From a virus: 39,781 nucleotides of DNA. The notes below the pieces were generated by a model that worked only from the letters and a program-made list of their open reading frames with translations, was not told the origin of the DNA and ran no database searches. A program made the position numbers and the translations under genes. Shown piece by piece: positions 1 to 39,781 of the stretch; position 1 is the stretch's first letter; each line of letters opens with the position of its first letter. The DNA is taken from the IMG/VR virus record IMGVR_UViG_3300037336_000127, positions 1-39,781 of that record, one strand, 5' to 3'.

Positions 1-127
1 CCCCTCTGGTGGATGTAATGGGGTGTAAAAAGAAGGGCAGCGGCCCCTCTTCCTACGTTATATTGTACCGATCAACCGCCCCACAAACGCGCGCCCCTTG
101 GGGGTCAGCATCAGCAGCTTAGAGCGG
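1..127. repeat. Terminal redundancy (left copy)
   Basis: These 127 bases are identical to the last 127 bases of the window (39655-39781). An exact overlap of this size is typical of an assembler closing a circle at its k-mer length. The likely meaning is a circularly closed contig of a phage with terminally redundant ends, not a true biological 127-bp repeat. The cut falls inside the MarR-like gene and just upstream of the integrase in transcription order. Confidence 0.9.
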
Positions 128-423
128 CGGTCCTGCACGTCCTCAATCCATGTCACAAGCCCTAGCCCCGGCTTCCCAAGGCGGTGAACCTCAGAGAGAG
201 AGGCGATGTTTCTGGATGCGGTAGATACGGCCATGTCAAGGGCTTGGCAGAGGTCGCGCTGTGTGGTGCCCTCATTCAGGGCAACGTGACACAGCACTAA
301 CTGCTGTTGGACAGGCATCTCCCCATCCACCGCCCGGAATTGGGCGATGATGGAATAGATACTCCGCAAGGCGTGGCGACCTTCATCTGAGGACCAAGAG
401 GATTTCCCCGCAACTCGTGACAT
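58..423 (-). CDS. MarR-like winged-helix transcription regulator
   Basis: A 121-residue protein with a winged helix-turn-helix layout. The recognition helix region is about residues 53-78 (TQRDLCQALDMAVSTASRNI). The wing is near residues 95-115 (DRRSKLLMLTPKG), matching the D-R-x-L-x-LT-x-x-G pattern of MarR proteins. The start follows a strong AAGGAG site 6 nt upstream. It is the last gene of a small-gene operon and the first neighbour of the integrase across the assembly cut, so a role in controlling integration or lysogeny is plausible but inferred. It could also be a host-gene regulator taken up by the phage. Family call fairly sure, role unsure. Confidence 0.75.
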   Translation of the reverse strand: MSRVAGKSSWSSDEGRHALRSIYSIIAQFRAVDGEMPVQQQLVLCHVALNEGTTQRDLCQALDMAVSTASRNIASLSEVHRLGKPGLGLVTWIEDVQDRRSKLLMLTPKGRAFVGRLIGTI

Positions 424-434
424 GGTGTTCTCCT

Positions 435-632
435 TTATGGGGCCGTGTTGGTGCCCTTGAATGGTGGCCTAGAGGTGGCCGGAATCCGAGATAGCATAAA
501 GGTTATGCGGCCCGCGTCTACAACAATCTCATTGGTGGATGGACGTTCGCAAGCCCATCTAGCGCCGCAGCGTGGCCCGTGCTTCTCGATAACAACCTCA
601 AGCCGACCCATTCTCATTTCAAACAACAGCAT
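435..632 (-). CDS. Small hypothetical protein (65 aa)
   Basis: A 65-residue protein beginning MLLFEMRMGRLEVVIEKHG. The ATG lies one base beyond the TGA of the preceding gene (TGATATG), which indicates translational coupling. A longer in-frame reading upstream overlaps that gene and is not preferred. Two cysteines (GPRCGARWAC) sit about six residues apart. No family is recognised. Its stop lies just before the AAGGAG site of the MarR-like gene, so the two are probably co-transcribed. Confidence 0.6.
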   Translation of the reverse strand: MLLFEMRMGRLEVVIEKHGPRCGARWACERPSTNEIVVDAGRITFMLSRIPATSRPPFKGTNTAP

Positions 633-633
633 A

Positions 634-798
634 TCAGTCCCACAATCCTTTCTGTTTTGCTTCGGTCCGTCTTTTCTGGACAGCCGACAGCCGCAGCGCC
701 CGTTGCGCCTTGACACAGGTAATCTGTATCCACAGGGAAAGGAATCCCCCACGTTGTGCCTCTTGATCGCACTTCCGTTTAAGTTGCGCGCGGGTCAT
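634..798 (-). CDS. Small basic hypothetical protein (54 aa)
   Basis: Found by translating the gap. The 54-residue reading frame starts MTRAQLKRKCDQEAQRGGFL and is rich in Lys/Arg, with a short hydrophobic patch (FLSLWIQITCV). Its ATG overlaps the TGA of the preceding 46-codon gene (ATGA), and its own TGA nearly abuts the next ATG. This chain of overlaps is the main evidence that it is real. Function unknown; the basic character could suit nucleic-acid or membrane-surface binding, but nothing specific is seen. Confidence 0.55.
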   Translation of the reverse strand: MTRAQLKRKCDQEAQRGGFLSLWIQITCVKAQRALRLSAVQKRRTEAKQKGLWD

Positions 799-935
799 GG
801 GGTGGTCCCAAGAATAAGGGCCAAGAGGGCACCCGAAACGGTGAACCCTAAGGCCACGTTAAACAGTGCCCAGAGGTGGCGTTCGCGGGCAGCGCGGCGG
901 CGTTGTTCTTTCATGGGCAGGCGGTTGTTGGGCAT
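795..935 (-). CDS. Small single-pass membrane protein (46 aa)
   Basis: A 46-codon frame with a GAGGAG ribosome binding site 9 nt before the ATG. The N-terminal half is strongly basic (MKEQRRRAARERH). The C-terminal half is one hydrophobic segment (residues ~22-44, LWALFNVALGFTVSGALLAL), so a small inner-membrane protein with its N-terminus in the cytoplasm is expected. It overlaps the next gene by 4 nt (ATGA). T7-like phages often carry such small early membrane proteins; the function here is unknown. Confidence 0.6.
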   Translation of the reverse strand: MPNNRLPMKEQRRRAARERHLWALFNVALGFTVSGALLALILGTTP

Positions 936-983
936 GTGGGAATACTCCTCGTGTGGATGTGATCATGCAAAGGCGCATGGTAA

Positions 984-1001
984 GGTGCCCCGTAGGGCAC
1001 C
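984..1001 (-). other. Intergenic RNA hairpin
   Basis: A 7-bp perfect stem (GGTGCCC/GGGCACC, loop TACG) on the transcribed strand between the 68-codon and 46-codon genes. There is no T-run after it, so it looks like an RNA processing or stabilising hairpin and not an intrinsic terminator. Similar GGTCACC/GGGTGGCC-type hairpins lie before other early genes. Confidence 0.5.
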
Positions 1002-1014
1002 CATCTATAGGCCT

Positions 1015-1221
1015 CTATGGTGTGGGGTGTTGGAACCGCGCAGAGGGGCGCACAAGGTGGCCGATATCGTCCATCAGGTGGCCCTCAGGGTGAACCAGAT
1101 AGGTGCGCCCCGGAGTGAACCCCTTGGCCCCCATGTTGCACTTGCAAACCACGCGGTCGCCTATGTGAAGGCCCATGTCGTCAAGGTAGTAGCTGCGCGC
1201 GGGGCGCGGGAACCCGTTCAT
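1015..1221 (-). CDS. Small hypothetical protein (68 aa)
   Basis: A 68-residue protein. The central part (residues ~18-55) reads GDRVVCKCNMGAKGFTPGRT followed by a V-H-P-E-G and a D-D-I-G turn, which looks like a small beta-barrel (SH3/KOW-like) protein common in phage early regions. This fold idea rests on pattern only. It overlaps the previous gene by 4 nt (ATGA), so it is translationally coupled. A promoter-like CCCACACC element overlaps its 3' end. Confidence 0.6.
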   Translation of the reverse strand: MNGFPRPARSYYLDDMGLHIGDRVVCKCNMGAKGFTPGRTYLVHPEGHLMDDIGHLVRPSARFQHPTP

Positions 1222-1466
1222 GTGCGGAACCCCTCAGGCTCGTTCGTTTCCGCCTCGGTCACGTCATGGTGAACCTCCACACCCCGCAAAGAGAGGTGGA
1301 AAAGGGGCCACGGGAAGGTGACGTGAAGGCTTCTCAGGGTTTCCTGAGCGGTCCCCTTGGACACGAAGTCCCCAAGGATGAGGCGCGCGTGGTGTGAGAA
1401 GGCGGGTTGCCCGCGCCAATCGCGTTGGGTGTGTGCCTTTGCAATGTTGATTTCATACTTGACCAT
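1218..1466 (-). CDS. Hypothetical early protein (82 aa)
   Basis: An 82-residue protein (MVKYEINIAKAHTQRDWRGQ...) with an AAGGGG site about 9 nt before its ATG, placed just after the stop of the 53-codon gene. It is rich in His and aromatic residues and has no signal peptide or membrane segment. No family recognised. It is coupled by ATGA overlap to the downstream 68-codon gene. Confidence 0.6.
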   Translation of the reverse strand: MVKYEINIAKAHTQRDWRGQPAFSHHARLILGDFVSKGTAQETLRSLHVTFPWPLFHLSLRGVEVHHDVTEAETNEPEGFRT

Positions 1467-1472
1467 CTTGGA

Positions 1473-1634
1473 TTACCCCTTGTTTTTCATAATGTCGTCA
1501 TACATCGCCCGATCTAAGGTCACTTTGCAGCGCCCCTTAATGATCTGGATGATGTCCTCGAAGGTGTGGTGTGACATCTTCACACACACATTGTAGATTT
1601 CACGGCGAAGGTGAGGGTGTATTGTGCGGGGCAT
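1473..1634 (-). CDS. Small hypothetical protein (53 aa)
   Basis: Found by reading the gap between two longer genes. The 53-codon frame starts MPRTIHPHLRREIYNVCVKM and ends in YDDIMKNKG. Its ATG directly follows the TAA of the upstream gene (TAAATG), and its end supplies the AAGGGG ribosome binding site of the next gene. It is mixed-charge, probably helical, and cytoplasmic. Function unknown. Confidence 0.6.
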   Translation of the reverse strand: MPRTIHPHLRREIYNVCVKMSHHTFEDIIQIIKGRCKVTLDRAMYDDIMKNKG

Positions 1635-2102
1635 TTAGGCACCCACTTTCTGGTAAACGCTTGTTCCATCTGAGAGACCACCTAAGCGGGCATATTCGCC
1701 AAACTCCGCGAGGAATTTAGGGGTGACCTGAGCCATCCAGCGGGCGGCGAGGTATTTCGACCCAGCGTTTTCCAAGTCAGTACGCGGGGCAATCCAAACG
1801 GCCATCAAGCCGCAATACTCGCTGACCCCAAAATCCACCAAACTATTGCGGGCAAGGGTGTGATCTTCCCGGCCCCGCCAGTCGTCAGCTTCCCAGAGGG
1901 AGGGGAAGAGAGCCTTAGCGCGCATCCTGAGGCCGTCTTTCAACCAATCCCAATCGGTTTGGCTTTCAATGTGCATTTGGTCGTCGGGTTCGCACTCGCA
2001 ATCGGCCACCGCATCGACACATCTGGCGCAATAATCATCATCGCAAGGTGTGGGCGCATAGGCCACAATCGCGCCTCTCGGGTAAGATACAGAACGTCCC
2101 AT
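1635..2102 (-). CDS. Hypothetical early protein (155 aa)
   Basis: A 155-residue acidic protein. Residues ~19-37 carry a cysteine cluster (CDDDYCARCVDAVADCEC) that could bind a metal ion, although spacing does not match a standard zinc finger. The remainder is predicted soluble. It starts right after a leader cassette with an AAAGGG ribosome binding site. Its placement next to ardA among early genes suggests a host-takeover or anti-defence role, but this rests on location only. No family recognised. Confidence 0.65.
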   Translation of the reverse strand: MGRSVSYPRGAIVAYAPTPCDDDYCARCVDAVADCECEPDDQMHIESQTDWDWLKDGLRMRAKALFPSLWEADDWRGREDHTLARNSLVDFGVSEYCGLMAVWIAPRTDLENAGSKYLAARWMAQVTPKFLAEFGEYARLGGLSDGTSVYQKVGA

Positions 2103-2187
2103 AGGTTCCCTTTCAAAGGTTGTTTAAGTTGCACACGAAGGCCACCCCGCAGGGTGACCTGTTAGTGAAACCTTGCCGCTAGTGGAT
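2103..2187 (-). repeat. Early-gene leader cassette, copy 1
   Basis: A repeated intergenic unit. On the transcribed strand it runs: ATCCACTAGCGGCAAGG, TTTCACTAACAG, a GGTCACCC-TGCG-GGGTGGCC hairpin (8-bp stem with one G-U), GTGCAACTT, then an AAAGGGAAC ribosome binding site before the ATG. Bases 2126-2187 are identical over 62 bp to 2932-2993. The upstream gene's stop codon lies inside the ATCCACTAG box. Confidence 0.85.
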
Positions 2188-2907
2188 GGAAGCGCCCAAG
2201 GGTGTATCGGCCCACGGCTTGGCATACTTCACGCGCCACTCAGCCATGTCCTTGGGGTGGCCTTTGCGGGTTTCTGTGAGGTAGTTGAACAGTTTCCATG
2301 CGCGGTCCGCCTTAGGGCCATTCCAAAGCCACTGGTGGTACTTGCCGTTGCATTGCGCATGTTCCATCAGGGCATACTCAGTACATTGGTCCCAATCTTG
2401 CCAGCTTTCGGTTTCCAGATAGGCCAGCAAGAGGGTTTGCAGCTCGTTATGGTCCCAGCCGATCACCCGGCCCCATGTGCGCCAGTCGGGGTCATAGTGG
2501 GATGCAAACCCGCTCCGGCTGGTGTGGCGGTCCTTGGCAACTTGGGTTAGGCGTTCCCGGTCCACCTTACGCAGCATCTTGGCGATAGCGCCCCGCCCAA
2601 CGGTCACGAAAACCCGGTCAGTTTCAAAATTATAGAAACGGGGGGAGGACATGGCAGAAAACTGGCCATCTCCATCCAAATACTCATCAAGAAACGCCCC
2701 GGAATAGGCCTTTGCATACTCAGAATTGAATGTGCTGTAATCCGCAGCATCTAGAAACAAGTCCGCCAGACTTTCTGGCATATCTGACCCCATAAGGTCT
2801 GCCCAATACTCGGCCACGCTGTTGACCTCACGCTCAGCTTCGTTGCTGTGGATGGAGCAATAAAGGCCAGAGAAAGGCAGTTGAATTTCAAAGTTATCGG
2901 GTTTCAT
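2179..2907 (-). CDS. Hypothetical early protein (242 aa)
   Basis: A 242-residue acidic, soluble protein starting MKPDNFEIQLPFSGLYCSIH. The start is the ATG after AAAGGGAACCCA; an earlier in-frame ATG lies inside the repeated leader and is rejected. It contains many Trp/Tyr residues in the C-terminal half (EYALMEHAQ, YHQWLWNGPK) and no membrane segment. The N-terminal LPFSGLYCS pattern resembles uncharacterised phage early proteins. It ends in ATC CAC TAG, which doubles as the first box of the next leader cassette. Position beside ardA makes an anti-defence role worth considering, without direct evidence. Confidence 0.7.
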   Translation of the reverse strand: MKPDNFEIQLPFSGLYCSIHSNEAEREVNSVAEYWADLMGSDMPESLADLFLDAADYSTFNSEYAKAYSGAFLDEYLDGDGQFSAMSSPRFYNFETDRVFVTVGRGAIAKMLRKVDRERLTQVAKDRHTSRSGFASHYDPDWRTWGRVIGWDHNELQTLLLAYLETESWQDWDQCTEYALMEHAQCNGKYHQWLWNGPKADRAWKLFNYLTETRKGHPKDMAEWRVKYAKPWADTPLGASIH

Positions 2908-2993
2908 TGGGTTCCCTTTCATGGGTTTTTCAAGTTGCACACGAAGGCCACCCCGCAGGGTGACCTGTTAGTGAAACCTTGCCGCTAGTGGAT
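2908..2993 (-). repeat. Early-gene leader cassette, copy 2
   Basis: Second copy of the cassette, before the 242-aa gene. Positions 2932-2993 match 2126-2187 over 62 bp without mismatch. It carries the GGTCACCC-TGCG-GGGTGGCC hairpin and ATGAAAGGGAACCC at the ribosome binding site. Confidence 0.85.
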
Positions 2994-2997
2994 AGGA

Positions 2998-3528
2998 TTA
3001 GCGATTGTAAAAGAAAAACACTTCACCAACCGCGCGGATTGAATTGAAGTCGCCCCCACATTTGAAGTCGCGCGCCACGCTTTCCCAGTCAATATGGTTC
3101 TGGACCCAATCCGGGATTGCGGCCATATCTTGGGTTTCGCGGGTGTATTGTTCTGCAAAGTCTGCCCAATCATCGGCCCGCCCCGCGTAGTGATCACTCA
3201 GAAAACCCTCAGCATCCTCCGCGCCGTGCTCGTGCATGGCCTCAATCAACACCACGCCCGGTATATCCCAACCCATTGCCGCCTCAATAATGACAGCCCG
3301 CGCGGCCACCTCAGCCAGCCCCGCATACTCCCCCAAATCGGCCAGCCCCTCGTGGTCGTGGATTGCCCACTCCTCCGCATCGGGGACCGGGCTTGCGGCC
3401 AGCATCGCGTTCACCTCTTCTTGCATTGTTTCCACGCAATCGGTGGCATCTATCCACGCGCCATGCAAAATGCCGTTATTGTAAGCGGCAAGGCAAGCAG
3501 CATAAATCTTAGGGGTATCGTTAGCCAT
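2998..3528 (-). CDS. ardA: ArdA-family antirestriction protein
   Basis: A 176-residue protein, close to the usual ArdA length (~165-185). It has the family hallmarks in order: PKIYAACLAAYNNGILHGAW near the N-terminus, a central SPVPDAEEWAIHDHEGLADL, and FLSDHYAG with many Asp/Glu residues after it. ArdA dimers mimic the bend and charge of B-form DNA and block type I restriction enzymes and their methyltransferases. The acidic composition fits this. It lies early in the transcription order, where protection on DNA entry is needed, as T7 gene 0.3 (Ocr, a different fold) does. It is preceded by a leader cassette and an AAAGGG site. Confidence 0.93.
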   Translation of the reverse strand: MANDTPKIYAACLAAYNNGILHGAWIDATDCVETMQEEVNAMLAASPVPDAEEWAIHDHEGLADLGEYAGLAEVAARAVIIEAAMGWDIPGVVLIEAMHEHGAEDAEGFLSDHYAGRADDWADFAEQYTRETQDMAAIPDWVQNHIDWESVARDFKCGGDFNSIRAVGEVFFFYNR

Positions 3529-3607
3529 TGGGTGACCCTTTCAAAGGTTGGTTAAGGTGCGGAAAGTTGCACATGAAGGCCACCCCCTCAGGGTGACCTG
3601 TTAGTGA
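3529..3607 (-). repeat. Early-gene leader cassette, copy 3
   Basis: Third, more divergent copy, before ardA. It keeps TTTCACTAACAG, a GGTCACCCTGAGGGGGTGGCC hairpin, GTGCAACTTT and AAAGGGTCACCC. It lacks the ATCCACTAG box and has an 11-nt insertion next to GCAACTTT. Confidence 0.8.
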
Positions 3608-3611
3608 AACC

Positions 3612-3800
3612 TCAATTTCGTGGGGTGTTTGGGAACGCCTTATCTAGCGCCCGGTCTAGCGCCGCTTGTGTCCAACCATAGGCGGCCTTAAAGGTGACCT
3701 CACAGGCCCCGCAATCAAAGGCGAAAACACGCCCAAAGTCTTCTAAGGCCAGCGCATCACCTGACCAAATTCCGCGCGCATCTATTGAAGAATAATCCAT
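3612..3800 (-). CDS. Small hypothetical protein (62 aa)
   Basis: A 62-residue protein starting MDYSSIDARGIWSGDALALE. The ATG after AAAGGGTCAAC is chosen because the longer in-frame reading begins inside the repeated leader. Two cysteines (FDCGACEV) form a CxxC pair. Acidic first half, amphipathic helix at the end. No family recognised. Confidence 0.6.
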   Translation of the reverse strand: MDYSSIDARGIWSGDALALEDFGRVFAFDCGACEVTFKAAYGWTQAALDRALDKAFPNTPRN

Positions 3801-3887
3801 TGTTGACCCTTTCATGGGCTGTTTGAAGTTGCACATAAAGGCCACCCCTTAGGGTGACCTGATAGTGAAACCTTATCGCTAGTGGAT
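3801..3887 (-). repeat. Early-gene leader cassette, copy 4
   Basis: Fourth copy, before the 62-aa gene. It has ATCCACTAGCGATAAGG, TTTCACTATCAG, the hairpin GGTCACCC-TAAG-GGGTGGCC and AAAGGGTCAAC. The loop differs (TAAG in place of TGCG) while the stem is preserved, which points to selection on structure. Confidence 0.8.
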
Positions 3888-3891
3888 GTAA

Positions 3892-4233
3892 TCACTCAGC
3901 CGCAATTGAAAAGGTGCTTGGCCCAACAAACTCAACCCCGCCCGGCGTTGCCATATAGATGCAAACTTGCTGCATTGATACCGCCGCCAGCATGGCGATA
4001 TCATGCAACTTGGTGATAGCCGTAGCATCCCAAACCGCCGCAACCGCATAGCGTTGTACTTGTTCCGCGTATACCTTGCCATCTTGCGGGTCTCGCCACA
4101 TGCCCCGTGCGGTTTGCATAGTCAGGCCGCCGAAAGTGTCCATGATTTGGCTTTCGATTGCCATGATTTGGGTGACAATGTTTTCGCCATTGTTACCGAT
4201 AACAGGAAGATGAATAAAAGATTCTTGCATCAT
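3892..4233 (-). CDS. First early gene, hypothetical (113 aa)
   Basis: The first gene after the genome terminus in transcription order. Two adjacent ATGs (4233 and 4230) follow a GGGA site; the first is chosen. The protein (MMQESFIHLPVIGNN...) is largely helical with an Ala/Met-rich stretch (ITKLHDIAMLAAVSMQQVCI, about residues 72-91) that might touch a membrane. No family recognised. First-expressed T7-like genes usually counter host defences or reprogram the host; that is position-based inference. Confidence 0.65.
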   Translation of the reverse strand: MMQESFIHLPVIGNNGENIVTQIMAIESQIMDTFGGLTMQTARGMWRDPQDGKVYAEQVQRYAVAAVWDATAITKLHDIAMLAAVSMQQVCIYMATPGGVEFVGPSTFSIAAE

Positions 4234-4264
4234 TGGATAATTCCCTTGTGTGGACAGATTGAAA

Positions 4265-4731
4265 CATGAAAGCGGCCCCATAAGGTGAACCCTAAGGGCC
4301 GCTTATTCTTTCAATCACTCACTAGGAAACGCCTATTTTCTAAGGCCCGTGTGAAGCGCAACGCTTACACCTTAGGGCCGCCGATACTGTGGCTTTTTTT
4401 CCGTTCTAACGCCGCCGGGTTCTATCCGTTGGGGTTCCCTTACCGGGTTCAATGTGTGGCCCCGACACTAGCGGGTTATCTAGGCCAGTATCAGACTGGC
4501 AACGGCCCTTTCGGGAAAGAACTAGGCGGCGCTATCCAGCGGGGCCTTTCCGACTTGCAGGCGGTGGGGCCACTGAGCGCCCCGTTGCCCTAGCGATAAC
4601 TGCCTTTCGGCTCTCAACCCCTAACGGGTTCGTAGTGCTTATCTACGCAGCGCCTTATGGTTTCAGACTGTGGCACTTTAGGTCTGACAGGTTTTTCAGC
4701 TTGCGCCGGGTTCCGCTTCCCGTCTTTCGAT
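4265..4731 (-). ncRNA. Candidate large structured noncoding RNA (~465 nt)
   Basis: No convincing gene is present on either strand, but the minus strand folds densely. Helices by window position: 4663-4668/4682-4687; 4631-4635/4643-4647; 4616-4620/4626-4630; GCC-GAAA-GGC at 4602-4611; GUUAUC+UAG 4590-4600 with 4475-4483 (2-nt bulge); GGCAACGG 4498-4505 with 4582-4589; CCAGU/ACUGG 4485-4499; CCC-GAAA-GGG at 4506-4515; GGCGCU 4528-4533 with 4576-4581, extended by CAGUGG/CCGCUG 4537-4542/4570-4575; and a two-part hairpin at 4344-4379. One helix needs a G-U pair that works only for minus-strand RNA. A promoter-like site precedes it and a strong hairpin ends it. Class unknown; a cis-acting early leader is the alternative. 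Confidence 0.65.
4267..4304 (-). terminator. Strong hairpin closing the structured RNA
   Basis: A 9-bp GC-rich stem (AAGCGGCCC/GGGCCGCTT) with a loop that itself can pair (TAGG..CCTTA). It is followed on the transcribed strand by TTCATGTTTC, a weak U-tract. It may be a terminator, or a 3' stability or attenuation structure just before the first early gene's ribosome binding site. Confidence 0.5.
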
Positions 4732-4736
4732 GCCCA

Positions 4737-4766
4737 GTTATAGCCCTATGCGGAAAAATACTGCAA
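4737..4766 (-). promoter_or_regulatory. Candidate host-type promoter for the structured RNA and early genes
   Basis: On the minus strand a TTGCAG (-35-like, 4761-4766) lies 18 nt before TATAAC (-10-like, 4737-4742), giving a start near 4730. The -10 is good and the -35 is poor. Its position at the left end of the early region is where T7-like phages place host-polymerase promoters. An ATCCACTA box lies just upstream at 4782-4789. Confidence 0.4.
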
Positions 4767-4935
4767 GCGGTTATTTGTCGGTAGTGGATAGAAATAATGT
4801 TAAGCCATTGAAAAGCAACGAAAACAAAACCAAACCGATCACAAGAAACCGCCCTAAATGACCCTCACAAGGCACAGTAATAGGTCAGTATGGGTTACCT
4901 AAACGAATCAGTTAGGGCGTTGTTTGGGGTATCTG

Positions 4936-5057
4936 CCCCGATGAGGTGCCCCGATGAGGTGCCCCGATGAGGTGCCCCGATGAGGTGCCCCGATGAGGTG
5001 CCCCGATGAGGTGCCCCGATGAGGTGCCCCGATGAGGTGCCCCGATGAGGTGCCCCG
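4936..5057. repeat. 13-bp tandem repeat array (9 full copies)
   Basis: Nine uninterrupted, identical copies of CCCCGATGAGGTG starting at 4936 and a final partial CCCCG ending at 5057. Perfect identity implies recent expansion or active homogenisation. Thirteen bases is not a whole number of helical turns (about 1.25). Iterons of this kind occur at replication origins and beside T7-type terminal repeats. Confidence 0.95.
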
Positions 5058-5092
5058 CCCCAAGGGTGAACCAAGGGCAATGCAAGGTGACC

Positions 5093-5138
5093 TAAGGGTG
5101 GCCGATAAGGTGGTTTAAGGGTGGCCGATGAGGTGGTT
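5093..5138. repeat. 23-bp tandem duplication
   Basis: Two adjacent 23-bp units starting at 5093 and 5116 (first part TAAGGGTGGCCGATAAGG), differing at one base. The units share the GATGAGGTGG word with the 13-bp array next to them, so the two repeat families are related. Confidence 0.9.
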
Positions 5139-5251
5139 TAACCGATCACCCCATCTAACGGAAACAAGGTAAACAATACTGACCTATTCAAAAAAGACTG
5201 ATCAAGTCCCCTAAGGCCACCTATCCGGCCACCCTATGCCATGCCTTAGGA

Positions 5252-5590
5252 TTAGATATCCCATGCACCCCCAAGGAAATAAGGGAATTGCGCGGCGTAG
5301 TGACGTGACAAGGTGACCCCAAGCGGTTTTCTGTGGGGATAATAAAGGATAAGGCGCGCGCGAGAGGGTTCCGGCACCCCAGAGGGGGTGACTGCGGTGG
5401 CCATATAGTGTATCTCTGAGTGACAGAAATTTGCGGTGAAATGTTTCGTGAGTTGACCCTCAGGGCCGAGTGGCGCAGCCGCGAGGTACTGAGGGTGGCC
5501 CATGAACACCGCTATTATTTCACGCGGGCGGTTACTCTGTTCGTATTCATGGGCCACTGGTGGCTGCTGACCCGAAGGTGTGGGCTTCAT
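5252..5590 (-). CDS. Uncertain open reading frame (112 aa)
   Basis: An open frame of 112 codons (MKPTPSGQQPPVAHEYEQSN...) ending in PYFLGGAWDI. There is no visible ribosome binding site and no recognised family. It lies after the right-end promoter, where T7 has gene 19.5 and the terminal repeat. An opposing frame also exists. It may be a real small gene or chance openness in a structural region; I lean slightly to the latter. Confidence 0.3.
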   Translation of the reverse strand: MKPTPSGQQPPVAHEYEQSNRPREIIAVFMGHPQYLAAAPLGPEGQLTKHFTANFCHSEIHYMATAVTPSGVPEPSRARLILYYPHRKPLGVTLSRHYAAQFPYFLGGAWDI

Positions 5591-5760
5591 TCTGAGGCTA
5601 GGGCCATAGGGGTGTGGGGTCTCTTGCTTGGCATAGCCAAGGACGTACTCACCCTCAGTACCCTTCTACTCCCCTTCTAGTCCATCTTGTTGCTAGAACC
5701 TCTAGGTACACCTCTAAGGTACAGCAGGTATGGGAACCTATGAGGGAGTATCTCTTAGTC
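5591..5760. other. Non-coding stretch after the right-end promoter
   Basis: No gene seen. It holds a perfect 6-bp stem (CTTGGC-TAT-GCCAAG, ~5630-5645), another stem (GTACT/AGTAC, ~5649-5665) and a doubled TAGAAGGG word on the minus strand near 5665-5685. The initial transcript of the promoter at 5761-5778 would run through it. A degenerate promoter-like sequence lies just beyond, at 5575-5592. Confidence 0.5.
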
Positions 5761-5778
5761 TAAAGGTGTGGGTTAATT
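5761..5778 (-). promoter_or_regulatory. Phage RNA polymerase promoter 1 (right end)
   Basis: Minus-strand AATTAACCCACACCTTTA, then GACTAAGAGA. It shares AATTAACCC-n-CAC with the T3 promoter and is one of five same-strand copies. It overlaps the stop codon of the glutaredoxin-like gene and points into the terminus region, like the phiOR promoter of T7 that serves replication and packaging. Confidence 0.8.
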
Positions 5779-6064
5779 ACAACCCATTGATATCATTGAC
5801 TCCCCGTAGGGGTGGAAGAAGGGTCTCGATGGCCGACAGGCAACCCCTTCGGAGGTCACTCCAATCCCCCACATGGACCCCTTCACGGGTGAACACTTGG
5901 GGCACTGTGAGGAACCCAGCGTCCTTCAATGAGGAGCGTTCAGGGCCTTTGGGGTCGATGGCATGGAAGGTGAAGGGGATGTTCAGGGTGGTCAGTAGAT
6001 CGACCAGAGAGGTACAGGATGGGCACCCGGAGGTGTACCCCCAGACGTATAGGTGGGGTGGCAT
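5777..6064 (-). CDS. Glutaredoxin/thioredoxin-like protein
   Basis: A 95-residue protein of glutaredoxin size. Redox motif C14-P-S-C17 follows a beta-strand (LYVWGYTSG). TVPQVF at 53-58 supplies the cis-proline loop, and G-D-W near 66-68 matches the glutathione-site region of glutaredoxins. Such proteins reduce ribonucleotide reductase or other disulphides in the cytoplasm. No reductase is in this genome, so host reductase would be the partner. It sits last in the late block behind a terminator and starts after an AGGA site. Fold call strong; substrate unknown. Confidence 0.88.
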   Translation of the reverse strand: MPPHLYVWGYTSGCPSCTSLVDLLTTLNIPFTFHAIDPKGPERSSLKDAGFLTVPQVFTREGVHVGDWSDLRRGCLSAIETLLPPLRGVNDINGL

Positions 6065-6078
6065 TGGTTGTCCTAAGC

Positions 6079-6118
6079 AAAAAGCCCCATACAGGCCATA
6101 GGAGGCACCGTACAGGGC
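6079..6118 (-). terminator. Intrinsic terminator after large terminase
   Basis: A 9-bp stem (GCCCTGTAC with GTATGGGGC, two G-U pairs) followed by TTTTTGC on the minus strand. It separates the large terminase from the glutaredoxin-like gene. Confidence 0.75.
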
Positions 6119-6130
6119 GAGGTTGGTTTC

Positions 6131-7840
6131 TTAGCGGTGGCGGGCAGAGGTGAACCGAGGGCGGCTCTTACGGCCCCCTACAACGTGGCGCATGAAGTCC
6201 TTGAGGGATTCATCTTCCATCTTCTTCTTGAAGCGGTCGAAGGCTTCGTCAGTGGTTTGGGAGAGTTGCTCCGCCCAGAACATGACAGCCATTGAGAGGG
6301 CGTCTAAGCGGTCGTCATGCGGTAGGCACCCTCTCTGACGGGTGAGGCGAGTAAGCTGCCAGAAGAGGCTGTATGAGGCCTCTACGGCTGTCTCGAAATC
6401 CCGGTTGATGAGAGTCTGGCAGATCACCAGACGGTGCTGCTGCATGATCGGTTCAAGGGTGTCTGCAATGCGGACCTCCTTCTGCTTCGAGTGGGTGACT
6501 TCCTCGACCAGACAGCGGTACTCACCCCGCTTCAAGGCAGCTTGGAGGAGCTTGGCAAACATGCCGCCGCCGAAGTTTCCCTCCACGAGGATGGTGTTGA
6601 CACGCTGGGCTTTGGCGATCTTCACCAAGGCGTCCATCGTATCATCCTCGTAGCCACCGCTGAGGCCTCCCGCTGAGGTACAGAAGAGGGTTCCTGAGAG
6701 GTGCTTGACCACAGCATAGGCAGTCTCATCCTTACCGCGGCCCGAGGGGTCGATAGCCATGACAGACCCGCTGTAGGGCTGGAAGTCTTTACCAATGAAC
6801 ATTGGCCTGTAGAACTTGTCACCCGGAAGCCCACAGATGTGAACCCCCTCCACGGCATACTCTTGGCTGCCCGCCCACGCCACCTGCATTGGCCCCATCA
6901 AGGGGTCGAGAGGGAGCGTGATCAAGTCTGAGAGGCGTAGAGGGAACCTGTTGGCATCGTTCATGGTGGTGTTCAGCATGAACTGTAGAGCGAAGCCGCC
7001 CATACCGTAGGACCGGGCACGTTCCCCAAGGTCCGTATCGGTGAACCGTAGAGGGTCTGTGGAGGTGCCCGCGAGTTGCCCCGCTTCGATCAGCCGATAG
7101 ATGTATGGAGCAAGCTGTCCGTTGTACACCAACGGGTCGTCAGGGACGCGGGCAGGCCAGATGCGGATAGTGTAGCCCCGCTCGGGCAGCTTAGAGTACA
7201 TCGTCATAGCGCTCTGAGGGGTGCCCAGATAGGTGATGATTCCGTTGGGCTTGAGGACTGCATCAAACTCTTTGACGCTCTCTGAGAGCTTCTCACGCGC
7301 TCCCTCGGTGGCGCTGTTGTTCAGGGACTCCACATCGTCTGCGAGGATTTCATCAGCGCGCGACCCGGTGATCTGACCGAAGATACCGACCGATTTCATG
7401 GAGGGGTCTTTAGAGGGGCGTGAGGGTCCAACGTCAAAGAACACGTTGCTGTCACGCTGACCGTCACCCGGCTGTAGATGTTGAAGGAGAGGCATCTCCG
7501 CGATCAATCGTTTGACGAACCGGGAGAAATCATCGGCTGTGTTCTTGGTGCCCGAGACAACCATAATCTTCCACTCGGGGTTGCAGTAGAACCGCCAGCA
7601 CACGAAGGCCGCATACACCCACGTCTTACCCACACCTCGGAAGGCTTGGACCATCTTACGGCGGGGGCCGTTCTGCATGAACCGGGCGATATCGTACTGA
7701 ACTGGGGTTGGCTCGGGGAGACCAAGGTGCTGCCACACTAGGAACAGAAACTTACGGAAATCCTTTTTAAGAACATCCTCAGTCGCCCGCTCCTTGGCAC
7801 GGCGCTGTTGCCGGGGGAGGTGGTTGGTTTCAGGTATCAT
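6131..7840 (-). CDS. terL: Terminase large subunit (T7 gp19-like DNA maturase B)
   Basis: A 569-residue packaging ATPase-nuclease, near the T7 gp19 size (~586). Walker A is FRGVGKTW (67-74), Walker B region EILADDVE (164-171). The nuclease domain has AIDPSGRGKDET with Asp364, an acidic site at VEGNFGGGMF (Glu420) and HDDRLDAL with Asp513. It pumps concatemeric DNA through the portal into the prohead and cuts at the terminal repeats together with the small subunit. It is the last major late gene, as in T7, and starts after an AAGGAA site. Confidence 0.97.
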   Translation of the reverse strand: MIPETNHLPRQQRRAKERATEDVLKKDFRKFLFLVWQHLGLPEPTPVQYDIARFMQNGPRRKMVQAFRGVGKTWVYAAFVCWRFYCNPEWKIMVVSGTKNTADDFSRFVKRLIAEMPLLQHLQPGDGQRDSNVFFDVGPSRPSKDPSMKSVGIFGQITGSRADEILADDVESLNNSATEGAREKLSESVKEFDAVLKPNGIITYLGTPQSAMTMYSKLPERGYTIRIWPARVPDDPLVYNGQLAPYIYRLIEAGQLAGTSTDPLRFTDTDLGERARSYGMGGFALQFMLNTTMNDANRFPLRLSDLITLPLDPLMGPMQVAWAGSQEYAVEGVHICGLPGDKFYRPMFIGKDFQPYSGSVMAIDPSGRGKDETAYAVVKHLSGTLFCTSAGGLSGGYEDDTMDALVKIAKAQRVNTILVEGNFGGGMFAKLLQAALKRGEYRCLVEEVTHSKQKEVRIADTLEPIMQQHRLVICQTLINRDFETAVEASYSLFWQLTRLTRQRGCLPHDDRLDALSMAVMFWAEQLSQTTDEAFDRFKKKMEDESLKDFMRHVVGGRKSRPRFTSARHR

Positions 7841-7854
7841 GGGGGTTCCTTACG

Positions 7855-7883
7855 AATAAAAAAACCCCCGCCGAAGCGAGGGT
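7855..7883 (-). terminator. Intrinsic terminator between terminase subunits
   Basis: An 8-bp stem (ACCCTCGC/GCGGGGGT) with a TTCG tetraloop, followed by TTTTTTTATTC on the minus strand. A textbook intrinsic terminator placed just before the large terminase, so it could lower terL expression relative to upstream late genes. Confidence 0.9.
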
Positions 7884-7909
7884 GAGGTAGCACTGTCAGG
7901 TTGTGTGGG

Positions 7910-8191
7910 TCAGTTCATCATGGCGCGGTCGTCTTCCGCATCCTCATCAAAGGTGGGGAGATTGGAAACAGCCCCAGCGGTCCCCCTCAAGCGGTCACTT
8001 TCAGGCTCCGCCGTGATGCCATTGTCCTTGAGGAACTTGATGGCAGCGGCGATGTACGCAGCGGGGGCGGGCTGCTTCACCTGATTACCCTCCGAATCCA
8101 GAACTGTGATACCCTCTCGGATGATGGTGGACAGGGTTTCTGCGGTGATCAGATGGAGGGTATCCATCATGTCGTCTTTAGCTCGGGACAT
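7910..8191 (-). CDS. terS: Terminase small subunit (T7 gp18-like DNA maturase A)
   Basis: A 93-residue acidic protein, the size of T7 gp18 (89). The N-terminal helices (DTLHLITAETLSTIIREG) precede a central helix ending in AAAIKFLKDNGITA (about residues 45-60), a layout common to gp18-like maturases, and an acidic tail ends in DDRAMMN. It recognises the concatemer junction and loads the large subunit. Position between holin-like gene and terL matches T7. Confidence 0.85.
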   Translation of the reverse strand: MSRAKDDMMDTLHLITAETLSTIIREGITVLDSEGNQVKQPAPAAYIAAAIKFLKDNGITAEPESDRLRGTAGAVSNLPTFDEDAEDDRAMMN

Positions 8192-8193
8192 GG

Positions 8194-8481
8194 TTATCCT
8201 CCTATTGCCATAAGGGTTGCCTTAACGAAGGCGATGAGGGTGCCTGAGGTGGCACCTGCGGCGATACCCACACCAAGGGCTAGGCCCCCCACGCGAGTTT
8301 TGATTTGTTCTAGTTGACTGATGCGGCTCTCGATCTTGGAGAAGCGGATGTCAGAAGCATCCTCCACAGCGTTGATGTTTGCTTCCAACGAAGAGAGGGA
8401 CTTAACGATACCCTTAACGTCCCCCCGGACCTCACCGAGGATGAGGAGGACGTTGGTATCTTGGAGGTTTGGTGCGGTCAT
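8194..8481 (-). CDS. Holin-like membrane protein
   Basis: A 95-residue protein. Residues 20-65 form a probable coiled coil (VKSLSSLEANINAVEDASDI and following). Residues ~66-95 are a hydrophobic Gly/Ala-rich segment (VGGLALGVGIAAGATSGTLI). It sits where T7 has the holin gene 17.5, directly before terS. Holins permeabilise the inner membrane to release or activate the endolysin. A one-segment topology would be class III-like. Function inferred from position and topology. Confidence 0.65.
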   Translation of the reverse strand: MTAPNLQDTNVLLILGEVRGDVKGIVKSLSSLEANINAVEDASDIRFSKIESRISQLEQIKTRVGGLALGVGIAAGATSGTLIAFVKATLMAIGG

Positions 8482-8500
8482 AGTGAGTACCTAGAGGTTA

Positions 8501-9520
8501 TCATGGGGATACACCGCCGTAACGGGTGCCTGTGGTTTCCCATGTGATTTGATTATTGCCGCCAATCGCCAGACCCGCGCCGCCACCAGCACCGCCCCCG
8601 CCGCCACCTGCCGCATTACTTGCACCGCCGTTAGCCCCCGGTGCGCCATTAGCGCCCAAGCCACCACCGACACCGCCACCACCGCCCCAACCTGAATTTG
8701 TGCCGGGAGCGCCGCCGCCTGCGCCAGCTAACTGGGATAACTCCGCCCCCGCCCCTCTACCGCCACCGCCACCCGCACCACCGTTGGTCCAGACGTTTGA
8801 TTGCGAAGTGCGGGCAATCTTGTAGCGCGGATAGGCGGTCCCACCGTCACTACCAATATATTCGTTGCCACCAAACGGCCCCCTGTAGTAGATGTACCCA
8901 CCGTGAGAAACCGAGCTACCCGAACTATGCCCCTTATACTGATCTGCCCAGAAGAAACCGTTGTCCTTGACCCAAGTACCCGAAGCGTAATACCAGTCGC
9001 TTGCTGGTTCCCTGTTTGTTACCGTGTAGTAACCAGACGCACCGTTACCACCGCCGCCACCGCCACCGCCACCGCCAGCAATAGTGCCTTGGTTGTCGAT
9101 GGTTATGTTGCTGGAAGCAAGCAAACCGTTTCGGCCACCCGCGCCTACCCCGCCAGCGCCACCACCGTTGCCGCCTTTTCCTGTGATGCTGCCGCTGTTT
9201 ACCAACCGGACGCCGTTAGGAAAACTACCGTCAACAGTAAAAGCCCAACTCGAATTGATAGCACTAATTGAAACACCGCTGGCAATGTTCACAAGCAATG
9301 GGGCTTGCTGGTCCCAGCCGCCAGCAACGGCGAGAGTACGCAAATTTGCATCATTCACGTTGGCGGTTTGCGTGTACTCAAAAACCCAGCGCCAGCCTCG
9401 AAGCCAAGAGCCGTTTTGTTTGGCCCAAACTGCCTGTGCATTGCGCCAAATACCGCCTGATTTAACAGGAACTTTGGCTGGGGCTACCCATTCTCCGCCC
9501 CTTTTAACAAGAAGTGTCAC
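8501..9520 (-). CDS. Glycine-rich tail-tip adhesin (poly-glycine II type)
   Basis: A 339-residue protein starting at a GTG 8 nt after GAGGAG. The N-terminal ~110 residues resemble a fibre-attachment domain (VKRGGEWVAPAKVPVKSGGI; WRNAQAVWAKQNGSW). The rest has glycine runs (GGAGGVGAGG; a run of ten Gly; GGGGGVGGGLG) separated by short variable loops with Tyr/Trp/Asn. This matches the poly-glycine II helical bundle of gp38-type adhesins of T4-like phages such as S16, where loops between glycine strands bind the receptor. It directly follows the short tail fibre gene, so the two probably form the host-recognition device. Family resemblance is by composition only. Confidence 0.75.
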   Translation of the reverse strand: MTLLVKRGGEWVAPAKVPVKSGGIWRNAQAVWAKQNGSWLRGWRWVFEYTQTANVNDANLRTLAVAGGWDQQAPLLVNIASGVSISAINSSWAFTVDGSFPNGVRLVNSGSITGKGGNGGGAGGVGAGGRNGLLASSNITIDNQGTIAGGGGGGGGGGNGASGYYTVTNREPASDWYYASGTWVKDNGFFWADQYKGHSSGSSVSHGGYIYYRGPFGGNEYIGSDGGTAYPRYKIARTSQSNVWTNGGAGGGGGRGAGAELSQLAGAGGGAPGTNSGWGGGGGVGGGLGANGAPGANGGASNAAGGGGGGAGGGAGLAIGGNNQITWETTGTRYGGVSP

Positions 9521-9531
9521 TCAATTTCTCC

Positions 9532-10368
9532 TCAATACTGGAACCAGATATCACCATCAACGCCCCCAGAGGGCGGTGAGGAAGATACGGTCATGGTTGG
9601 GCCTGCGTAGCTGGCGGCGGCAATACGGGAAGCCTCAGCGGCATCAGCCCGTACTCTGGCCAGTTCGGCCTGAGAGGCGGCTTCTGTCGATTTCTCAACA
9701 GCTACACCTGCCTGCGCGGTGGCTGTAGCCGCCCCTGAGGTTGCCGTTGAGGCTGCACTCGAAGCTGTGTTACGGAAACCCAAGGCCGCATCTCGATACC
9801 CTAAGGCAGTATCACGGGCACCAAGGGTAACATCACGGGCACCAAGGGTAACATCACGGGCTGCCTCAGCGGCCACTTTGGCAGCACTTGCGATACCCGC
9901 CTGAGTGGTGGCCTGAACAAGCTGTGAAGTGTTCGCGGTCTCAGCCCACTCCTTGGTAACCACATCGTTCGCCGTGATGGGTTCCCCTACGTTTGTCAGC
10001 CGCCGAAACCCAGCGGTGTAGGCCCCAGTCTGATCAATTAACAAAGACCCACTGGCTGCATCCAGAGCCTCTGCGGCGATGTGGAGAGTCTGCACTTGGG
10101 ACACGTTCAGGTTCCCCGCTAAGAGGACCGAGCCATCCACGAAGGTGACCAGACGCTCTCTATCGGTAACCCGGCGAATAATCACTACGTCACCCTCAGC
10201 GGGGGCAGGGATGATCTTGATGGTTTGCGTACTGTGGAACGTGAAGGGAACCTCAGCGCCCTCTACGGTCACCTTCACAAACTCCTTGCGGAGGTAGTCA
10301 AAGCCGAAGTTAAAATCGACCTGTGATGCGTTCCCTATGAAGGTCGCAATGGTGGTGTTGGTAGACAT
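9532..10368 (-). CDS. Tail fibre protein, T7 gp17 N-terminal type
   Basis: A 278-residue fibre. Residues 1-150 resemble the gp17 N-terminal particle-binding domain (DFNFGFDYLRKEFVKVTVEG; IIRRVTDRERLVTF; AAEALDAASGSLL). Residues ~160-250 are a coiled-coil shaft of Ala-rich 7-residue repeats, some nearly identical (ARDVTLGARDVTLGARDTAL). A short end (SSPPSGGVDGDIWFQY) replaces T7's large tip. T7 gp17 is 553 residues, so the receptor-binding tip is missing here and is probably supplied by the next gene. It starts after AAAGGAG. Confidence 0.88.
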   Translation of the reverse strand: MSTNTTIATFIGNASQVDFNFGFDYLRKEFVKVTVEGAEVPFTFHSTQTIKIIPAPAEGDVVIIRRVTDRERLVTFVDGSVLLAGNLNVSQVQTLHIAAEALDAASGSLLIDQTGAYTAGFRRLTNVGEPITANDVVTKEWAETANTSQLVQATTQAGIASAAKVAAEAARDVTLGARDVTLGARDTALGYRDAALGFRNTASSAASTATSGAATATAQAGVAVEKSTEAASQAELARVRADAAEASRIAAASYAGPTMTVSSSPPSGGVDGDIWFQY

Positions 10369-10382
10369 GAATACTCCTTTGA

Positions 10383-10405
10383 CAGCCCCCCCGTTAAGGA
10401 GGCTG
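10383..10405 (-). other. Intergenic hairpin before the tail fibre gene
   Basis: CAGCCTCC pairs with GGGGGCTG (one G-U), loop of 7 nt, between the gp16-like gene and the fibre gene, with TCAAAGGAG right after it. Without a T-run it is more likely an RNA processing or stabilising site. Confidence 0.5.
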
Positions 10406-10440
10406 CCTGATGTAAATTAGAGGATTGGGAGGTGTGGTGG

Positions 10441-13400
10441 TTACTGACTGAACCGGGGCAGCCCGCCCATGATTGCGGCCAGACCATTTCGGATGATGAA
10501 GGCGTTCTGGAAGGGCAGCGTAGAGGCTACCGCGCGGGCATCCTGTTGGCTGAAATCGTAGCCGTCACTTACCGCTGCCCTGAGGGCACCTGTGGTCCCC
10601 CGCTTCACCTGATCAATCAGATCGAGGGTGGGGTTTCCGAAGAACTCATTACTCAGTTCCGTGGTCCGGTAAGCAAAGATTGGCTCATCCGTGAATGGAG
10701 AAGCCCCTAAGTCGATCAGGGAAGGGAAGAAGACCGAGTACCCAGATCGTTGGAAGGAGGCCTTAGCGATACTCGCGGTAGAGAGGCGTTTTTCCAACCA
10801 CTCGCTGCTGTCTGGACGACCAACGGAGTTGAGGGCTGTTTGCCCTACATAGAAGAGACCCCCGAAGAACATAGAGGCGAGGAACGAGTTCATCACTTCG
10901 ATGTCTCGGTGGTGGATGCCAGCAAGAACCTGCTTGGTGTACGCCCCCAACATAAAGGAGCGGAACTGACCTACCGACTTACCAAGCTCCTTGGACATGA
11001 AGGCGGGCATAGTCCCCACGCTGTTCTCTTGCACAGACCTACGGGACCAACGGTCCATGCCATTGATGAAGGCGTTCTTGGCATCCAAGTCGTCCCAAGA
11101 GTTGATGTTGATCTGCGTAACCTTCTTGCCAATCAGGCCATCGCGGGACTTCACATGCTGGCGCATCTGGGCGCTTATGCGGTCTGCCAGCTTCTCATCA
11201 ATACCCATAGCGTGGAACCGCTTCATGTTGATGGAGCGCGCACCGTTGGCGTGATCTAAGAACCGCTGGGTCAGAACGCGGGCGTTGAGCCGCTGTAACA
11301 TACGGTTGATTGTACTCATGCCGGAGATGGTTGCTACCATCTGCTTCCCTTGGTTCAGCATGAAGTCCATCTTCTGGGTCTTCGTCGCGGCACCATCACG
11401 CACCGCTGAGGAAACCGAGCTACCATCATCCAAGCGAACGCTCGGGCTGTGGCGGAGGACATCGTTACCCACAGACAACATGGCCTCAAGCTCATCATTC
11501 AGGCCCTCATCCAGAGGCCCTTTACTGGCCATCCGCACGAAGTCATTGAAGGCTGGCATGTGTTGGACCATGCCCCGGAGACCGCCGTTACCCATGATCA
11601 TTCCGAGTTCGGCCAACTGAGCCACACCAAGCTGCCCCATGACGCGCATGAAGTTGAAGCTGCGGACGCGCCGAAGCCCCCGGTTCCATGCTGTATCGTC
11701 GTCCAGAGGGATGCCCTTCACGGCCTTGTAGAGGTTGTCCAAGCGGCGCATCTCTGCTTCGCCAACGTCCTTCACCGAGGTGTTGGTCTCAGCGATGTAC
11801 CGTTTCAGGGTATCGAAGGAGGGCGCATGGTCGTCGCCGGGTTTCTTGAAGATACTGAACGCTTCCTCAAGGGCACCTGTACGGACCACCGAGTTTGTAT
11901 AGCCGTTGAACAAGGCCTCAACATCGTTCTCAAGGAAGTCCTCGATCTTGATGCCTGACGCCTCATCGACATACTCCTCATCCAAGATCATACGATACTT
12001 TGCGATACCGAGCTTGCCTGAATTAGCGTCCTTCGGGCGGCGCATCTTGGCCAGTATTTCGTCGGCCCGTTGTAGACTGATGCCGCTGTCCAATAACATC
12101 TCGCCCAAGGTGTCCAAGTTCTGCCCGGACAGTCCTTGCTGGATATCGAACCCCTGATACTTCCGGCTTCGGATAGATTTCAGGTAGGCCTTAGCCATAT
12201 CTTTGGCATCGAGAAAGTCCAACTCCTCCAAGCTCATGCCACGGGCCGGGTTACTGTTCCGGTACTTGTTGTTCCCGGATACCAGCGCCTTGGCAAACAG
12301 ACGCTCGGCGCGATCAACACCCTGAGGGGATGTCATAAAGTCGTCCAAGGCTTGGATGTTGTGTTGCCGGGTCAGGTAGAGGTCATTGGCGTCAAGGTCT
12401 TGGAAGCCCTTGATGTTGTGTTCCTTCCCGTATTTCAGAAGCTCGGCGTATTCCTTCTTGACCCGTGCTGCCACCTTCTGAACCGAGGGGTCTGCTGCAC
12501 TGTCCAGCGGGCGGCGCACGGCCATGCCTACCTCACTGTTGAACTTGGCCCGGATTCCGGGGTCTGCCCAGAGCTTGTTGACGCCGATATTATTGGTCTT
12601 TGCCCATGTGCGTAGGCTGTCGTTATAGTCGGTGTAGAAACGGCTTTCGACATTCTTGATGATGCGGGTGGCCTTCTCATTGGCCGAGATGATGCTAACA
12701 CCCTCACCGCCAACAGCGTCCTCATCAATCAATCGAGCGAGTTTACGGACCAACGGGTTCTCAGACTTCCCAAGGATGCCTACCGTATCAATCCGCCACT
12801 TGGCGAAGGTGGATACAGGGGCATCAGAGGCAATCTCAGCGGCCTGCTGGGCATCTGTCAGGTCCACAACTACGTCCCAGTTCCGGGCTGCACCTACGCT
12901 GCCAGTATTGGCCAGCGCGGCTTCCTTCGCATCGGTGTCCTTGATGATCTGCTTCATGGTATCCCCAAACTCCTGATCGACAGGTGATTTGCGGAAGGCC
13001 CCGATAGTGCCCCCGAGGAGGAACCCTGCGGCTGCACTGTAGGCCACCCCCTCCCACGAAGCCACGGGGTCTTGAGAGGCAAGGTAGCCATCCACCCCAG
13101 CGTTGACAGCGCCAGCGGCGGTGCCTGCCATTAGGAAGCGGGAGAGCTTTGTTGCCTTAGCCCCATAGATAACACCTCCAAGGGCACCCTCAGTAGCCAC
13201 AGTTGCAAGGATAGCAACCGGGTCGAGGATAGCCGCGCCAAGGTTCATGCCAACCCCTGCCCAACCTAGCTGGGACAACTTACTGTCCCGCTCGTAGGAG
13301 GCTCGGGTGCGGTCCCCAATGGCGCGGGCGTGGTCTGGGGAGTGTGCCTCCTCAAGGGCCGGGAGGTATTGCTCAGGCAGTCCTTTGGACACCTCATCCC

Positions 13401-14232
13401 ACAGCGTCTCATCGTACTGAAAGCCAGCCACCGGGGCGAAGCTCTCCTGCCCCATCTGGCGCATCAGGGCTGTGGCAACCCATTGCTCATCCACGGCAGT
13501 CTTGAAGCCTTCCCAGTACCCCGGCTTGTTGTCCTCTGCGGCGGCTGCTGCGGCTTCCTCTTCACGCTGGGAGGTGAAGGGATTTGATACGGAGGCCGCA
13601 ACGGTGGACATATCAGCGCCCGTGAAGGTGGCCATAGGGTCCACCGCGTCTACACGTTGCTGCTTTTGATCAGCAGCATAAGCTGCCCCCGAGGCAACAT
13701 AACGCTGGTTCTCGGGGGCAATACCAGAAAGATCAATTTCCTCTCCGTTGCGCGTGGCCGCAAGCGCGTGGCTCACCTGCTTACGGTTACGGCCCGAAGC
13801 GTTCAGGCCATCCCCGGCGTACCGACTGCGACCGTTCGGCATCGGCAGTGCCGCCCACTCTCCGGCGAGGTTGTTCATAAACGCATCATCTGAGAGCTTC
13901 CCAGATTGCCACGCATCAAAACCCCGCCGCTTGAGAAGCTGTGTCCCCAAGCGGTCTTGTAGATTATTATCGAATATCTCATCACCAGTGAGGCCCATCT
14001 CGCTTACCAGACCACGAAGGGTCTTGCGGATGATCTGGTAACCCCCAACGGCTGAGGACTTCGAGCCAGCCCGCACGGATGCGTCCTGCCAATTCTGCAC
14101 CTCTCGCACCGTCATTGTAGACACGGCCTTCGGTGGGGCCAGCTTGGAGCCACGGAAGTAGTCCTCGTAGCCGCGCGAGGTCTCAGCCCCCCTGATGAAA
14201 CTCAGAAGTGCTTTGGGGGTTTTCTCGGTCAT
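10441..14232 (-). CDS. Internal virion protein D (T7 gp16-like) with muramidase domain
   Basis: A 1263-residue protein, close to T7 gp16 (1318). Residues 1-~130 look like a phage muramidase: ALLSFIRGAETSRGYEDYFR has the probable catalytic Glu16, and SAVGGYQIIRKTLRGLV is the conserved G-Y-Q segment. Hydrophobic stretches in the middle (LGWAGVGMNLGAAILDPVAI; GTAAGAVNAGVDGYL) fit insertion into the membrane. gp16 is ejected on infection, opens the peptidoglycan and joins gp14 and gp15 in a trans-envelope channel that draws DNA in. Gene order 15-16-17 is conserved. Start after AAGGA. Confidence 0.92.
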   Translation of the reverse strand: MTEKTPKALLSFIRGAETSRGYEDYFRGSKLAPPKAVSTMTVREVQNWQDASVRAGSKSSAVGGYQIIRKTLRGLVSEMGLTGDEIFDNNLQDRLGTQLLKRRGFDAWQSGKLSDDAFMNNLAGEWAALPMPNGRSRYAGDGLNASGRNRKQVSHALAATRNGEEIDLSGIAPENQRYVASGAAYAADQKQQRVDAVDPMATFTGADMSTVAASVSNPFTSQREEEAAAAAAEDNKPGYWEGFKTAVDEQWVATALMRQMGQESFAPVAGFQYDETLWDEVSKGLPEQYLPALEEAHSPDHARAIGDRTRASYERDSKLSQLGWAGVGMNLGAAILDPVAILATVATEGALGGVIYGAKATKLSRFLMAGTAAGAVNAGVDGYLASQDPVASWEGVAYSAAAGFLLGGTIGAFRKSPVDQEFGDTMKQIIKDTDAKEAALANTGSVGAARNWDVVVDLTDAQQAAEIASDAPVSTFAKWRIDTVGILGKSENPLVRKLARLIDEDAVGGEGVSIISANEKATRIIKNVESRFYTDYNDSLRTWAKTNNIGVNKLWADPGIRAKFNSEVGMAVRRPLDSAADPSVQKVAARVKKEYAELLKYGKEHNIKGFQDLDANDLYLTRQHNIQALDDFMTSPQGVDRAERLFAKALVSGNNKYRNSNPARGMSLEELDFLDAKDMAKAYLKSIRSRKYQGFDIQQGLSGQNLDTLGEMLLDSGISLQRADEILAKMRRPKDANSGKLGIAKYRMILDEEYVDEASGIKIEDFLENDVEALFNGYTNSVVRTGALEEAFSIFKKPGDDHAPSFDTLKRYIAETNTSVKDVGEAEMRRLDNLYKAVKGIPLDDDTAWNRGLRRVRSFNFMRVMGQLGVAQLAELGMIMGNGGLRGMVQHMPAFNDFVRMASKGPLDEGLNDELEAMLSVGNDVLRHSPSVRLDDGSSVSSAVRDGAATKTQKMDFMLNQGKQMVATISGMSTINRMLQRLNARVLTQRFLDHANGARSINMKRFHAMGIDEKLADRISAQMRQHVKSRDGLIGKKVTQININSWDDLDAKNAFINGMDRWSRRSVQENSVGTMPAFMSKELGKSVGQFRSFMLGAYTKQVLAGIHHRDIEVMNSFLASMFFGGLFYVGQTALNSVGRPDSSEWLEKRLSTASIAKASFQRSGYSVFFPSLIDLGASPFTDEPIFAYRTTELSNEFFGNPTLDLIDQVKRGTTGALRAAVSDGYDFSQQDARAVASTLPFQNAFIIRNGLAAIMGGLPRFSQ

Positions 14233-14241
14233 GTGATATCC

Positions 14242-16299
14242 TTACTGGTTCTTTGTGATGGCCTCGTTTGCATCCTTGATGCCGTAGGCCTTCGGGTTCT
14301 TTTGAAGCTGGCTGATGTGGATTGCCTTGGCACCGGGAACCGGGCGGAAGTATTCGTCGGTGATAATCCAACTGTCCTGACCATCGACAGGCCACAGGCG
14401 GATGTCGTCAATGTCCACCGTTGGGTTGGCCTCTACGAAACTCTCAAGGGCAACCTGAGCGATGTTCCCAAAGTCTGGTGGGATGAACTTGTCGCGGGTG
14501 TTTACGAGGACACCACCAACGACCGTATAGGTACGGTTCACGTCCTCAGCCGCGCGGGTCACAGCCTTCTCAGCGGGGATACCAAGGTCAATGTAGATGC
14601 GCGCCAACCCTTCAAGGGCAATGTTCGCATCACCTTGGTTAGCCGCTGCATCTGAGAAGAAGCCACCCTTTGTTACTTCCCGAACGGCGGAAGCAAACTT
14701 GTCCCGGTCGATGGAACTTGCGAGACTGCTTCTGGAAGACTTACGGTCAATACGGGCGGCAGCTAAGAGGGCCTCATCGGCGGTCATTACCCCATGCTCT
14801 TCTAGCAACTCAGCGTCCCGGTAAAGTTGGGCAGCGGTGCCATCTGTAACGTGGCGGTCACGCAGACTAGGCTGACCCTCCAACGAGCGCCACAGGGCAT
14901 ACCCCGCCTTGGCAGGCTCAGGAACCGCAGTCATACCGTCAGGGCCAATGGTGGCCATCTGGGTACTTACGGCGGTGTATCCATCCGACATGGCGTCTTC
15001 CCACACACTGAACTTCACGGATGTCCCCCAAGTGGCCATTTGGGCAGCCATGACCTGAGGGGTGGCGTTCTTTGCGGCCATCGCGTTCATCTGTTCGTTC
15101 ACAGCCATACGCTCTAACTCATCAGCCTTGATGGTAATGGACTTCCCGTTGTACGGGTTGGTTACCACCTGATCTTGTAGGGTGTAGATTCGCCCCGTCT
15201 TGAGGAGGTCGGTGGTCTGGGTCAGCGCGTCAGATTGTAGGCGAGACTCAAAGGCATCCCCTACGGCCCGCTTCTGGGCCTCATCATTGGACCCGAGGAG
15301 ACTCTCAACTTCCCTCTGAGAGAACTGCTTGTCCTCTTGGAAGGCCTTGATCTGTACCTTGTCGGCATCGTCTAAGAGGCCCTTGGCCGCGCGGTCTTGT
15401 AGGTCAACAACGGTCATGGTGTTGGCTGTTCGGTTCAACTCCCCGCTCTTCGCTGCGGCGCTCTCAGTGAGGCCTGCTGCCTTAGCCGCAAAGGTGGACC
15501 GGGAAGACAACGAACCGAGACCGTGAGGGTCAGCGTTCAGGATACTCTCAACAGCTTTCAGGTCACCCTTCTCGGCGTACCCCTCGGCCAGCAGAAGAAG
15601 CTGCGTGTCCATCTCTTCCGGCTGCAACCCGAGGGATGTTCCGTGGTCCCCTGAGAGGCGTGCGAGGGCAGCGTTTACATCGCTTCCATCGGTCAGTGCG
15701 GTTTCCACTGTGGACCCGGCGAGGGTGTAGAACTGTTCACTGGTGCGCTGTTGGAGGTTGGTGTCCACATATTGTGCTTGGGTGTCCTTGATGCTGTCAA
15801 AGACCCCAGCCATGCCCTCCCGCAGCCCCGCCTTGATGAACTCACTGTCACCGTATTGCTCGTAATCCTCTTGGACGTACCGGGTGAGGAACTCCCCAAT
15901 GTCGCCGTTCTCTTTATCGAACTCGTTATTGTAGGCGGTTACGATTTCACGCTTGCGCTGGGCAGCGTGGGCGAGGCCAAACTGCTTTTGAAAAGCGGCG
16001 CGATACCAAGGGCTTTCGGTTTTCCGCATGGTGCCATCATTGACAGCCTGAGCGGATTGCTCATAGGTCATGCCTTGGATGGTGTCATAGGCTCGGTTGG
16101 CCTCGGTCTCTTGGTAATCATCCCGCAACTCCTGAATGTACCCATTGATCGTGGGGCGAAGTGAGGAGAGGCTTTCTGCGAGAGACAGCAGAGGGGTGGT
16201 CCCCACAGACGCGACAGGGGCGGAGATACCCGAGGGCCGCGCGGTCGTCTGGACACGTTCAGCAGAACCGAGGTCGGTGTTTACAGGCGCACGGGCCAT
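14242..16299 (-). CDS. Internal virion protein C (T7 gp15-like)
   Basis: A 685-residue, largely helical, soluble protein (T7 gp15 is 747). The N-terminal part (TPLLSLAESLSSLRPTINGY...) and EEMDTQLLLLAEGYAEKGDL fit helical repeat proteins of the ejectosome. It forms the periplasmic tube with gp16 during DNA ejection. The identification leans on size and on its place between the gp14- and gp16-like genes. Start after AAGGAA. Confidence 0.85.
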   Translation of the reverse strand: MARAPVNTDLGSAERVQTTARPSGISAPVASVGTTPLLSLAESLSSLRPTINGYIQELRDDYQETEANRAYDTIQGMTYEQSAQAVNDGTMRKTESPWYRAAFQKQFGLAHAAQRKREIVTAYNNEFDKENGDIGEFLTRYVQEDYEQYGDSEFIKAGLREGMAGVFDSIKDTQAQYVDTNLQQRTSEQFYTLAGSTVETALTDGSDVNAALARLSGDHGTSLGLQPEEMDTQLLLLAEGYAEKGDLKAVESILNADPHGLGSLSSRSTFAAKAAGLTESAAAKSGELNRTANTMTVVDLQDRAAKGLLDDADKVQIKAFQEDKQFSQREVESLLGSNDEAQKRAVGDAFESRLQSDALTQTTDLLKTGRIYTLQDQVVTNPYNGKSITIKADELERMAVNEQMNAMAAKNATPQVMAAQMATWGTSVKFSVWEDAMSDGYTAVSTQMATIGPDGMTAVPEPAKAGYALWRSLEGQPSLRDRHVTDGTAAQLYRDAELLEEHGVMTADEALLAAARIDRKSSRSSLASSIDRDKFASAVREVTKGGFFSDAAANQGDANIALEGLARIYIDLGIPAEKAVTRAAEDVNRTYTVVGGVLVNTRDKFIPPDFGNIAQVALESFVEANPTVDIDDIRLWPVDGQDSWIITDEYFRPVPGAKAIHISQLQKNPKAYGIKDANEAITKNQ

Positions 16300-16313
16300 A
16301 GGATATTCCTTGT

Positions 16314-16895
16314 TTACTTGAGTTTCGATTTGATGCGAAGATCATCTTTGTACGCGCCAAAAATCCCCGTAGCGCCTTCCAGAACAGCACCACCAAAGGA
16401 GGGCTTGTTCACAGGCGCGCGGGTGGCGATGGTGTTGCGGAGACTGCGGTTTGTGTTCTCAAGCTCGGTCTTCATTTGCTGCTGGGAACCTTCGATATTC
16501 TGGTTGACGCCATCCCGTAGGCGGGCCTCCTGTCCGTAGATATCAGTCAGCAAGGAGTTCACCGAAAGACCACTTATCCCAGCCTCACTTGCGGATGCTG
16601 AGGTAGAAGCAGCGGCCCGCTTGGCGGCGATCTGGTTCTCGGAAATCTTCTGGGTTCCCGCAGCTTTCTCTTGGAGGCCCGCACGGGTCAGTTGATCATA
16701 ATCACTGATGGCCTGAACGCGGGCGCTGTTATCGGCCTCAACATTAGCAGCCGACTGCGCGTCAGCTTGGGACTTTTGTCCCATGTACCCCACCGCTGTC
16801 GTTCCCACGGCGAGTGCCGCTTGGAGGCCTGCCCCCATTGAGCCGATTGTGGCGAAGGCGGCTTTGATAGCAGGTAGTATTAGAGGGACGCTCAT
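16314..16895 (-). CDS. Internal virion protein B (T7 gp14-like)
   Basis: A 193-residue protein, the size of T7 gp14 (196). A hydrophobic Gly/Ala segment near residues 13-38 (AFATIGSMGAGLQAALAVGT) is followed by a long Ala/Gln-rich helix with many Ala/Ser (AAKRAAASTSASASEAGISG). gp14 forms the outer-membrane part of the ejection channel. It overlaps the gp13-like gene by 4 nt (ATGA). Confidence 0.88.
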   Translation of the reverse strand: MSVPLILPAIKAAFATIGSMGAGLQAALAVGTTAVGYMGQKSQADAQSAANVEADNSARVQAISDYDQLTRAGLQEKAAGTQKISENQIAAKRAAASTSASASEAGISGLSVNSLLTDIYGQEARLRDGVNQNIEGSQQQMKTELENTNRSLRNTIATRAPVNKPSFGGAVLEGATGIFGAYKDDLRIKSKLK

Positions 16896-17362
16896 GGCAC
16901 TATCCTTACAAATTGGTGGAAGGTTAGCCCTGTCCCACAGAAGTCCACATCGGAGCGGAAGAAGGTGAAACCAAGGCGGCGAAGCCAGTTGATCTGGCGC
17001 GTGTTTCGGCTGTCCTTGAAGTTGGACAGGAGATTGAACCCCTGCCCCAGATGGTCAAGAAGAGCCGGAGTGTGTCGTACAGCGAACCGCCAGCGCGGCT
17101 CGGCAAAGGTAGAGGCAATGGCCCATATCTGCCCCACACCCCTCACATCACCGGGGGTCACCCCAAGGACAGCCACGGGTCCACCCTCAGTTTCCCAAGT
17201 GGTGAGCCGTAGGCTGGCCGTGGTGATGTAAACCTCAAGCTCGGCAGGGTTACTCAGCCCAACAACATCGAACTCCTGTTTATCCTCCAAGCGGAGGTTC
17301 TCCCAGACAGTACAAAGGTCGCCGGGTTCATAGGGCCGGAACCTGTTTATTTGCGTATTCAT
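16892..17362 (-). CDS. GNAT-like protein in the T7 gp13 position
   Basis: A 156-residue protein starting MNTQINRFRPYEPGDLCTVW. The start is chosen at the TAATG overlap with the tail tube B stop. RPYEPGD...LRLEDKQEFDVVGL and the C-terminal INWLRRLGFTFFR fit the GNAT-like fold of gp13 proteins in T7-like phages. gp13 is needed for virion assembly. The acetyl-CoA loop (R/QxxGxG/A) is not clearly present, so catalysis is doubtful. Confidence 0.82.
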   Translation of the reverse strand: MNTQINRFRPYEPGDLCTVWENLRLEDKQEFDVVGLSNPAELEVYITTASLRLTTWETEGGPVAVLGVTPGDVRGVGQIWAIASTFAEPRWRFAVRHTPALLDHLGQGFNLLSNFKDSRNTRQINWLRRLGFTFFRSDVDFCGTGLTFHQFVRIVP

Positions 17363-19758
17363 TACAGCCTCTTTGCGCGGGTGTGGTAGGTTGCCTCCCA
17401 CTCGGCAGAGGTGAAGGAACATGGCATGAAGGAGTCCGTACTGATGATCACTTTCAAGTCTTTGTTACGGGCCAGTACAGGCACCGAGAAGCGGCCCTCA
17501 CTGAGCTTAAAGGCACCCAACCGGGCACTCTCATCAGCCAGTGTGATACCAGAGAAGGTCTTCGTGGAAGGGGACCGGGAGGTGGGATAGGAGGTGACCT
17601 CAAAGAAACCCGCCTTGGTGAAGTTCAGGTAGAGCCGCCGTATCTGTAGACGCCCATCATCCACCGCTGACACGCCCCCACCCGGCTCGTTAGAGCGTAG
17701 GTAGAAGGTGGAGAAGGTGTACTCAGAGCGGAACCGAGTGCCGCAGAAGATGCGCCGCCCTGTCCAATCACCCTCAAGCTGGAAGGTGGTCGAGGAGGGG
17801 CGTGTGAAGGGTAGGCTCAGGCCCTCTGGGTATTCCGTATCCCCGCCGCCAATAAAGACCCACAGGGGGAGTTCGGTGGAGTAAGGTAGGGTGAAGGTTG
17901 TGGTGGAACCATCAAAGAAACCCCCCGATACATATAGCCCCCGGTCCACATGGTAGTGGAAGGAGGCATCCTCATCCAAGTACCCGCTCTCAATATCAAT
18001 TGCCTCGATGTATGTACCGTCAGCGCGGGACACCACAAGATACAGGGCGGTGTCGATAAAGTCTGCGCTGAGTATTTTACCCTCGGCCCCTAAATCCCAC
18101 CGGGACCAAGAGCTTTGCAGTTTACCCTCAGAGGAGAAGAAGAACTTGTAGACCCATAGGGACCGTGGGGTTTCCGAAGAGACACCAACAAGGATGTCCT
18201 CAGAGGTGGATGCGGCCAGCTTGAAGAGGCCTTTAGGGAGATACCGTGGGACGTGAGAGGTCACATCAAGGGCATCGTTTTGTTCGTTCCCGTTCTCAAC
18301 AAAGTATTCCCGCATCCCTGTGAAGGAACCACGGGCCACTGGGAAGTAAACATATTGTCCGACACCGACAGGTCGCACCCCGGTTGCACTCTCGAACTGC
18401 GTGGACTGCGAAACGTAGGCTGTCTCCGCCGATAGAATATCTCCGCTCTCCAAGATAAACTGCGCACCCTCAGAGAACAACAAGAGGGACTTGTTGAAGG
18501 GGAGCGCGTGGTTCAAGATCGAGACCTTTGAGTTGGACACAGCGAGGTCGATTGGGTCTGTATCCAAAAGAGTTGTGGCGGTGTCTCGGTAGAAATCGAA
18601 GAACTCCCCCTGCTTTGACAGGATGATGTTCTCATCTGCCAGCATCCCAAGGCGGTTTCGGTAGAAGAAGATGTCGCTTATCTGTCTCCCAATGAAGCTG
18701 GGGTCAGGAATACTGCCCTTGTCCCCCACCTTCCGTTCAATCCAATCACCACGCCGGAAGGTGAAGGTGCCATTTGCTTCCCTGATGAGGACATGCGGCA
18801 CCGTGTCAGGGTTGAACTGGAAAGTCTCACCGCTCTTCACAGTCTCTTTCCACACCCCTGCCCCGCCCTCATCTGTGAAGCGAGAGAAGTAGTTGTCGAA
18901 GGAGGATGTATTGTCCCCCACGATTTCCGTGGAGAACCCATTAGGGGCCACTTTTGGTAGCTCTGAGAACCGCTGGATGTTGGCCCCAACAGCGATGAGG
19001 TTGACCCCGCCAGAACCATCATCAACACGAACTGTAAAAGGGGTTTGGGAACTGGAAGAAATTACCACCATACTCCCCAACGTATAATATGAGAATGTTG
19101 AGAAGTCCCCGCCACCTCGCACCATCGGACTTTGGTACGGGTGGTGAGTGGTTGTACCACCTGTGACCAAGCTGTTCACCAAATTATCGGCAATCACCTC
19201 TGTCCGAACCCAGTTCACATGCTCGGGAACCGAACCATCCGGGGTGTACATACGCGCCCGAAGGGAGTTGTTTATGATGATGTTGTAGGCTTTTCCGTAG
19301 TTCCCTGCCCGGACATAGACCAAAGCCTGATTTAGGCGAGGCGGCGTCAGGGTGGGCTGCATCTGGGCAATCCGATCACGGTTTAGGATGAAGGTATAGT
19401 CGGCCACCGTAACGGCCCTGAAAGAGTCCTTCGAGGTGTTACTGAGGTACGCATTACCGTGGGGGAAATTGACTTGTTGTTGCACCCCGGTTTTTGCATT
19501 GAATACCGATAAGTTCCCATCCCGAACCGTCACAAGATACTTCTCGTTACGGTCCCGATTGATTGTGTGGATGAACGCATCATCCTCGGGGGTAGAGGAA
19601 ATCTTGGAAAGGTGCCGCCCACCGGGTCTCCGCTTCAAGCCGTCAGAAACGGAGGAGAGAAAGTTGATCTGTTCCTCCGCTTGGGAGGCGAGGCGAAGGG
19701 TGGCGGGCTGTTGTGATACCCCGTTGATGAGGTTGGGGATGGAGGAGGTTATCAGCAT
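17362..19758 (-). CDS. Tail tubular protein B (T7 gp12-like nozzle)
   Basis: A 798-residue beta-rich protein, the size of T7 gp12 (794). It begins ITSSIPNLINGVSQQPATLR, a signature of the family, with LASQAEEQINFLSSVSDGL and KRRPGG following. It forms the hexameric nozzle that continues the portal-gp11 tube and closes the DNA channel until ejection. Overlaps the gp13-like gene at TAATG. Confidence 0.96.
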   Translation of the reverse strand: MLITSSIPNLINGVSQQPATLRLASQAEEQINFLSSVSDGLKRRPGGRHLSKISSTPEDDAFIHTINRDRNEKYLVTVRDGNLSVFNAKTGVQQQVNFPHGNAYLSNTSKDSFRAVTVADYTFILNRDRIAQMQPTLTPPRLNQALVYVRAGNYGKAYNIIINNSLRARMYTPDGSVPEHVNWVRTEVIADNLVNSLVTGGTTTHHPYQSPMVRGGGDFSTFSYYTLGSMVVISSSSQTPFTVRVDDGSGGVNLIAVGANIQRFSELPKVAPNGFSTEIVGDNTSSFDNYFSRFTDEGGAGVWKETVKSGETFQFNPDTVPHVLIREANGTFTFRRGDWIERKVGDKGSIPDPSFIGRQISDIFFYRNRLGMLADENIILSKQGEFFDFYRDTATTLLDTDPIDLAVSNSKVSILNHALPFNKSLLLFSEGAQFILESGDILSAETAYVSQSTQFESATGVRPVGVGQYVYFPVARGSFTGMREYFVENGNEQNDALDVTSHVPRYLPKGLFKLAASTSEDILVGVSSETPRSLWVYKFFFSSEGKLQSSWSRWDLGAEGKILSADFIDTALYLVVSRADGTYIEAIDIESGYLDEDASFHYHVDRGLYVSGGFFDGSTTTFTLPYSTELPLWVFIGGGDTEYPEGLSLPFTRPSSTTFQLEGDWTGRRIFCGTRFRSEYTFSTFYLRSNEPGGGVSAVDDGRLQIRRLYLNFTKAGFFEVTSYPTSRSPSTKTFSGITLADESARLGAFKLSEGRFSVPVLARNKDLKVIISTDSFMPCSFTSAEWEATYHTRAKRL

Positions 19759-19765
19759 TTTGGAC

Positions 19766-20347
19766 CTATCGGTTCATGTGAATACCCATCACCGCGTTGC
19801 TGTCGTAGAGAAAGCGTTTGCGGCGGATACGGGTGTTGTTTCGCTGGTGTGTCCAACGGGCGTTGCGCTCATCCTCAGTGGTGAAGGCGTGAAGAAGTTC
19901 AGAGGCGGTCGTCCGGGCCTGAAATAGGCGGGCAGAGCGAACCGCGATGTACTGCCGGGTCACCTCGGGGAGGTCCGAAAAGTCCACCGACCAGATCACC
20001 TGACAGGGCACCGCTGGGTGGCCTTGGAAGTTGAAGCTCATGGCCCGCGTATCATAGAGGCGCGACCCTCTGGGGGTGATGTAATCGTATTGCCGCACCG
20101 GGAGTACGACCATTGCATTGGGGGGGATTTTGATTTCAAACGGCGCGAAGCCCTCAGGATACAGAGGGTACTTCTCATCGGTATTGAAGGCCCACCCATC
20201 CACGAGGAGGGAACGAGTAACCTCTCGGAGGGCCGCTCGGGCCAACGCTACGTCAACCAGAGGGGTGTCTTCGAGGGTGTTTACGGGGGCTTCGCCAATC
20301 GTGGCCAGCATCCCGTTTACGGCGGAAAGTTCGGTAGTGGAGTCCAT
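19766..20347 (-). CDS. Tail tubular protein A (T7 gp11-like adaptor)
   Basis: A 193-residue protein, the size of T7 gp11 (196). It starts MDSTTELSAVNGMLATIGEA, the conserved start of the gp11 family (ELxAVNxML..IGE.PV); ARAALREVTRSLLVDGWAFN follows. The longer in-frame reading extends through the capsid terminator and is rejected. It forms the adaptor ring between portal and nozzle. Confidence 0.95.
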   Translation of the reverse strand: MDSTTELSAVNGMLATIGEAPVNTLEDTPLVDVALARAALREVTRSLLVDGWAFNTDEKYPLYPEGFAPFEIKIPPNAMVVLPVRQYDYITPRGSRLYDTRAMSFNFQGHPAVPCQVIWSVDFSDLPEVTRQYIAVRSARLFQARTTASELLHAFTTEDERNARWTHQRNNTRIRRKRFLYDSNAVMGIHMNR

Positions 20348-20371
20348 GATAAGGAAAGTCCCTGTAAGGTG

Positions 20372-20406
20372 AAAAAAACCCCCCCAAGCGGTGAAGCTCG
20401 GGGGGG
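20372..20406 (-). terminator. Intrinsic terminator after the major capsid gene (Tphi equivalent)
   Basis: An ~11-bp stem (CCCCCCCGAGC with GCTTGGGGGGG) followed by TTTTTTTC on the minus strand. T7 places its main phage-polymerase terminator Tphi at the same spot, right after gene 10, which sets capsid expression above downstream tail genes. Confidence 0.93.
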
Positions 20407-20441
20407 TATGGGAGGTGGCGCGAACGCCGCCCTCGCGGGTC

Positions 20442-21401
20442 TTAGAACCGTGCCAGTTCGATGGCAGCCTCAGGGCGCAGAACGCCGTGGCCGACAGCCA
20501 ACTTCGACAGGATTTGTGTACCAATGCGGCGTGGGTCGTAGTCCGAACGGGTGGACAGGTCCATCAACTGGACAGTACCGACAGCCGATTTGTGCATGAA
20601 CAGCGCCTCGGTCTTCGAGAAGTTGCCCACATACTTGTCGCCCGTACCTGCCTGAACACCGGAGTCAGCAGCGATGTTGGCGATTGGCAGGTTATTCGTC
20701 TTCACGATTTCGATGCCGGAGATTTCGTAGATCGTGCCCTTGGTCCGGTCGCCCGTGCCGCCGAAGTCGCGGTTCACGGTCTTGTCCGACTGGATTAGCT
20801 TGTAGAAGGCGGAAGGCTTGAGGTAGCAGACGCGATCTTCCTCAGGCACGTTCTTCTCATCCCAAATCTGGGCGGCGGCGTAGAAGGCAGCAGCCAACTT
20901 GTCCGGGTCGTTGAAGTCGCCAGCAGCCGCTTCGGTGATAACCGAGCCAGCCGCACCTTCGCCGGGGATGTTCGCAACAGCGGTACGAGCCGCCAGAACG
21001 CCAACCTGCAATACCTGCTTGTCCCACACCTGAGCCAACACACGGCCAACTTCGGTGGAATAATGCGAACGCACGTCATAGTGGTTCTTGGCTTCGTCAA
21101 TGTCCGCGAGGAACACAGGCGACACCAACAGGTCGTCAATGGTGATCAGCTTCTCGTTGTGCTTAATGGTGCCGCCCAACAGTTCATTACCGGGAACGTG
21201 GTAGAAGGCGGACGCGCGGCCCATAACGGGGAACTGCGAGGACTTACCCTCGGAGATGGTGCGTACCATCGTGCGGCCTTTGGTGACGTTTGCCGATTCA
21301 AAGATCGTCATAACTTCGCCCGAGAACAATTTCAGGAACAGGGCATCAGCAGCGCCAGTGGCCAGTTGTTGACCGATACGCGAAGGGGTTTGGTTCGTCA
21401 T
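20442..21401 (-). CDS. Major capsid protein (T7 gp10-like)
   Basis: A 319-residue HK97-fold capsid protein of the T7 type (gp10A is 345). Typical stretches: ALFLKLFSGEVMTIFESANV near the N-terminus, TISEGKSSQFPVMGRASA, and YDVRSHYSTEVGRVLAQVWD in the long-helix region; ends PEAAIELARF. It assembles the icosahedral shell with the scaffold gp9-like protein. Strong start (AAAGGAAAC). No frameshift extension (10B) is obvious, because the terminator lies only ~35 nt past the stop. Confidence 0.96.
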   Translation of the reverse strand: MTNQTPSRIGQQLATGAADALFLKLFSGEVMTIFESANVTKGRTMVRTISEGKSSQFPVMGRASAFYHVPGNELLGGTIKHNEKLITIDDLLVSPVFLADIDEAKNHYDVRSHYSTEVGRVLAQVWDKQVLQVGVLAARTAVANIPGEGAAGSVITEAAAGDFNDPDKLAAAFYAAAQIWDEKNVPEEDRVCYLKPSAFYKLIQSDKTVNRDFGGTGDRTKGTIYEISGIEIVKTNNLPIANIAADSGVQAGTGDKYVGNFSKTEALFMHKSAVGTVQLMDLSTRSDYDPRRIGTQILSKLAVGHGVLRPEAAIELARF

Positions 21402-21501
21402 GGTGTAGTTTCCTTTCGGGAGATGTCCCGCATGTGGATTGAATTGGACGTGAGTGGGCCTCCGGGGTGCGCTTCAAGGAGAGGCGTGGAGACCCTTTCG
21501 G

Positions 21502-21825
21502 TCAGGCCTTGCGGGCTGCGGACCAGTTGGAGAAGGCGAACCAAGCGAGGTTGGCGGTGGAAACAGCGACAGCCACCAGCAGTTCAAAGCCGGAGCCGGA
21601 AGCGTATGCGGTCATGCCAACAGCACCAGCACCAAGCTGGATGAGGTGGCGCATCGTGCCAAGAAACACAGGGTTCATTGGGGTATCCTTTCGGGAGTTA
21701 CTTGGGGGGGTTTTGGGTTTGAAAGCCATGTTGATGAGGCGGTCTGTGGCCGAACTTACAACAGCAGTCCCTACGACTTTCTTGATCAAAGCCCCCGCCA
21801 CCATTTTGATGAGGGGGGAAGCCAT
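21502..21825 (-). CDS. Small membrane protein with two possible starts
   Basis: A 107-residue frame between scaffold and capsid genes. It starts by TAATG overlap with the scaffold stop. A second in-frame ATG at residue 50 (21678) has a much better ribosome binding site (AAAGGA, 8 nt spacing), giving a 58-residue form MNPVFLGTMRHLIQLGAGAV... Two hydrophobic segments are seen: residues ~7-25 of the long form and ~62-95 (VAVAVSTANLAWFAFSNW). Function unknown. Paired long/short forms of a membrane protein recall holin/antiholin genes, but a separate holin candidate exists at 8194-8481. Confidence 0.65.
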   Translation of the reverse strand: MASPLIKMVAGALIKKVVGTAVVSSATDRLINMAFKPKTPPSNSRKDTPMNPVFLGTMRHLIQLGAGAVGMTAYASGSGFELLVAVAVSTANLAWFAFSNWSAARKA

Positions 21826-22574
21826 TACATGATATCCGAGCGGGACAGCTTGCCAGATACCATTGCACGGAAGGCCGGGTCTTTAGAATAGGCTGGGTTC
21901 CGCATGTCGTCCATCATCTGCTGGACAGACTCATAGACAGCGCCAGTTGCACCGCCACGGCCACCTCCCAAAAGCGCAGGGGAGTTGTTGCCAGAGGCCA
22001 TGAACTTGGCTTTGATGCCATCAAGTGCCATCATAATGGCGGTCTCATCACCGCTATCGACAGCGCGGTTATAGACAGCCGCTTCGGCTGGGGTCATGTT
22101 GCCCTCGGCAGCCCAGTCCACGATGGCGGAGAACTGGTCCTGACCACCCACATGTGCAAACACACGGTTAGAGAGGGCCTCACCGACAGCGCGGCGACCT
22201 TCGATGAACTGGTCAACGGTGGCCTTTGTGATGCCAGCGGCTTCCAGAGCGGCGTAATCAGAAGCCTCTAAGGCCCCTGTTTCGATCACCTTTGCTTCCA
22301 GCGCGCTCATATCCAAACCAGCCTTTGTGACAGCCTCAAGGGCAGCCTCTTGGGTGGCCTCTACGGATGGCTCAACAGGTGCCTCTTTGGTTTTCGCATA
22401 GGCAGCCGCCAGTTCTTCCGGGGTGTTGAAACCCTCAGGCAGCCAAGCGGGGCGTTCAGCGGGAACCTCAGCGGCTACTGGGGGCACAACCCCGTCAGCC
22501 TTGGCCACCATAGCCGCGATGTGGGCGGGGTCTTCGGGCGGCATCGGGGTCTTGATAACAACTTCGTTCATCAT
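21825..22574 (-). CDS. Capsid assembly scaffolding protein (T7 gp9-like)
   Basis: A 249-residue acidic, Ala/Glu-rich helical protein starting MMNEVVIKTPMPPEDPAHI. GFNTPEELAAAYAKTKEAPV and the long helical middle match gp9 scaffolds; the C-terminus (YSKDPAFRAMVSGKLSRSDI) is basic, as needed to bind capsid protein. It directs prohead assembly and then leaves. Its ATG overlaps the stop of the 50-codon gene, and order portal-scaffold-capsid is as in T7. Confidence 0.9.
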   Translation of the reverse strand: MMNEVVIKTPMPPEDPAHIAAMVAKADGVVPPVAAEVPAERPAWLPEGFNTPEELAAAYAKTKEAPVEPSVEATQEAALEAVTKAGLDMSALEAKVIETGALEASDYAALEAAGITKATVDQFIEGRRAVGEALSNRVFAHVGGQDQFSAIVDWAAEGNMTPAEAAVYNRAVDSGDETAIMMALDGIKAKFMASGNNSPALLGGGRGGATGAVYESVQQMMDDMRNPAYSKDPAFRAMVSGKLSRSDIM

Positions 22575-22723
22575 ACGCCTTTCACGAAGAAGGAAACCGC
22601 ACCGAAGGTGGTGAGGGTGCCACGATCTTCATCTGTGGGTTGGATTTCTGGTTTGGGTTTTGACGCCTTGGTGGCCCGCTTCGGGGGTTCAACCTCGGGC
22701 GTTGGCTCTGGGTTCTCATTCAT
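22571..22723 (-). CDS. Small protein between portal and scaffold (50 aa)
   Basis: Found by translating the gap. A 50-codon frame starts MNENPEPTPEVEPPKRATKA, Pro/Glu/Lys-rich and disordered, then ends TTFGAVSFFVKGV. Its ATG overlaps the end of the portal gene by 8 nt and its stop overlaps the scaffold ATG (ATGATGA), so three genes form a coupled chain. Function unknown; location suggests a head-assembly accessory. Confidence 0.6.
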   Translation of the reverse strand: MNENPEPTPEVEPPKRATKASKPKPEIQPTDEDRGTLTTFGAVSFFVKGV

Positions 22724-24278
22724 TTGGAGGTTCCATTCCTTTCTGCATCATTCCGCCAGCGGCGTTGATCATGTTGGGGCCTAGCTGCTGCATCATCTCC
22801 CGCTGTTGGCGGGCCTCGGCTTCGGCAGCTTTCTGTTCGTCCGATTTGATCAGACCGTCGATGTCCATACCCAGAGCCGCAGCGCGGCGCTTGATGTAGT
22901 CACCCACATTTGTTTCCTGAGCGAGAGCCTCAGGGCCGTAGAGGTCACGGAGACCCGCTACGAGGCGGTCAAGTTTCACGAGGTCATTGGCGCGGCTGAG
23001 TGCGTCCAGACCTGTGGTGATTGTTGGTGTCACTACGCCCTTCGGAAGTGGAGGCAGGCGTTTGCTCTTGGTAAGCTGGTGAAGAAGGATGTTCACCAGA
23101 GGAAGCTGCAACTCTTGGGATAGCAGGGCGTAAACCCCACCGATTGTTGCTTCCAACTCAGCGGCCATATAGCGGATTTCTTCCGCCGTGACGCGCTCAC
23201 CCTGCCTCTGAATAGAACTACCCATGAGGAAGGCCTGCTCAAGTCGCCGGGTCAGATCATCAGCCAATGTCTTTGCCACATTCAAATCGGCATACTTATC
23301 AATACGCATGAATGAGACATCGGTGGCGAGGCCCGAGACAAACTCGAAGTTTTCCGCCTCGGAAAGGTCTGTCTCACTTGTGATGCCGTTCGGGTTCACC
23401 AAGGCGATCACCTTAGCGGCACCCGCAGCAAACTCTACGATGGCCTTTGAGAGGGCTTCGAGGGTCTTGATGTCCCCGAGATACGACTCCACATGGCCGC
23501 GCCCATAGCTCTCCCCATCAATGCGGTTCCACCGGAGTGGCAACCAAGGGCAGAGGTCCACGGGATAAGAGCCGCGTGTGGACTCGATGATCATATCATC
23601 CACCCACTGGACCACATCCCATTTCCGGGCGTTGACCCGACGAAGGTGTGTGTAGAGGGTGTGATTGTCGGGGGTGCCTGTATCAAGGCCACGCCGCTTT
23701 GTCTTTTTCTTCTCAGGAAGCATCTCTGCCACGCCATCAGGAAGGGCCTCTTTGGCTACAATCTCTTTAGCGATGATTTCGATAGGGTTCCCAGAGGGGT
23801 CACGAAGGCACACAAAGTTGTCCAGCCCAAATACGCGCATCCCTTTATCAGGCATGACGTGCATCAGGACGTTACCAGAAACCACCAAGTGTTGGAGGCT
23901 TTCGTGGACACCAACCCGAAGGTTAGAGGACTCGATGGCGAGGGACGCCGTGCGCTCCACCATTGCCAACCCCGCCTCAATCTCTGAGCGAAGGCCGGGG
24001 TTTTGCGAGAGTTCCTTTAAGGTGTACTCTTCGATGTCCAAGCGGAAGAACGGGGTGTTTGGTGGCAGGGTCGTGGTGAGGGTCTTAGCAGTCAGGGCAA
24101 TGACACCACGCGCACCAACGCTCTGATAGGGGGTCGGGAGTTTTACGCCCTCGGTAGAACCTTCTGGCGGAATTAGAAAGGGAAGCGTCAGGGCGGCGCA
24201 CTCCCTCGCCCGGTCAAGTACAGGCTGTCGGATGGAAGACAACGCCTGATACCGGGAAGCAGCGGTGGTATCTGTCAT
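22716..24278 (-). CDS. Portal protein (T7 gp8-like head-tail connector)
   Basis: A 520-residue protein (T7 gp8 is 536). Conserved stretches include LSSIRQPVLDRARECAALTL, PYQSVGARGVIALTAKTL, and SIQRQGERVTAEEIRYMAAE (about residues 352-371). Dodecamers form the vertex through which terminase packs DNA and onto which the gp11-gp12 tail is built. The C-terminus is Gln/Met/Pro-rich. Start after GGAGA. Confidence 0.96.
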   Translation of the reverse strand: MTDTTAASRYQALSSIRQPVLDRARECAALTLPFLIPPEGSTEGVKLPTPYQSVGARGVIALTAKTLTTTLPPNTPFFRLDIEEYTLKELSQNPGLRSEIEAGLAMVERTASLAIESSNLRVGVHESLQHLVVSGNVLMHVMPDKGMRVFGLDNFVCLRDPSGNPIEIIAKEIVAKEALPDGVAEMLPEKKKTKRRGLDTGTPDNHTLYTHLRRVNARKWDVVQWVDDMIIESTRGSYPVDLCPWLPLRWNRIDGESYGRGHVESYLGDIKTLEALSKAIVEFAAGAAKVIALVNPNGITSETDLSEAENFEFVSGLATDVSFMRIDKYADLNVAKTLADDLTRRLEQAFLMGSSIQRQGERVTAEEIRYMAAELEATIGGVYALLSQELQLPLVNILLHQLTKSKRLPPLPKGVVTPTITTGLDALSRANDLVKLDRLVAGLRDLYGPEALAQETNVGDYIKRRAAALGMDIDGLIKSDEQKAAEAEARQQREMMQQLGPNMINAAGGMMQKGMEPPNE

Positions 24279-24293
24279 GGCAATCTCCGGGGG

Positions 24294-24509
24294 TTACTTG
24301 GACGGTACGTTCACCCCAACAGCACCGGGGGAGACCCCAGCACCACCGCTTTGCAGGTCGATGCGCAACGCGCTGCGGCCCTTACGGCGGTTCTTGAGCT
24401 TGTTCGACTCGGGTTCATCGCCACCCAACTTCTGCTGTGCTACTGTCATATCAGCGGCGGCGGGGGCGGCGGCGGGGGGCGGAGTGGACTTCACTTTTGG
24501 GAAGGACAT
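24294..24509 (-). CDS. T7 gp7.3-like virion-associated protein
   Basis: A 71-residue protein directly before the portal gene. The first 20 residues are Pro/Ala-rich and disordered. The end (KNRRKGRSALRIDLQSGG then GVNVP) parallels the gp7.3 C-terminus (basic, SL-x-x, Gly-rich, ending in an N-I/V). gp7.3 is a small virion protein needed for adsorption or tail assembly. Position (just before gene 8) also matches. Strong AAAGGAG site; TAATG overlap with the preceding gene. Confidence 0.7.
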   Translation of the reverse strand: MSFPKVKSTPPPAAAPAAADMTVAQQKLGGDEPESNKLKNRRKGRSALRIDLQSGGAGVSPGAVGVNVPSK

Positions 24510-24697
24510 TATAGGCTCCTTTCGGGGCGTTGTTGCAGGGTTAGGCGTGATCGAAGGAAGTCCAGAACACGTTGCTCACCCATCCTCGCAGTCACCTCTG
24601 AGGGTGGCGTTAAAGGGTCTCTCGGGAGCCTGTCTGGGAAAGCCTTCTCCAACGCCCGAAGAAGATCATCAGGGACGAACGGGAAGTCAGGACGCAT
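24509..24697 (-). CDS. Small hypothetical protein (62 aa), first late gene
   Basis: A 62-residue protein (MRPDFPFVPDDLLRALEKAF...) with an AAGGAG site 6 nt upstream. It is the first gene after phage promoter 2 and so opens the late transcription unit. It is probably a helical soluble protein with Arg-rich C-terminus. No family recognised; T7 has small genes (6.5, 6.7) here, of which 6.7 is a virion protein. Confidence 0.6.
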   Translation of the reverse strand: MRPDFPFVPDDLLRALEKAFPDRLPRDPLTPPSEVTARMGEQRVLDFLRSRLTLQQRPERSL

Positions 24698-24713
24698 GAA
24701 AGCTCCTTAAGTC

Positions 24714-24731
24714 TAAGGGTGTGGGTTATTT
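24714..24731 (-). promoter_or_regulatory. Phage RNA polymerase promoter 2 (late block)
   Basis: Minus strand AAATAACCCACACCCTTA, then GACTTAAGGAG. It lies in the only gap between the DNA metabolism genes and the structural genes. The predicted transcript starts only a few bases from the ribosome binding site of the first late gene. Confidence 0.8.
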
Positions 24732-24760
24732 GAAGGGAGGCCCGAAGGCCCCCTTTCAGG

Positions 24761-24943
24761 TCACAAGCAGCCAGACCAGAAGTCTGTCCACATCGAGTCC
24801 CAATAAGAGTCACTCTCTTTTTGGCACAGCCAACAGAGCGTGGACCAATTTGAGTCCTCATCGACATATGATGTGCGAAGGCGGTATAATTCGGCACCCG
24901 GCTCGTTACACATCTCACATAGACACTCTGCTTCGGGTTCCAT
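24761..24943 (-). CDS. Zinc-ribbon-like small protein (60 aa)
   Basis: A 60-residue acidic protein with two CxxC pairs: CEMC (residues 9-12) and CWLC (37-40), spaced as in small zinc ribbons. The tail is rich in Trp/Tyr/Asp (SDSYWDSMWTDFWSG). It is coupled to the previous gene at TGATG. A role in protein-protein or nucleic acid binding is likely but not identified. Confidence 0.65.
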   Translation of the reverse strand: MEPEAECLCEMCNEPGAELYRLRTSYVDEDSNWSTLCWLCQKESDSYWDSMWTDFWSGCL

Positions 24944-25386
24944 CAGATCGACTTCCCCTCACGGTGCATCTTTCGCAGCCGCGCGAGGAAAAGCTCCATC
25001 TTGTTCAGGTCGTATTCAACATCAACGCCTGCCTTCTCGCCCAGCCGATAGAGGGCCTTGAAGATGTTCCCACGGGCGAATGACATCTGACGGTGTTCGA
25101 TCAGGTCGTTCAGTTCGGAGGCACCATCGGGGAAAACGTAATAGGCAGACGAGCCGCCATCCGAAATGATTGGCTCACCTTTGTCGTTACGGGGGGCTAG
25201 TGCGAGAGGCCCCCCATCAGCATCAAGGGTATCAAGCAAGATAGGCCCACCGTTGTCGTTACTGGAAACCATCTGGACAGACGCAGGGGTGTCGGCCACA
25301 TTGACAAAGTTCCGAGGACACTCAGGACGGTGTTGAAGATAGAACGCCACACCGCAGAAAGCACAGCGAGAAATCAGGGGGTCCAT
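24943..25386 (-). CDS. DUF3310-like protein with N-terminal Cys cluster
   Basis: A 147-residue protein. The C-terminal ~70 residues (YYVFPDGASELNDLIEH; SFARGNIFKALYRLGEKAG; VEYDLNKMELFLARL) match the DUF3310 pattern of a small helical domain found in nucleotide-kinase-like phage proteins such as T7 gp1.7. The N-terminus has CAFC and a later Cys (HRPEC) that could bind zinc. It overlaps the exonuclease gene by 13 nt. Possible role in nucleotide metabolism, inferred from family. Confidence 0.75.
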   Translation of the reverse strand: MDPLISRCAFCGVAFYLQHRPECPRNFVNVADTPASVQMVSSNDNGGPILLDTLDADGGPLALAPRNDKGEPIISDGGSSAYYVFPDGASELNDLIEHRQMSFARGNIFKALYRLGEKAGVDVEYDLNKMELFLARLRKMHREGKSI

Positions 25387-26234
25387 AGGATGGGTTCTTT
25401 CTTGATGAAGTCATAGTCGGTTGTTCGCAGGATGCGGGCGACTTGGAACTGAACAAGTGCATCCTCCTCGGCCACACCTTCCTTCGCGTAGAGGGACATC
25501 ATGGGTGCCCAGAGGTCGCACAGGTTGTGGACCTCCACAGGGTCTTTGACCCAGCGTTCCTTCTCAACCCCCGCAGATTTCCCTTTATGGACCGTGTAGG
25601 TCTCGTGACGGAGCATGAAGGGTTCGTTCAGGAAATCCTCGGCGGTCTTCATTCCCCAACCGGGGCAGCCGGAGTAACCATCGGTGGGGTCACCCGCGAG
25701 GCCTTGCCGAAGGTGGAACAAATCGGCCTCTTGGCGGTTCACCTCAAAGACACCAAGGATGGCCTTATGGGGGCGGTAGTGTAGCCCCGGAATGGTGGAC
25801 ATATCCTTGTCGAGGGTGACCATGATCTTGTCACCGGGGAACTTGGAGTGAAGCCCTGAGAGGATACCGAGGAGGTCGTCCCCTTCGAGGGTTGGGCGCT
25901 GCCATGCGGCATACTTATCCCGAAGATACTGACGCATCTGGGGGAGGATAAGGGGGCGGCGGGTTGCGGAGCGATTGTGTTTATAGGTGGGGAGGACAGA
26001 CTTGCGCCAGTTCTCCGGGTCCGACAACGTGACGACAAGCTCGGCCCCATCAAGGGTTTCCATAAGCTCCTCGAAGGCGTTGTCCACATACTTCCGGGCG
26101 GTCTTTTCGTCGGCCACGACTGTCCATTGGCAGCCATCGTCGTCGTCAGAACCCCAGTTAGTCGCTTCCTCAGAACCAGCCGCACCCTGAAAAGCGTAGA
26201 TGTCACCATCCACAATCAAGGTGCGTTTGGTCAT
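25374..26234 (-). CDS. 5'-3' exonuclease (T7 gp6-like)
   Basis: A 286-residue FEN/5'-nuclease-family protein (T7 gp6 is 300). Metal-binding Asp clusters: LIVDGDIYAF (Asp9, Asp11), LEGDDLLG (~116-123), VTLDKDMSTI (~138-147) and AGDPTDGYSGCPGWG (~179-193), the last with the helix-hairpin-helix Gly pattern. It removes RNA primers, supplies nucleotides from host DNA and aids recombination. It overlaps neither polymerase nor HNH gene but is in the same block. Confidence 0.94.
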   Translation of the reverse strand: MTKRTLIVDGDIYAFQGAAGSEEATNWGSDDDDGCQWTVVADEKTARKYVDNAFEELMETLDGAELVVTLSDPENWRKSVLPTYKHNRSATRRPLILPQMRQYLRDKYAAWQRPTLEGDDLLGILSGLHSKFPGDKIMVTLDKDMSTIPGLHYRPHKAILGVFEVNRQEADLFHLRQGLAGDPTDGYSGCPGWGMKTAEDFLNEPFMLRHETYTVHKGKSAGVEKERWVKDPVEVHNLCDLWAPMMSLYAKEGVAEEDALVQFQVARILRTTDYDFIKKEPILWTP

Positions 26235-26235
26235 A

Positions 26236-26748
26236 TCATTTCACCGGACGCCCACGGCGGTCTGTATCCGGGCCAGCCTTAGTACCCTTCACGGCTGCCT
26301 TCACGCGGGCCGCAAGTTTACCCAAAGGGGACACCGGGAGCTTCGCGGCTTTCAACTCAGCGCGGCTCATGGTCTTCTGGTCTTTCTTCGGGGTTGCCGG
26401 AGCGTCACCACGAGGTGGGCGCTGGGCTACCTTTGGGGTGGCCGCAGGCTTTGAAGCCGGGGTGGTCTTCACCTTGGAAGCGGCGTTCGCCATGTTCTTC
26501 CGCAGCATGTCACCGTTACGTCCAGCATCAGGTGCCTTCGGTGTGGACGCAAGTCCCGCCGCTTTGGAAACAGCAGAGACCCGAGAGGCGGGCCGTGGGC
26601 TGGACTTAGGGGCTTCCTTGGATGGGGCCTTTTTCTTGGCATCATCGGCGGTGTTGGTGGTATAGCTCTTGCCATTCCATGTGAAGGTCTTGCCAGCGCC
26701 TTTCTCTTTTCGGGCAGCGGCGAAGGCTTTGGAGAATGTTTCAGCCAT
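26236..26748 (-). CDS. Basic disordered protein (170 aa)
   Basis: A 170-residue Lys/Ala/Pro/Ser-rich protein. The N-terminus (FSKAFAAARKEKGAGKTFTW) followed by NGKSYTTNT is an ordered motif seen in many phage small proteins; the rest is low complexity and strongly basic (PKVAQRPPRGDAPATPKK). No catalytic motif. Its charge suits DNA binding or packing into the virion. It overlaps the HNH-like gene by 8 nt and is immediately before the exonuclease. Function unknown. Confidence 0.65.
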   Translation of the reverse strand: MAETFSKAFAAARKEKGAGKTFTWNGKSYTTNTADDAKKKAPSKEAPKSSPRPASRVSAVSKAAGLASTPKAPDAGRNGDMLRKNMANAASKVKTTPASKPAATPKVAQRPPRGDAPATPKKDQKTMSRAELKAAKLPVSPLGKLAARVKAAVKGTKAGPDTDRRGRPVK

Positions 26749-27058
26749 TGGATTTTCCTTTCATCCATAGTGTTTTGATGTGTCGCTCAAAGAAATCAGC
26801 CACCAACCGAAGCTCGTGTATGGTGGCGTTATTCTTGATGCGGTTGGCCCTGTTTGAAATCACCAGCACATTCCCCGGCACATAGCCAAGGAGTGGAAGT
26901 ACGCGATCTAACGAGGGGGAGTTGTCACTCGCTTGGGCCTGTCCGACATGGAGAGGGATGCCCAAGACGGGACATAGTTGTGGTACGGTAATGTCGTCAG
27001 CGGTGATACTGAAAGGTACACCAGCGGTGGTTGAACGGGTCTTTGCGGCCCGTGCCAT
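26741..27058 (-). CDS. HNH-like endonuclease, small phage type
   Basis: A 105-residue protein whose C-terminal half reads PSLDRVLPLLGYVPGNVLVI followed by SNRANRIKNNAT, a pattern of small phage HNH/endonuclease VII-like proteins, with CPVLGIPL before it. Only one cysteine is visible, so metal binding is not clear. Start chosen at 27058, 22 nt past the DNA polymerase stop; an ATG at 27124 inside the polymerase gene is an alternative. It sits where T7 has gene 5.3 (HNH). It might be a homing-type passenger. Confidence 0.72.
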   Translation of the reverse strand: MARAAKTRSTTAGVPFSITADDITVPQLCPVLGIPLHVGQAQASDNSPSLDRVLPLLGYVPGNVLVISNRANRIKNNATIHELRLVADFFERHIKTLWMKGKSNG

Positions 27059-27080
27059 TTTCACCGCAAGGTCGCGCAGG

Positions 27081-29093
27081 TTAGTGACATTCCGCCCAGC
27101 TTTTGCCGATCTTAAAGTCGGCATCGAGGGGACATCCAAAGCCGAAATACTTTTCAACTTCTTTGATGGCCCATTGGGAGACTTCTCCAATCTCATGGGC
27201 TAGTTCCTCAGTGCGGGCAGCAATCTGGTACTCATCGTGGACCCAAGCCATGAAGGCGAAGTCCCCATCCCAACCGTGTTTGTATCCACGGCGGAGTAGT
27301 TCGCGTTCCAGAATGACGCCCCACTTTTTACAGATGAGAGCGCCTGCTGATTGCAGGAGCGTGTTTAACGCTGCATGGTCAGAGCGAACATGAAGCAGCC
27401 CCCCATCCAGCGCGTTGAGGGTCTTGTGTTGCTTGGCCTTCAATTTGACAGCCTTCACAAGATTGCCCAAGGCGGGGAGACCCGACATGAACTTCGTCTT
27501 TAGGGCCTTACCAGCGGCGGAGCCTCCCCCGGTGATGGACCCAATCTTCTCATCGCCTGCCCCGTAGAGGAAGGCGTAGATGAATGTCTTGGCTTGGTCC
27601 CGTGTCGTGAGACCAGCGGCATGTTGGTTTGCGGTGTGAACGTCCCCGGTCAAGAGGATTGCAGCATAGGCACCACTATCCCAGCGGCCCATGTAGTGGG
27701 CGAGACAGCGTAGTTCGAGACCTGAGGCATCAGTACCAACTTGGAACCAACCCTTCGGCACCCCGAAGAGGCTCCGGCACTCAGTTCCGTATGGGCTTTT
27801 AACACCCGGAACCTGACCAATGTTTGGGGTCGAGTGGGTCGCTCTGCGGGTAACCGCACCCACGGTGTTGTAGCGCCCGTGGATTTTCCCGTCACGGCAC
27901 AGCTTGAGCCATGCCATCTTCCCCTCGGCCAACTGCCCAAGGCGTTTTGAAACGGTGAAGTATTCAATCAACAGTGGGATGCAGGGATAGCTCAGTCCCT
28001 CAAGAACCTCTTCGTCCACCTTCGGCTCACCACTCGGGGTGAAACCTTCCGGCTCCCAACCGTAGAGGGTCTTCAAGCGATTGGCGATGTGGAACCGAGA
28101 GGTGGGGTTGAACTCCACGATCTTGATGGGCTGGGAGGGGTAACCTGTGAATGTCCGAATGACGCCCTTCTTCTTGGCCTGAGAGGTAGGCACCCCACCA
28201 CGGGTGAAGTCCTCAGGTTCCAAGGGGAGGTCAGTGTCCGCGAAGGTCCAATAGGTTTCCCCCCAAGAACCCGTTGCGGAGTTCCCTACGGATGGCACCT
28301 TGATGCCGCCGACAGGTTCCACCCAAGAACCAAAGGTTTCCCTCAGGCCATCCTCAAGGCGCGCTCGGGCAGCCGCTAAGGTGGCATAGAGGTGGCCCCC
28401 GTCTTTCTCGTTGAAGGGGAAACCATTGTCCTCAATCTTCTGGCACAGGATGGCCATGTCCATCTCATCATCGAAGGCGCGCTGGGCGTACCCCTTCTTG
28501 CGGATGTGGGCGTACAGGCTAGTGTTTACGATCACGTCTTGGTCGCAGTAATCCTGCATCTCTTGGGACCAATCGGCCCACACCATCCGGTTGAGGTCTT
28601 CGGCGGGGAGTTCTGTATCACCCCAAGCCTCCGCCCATTCTTTCTTGATGCGTTCCTTGGCCTTAACCGAGTAGTCCCCCTTCCAGACACCCAGACGCAT
28701 CCCCCAAGTTTCCAGAGAGTGCGACCCAATGTTCCTTCCGGGGAGCTTACCACGTTGTACCCGGCCCTTATCGCTGTCCGCAATGTTGGACCAGATGAGG
28801 CGCGTGGCGATCAATGTGTCGAAGACAACCCCGGTTCTGTTTGGCCGGAAGAAGGGGTAAATCTTGGCAAGGGCTGGTTCATCAAACTTGATGATGTTGT
28901 GGCCCGCGCGGAAGTCAGCAGCATCCAGCATACGGACGCCCTCTTCCAGACGCCCTGCATTGTCCGGGTTCCCATCGTTGCGGAAGGAGAGGAGTTCCTG
29001 TGTGTCCAAGTCCCATAGAACGAGACAGTGAACGCGGGTCATTGTTTCAACAAAGCCATCGCTCTCGATGTCGTAGACGAAACGCTTACGCAT
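27081..29093 (-). CDS. DNA polymerase, family A (T7 gp5-like)
   Basis: A 670-residue replicative polymerase (T7 gp5 is 704). The 3'-5' exonuclease has Asp8-x-Glu10 (YDIESDGF) and YCDQDVIVN near 182-190. Polymerase motif A is VGTDASGLELRCL (Asp455), motif B RDQAKTFIYAFLYGAG (Arg498, Lys502, Tyr506), motif C VHDEYQ near the end. Tyr506 corresponds to the dNTP-selecting Phe/Tyr position (T7 Tyr526). Start follows GGAGGG. The thioredoxin-binding insert region is not recognisable by eye; a glutaredoxin-like gene is present elsewhere. Confidence 0.97.
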   Translation of the reverse strand: MRKRFVYDIESDGFVETMTRVHCLVLWDLDTQELLSFRNDGNPDNAGRLEEGVRMLDAADFRAGHNIIKFDEPALAKIYPFFRPNRTGVVFDTLIATRLIWSNIADSDKGRVQRGKLPGRNIGSHSLETWGMRLGVWKGDYSVKAKERIKKEWAEAWGDTELPAEDLNRMVWADWSQEMQDYCDQDVIVNTSLYAHIRKKGYAQRAFDDEMDMAILCQKIEDNGFPFNEKDGGHLYATLAAARARLEDGLRETFGSWVEPVGGIKVPSVGNSATGSWGETYWTFADTDLPLEPEDFTRGGVPTSQAKKKGVIRTFTGYPSQPIKIVEFNPTSRFHIANRLKTLYGWEPEGFTPSGEPKVDEEVLEGLSYPCIPLLIEYFTVSKRLGQLAEGKMAWLKLCRDGKIHGRYNTVGAVTRRATHSTPNIGQVPGVKSPYGTECRSLFGVPKGWFQVGTDASGLELRCLAHYMGRWDSGAYAAILLTGDVHTANQHAAGLTTRDQAKTFIYAFLYGAGDEKIGSITGGGSAAGKALKTKFMSGLPALGNLVKAVKLKAKQHKTLNALDGGLLHVRSDHAALNTLLQSAGALICKKWGVILERELLRRGYKHGWDGDFAFMAWVHDEYQIAARTEELAHEIGEVSQWAIKEVEKYFGFGCPLDADFKIGKSWAECH

Positions 29094-29256
29094 TGGATAC
29101 CCTCCGGGGTGTGAGGTCAAAACCCATACGAGGCTTTAGGTGGACCAGCGGTAGACCGTTCGGCCCCAACAAGGCGGAGACACGGGGGGCCTGTTCGAGT
29201 ACCTCCGTGGTGCGTGACGGCCCTTCATGGTCTTCCCAGAACTCGGAACGGGTCAT
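29086..29256 (-). CDS. Small protein before DNA polymerase (56 aa)
   Basis: Found by translating the gap. A 56-codon frame starts MTRSEFWEDHEGPSRTTEVL and ends TPRRVSNA. Its ATG overlaps the previous stop (ATGA) and its end overlaps the polymerase start by 8 nt while supplying GGAGGG. Soluble, no motif. Function unknown. Confidence 0.55.
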   Translation of the reverse strand: MTRSEFWEDHEGPSRTTEVLEQAPRVSALLGPNGLPLVHLKPRMGFDLTPRRVSNA

Positions 29257-29402
29257 GGGACCACCTTCATGTTCTCTTTACGGAAGGCGTTCAGGGCAGC
29301 CTGAGCATGTTGAACAGCGAGGGCCGCGTCATGGGTTTTCTCCTTGGCCAACCGAGCCTTGGCGGTGCGGAGTATTTCAGCAGGCGGGCGTGTCTTCTTC
29401 AT
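29253..29402 (-). CDS. Small helical protein (49 aa)
   Basis: Found by translating the gap. MKKTRPPAEILRTAKARLAK then an Ala-rich amphipathic helix (HDAALAVQHAQAALNAF). GGGGAG lies 6 nt before the ATG, with ATGA overlaps at both ends. Probably a helical, perhaps coiled-coil, partner protein; function unknown. Confidence 0.6.
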   Translation of the reverse strand: MKKTRPPAEILRTAKARLAKEKTHDAALAVQHAQAALNAFRKENMKVVP

Positions 29403-29515
29403 TTGCTTCTCCCCAAGTTACGAACAACCGGGTGGTGAAACAGAAACCAAGCCGCCGTGTACTCAGCGGGAAACGCAGCCCGGAACAGGGCAGAGAATAT
29501 GTTGGTGATGTTCAT
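29399..29515 (-). CDS. Very small protein after primase-helicase (38 aa)
   Basis: A 38-codon frame starting MNITNIFSALFRAAFPAEYT after AAAGG (8 nt spacing). It has aromatic-rich sequence (AAWFLFHHPVV) and overlaps the 49-codon gene by ATGA. Supported only by the start signal and the overlap chain. Confidence 0.5.
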   Translation of the reverse strand: MNITNIFSALFRAAFPAEYTAAWFLFHHPVVRNLGRSK

Positions 29516-29546
29516 GGAATTGGCCTTTCTCAGAAGCGCCAGCCAA

Positions 29547-31256
29547 TCAGAACCCCTGCTGAGACCCCGCAAACTCATCCGTTTGGTCCACGAACTGTGG
29601 GCCATCGGGGTCGTTGCCGGGAATGAAGGTGCCTGTCAGCTTGTCAAAGAAGATGAAGTCAGCCGCCCCGGTATCCCCGGTGTAGCGGCATTTCAGAATG
29701 TGAACCTGAGCGGTGTTCCGCTGGGTCTCGGTCTCCGCCTGCTGGTTGCGGCTGATGGCGTAGACGTTGTTGGAAAGTTGCTTGATACCCCCGGAACCTC
29801 GAAGGTCGTCAAGCGATGGAACAGCGCCCTCCTCGAAGGAGACATTCCCGGTGGCCTTTTTGAGGTGACACACGAGGTGGATGGCAATGCCCAACTCTAT
29901 GGTCAGGCCTTTAAGCTGGTGCATCAGGGCATCAATGCGCCGCCGCTCATCCCCGTCTTGGTCCATGTCGGACACAAGGATGGAGAGGTGATCGAGCCAG
30001 ACGATCTTGCAATCATGGGCATGGGCGAAGTACCGGATGCGGTTCATCAGATCAACATCAGGCCCCATCGACCCGAAGGCATCATGGAAGTAGAAGCGGT
30101 GGCTGCCCCCATCATCGGTGGATAGGAATAGGTCCGCTTCGGCCCTTTCAATCTCCTCTGCGGTCACCGTCTTGGCAACCTCAGGGAGCTTCATGCGCTT
30201 CTCAATGTAGGTTGCAACCATCTCATCAGCGGTGTCTTCGAGGGGTTCCTCAAGCATGATGAGGGCTTGGTTGTAGGAGGTCGTCCGATAGAAGTGCAAC
30301 TGCAACTGACGCAGCATCGTGGTCTTACCCATCCCAGAGCCGGAGGTCCAAGTGGTTAGCTCTGCGAGGCGATCACCAAGAACCTTCTTGTTGAACTCAG
30401 GGAGCCAATCAGGGTACGCCACGGAGGCGATCAGCGGGCGGTTGCGGCGGCGGTTGATGATGTCCTGACCGAACTGAACTGAGGCCGGGGCGTAGGGCTT
30501 TGCGTTCCAGATGGCATGGATAACCGCATCGGCCTTGCCAGCTACCAGACATTCATTTGCGTCCTTGAGGGGCAGCGAAGCAACCAGCACCTTGTGTCCT
30601 GTGAGAACCTCTGCGGCTTCCTCTACGGCGACCCGACCGGGTTCATCCATATCGAACATGAGGACAACCTCATCGAAGTTCTTGAGGTAGTCGAGGGAAT
30701 GGGCGATGTCCTTCTTGGCACCCTTAGCGCCATTGATGAGGGACACCACGGGCCACTTGTTGCCTTGGATTTGGGAGACAGACATGGCATCAATCTCACC
30801 CTCGGTGATCACAATGCGTTTGCCCTTACCGGATAGGTGGGCACCAAACAGGGCAACCCCTTTGTTGTTTCCAACCCACGGCATCCCCTCGGCCTTGTCG
30901 GCAAAGCGGAGCTTCTGGGCCTGAGGGTTCCCCGACCAGTCCGTATAGGTGGCCACTTGGCAGGGCATCCCCTTGAAGGTGGCGACCTTGTAGTGATACC
31001 GGGCGCAGGTCTCAGAGGAAATCTTGCGCTTACTGAGGGGGACCACTGTTCCTTGGAGGAGGTCGGTGTTCACCTTCCGCGCTGGGCGGGACTCCCCAAC
31101 GGCGCTCCCATCAGCACGTTCATAGTGGTCGCAGGCGGCGCTGTAGCAATAGGCGTGACCATCGCTGTAGCGGGCAAGGTTATCTTTACTTCCACACTTC
31201 GGGCATGGCTCACGACCCACAAGCTGGCTGTCGTCGTCTTCATCGTAATCGCTCAT
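29547..31256 (-). CDS. Primase-helicase (T7 gp4-like)
   Basis: A 569-residue bifunctional replication protein (T7 gp4A is 566). Zinc-binding primase module: C18-x-x-C21, C37, C42. TOPRIM motifs: ITEGEIDAM (Glu152) and LMFDMDEPGR (Asp202, Asp204). RecA-like helicase: Walker A GSGMGKTT (306-313) and Walker B KIVWLDHLS. The C-terminus ends in GF, like the polymerase-interacting aromatic end of gp4. Start chosen at the second ATG, 6 nt after AAAGGA. Confidence 0.97.
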   Translation of the reverse strand: MSDYDEDDDSQLVGREPCPKCGSKDNLARYSDGHAYCYSAACDHYERADGSAVGESRPARKVNTDLLQGTVVPLSKRKISSETCARYHYKVATFKGMPCQVATYTDWSGNPQAQKLRFADKAEGMPWVGNNKGVALFGAHLSGKGKRIVITEGEIDAMSVSQIQGNKWPVVSLINGAKGAKKDIAHSLDYLKNFDEVVLMFDMDEPGRVAVEEAAEVLTGHKVLVASLPLKDANECLVAGKADAVIHAIWNAKPYAPASVQFGQDIINRRRNRPLIASVAYPDWLPEFNKKVLGDRLAELTTWTSGSGMGKTTMLRQLQLHFYRTTSYNQALIMLEEPLEDTADEMVATYIEKRMKLPEVAKTVTAEEIERAEADLFLSTDDGGSHRFYFHDAFGSMGPDVDLMNRIRYFAHAHDCKIVWLDHLSILVSDMDQDGDERRRIDALMHQLKGLTIELGIAIHLVCHLKKATGNVSFEEGAVPSLDDLRGSGGIKQLSNNVYAISRNQQAETETQRNTAQVHILKCRYTGDTGAADFIFFDKLTGTFIPGNDPDGPQFVDQTDEFAGSQQGF

Positions 31257-31275
31257 GGTCATTCCTTTGCATACG

Positions 31276-31307
31276 AAAAAACCCCCACACCGTGAGGCGA
31301 GGGGGTT
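31276..31307 (-). terminator. Intrinsic terminator before primase-helicase
   Basis: AACCCCC pairs with GGGGGTT, followed by TTTTTTCG on the minus strand, between the small membrane protein gene and the primase-helicase gene. It would limit read-through of host polymerase; phage polymerase might pass it partly. Confidence 0.85.
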
Positions 31308-31324
31308 GTGTGTTCAACAAGTTA

Positions 31325-31513
31325 TCAGGAGGGGAAGGACCACCGGGGTTTGATCAAGTGGTGGATGATCAGGAAGGGAAGGACCACGGGGATGAGGGCC
31401 ACCCGAATGACCAGATCAAAACCGGAGCGAGGCTTGGCGGCGATTGAGGCGACCATCAGACCCATCACGCAGAGCAAGAAGTACAGATATGAGGCGATAA
31501 GGTAGGCAATCAT
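31325..31513 (-). CDS. Two-segment membrane protein (62 aa)
   Basis: A 62-residue protein with two hydrophobic segments: residues ~2-25 (AYLIASYLYFLLCVMGLMVA) and ~34-52 (LVIRVALIPVVLPFLIIHHL), split by a short polar loop (AKPRSGFD). It lies two genes after the amidase, overlapping the HTH gene by ATGA. A holin or other lysis helper for the amidase is possible; evidence is topology and position only. Confidence 0.6.
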   Translation of the reverse strand: MIAYLIASYLYFLLCVMGLMVASIAAKPRSGFDLVIRVALIPVVLPFLIIHHLIKPRWSFPS

Positions 31514-31782
31514 ACTGAGAACTCCTTGCGGACATTGGGGGATTTGGATGGGGCGTCAGCGAAGGGCGGCAGGCCGTGTTCCATCTGAACAGCCATCTTG
31601 TAGGCTGCGTACTTCTTTCCGTTGGGGTCTTGGCGGATGTCGGTGTTGATATCCCACCCCTTATTCCGAAGCTCCTTGATGCGGGCGGCAAGGCGGAAGA
31701 TGCCGTACAGACCGAGGGCTTCCAGAGGGGTGATCGACAGCCCATTTTTCAGGTGCTTTTTCAGGTGATCGAGTTGGTTCAT
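31510..31782 (-). CDS. Helix-turn-helix protein (HTH_39-like, 90 aa)
   Basis: A 90-residue protein with LKNGLSITPLEALGLYGIFR and LAARIKELRNKGWDI (residues ~11-46), the pattern of a small winged-helix domain common in phages, followed by GKKYAAYKM. It likely binds DNA, possibly as a regulator or replication accessory. Starts after AAAGGA, just past the promoter 3 leader hairpin, so it heads this transcript. Confidence 0.78.
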   Translation of the reverse strand: MNQLDHLKKHLKNGLSITPLEALGLYGIFRLAARIKELRNKGWDINTDIRQDPNGKKYAAYKMAVQMEHGLPPFADAPSKSPNVRKEFSV

Positions 31783-31834
31783 TGAGGGTATCCTTTGAGC
31801 GGTACGTTGCGGTGCCCATGTTGGGCAAAGGAAA

Positions 31835-31865
31835 GGCCACCCAAAGGGGATACCTAAGGGTGGCC
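31835..31865 (-). other. Leader hairpin downstream of promoter 3
   Basis: A perfect 8-bp stem GGCCACCC/GGGTGGCC with a 15-nt loop, located 24 nt past promoter 3 and ~50 nt before the HTH gene. The stem repeats the 3' arm of the early leader cassettes (GGGTGGCC), pointing to a common processing or stabilising element. Confidence 0.7.
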
Positions 31866-31888
31866 GGGGAGGTGGTCGGTTGTTTGAT

Positions 31889-31906
31889 CAAGGGTGTGGG
31901 TTAATG
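31889..31906 (-). promoter_or_regulatory. Phage RNA polymerase promoter 3
   Basis: Minus strand CATTAACCCACACCCTTG, then ATCAAACAACCGACC. The ~31 bp at 31875-31905 match those at promoter 4 (34003-34033) exactly, so the initially transcribed region is also conserved. Confidence 0.8.
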
Positions 31907-31908
31907 CT

Positions 31909-32475
31909 TCACAGCTTCAACTCACCTGTCTGCGCCCAGTGCCCCACCTGAAAAGATGGGCAGGCCTTACGGACTCCGGGGACATCGCGATGCCCTTCAA
32001 CCGATAGGATAGACTTGAAGCCCCATTTCAGTTTCTCAATCAGGAAAGTGAGAGAGCGCATCTGGGCGGGCGTGAAGTTGCACTCAGCATCGGAGCCGTT
32101 CCACGGGTTGCCGGGGGTGTGCTTGACAGGGTTCTCACCAATACCACCAATCAGGCAGATACCAATATGGGTTTTGTTCCGGCCACCATCACGGCAGTGG
32201 GAACCTTGAACATCCACGGGTCGCCCGCTCTCTACGGTGCCATCACGGCGAATGACGAAGTGGTAGCCAATGCAGAGCCAGCCCTGATTGCGGTGCATCC
32301 GGTCAACTTCCGCAGCACCCCAGTTCTGGGATGGCTTGGAGGCTGAACAGTGAACCGTCACACCAAGGGTGGAGGTGCGCCTGAGGAAGCGGAGACCAGC
32401 GGTGGCAACCTTTCCGGGTACGATGGCGAATGGGGCAGCGGTCGGGGTGGTTGTGGGTTTCGTTACAATGGTCAT
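31909..32475 (-). CDS. N-acetylmuramoyl-L-alanine amidase (T7 gp3.5 lysozyme-like)
   Basis: A 188-residue zinc amidase that cleaves the amide bond between N-acetylmuramic acid and L-alanine in peptidoglycan. GVTVHCSASKPSQNWG gives His42, GWLCIGYHFVIRRDG gives Tyr71, and EGHRDVPGVRKACPSF gives His162, Lys170 and Cys172, matching the zinc ligands and catalytic residues of T7 lysozyme (His17, Tyr46, His122, Lys128, Cys130). A ~35-residue N-terminal extension is not in T7. In T7 this protein also inhibits the phage RNA polymerase; whether that holds here is unknown. Start by ATGA overlap with the endonuclease. Confidence 0.96.
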   Translation of the reverse strand: MTIVTKPTTTPTAAPFAIVPGKVATAGLRFLRRTSTLGVTVHCSASKPSQNWGAAEVDRMHRNQGWLCIGYHFVIRRDGTVESGRPVDVQGSHCRDGGRNKTHIGICLIGGIGENPVKHTPGNPWNGSDAECNFTPAQMRSLTFLIEKLKWGFKSILSVEGHRDVPGVRKACPSFQVGHWAQTGELKL

Positions 32476-32933
32476 TTGAGTTTCTCGATGGCCCTTACAG
32501 AGGCCTCGTTGCGGGGTTCGTTAAGCCATGCTGAGGGGATATCCTTGGGGGCGAATGGGACGCCTAGCTTGATGCAAACATCAGCGTATGTGGTCTTGGA
32601 CCCCTTGCTTATCTTGGCTTGGGGATTGTTGAAGACCATGCGAAGGTCGATGTCGGGGTGCTGCGCCTTGACGAGGGCAATCTTCTTGCGGTCGTCGCTG
32701 GTCCATAGGCCTTTGGTCTCAATGACCATGCCGTTTGGCAGCACAAAATCAGGGGTGTACTTGGCGGTGCGCGCGGGGATGTCATAGCGAATGACGTGCC
32801 GCTCATAGTCGTAGTCCATGCCTCGGGCATCAAGGCTCTTGGATACGGTGTCTTCCAGACCTGAGCGGTATCCCTTGGCGAGGGCTGCCTTACGGATAGC
32901 CGATAGGCGGACGGTCTTAGGTGGGGCTGCCAT
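32472..32933 (-). CDS. Endonuclease I / Holliday junction resolvase (T7 gp3-like)
   Basis: A 153-residue nuclease (T7 gp3 is 149). Catalytic residues Glu27, Asp62, Glu72 and Lys74 have the same spacing as T7 Glu20, Asp55, Glu65 and Lys67 (YRSGLEDTV; YTPDFVLPNG; VIETKGLW). It resolves branched DNA and helps degrade host DNA. Start chosen after GGAAA; the longer reading lies in the terminator. Overlaps the amidase by ATGA. Confidence 0.96.
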   Translation of the reverse strand: MAAPPKTVRLSAIRKAALAKGYRSGLEDTVSKSLDARGMDYDYERHVIRYDIPARTAKYTPDFVLPNGMVIETKGLWTSDDRKKIALVKAQHPDIDLRMVFNNPQAKISKGSKTTYADVCIKLGVPFAPKDIPSAWLNEPRNEASVRAIEKLK

Positions 32934-32950
32934 TGGGTGTTTCCAAATAG

Positions 32951-32983
32951 AAAAACCCCCCACACCGGAGAGATGCAGGGGGT
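32951..32983 (-). terminator. Intrinsic terminator between ssb and endonuclease I genes
   Basis: ACCCCC/GGGGGT stem followed by TTTTTCTATTT on the minus strand, in the gap between the gp2.5-like and gp3-like genes. Confidence 0.85.
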
Positions 32984-33014
32984 CGAGGGGTTACAGAACG
33001 GAGTGAGTGATTGA

Positions 33015-33764
33015 TCAGAACCCAGACGCGCCCTGAGGCTCATCGTCGTTATTACCGGAGGGCAGGTGTTCATCCGGCCCGCCCGCGAACTCATCGTCTT
33101 CACCCTCGGCTTCCGGCTGGATGCTGTCGGCAGAGAAACCGTCCTCGTGTTTCCCGAAGCCGTAGCTTTCAGCGGAGCGTTCGCCGCCCTGACGCAGGGT
33201 GACAATCTGGACAGCTTCGAGCGAACACTTGAGGCCAGCGACCCCGGTGCCCGCGATGAAGTAACCGCCCTTCACGATGGAGAAACCGCAGATCAAATCA
33301 GAGCCACCCCAGATTTCCACCTTCGAGGTGATCTTCCGGCCCAGCGCGTCAAACAAGTCGGGCTTGCGGGTCCACTTCTTGCCTTCACGAGGCCCCTTCT
33401 TGACAACGCCACCCGCCTTCATGGTCAGCTTGAACTCCACCTGTCCGGTGTCATTCTCCTCGGCATCGTAAATCGGGGTGAACAATGGGTTCAACTTCAT
33501 GGCACCCAGCTTGTCCCGCTGAGGCTTCTTCAAAGCATCGAAGGCTGCCTGCCCGAGGGCTTCGGCTTCATCCAGATACGGTTGCAGTTTCTTCTGGAAG
33601 GCGATCAGCGCGGGGCTGTCAGCATCAAAGATCAACTTCACGGAATACTCACCCTCGGGCTTCGGGTAATCCGCTGTGCCGTAATCAGGCTCGGTCAGCT
33701 TGGGCCACTTGGCGATGCCTTTGGGGGTGTTGAGGGTGATCTTCTGGGGGCGAGTGTCGGTCAT
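33015..33764 (-). CDS. Single-stranded DNA-binding protein (T7 gp2.5-like)
   Basis: A 249-residue protein (T7 gp2.5 is 232). The OB-fold core spans about residues 10-190 (KITLNTPKGIAKWPKLTEPD; GGYFIAGTGVAGLKCSLEAV). The last ~45 residues are strongly acidic (EGEDDEFAGGPDEHLPSG) and end in Phe, as the gp2.5 tail whose terminal Phe contacts polymerase and primase-helicase. It coats ssDNA at the fork. Start chosen at MTDTRPQKIT; the ribosome binding site is weak (GAAAG), which is odd for an abundant protein. Confidence 0.93.
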   Translation of the reverse strand: MTDTRPQKITLNTPKGIAKWPKLTEPDYGTADYPKPEGEYSVKLIFDADSPALIAFQKKLQPYLDEAEALGQAAFDALKKPQRDKLGAMKLNPLFTPIYDAEENDTGQVEFKLTMKAGGVVKKGPREGKKWTRKPDLFDALGRKITSKVEIWGGSDLICGFSIVKGGYFIAGTGVAGLKCSLEAVQIVTLRQGGERSAESYGFGKHEDGFSADSIQPEAEGEDDEFAGGPDEHLPSGNNDDEPQGASGF

Positions 33765-33805
33765 GTGCTTGGTACTTTCAAACAGGTGTTGATTATTTTC
33801 GGTGA

Positions 33806-33988
33806 TCAGATGGAGGAGACTTCGATGCCGCGTGATTGGATGGCAGCACAGAGGTCCGCAGGGAGGGGCGTGTCGCGTTCCACAAGGAGGCGCGCGGCGA
33901 ACAAGAGGTTGTTCGTGGTGCGGCTCTGGTAGGGGGTGACGATCACGCCTTCGGCAGCGGCGGCTGCACGGGTTTGGAAGCGAAGCAT
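33806..33988 (-). CDS. Small hypothetical protein (60 aa)
   Basis: A 60-residue protein (MLRFQTRAAAAAEGVIVTPY...) with AAAGGAAA 6 nt before the ATG. It is the first gene of the promoter 4 transcript. Probably soluble, with LLFAARLLVERDTPLPADLC as a likely helix. No family recognised. Confidence 0.6.
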   Translation of the reverse strand: MLRFQTRAAAAAEGVIVTPYQSRTTNNLLFAARLLVERDTPLPADLCAAIQSRGIEVSSI

Positions 33989-34016
33989 TGAGTTTCCTTT
34001 GGGTCGGTTGTTTGAT

Positions 34017-34034
34017 CAAGGGTGTGGGTTAATC
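34017..34034 (-). promoter_or_regulatory. Phage RNA polymerase promoter 4
   Basis: Minus strand GATTAACCCACACCCTTG, then ATCAAACAACCGACCC. It directly follows a hairpin at the end of the RNA polymerase gene and drives the small 60-codon gene, ssb and endonuclease. Confidence 0.8.
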
Positions 34035-34058
34035 ACCAGCGGGGTATTCCCGCTAGTG
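34034..34058 (-). other. Hairpin after the RNA polymerase gene
   Basis: CACTAGCGGG pairs with CCCGCTGGTG over 10 bp (one G-U), loop AATAC, just past the RNA polymerase stop and abutting promoter 4. It includes the CACTAGCGG part of the ATCCACTAGC box seen in the early cassettes. A processing site or weak terminator is likely; no T-run. Confidence 0.65.
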
Positions 34059-34065
34059 GAAGGGT

Positions 34066-36561
34066 TCAGGCAAATGCAAAGTCACAATCCACCACAGCCT
34101 CGATATCCAACTGACCCATTGCAGGGGGTTGGGGTAGGAGGCTCTGGTTTTCTGGGGATAGCTGGCTCAGGATTTCCGTGTGGAGGTTCTGCATCACGTC
34201 ACGGCCACGGTACATCTCCACCATAGTCTCACGCAGGATGGCGAAGAAGCGTCCTGTGTTGGCCGCGTGAGTACCGAAGCTGTCGTGTACCAATGCGAAG
34301 TCCTTGATGCCCTCTTGGGCTGCCCGCCGCACGGTCAAGCGCAGGTGGCTGGCGTCGAGGGAGTGGACGAAGTTGGGGGAGAACCCGGACGCCTGCTTGC
34401 GCTTATCCACAGCAGGCATATCGGTCTGCACCTGAGCGGTGACCCGACTGCCCATCAACATAGTGTCGATGCGGTGGGTCTTCTGTTCCCGGTAGTTCTG
34501 CACCACGAGGAACCCGTCAGGTGTCGTCCAGCGCACCGGGAGTTGCTCCGAGGTGACCACCCCGGCCACAGCTTTCAGCCATGCCATAGCCTCAGCCGCT
34601 TTCAACACGGTGCGTTCAACCGCTTGGATGATCACGCGCGCCATGTAGACAGAGGCCGCGAAACCGTTGCCCTCGAAGTGCCACTCTGCGTTGCCCCGTT
34701 GGTACTCCTTGTAGGCTGGCCGTAAGGTGTCCGTGAAGATTTGCTCACGGAACCCGAACTGGTTTGACCCATAGCCATAGGTCATGGTCGGGCGCTTCAC
34801 GAGGTTGCGGCTGAACAGCCCAGAGCGGAGCCACGAAGATGCAACGTCAGCATCCTCCCCTCCCCCAGCAGCATCAGCCGTAGCCTGCTTGGTCGCCTCC
34901 ACCAGCACGAGGGTATAGATATCAGAGGGCTTGTCGGATGGTACGAGGTTGACAGCATCGCCACCCACCTCATCGGCCAGCGCCATACTGAAATGCTGGA
35001 TGCCCGAACAGGAACCGTCCAGAGCCACGGGGAGGTGGGAGATAAACCCTGCCCCCTCACGGCACCATCCGGCCCACTCTCGGCAGGCCGCAAGGAACAA
35101 GTATGGGCTGTCCGCCTCGGTCCACCAACGGTTGTCGAAGGGGTTCTCAGCGCAGGCGATGATGGCCTCCTCGTTCTCGTAGACCCATTGCACCCGGTCC
35201 TCCAAGGGTGCCTTGTCGATCTTGTTGAAGGCCCCTGTGTTGGCAACATGGATGGCGAGGAAGGGCGCGCTCTCCTCATCAAGCGGCATCCCCTTGGCGA
35301 AGTGCAACAATGCCTTCATCCAGTCTGGCCCCTGAGGGTTCAACAAAGGGGCAGCGTAGATGCGACCCCGGAAGTCCAGCAAGTAGGGGAAGTAGAGGGT
35401 CTCGAAGTGGGAGTACCTCCGGGCCACGTTCATGGTGGAATAGAAGGTGGCCCTCTTGGAGGTCAGTTCCAAGTTCTCGATGTGGACCATGTGGGCTTCG
35501 CTGCGCCACTCCTTCCGGGCTGTCTCGTTCTCTTCGATGTCGTGAGGCTTAGGCGGGAGGGGTGTGTCGAACACCGAGGGGATACCACCGAGGCTGTAGT
35601 CCTTCTCCCAAGCCATCTCCAACACTGTCAAGATGAATGGGTTGATGGCCCACTCAGTCTGCTGTGCTGCGTTCACCGCTTCACACACCTCGGAGAGGTC
35701 TTGGGTTTCCAGACTGGCGAGGTACTTCCGGCTGAAACTCTTGACCAAGCGGAGAGGGCGGACGCGGCGGGTCAGGTAGCCGCCATTGAACGGCCCGGTC
35801 CAATCAACTGGGGGCACGATCATCGGCTCATAGATGGGGCGCATGGTCTCGGCGGAGGCGCTGCGGTCCTTGATGAATGTCTTGGTCTCCTCGGTCGGCA
35901 GCAGCAACAGCTTGCTCTGCTTGGCGCGGGTCTCCACCTTTTCTTTGTAGACCACACCAGTGGTGGCAATGACCACCTCCACCATCAGCATCCCCAACAG
36001 TACAACATCAGCTTCCGGCCAGTTGTCTGGGAGGTCCACCTCACGGCGGGCGAGAAACATATTCACGACCTTGCGCTTGATGTGATAGGCGCTGCGCTTG
36101 GATGCCTCATCACGCAGGCGGTCATAGAACTTCTTGTCCTGTTCCCGCACATCCCGGTAGCGAAACTCATCTTCAATGGCGCGACCAATACGACCAGCCA
36201 CCGCAGGCACGGTTGGAGGTGTCCCCAACAGGCCACCAAGGACCAACCTCAGGGCAATGAAAGATACCACATCGTAGTCACCGTTGAAGGCGGCGAGGTA
36301 CTTGAACGCTGGCCCCTTACGTCCTGCCTTGCCGGAGCTTCGCTCTGCCATGAACGCAGCAACACCATCAGCCACCTTCTGGATGAGACCATCCATCAAG
36401 CTCTTACCATAGACGGTGCTATCCTCACGGCCACCTTCAACAGCCTTCTTGTTAATCGCTCGGAACCTCTCAATCCCCTGCTGGGTCATTTCAGTCTCAA
36501 GCTCATACTGCTGTGTGATCAGATCATCGGAGGGGGTCAGTGGTGCGGAGAGCATCATCAT
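34066..36561 (-). CDS. Phage DNA-directed RNA polymerase (T7 gp1-like)
   Basis: An 831-residue single-subunit RNA polymerase (T7 is 883). Catalytic Asp515 is in DGSCSGIQHFSMAL. Lys589 and Tyr597 are in KRPTMTYGYGS (T7 Lys631, Tyr639). His733 starts HSLDASHLR, and the second metal Asp760 is in VHDSFGTH. The C-terminus ends FAFA, as in T7. The specificity loop should lie near 701-714 (MLMGSRVTAQVQTD). Start: first of three ATGs after AAAGAGG; a GTG eight codons earlier lies before that site. It transcribes from the AATTAACCCACAC-type promoters. Confidence 0.97.
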   Translation of the reverse strand: MMMLSAPLTPSDDLITQQYELETEMTQQGIERFRAINKKAVEGGREDSTVYGKSLMDGLIQKVADGVAAFMAERSSGKAGRKGPAFKYLAAFNGDYDVVSFIALRLVLGGLLGTPPTVPAVAGRIGRAIEDEFRYRDVREQDKKFYDRLRDEASKRSAYHIKRKVVNMFLARREVDLPDNWPEADVVLLGMLMVEVVIATTGVVYKEKVETRAKQSKLLLLPTEETKTFIKDRSASAETMRPIYEPMIVPPVDWTGPFNGGYLTRRVRPLRLVKSFSRKYLASLETQDLSEVCEAVNAAQQTEWAINPFILTVLEMAWEKDYSLGGIPSVFDTPLPPKPHDIEENETARKEWRSEAHMVHIENLELTSKRATFYSTMNVARRYSHFETLYFPYLLDFRGRIYAAPLLNPQGPDWMKALLHFAKGMPLDEESAPFLAIHVANTGAFNKIDKAPLEDRVQWVYENEEAIIACAENPFDNRWWTEADSPYLFLAACREWAGWCREGAGFISHLPVALDGSCSGIQHFSMALADEVGGDAVNLVPSDKPSDIYTLVLVEATKQATADAAGGGEDADVASSWLRSGLFSRNLVKRPTMTYGYGSNQFGFREQIFTDTLRPAYKEYQRGNAEWHFEGNGFAASVYMARVIIQAVERTVLKAAEAMAWLKAVAGVVTSEQLPVRWTTPDGFLVVQNYREQKTHRIDTMLMGSRVTAQVQTDMPAVDKRKQASGFSPNFVHSLDASHLRLTVRRAAQEGIKDFALVHDSFGTHAANTGRFFAILRETMVEMYRGRDVMQNLHTEILSQLSPENQSLLPQPPAMGQLDIEAVVDCDFAFA

Positions 36562-36574
36562 AGAGGCATCCTCT

Positions 36575-36600
36575 TTAAGGTTCACCTTTAAGGTTCACCT
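36575..36600. repeat. 13-bp tandem duplication before the RNA polymerase gene
   Basis: TTAAGGTTCACCT occurs twice in tandem (36575-36587 and 36588-36600). The AGGTTCACCT word within it is an imperfect palindrome and also occurs in the loop of the hairpin at 4267-4304. It may be an operator for the polymerase gene. Confidence 0.7.
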
Positions 36601-36620
36601 CTAAGGGGAACCTATAGGCC

Positions 36621-36638
36621 TAAGGGTGTGGGTTATTT
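36621..36638 (-). promoter_or_regulatory. Phage RNA polymerase promoter 5 (RNAP leader)
   Basis: Minus strand AAATAACCCACACCCTTA, then GGCCTATAGG. It lies just upstream of the RNA polymerase gene itself, so the polymerase would increase its own transcription. A hairpin (AAGGTTGCAC..GTGCGTCACCTT) sits immediately before it. Confidence 0.75.
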
Positions 36639-36694
36639 GAAAGGTGACGCACATAGGTGCAACCTTCCCGTTGGTGGATGGAATAAATCCAAAG

Positions 36695-36732
36695 CAAAAC
36701 GCCCTGCATCCCGAAGGAAACAAGGCGTATTT
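36695..36732 (-). terminator. Intrinsic terminator upstream of the RNA polymerase gene
   Basis: A 13-bp stem with one mismatch and G-U pairs (ACGCCTTGTTTCC with GGATGCAGGGCGT), loop TTCG, followed by TTTGCTTT on the minus strand. The opposite strand also ends in ATTTATTTT, so it may work both ways. It could stop host polymerase transcripts of the integrase block. Confidence 0.8.
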
Positions 36733-36827
36733 ATTTTCATGTCAGCAGAGGTTCGGGGGATGGGATTGTTCTGCTGGTGGAGCGTCTTGGGATTTTGAAT
36801 CCCCTGTGATATGGTAACCTGTTGTTA

Positions 36828-37007
36828 TTACAGGCCATCTGTGATGAGTATGTCACCTCTGGTGCCCTGTATGTCACTCCCTATGTCACTGGTGACGGGT
36901 GTGGGTGGGCAAACCGGACATGGGTATCTGTTGCCAGATATGGGCATCTCACCATAGCCTGTCCCACTACAAAAGCGGCAGGGTATGGGCTTAACTAATT
37001 TCGCCAT
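36828..37007 (-). CDS. Small zinc-ribbon protein (59 aa)
   Basis: Found by reading the gap. A 59-codon frame MAKLVKPIPCRFCSGTGYGE has a DnaJ-like CxxCxGxG motif (Cys10, Cys13), with a second pair Cys30-x-x-Cys33 (YPCPVC). Its ATG directly follows the TGA of the 47-codon gene. Residues 38-56 hold three TSDIGSDIQ-like short repeats. Two CxxC pairs 16 residues apart suggest one bound zinc. Function unknown. Confidence 0.6.
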   Translation of the reverse strand: MAKLVKPIPCRFCSGTGYGEMPISGNRYPCPVCPPTPVTSDIGSDIQGTRGDILITDGL

Positions 37008-37151
37008 TCAAACAACCTCCCTGATATCCCGGACACAGCCGCCCGGTATTACACATTCCCAAGGTTGGGTCTGGGCCTCAGCCGAGCCTACCCGCAGAGC
37101 CGCCCAGAGGAGAACGACAGCCAGCATGGTGATCTTGATTGCGTCTTCCAT
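37008..37151 (-). CDS. Small secreted or membrane-anchored protein (47 aa)
   Basis: Found by reading the gap. A 47-codon frame with a classical signal peptide shape: MEDAIKITMLAVVLLWAALR, then GSAEA as a signal peptidase I site at residues ~22-26. The mature part is only about 21 residues with two cysteines (ECVIPGGCV), which could form a disulphide. Its ATG directly follows the TGA of the 145-aa gene. Possibly a periplasmic peptide acting in superinfection exclusion or lysis; this is a guess from topology. Confidence 0.55.
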   Translation of the reverse strand: MEDAIKITMLAVVLLWAALRVGSAEAQTQPWECVIPGGCVRDIREVV

Positions 37152-37589
37152 TCAGCGCCCACCTTTCCGATACCCAACGAAGTCGGTCAAGTACCCCCGC
37201 TGGTGGGTGTCAAGGATGTCCGCAATGCGGTCGTTCAGGACCACCTCCAAGGCACCCACAAGGTCAGCCTGAGGGCCATCATAGACAGGCCGGAACCAGT
37301 CGGAGCCATGGAGGTGGTCAGGCTTGGTGGCGCTGGTTCCCCACACCTGAAACCCCGGTCGATCTATACGCCCCAAGACGAGGGACACATAGTAGGTTTG
37401 CACAGGCAGTTCCATATCCTGAGGTTCATAATGTGTCGTGAAAGATATGTCCTCGGAACGCAGAGAGTGGAACCTAAAAGTGTCCCCTTGGATAACAGGG
37501 GCGCGTTCAGTCCACCATCCGAGTACCTCAAGGGTATCCCGGTTGACAATGACGGAGCCAGCCTTCGGGCGGAAGGTTTGATTTGACAT
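37152..37589 (-). CDS. Hypothetical protein (145 aa)
   Basis: A 145-residue soluble protein starting MSNQTFRPKAGSVIVNRDTL after AAGGAAA. A longer in-frame reading extends through the tRNA gene and is rejected. It is mixed alpha/beta, Trp/Tyr-rich (EVLGWWTERAPVIQGDTFRF), with a helical end. It lies between tRNA-Leu and two tiny genes in the integrase-to-RNAP segment. No family recognised. Confidence 0.65.
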   Translation of the reverse strand: MSNQTFRPKAGSVIVNRDTLEVLGWWTERAPVIQGDTFRFHSLRSEDISFTTHYEPQDMELPVQTYYVSLVLGRIDRPGFQVWGTSATKPDHLHGSDWFRPVYDGPQADLVGALEVVLNDRIADILDTHQRGYLTDFVGYRKGGR

Positions 37590-37604
37590 AATGATTTCCT
37601 TGAT

Positions 37605-37688
37605 TGGTGCGGGTGGACGGACTCGAACCGTCACGCTGTGAAGCAACAGATTTTGAGTCTGTCGTGTCTACCATTCCACCACACCCGC
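37605..37688 (-). tRNA. tRNA-Leu (anticodon CAA) with encoded CCA
   Basis: A complete 84-nt cloverleaf. Acceptor stem GCGGGTG/CACCCGC, discriminator A and encoded CCA; D-stem GTG/CAC with GG in the loop; anticodon stem ACAGA/TCTGT with loop CTCAAAA (anticodon CAA, reads UUG); long class II variable arm; T-arm GACGG-TTCGAGT-CCGTC. All stems pair perfectly. It could supplement a leucine codon, or reflect the integrase's target, since tyrosine integrases often use tRNA genes. Confidence 0.96.
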
Positions 37689-37724
37689 ACTGTCGCGGGA
37701 TGTAAGGGATGAGTTAGGGGGGTG

Positions 37725-38093
37725 TCAAGGGGCCTTAGCTAGGAAGCGGCGGGTGATGCGTGGGACAGAGGCCCGATTCTTCTCCATATAAGCCTCATGG
37801 GTCCGAATGGCCGTGGCTTCATGGAAAATAAGGTTCAACAGGCGGGGGCTTAGGGGTGCGCTCCGAAGCCCATCACAGTGAACCTCCACCGAGGATGAGC
37901 CGATAATTATCATGGCTTCGTGGGCCTCGGCGCGGCTTTCCTCAAGAAGTTTGGTGTTGATTGTGGTGGTAAGGAAAGGCGGTTCAGCCCCTTGATCATC
38001 CCATTTGTATTCCTCATCCACCTCACTCACACTTCTGGCGATGGTGAGAGGAAACTTTCGACAATCGTAGGGGTATAAGTGGGTCTTAGCCAT
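37725..38093 (-). CDS. Hypothetical protein (122 aa)
   Basis: A 122-residue soluble protein (MAKTHLYPYDCRKFPLTIAR...). Its ATG overlaps the preceding TGA (TGATG) and is preferred over the GTG one codon earlier. The last third is helical and basic (LLNLIFHEATAIRTHEAYME). No family recognised. Confidence 0.6.
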   Translation of the reverse strand: MAKTHLYPYDCRKFPLTIARSVSEVDEEYKWDDQGAEPPFLTTTINTKLLEESRAEAHEAMIIIGSSSVEVHCDGLRSAPLSPRLLNLIFHEATAIRTHEAYMEKNRASVPRITRRFLAKAP

Positions 38094-38317
38094 CACCGCC
38101 CCCCTAACTTCTTGATCTGTGCATTGAGGCGGTGCATATCTTCGCGGGCCTTGATCATCCGCTGCAAGGCCACCTCATGCTGCGCCCGCAGGAGCATCTC
38201 TTGGTACGCCTTGGTTTCCATGAGGGGCTTGAGGGTTTCCCCTAGCTCGATCAGGTCGCAGAGTTCATAATGGGTAAGACCCAGATATGTGGGCGCTGGA
38301 TTGGAGTTGGTGGACAT
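38093..38317 (-). CDS. Coiled-coil small protein (74 aa)
   Basis: A 74-residue protein. Residues ~20-70 form a long amphipathic helix (ELGETLKPLMETKAYQEMLL; MIKAREDMHRLNAQIKKL) likely to make a coiled coil. The start follows AAAGGAA. It lies two genes after the integrase; an excisionase is conceivable by position and size, but there is no HTH signature. Confidence 0.6.
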   Translation of the reverse strand: MSTNSNPAPTYLGLTHYELCDLIELGETLKPLMETKAYQEMLLRAQHEVALQRMIKAREDMHRLNAQIKKLGGR

Positions 38318-38329
38318 TAGGTATTCCTT

Positions 38330-38620
38330 TCAAAGGCATCGTGCCTTGTAGAATTTCTGATAGAGAACCTCCAACTTCTCGCGCTCAGGGTGCCTGTGTA
38401 TCCACATGCCTGTGTCTGAGTGGAAGTTGTCGCGGAAGAACTTGTCCATCTTCCGGTTCCCTGTGGTGAGGGTGGTATCGACGCGCCGTGACAGCGCATC
38501 GTAATCTACATCGCTCAGGAAGGACTGGTTGTGCTTCTCATAAGCATGTGCCGCCGCGCTGAGTTGGATGCGTAGGCGGCACTGAGGGTCAACCCCTTTC
38601 AAGGGCAGCACGCGCCTCAT
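38330..38620 (-). CDS. DNA ligase LigA N-terminal-like protein (96 aa)
   Basis: A 96-residue protein. The segment LSAAAHAYEKHNQSFLSDVDYDALSRRVD (split: helix to residue ~31, then SDVDYDAL) follows the pattern of domain Ia of NAD-dependent DNA ligases (A-Y-Y-x-x-D-x-P-x-SDxEYDxL), which binds the nicotinamide half of NAD. No adenylation lysine domain is present, so it is not a whole ligase. The start is unclear: this ATG overlaps the integrase by 32 nt. Identification is by motif only. Confidence 0.5.
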   Translation of the reverse strand: MRRVLPLKGVDPQCRLRIQLSAAAHAYEKHNQSFLSDVDYDALSRRVDTTLTTGNRKMDKFFRDNFHSDTGMWIHRHPEREKLEVLYQKFYKARCL

Positions 38621-39608
38621 CCAAGCTATTCGGGGCGAGGTGGGCGTAACGCATGGTGGTTGTGATGTCGGCGTGACCCATGAACTTCTGGACCACCGGG
38701 AGGGACACTCCACGTTGCACCAAGCGGGAGCATGTGGTGTGCCGGAAGGTGTGGAAGCAGGCCTCATCGTCGGTTGGCAGGCCGCGCTGGTGCTTCCATG
38801 CAGCAATGACCCGGCTGATGTGGCGACAGGTGATGCGGGCCGGAAAGATTTTCTCGTGGTCCATCACCTTCCCCATCAGTACCACAGCCCACGACCTAAC
38901 CTCTTTGGTCATGGGTACGGAACGCCTCTTGTTCCCTTTAGTTTCACCTAAGAGGATGAGGTTCTGGGTGGTGTCTACATCCCGCTTAGTAAGGCCCAGC
39001 AACTCTGACTGACGCATCCCCGTGCCTACCGCCAGTACGAACAGACCTTCCATGAAAAGATCGCCCTCCACATGCTGCCGTAAGTCCCACACCTCATCAT
39101 CCGAATAGTAGCGCAACCGCCCCTCGTATTCCTTGCGCTTGGGCAGGCGCGGCACCCGGTCGATCAGTCCATCTTCATGGGCCAACTTCAACATCACCGA
39201 CAGCGCCGCCAGTTTGCGGTTGATGGTGCCTGCTGCGTTCCCCGCTGCGCCCCACCCATCGCACACCCTTCCGATCACCTCTGGGTTCACCTTTCCAAGG
39301 GGAAAGTCGCGCCCCAATTCAAGGCACCATGCGTCAGCGTTGCGGAGGCTTGAGGCTTCCGCTTTGCGCCCCTGCCACTGGTTCTTATAGGCCCGATCTA
39401 CGGCATCCCCGAGGGTTCCCTTAGCGGTGGGCTTAGAGGTGGCTGAGGTGGTCAGCATATCGGGTGGCACCCCGGCCAGCAGCTTTGCTTTGAAGTCGGC
39501 CTCAACCTTGACTGCCTCAGCGCGGGTGTCACACGACACGCGGGGCGCGCGGACCCCGGCGACAGTCACATCGACTTGGAACTTGGTTCCCTTGGTGCGG
39601 ATGGCCAT
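38589..39608 (-). CDS. int: Tyrosine-type site-specific integrase
   Basis: A 339-residue tyrosine recombinase. N-terminal arm-binding region (~1-60), core-binding SAM-like domain (~65-160), catalytic domain (~165-339). Catalytic residues: Arg199 (GTGMRQSELL), Lys224 (GETKGNKRRSV), His286-x-x-Arg289 (FHTFRHTT), His312 (FMGHADI), Tyr321 (TTMRYAHLAP). All are present, so it should be active. It would join the phage attP to a host attB. The start follows ATGAAAGGG, the same ribosome binding word as the early cassettes. The MarR-like gene lies directly upstream through the assembly cut. Confidence 0.96.
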   Translation of the reverse strand: MAIRTKGTKFQVDVTVAGVRAPRVSCDTRAEAVKVEADFKAKLLAGVPPDMLTTSATSKPTAKGTLGDAVDRAYKNQWQGRKAEASSLRNADAWCLELGRDFPLGKVNPEVIGRVCDGWGAAGNAAGTINRKLAALSVMLKLAHEDGLIDRVPRLPKRKEYEGRLRYYSDDEVWDLRQHVEGDLFMEGLFVLAVGTGMRQSELLGLTKRDVDTTQNLILLGETKGNKRRSVPMTKEVRSWAVVLMGKVMDHEKIFPARITCRHISRVIAAWKHQRGLPTDDEACFHTFRHTTCSRLVQRGVSLPVVQKFMGHADITTTMRYAHLAPNSLDEARAALERG

Positions 39609-39630
39609 TTGAATTTTCCCTTTCATTGGT

Positions 39631-39657
39631 GGGCCTATTCCCCTTGCAGGAAGGCCC
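39631..39657 (-). other. Leader hairpin before the integrase
   Basis: GGGCCT/AGGCCC stem with an inner TTCC/GGGA pairing, between an ATCCACCA box and AAAGGG. It has the same order of parts as the early leader cassettes (box, hairpin, AAAGGG), but the sequence has diverged. Confidence 0.6.
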
Positions 39658-39781
39658 CTCTGGTGGATGTAATGGGGTGTAAAAAGAAGGGCAGCGGCCC
39701 CTCTTCCTACGTTATATTGTACCGATCAACCGCCCCACAAACGCGCGCCCCTTGGGGGTCAGCATCAGCAGCTTAGAGCGG
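39655..39781. repeat. Terminal redundancy (right copy)
   Basis: Identical to bases 1-127. Joining the ends gives a circular unit of 39,654 bp in which the MarR-like gene (58-423) directly precedes the integrase. Confidence 0.9.

Follow-up and report, generated by a model that had tools for sequence, protein, structure and literature searches.

The region between positions 4265 and 4731 of the window, meaning the whole 39,781-nucleotide stretch of viral DNA analysed, is probably the 5' leader of a T7-type early transcript. The leader would comprise a host promoter, a boxA-like antitermination core, a conserved hairpin, and a terminal processing hairpin (Table 1). We favour this reading because the region matches T7-like early leaders in where it lies, in its promoter and start site, and in its boxA-like core and terminal hairpin. 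Briefly, host RNA polymerase would start near position 4732, from a promoter resembling those for host ribosomal RNA, and an untranslated RNA of ~500 nt would be made first. The boxA-like core, at 4522-4516, would probably recruit host NusB/S10, and this recruitment would allow the untranslated stretch, and the early operon, to escape Rho. RNase III is the most likely enzyme to cut next, at the hairpin at 4316-4258, and the leader would thereby be released from the first early mRNA. Later early genes are separated by similar hairpins and, within the leader, a further hairpin of 37 nt, at 4379-4343, is an RNA element under selection.

Table 1. Features of the early end of the window. Coordinates are those of the window.
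Feature	Start	End	Strand	Description
13-bp tandem repeat	4934	5057		9.5 perfect copies; upstream of early promoter
Host-type promoter	4737	4766	-	-35 TTGCAG (4766-4761), 18 nt, -10 TATAAC (4742-4737); letters read directly
Untranslated early leader RNA	4234	4732	-	Predicted start near 4732; extends up to first start codon (4233)
boxA-like core	4516	4522	-	GUUCUUU (consensus GYTCTTT); GYTCTTT occurs just twice on the window's sense strand
Conserved leader hairpin	4343	4379	-	5 bp, asymmetric loop, 3+5 bp, UUG loop
Terminal hairpin	4258	4316	-	Lower stem GAUUGAAA/UUUCAAUC, internal loop, upper stem AAGCGGCCC/GGGGCCGCUU
First early gene	3892	4233	-	PHROG 3543; ATG start at 4233, preceded by AAGGGAA
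Spacer hairpin, copy 1	3826	3873	-	Before ORF starting 3800; architecture scan, fold, direct repeats
Spacer hairpin, copy 2	3563	3613	-	Before ardA (start 3528); architecture scan; whole-spacer fold predicts upper stem only
Spacer hairpin, copy 3	2932	2979	-	Before ORF starting 2907; architecture scan and fold
Spacer hairpin, copy 4	2126	2173	-	Before ORF starting 2102; architecture scan and fold
Spacer hairpin, unrelated sequence	968	1017	-	Same build; before ORF starting 935; architecture scan and fold

The window is an IMG/VR virus contig with a T7-like gene set, on the minus strand, encoding RNA polymerase, primase-helicase, DNA polymerase, connector, capsid, tail, internal virion proteins, and terminase. 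Further genes specify an integrase, a tRNA-Leu, a MarR-like regulator, and ArdA. The phage is a temperate T7-like podovirus. The tRNA-Leu gene (anticodon CAA, 37605-37688) lies ~0.9 kb from that for the integrase, and is a possible attachment site. The region of interest is flanked by the terminase gene and the first early gene, which is the early (left) end in the T7 orientation. The 13-bp tandem array is presumably comparable to the short-repeat tracts adjoining T7-type terminal repeats. Relatives have different repeats at this place. An inverted repeat, of 22 nt and 91% identity, sits on both sides of the array (4879-4900 and 5167-5188, 266 nt apart).

Six relatives (L003, L010, L011, L012, L018, and L022) were collected by terminase, polymerase, and pattern scans. 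The leader anatomy of L003, L018, and L022 is nearest to that of the window, and the RNA polymerase of L018 is 77% identical. Note that L018 and L004 are probably two halves of one phage, as they derive from a single metagenome. Alignment of the terminase against genome contigs gave no relative, and alignment of the RNA polymerase returned L018 again but no other. Nucleotide searches with the leader, in phage and plasmid records, gave chance matches or nothing. The pattern AACCGG.. retrieved L022 only. Three contigs found with the pattern AGCGTTGCGCT..CTTAG (L019, L020, and L021) were set aside as apparent chance matches in unrelated phage sequence. The relatives, together with the likeness of the promoter described below, suggest that the host belongs to the marine-type alphaproteobacteria (Rhodobacterales).

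The original prediction placed a promoter-like site at 4737-4766. Such a site is found exactly there, and recurs in the relatives. Downstream, the start region reads CATCGAA (4732-4726, minus strand) and so resembles CAYCGRA. All six relatives have the same layout, with TTG followed, 34-35 nt downstream, by YAYCG. Hence, the placement of a host-type promoter ahead of the first early gene, with activity predicted from sequence, is conserved in seven phages. In each relative, the start motif is followed by an untranslated leader of ~200-480 nt, and then by the first early gene. The CAYCGRA motif also occurs in L016, with a leader of ~50 nt, and so is not specific to long leaders. That ~465 nt lack a convincing gene, as initially proposed, agrees with our searches. 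Thus, the minus strand has no ORF of at least 40 aa between 4732 and 4282. Two plus-strand ORFs (4285-4593 and 4452-4784) have no Pfam or PHROGs match and, having no family, were rejected as genes.

Most of the leader sequence cannot be aligned among relatives, even with L018. The exception is the 'bulged hairpin' reported earlier at 4344-4379, which covaries in three phages. Its counterparts are at 7134-7170 in L022 and 820-856 in L018. All 13 pairs are standard in each of the three sequences, and five pairs have both bases changed, though three sequences are few. Pairing as good was obtained in 2 of 500 shuffles, and is destroyed by sliding one partner. A covariance model (R1), run against 318 kb, detects the window, L022, and L018 at E ~1e-17. 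The next-best match, at 30978-31020 on the plus strand of the window, has an E value of 0.038. There was no match to this hairpin in Rfam. We conclude, from these alignments, that the hairpin is a genuine, conserved, and selected RNA element. The original suggestion was to test the listed helices for compensatory changes. These are found at 4379-4343; the other listed helices fall in sequence that is unalignable in the relatives, and few of them are favoured by energy. By this comparative measure, support within the leader is confined to the ~40 nt of the conserved hairpin and to the terminal hairpin.

A second feature that we examined is the boxA-like core, for which we used the consensus GYTCTTT (PMC5725501). 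The window has the 7-nt core only, without the AANA extension of the consensus. The core is present in four of the seven leaders (window, L010, L018, and L022), where 0.075 occurrences are expected, and is absent from those of L003, L011, and L012. The rest of the sense strand (117 kb) has only four more. The enrichment has P ~1e-6, computed after the motif was seen, and four occurrences were reached in 0 of 2000 shuffles. Sequence 3' of the phage core does not match that of the host. We also looked for an extended boxA, GYTCTTT[AG]ANA, in nine known T7-like phages. It occurs in the early leaders of eight, the exception being CRP-227, which lacks the core as well. The positions are 813 in T7 (L051), 781 in T3 (L053), 656 and 926 in SP6 (L055), 728 in gh-1 (L054), 648 in LUZ100 (L057), 669 in K1F (L059), 781 in phi15 (L056), and 643 in RHEph01 (L058). 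The motif precedes the annotated genes in T7, T3, gh-1, SP6, phi15, and K1F, and is surrounded by small annotated ORFs, in the left-end region, in LUZ100 and RHEph01. Our literature search, limited to sources outside subscription, found nothing linking boxA to the T7 leader. The presence of boxA in the T7, T3, SP6, and other leaders makes Rho resistance, of early T7-type transcription, directly testable.

These two features bear on an alternative, that the region is a plain, fast-evolving 5' UTR or genome-end DNA, in which the promoter and terminal hairpin matter and the rest is spacer. It is true that conservation and unusual stability are both lacking over most of the leader. However, both the covarying hairpin and the boxA-core enrichment fall in the middle part, which should then be spacer. 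We therefore regard this explanation as unlikely, while giving it some weight.

The early leader also resembles the start of ribosomal RNA operons of the presumed hosts. Plasmid-borne rrn operons of Rhodobacterales have a TTGC(A/G) promoter element, with YACCG 35-36 nt downstream, and most carry boxA as GCTCTTTGA or GCTTTTTGA. A search of the phages with an rrn profile, using nhmmer, gave no significant match. Instead, we used a gapped promoter matrix, built exclusively from Rhodobacterales rrn operons (16 of them), and scored all phage TTG sites. The leader start ranks first in both L010 and L011 (1/792 in one, 1/1312 in the other), and between first and twelfth in five of the six relatives (L022, 3/1496; L003, 5/1968; L018, 12/1384), with L012 at 151/2248. 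The promoter of the window ranks 40th of 5832 TTG placements, and so is only in the top 0.7%. Note that the motifs were seen first, with the rrn and boxA comparisons following from them, and that leader starts were picked by eye.

At its 3' end, the leader has the strong hairpin originally placed near 4267-4304. This is significant, with a folding z of -5.1 for 4258-4313 alone. In the L003 counterpart the lower stem is changed and pairing is kept. Judged by shape and place alone, the terminal hairpin is most likely an RNase III-type processing site. Five spacer hairpins have a common build: a mismatched lower stem, a 4x4 internal loop, an upper stem of 8-10 bp, and a short loop. Four are near-identical and one is unrelated in sequence, and each is before an early start codon. 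When the minus strand was scanned for this architecture, eight matches were obtained, of which five fall at these places. L022 has a similar hairpin behind its first early ORF. In T3, R0.3 is annotated at 822-875, close before the first gene at 901. The hairpins of the window closely resemble, in their fold, both this element and the hairpin ahead of gene 0.3 in T7.

Other relatives have hammerhead ribozymes at matching places. At the border between leader and first gene, type-III hammerheads were detected, below the Rfam gathering score, in L010 (10781-10838, E 3e-7) and L011 (3199-3257, E 2e-5). A type-III-like core, seen by eye at ~9170-9232 of L012 and unconfirmed by Rfam, would place the start codon in stem III. 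Type-II hammerheads occupy early-gene spacers in L018 (1761-1828), L012 (11651-11720), and L011 (5249-5315 and 5547-5613), with weaker ones in early spacers of L003 and L010; some of the relatives' matches are below the Rfam cut-off. No type-II hammerhead was found in L022. The window had no match to the type-II model (RF02276) at E values up to 10, and no hammerhead family is among its Rfam matches. The possibility that its spacer hairpins are hidden type-II hammerheads was therefore rejected. With the leader ending in a hairpin in the window, and in a hammerhead in L010 and L011, cutting it from the mRNA looks, from sequence, like a conserved purpose.

Release of the leader, predicted in both sub-groups by way of hairpin or ribozyme, raises another explanation. 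The cut-off leader could act in trans, with a putatively abundant boxA RNA sequestering NusB/S10 of the host (or some other factor) and so lowering host rRNA synthesis early in infection. The rrn-like promoter and the boxA core would suit such a role. However, boxA normally works in cis, and the core is absent from three of the seven leaders. We consider this explanation improbable.

The original prediction was of a possible new class of large structured RNA in phages, with at least twelve helices and a core like a three-way junction, for which GOLLD and ROOL were given as precedents in size and context. As a rival explanation, this twelve-helix structure would itself be the functional object, folded globally and akin in kind to GOLLD or ROOL. 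GOLLD and ROOL are phage-associated non-coding RNAs of hundreds of nucleotides. Compared with shuffled sequences, the whole region does have a low z, of about -3.1 to -3.4. This rests on the 3' end, because the terminal hairpin has a z of -5.1 and the remainder only -1.6. Hence, a large fold beyond chance is not confirmed. By segment, z is -0.7 for the three-way junction, +0.5 for the 5' quarter, and +0.9 for 4470-4385. Coding windows on the same strand include, from few shuffles, some with z of ~-4 and one of -6.7. This lowest value (16 shuffles) is for 19601-19900, minus strand, where a 252-aa ORF ends and a 798-aa tail gene begins. The L018 and L022 leaders, through the conserved hairpin, have z of about -0.4 and 0. 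By the same measure, z is -3.4 for the T7 leader and -0.1 for that of T3. The low z of the window leader is not distinctive, since the T7 leader is equally low and that of T3 is not.

In the full transcript, junction helices P1, P2, and P3, and the long arm, have an ensemble probability of ~0. A fold made to contain the junction is 14.0 or 16.4 kcal/mol less stable than the optimum, depending on how shared bases are assigned. P1 and P2 do form when the 130-nt junction segment is folded alone. Two GAAA-capped hairpins had been proposed; that at 4602-4611 is favoured (0.8-0.9) and that at 4506-4515 is not. As anticipated, no known large RNA was matched. Thus, Rfam covariance models, run over the whole window at the gathering score, gave only tRNA, and two weak unrelated families were all that appeared in 3500-5600 at E values up to 5. 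The absence of an Rfam match, and one truly covarying hairpin, fit a novel RNA, but with the sequence outside that hairpin mostly unalignable, near-zero z in two relatives, and a T7 leader of equally low z, we think a GOLLD- or ROOL-like class very improbable. What survives of the claim is a putative promoter-driven, non-coding, minus-strand RNA with some selected structure. The claim of an exotic giant RNA gives way to testable anatomy, shared with T7, in which a boxA-bearing early leader would be cut before the first gene.

A wider proposal is more tentative. Possibly, the early transcript of the T7 family opens by mimicking the rRNA leader of the host, through an rrn-like promoter and boxA, and this leader is then clipped by RNase III or a built-in hammerhead. 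Early transcription would in this way borrow the machinery of rRNA antitermination. The clipped boxA RNA might also titrate the machinery. We regard this as a possibility, but less likely than not.

Several known systems can be compared with the leader. Like GOLLD and ROOL, it would be a phage-associated non-coding RNA of hundreds of nucleotides but, unlike them, it has no covariance-model match, and no support for a global fold. With Rhodobacterales rrn leaders it shares a TTGC(A/G) -35 element, the YAYCG start spacing (34-35 in the phages vs 35-36 in rrn), and a downstream boxA core. However, the phages have no rRNA behind, and the boxA context and remaining leader are unlike those of the host. 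Hammerhead arrays around ardA have been described in a related prophage, from Agrobacterium, that also carries marR and an integrase, where cleavage was demonstrated (Perreault et al. 2011, PMC3088659). That prophage, and L003, L010, L011, L012, and L018, have similar genes and RNA-cutting elements in similar spacers. The window and L022 differ in having RNase III-type hairpins instead. The ribozyme side was thus known already, and the new observation is of hairpins at such places. At matching positions, related phages seem to meet one cutting problem with either hairpins, for cleavage by a host enzyme, or self-cleaving ribozymes, two RNA devices that are unrelated.

The closest comparison is with the early leaders of T7 and T3, which have promoters A1-A3, R0.3, and the first early gene. 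There are differences. The window has one recognised promoter rather than three, its boxA core has no extension, and it has the extra conserved hairpin. In addition, ardA is a later early gene, while ocr is the first early gene in T7 and T3. The likenesses are an early-end position, host promoter(s), a boxA-like core, about 420-430 nt untranslated, a long interrupted hairpin close before the first early gene, and an anti-restriction function among the early genes.
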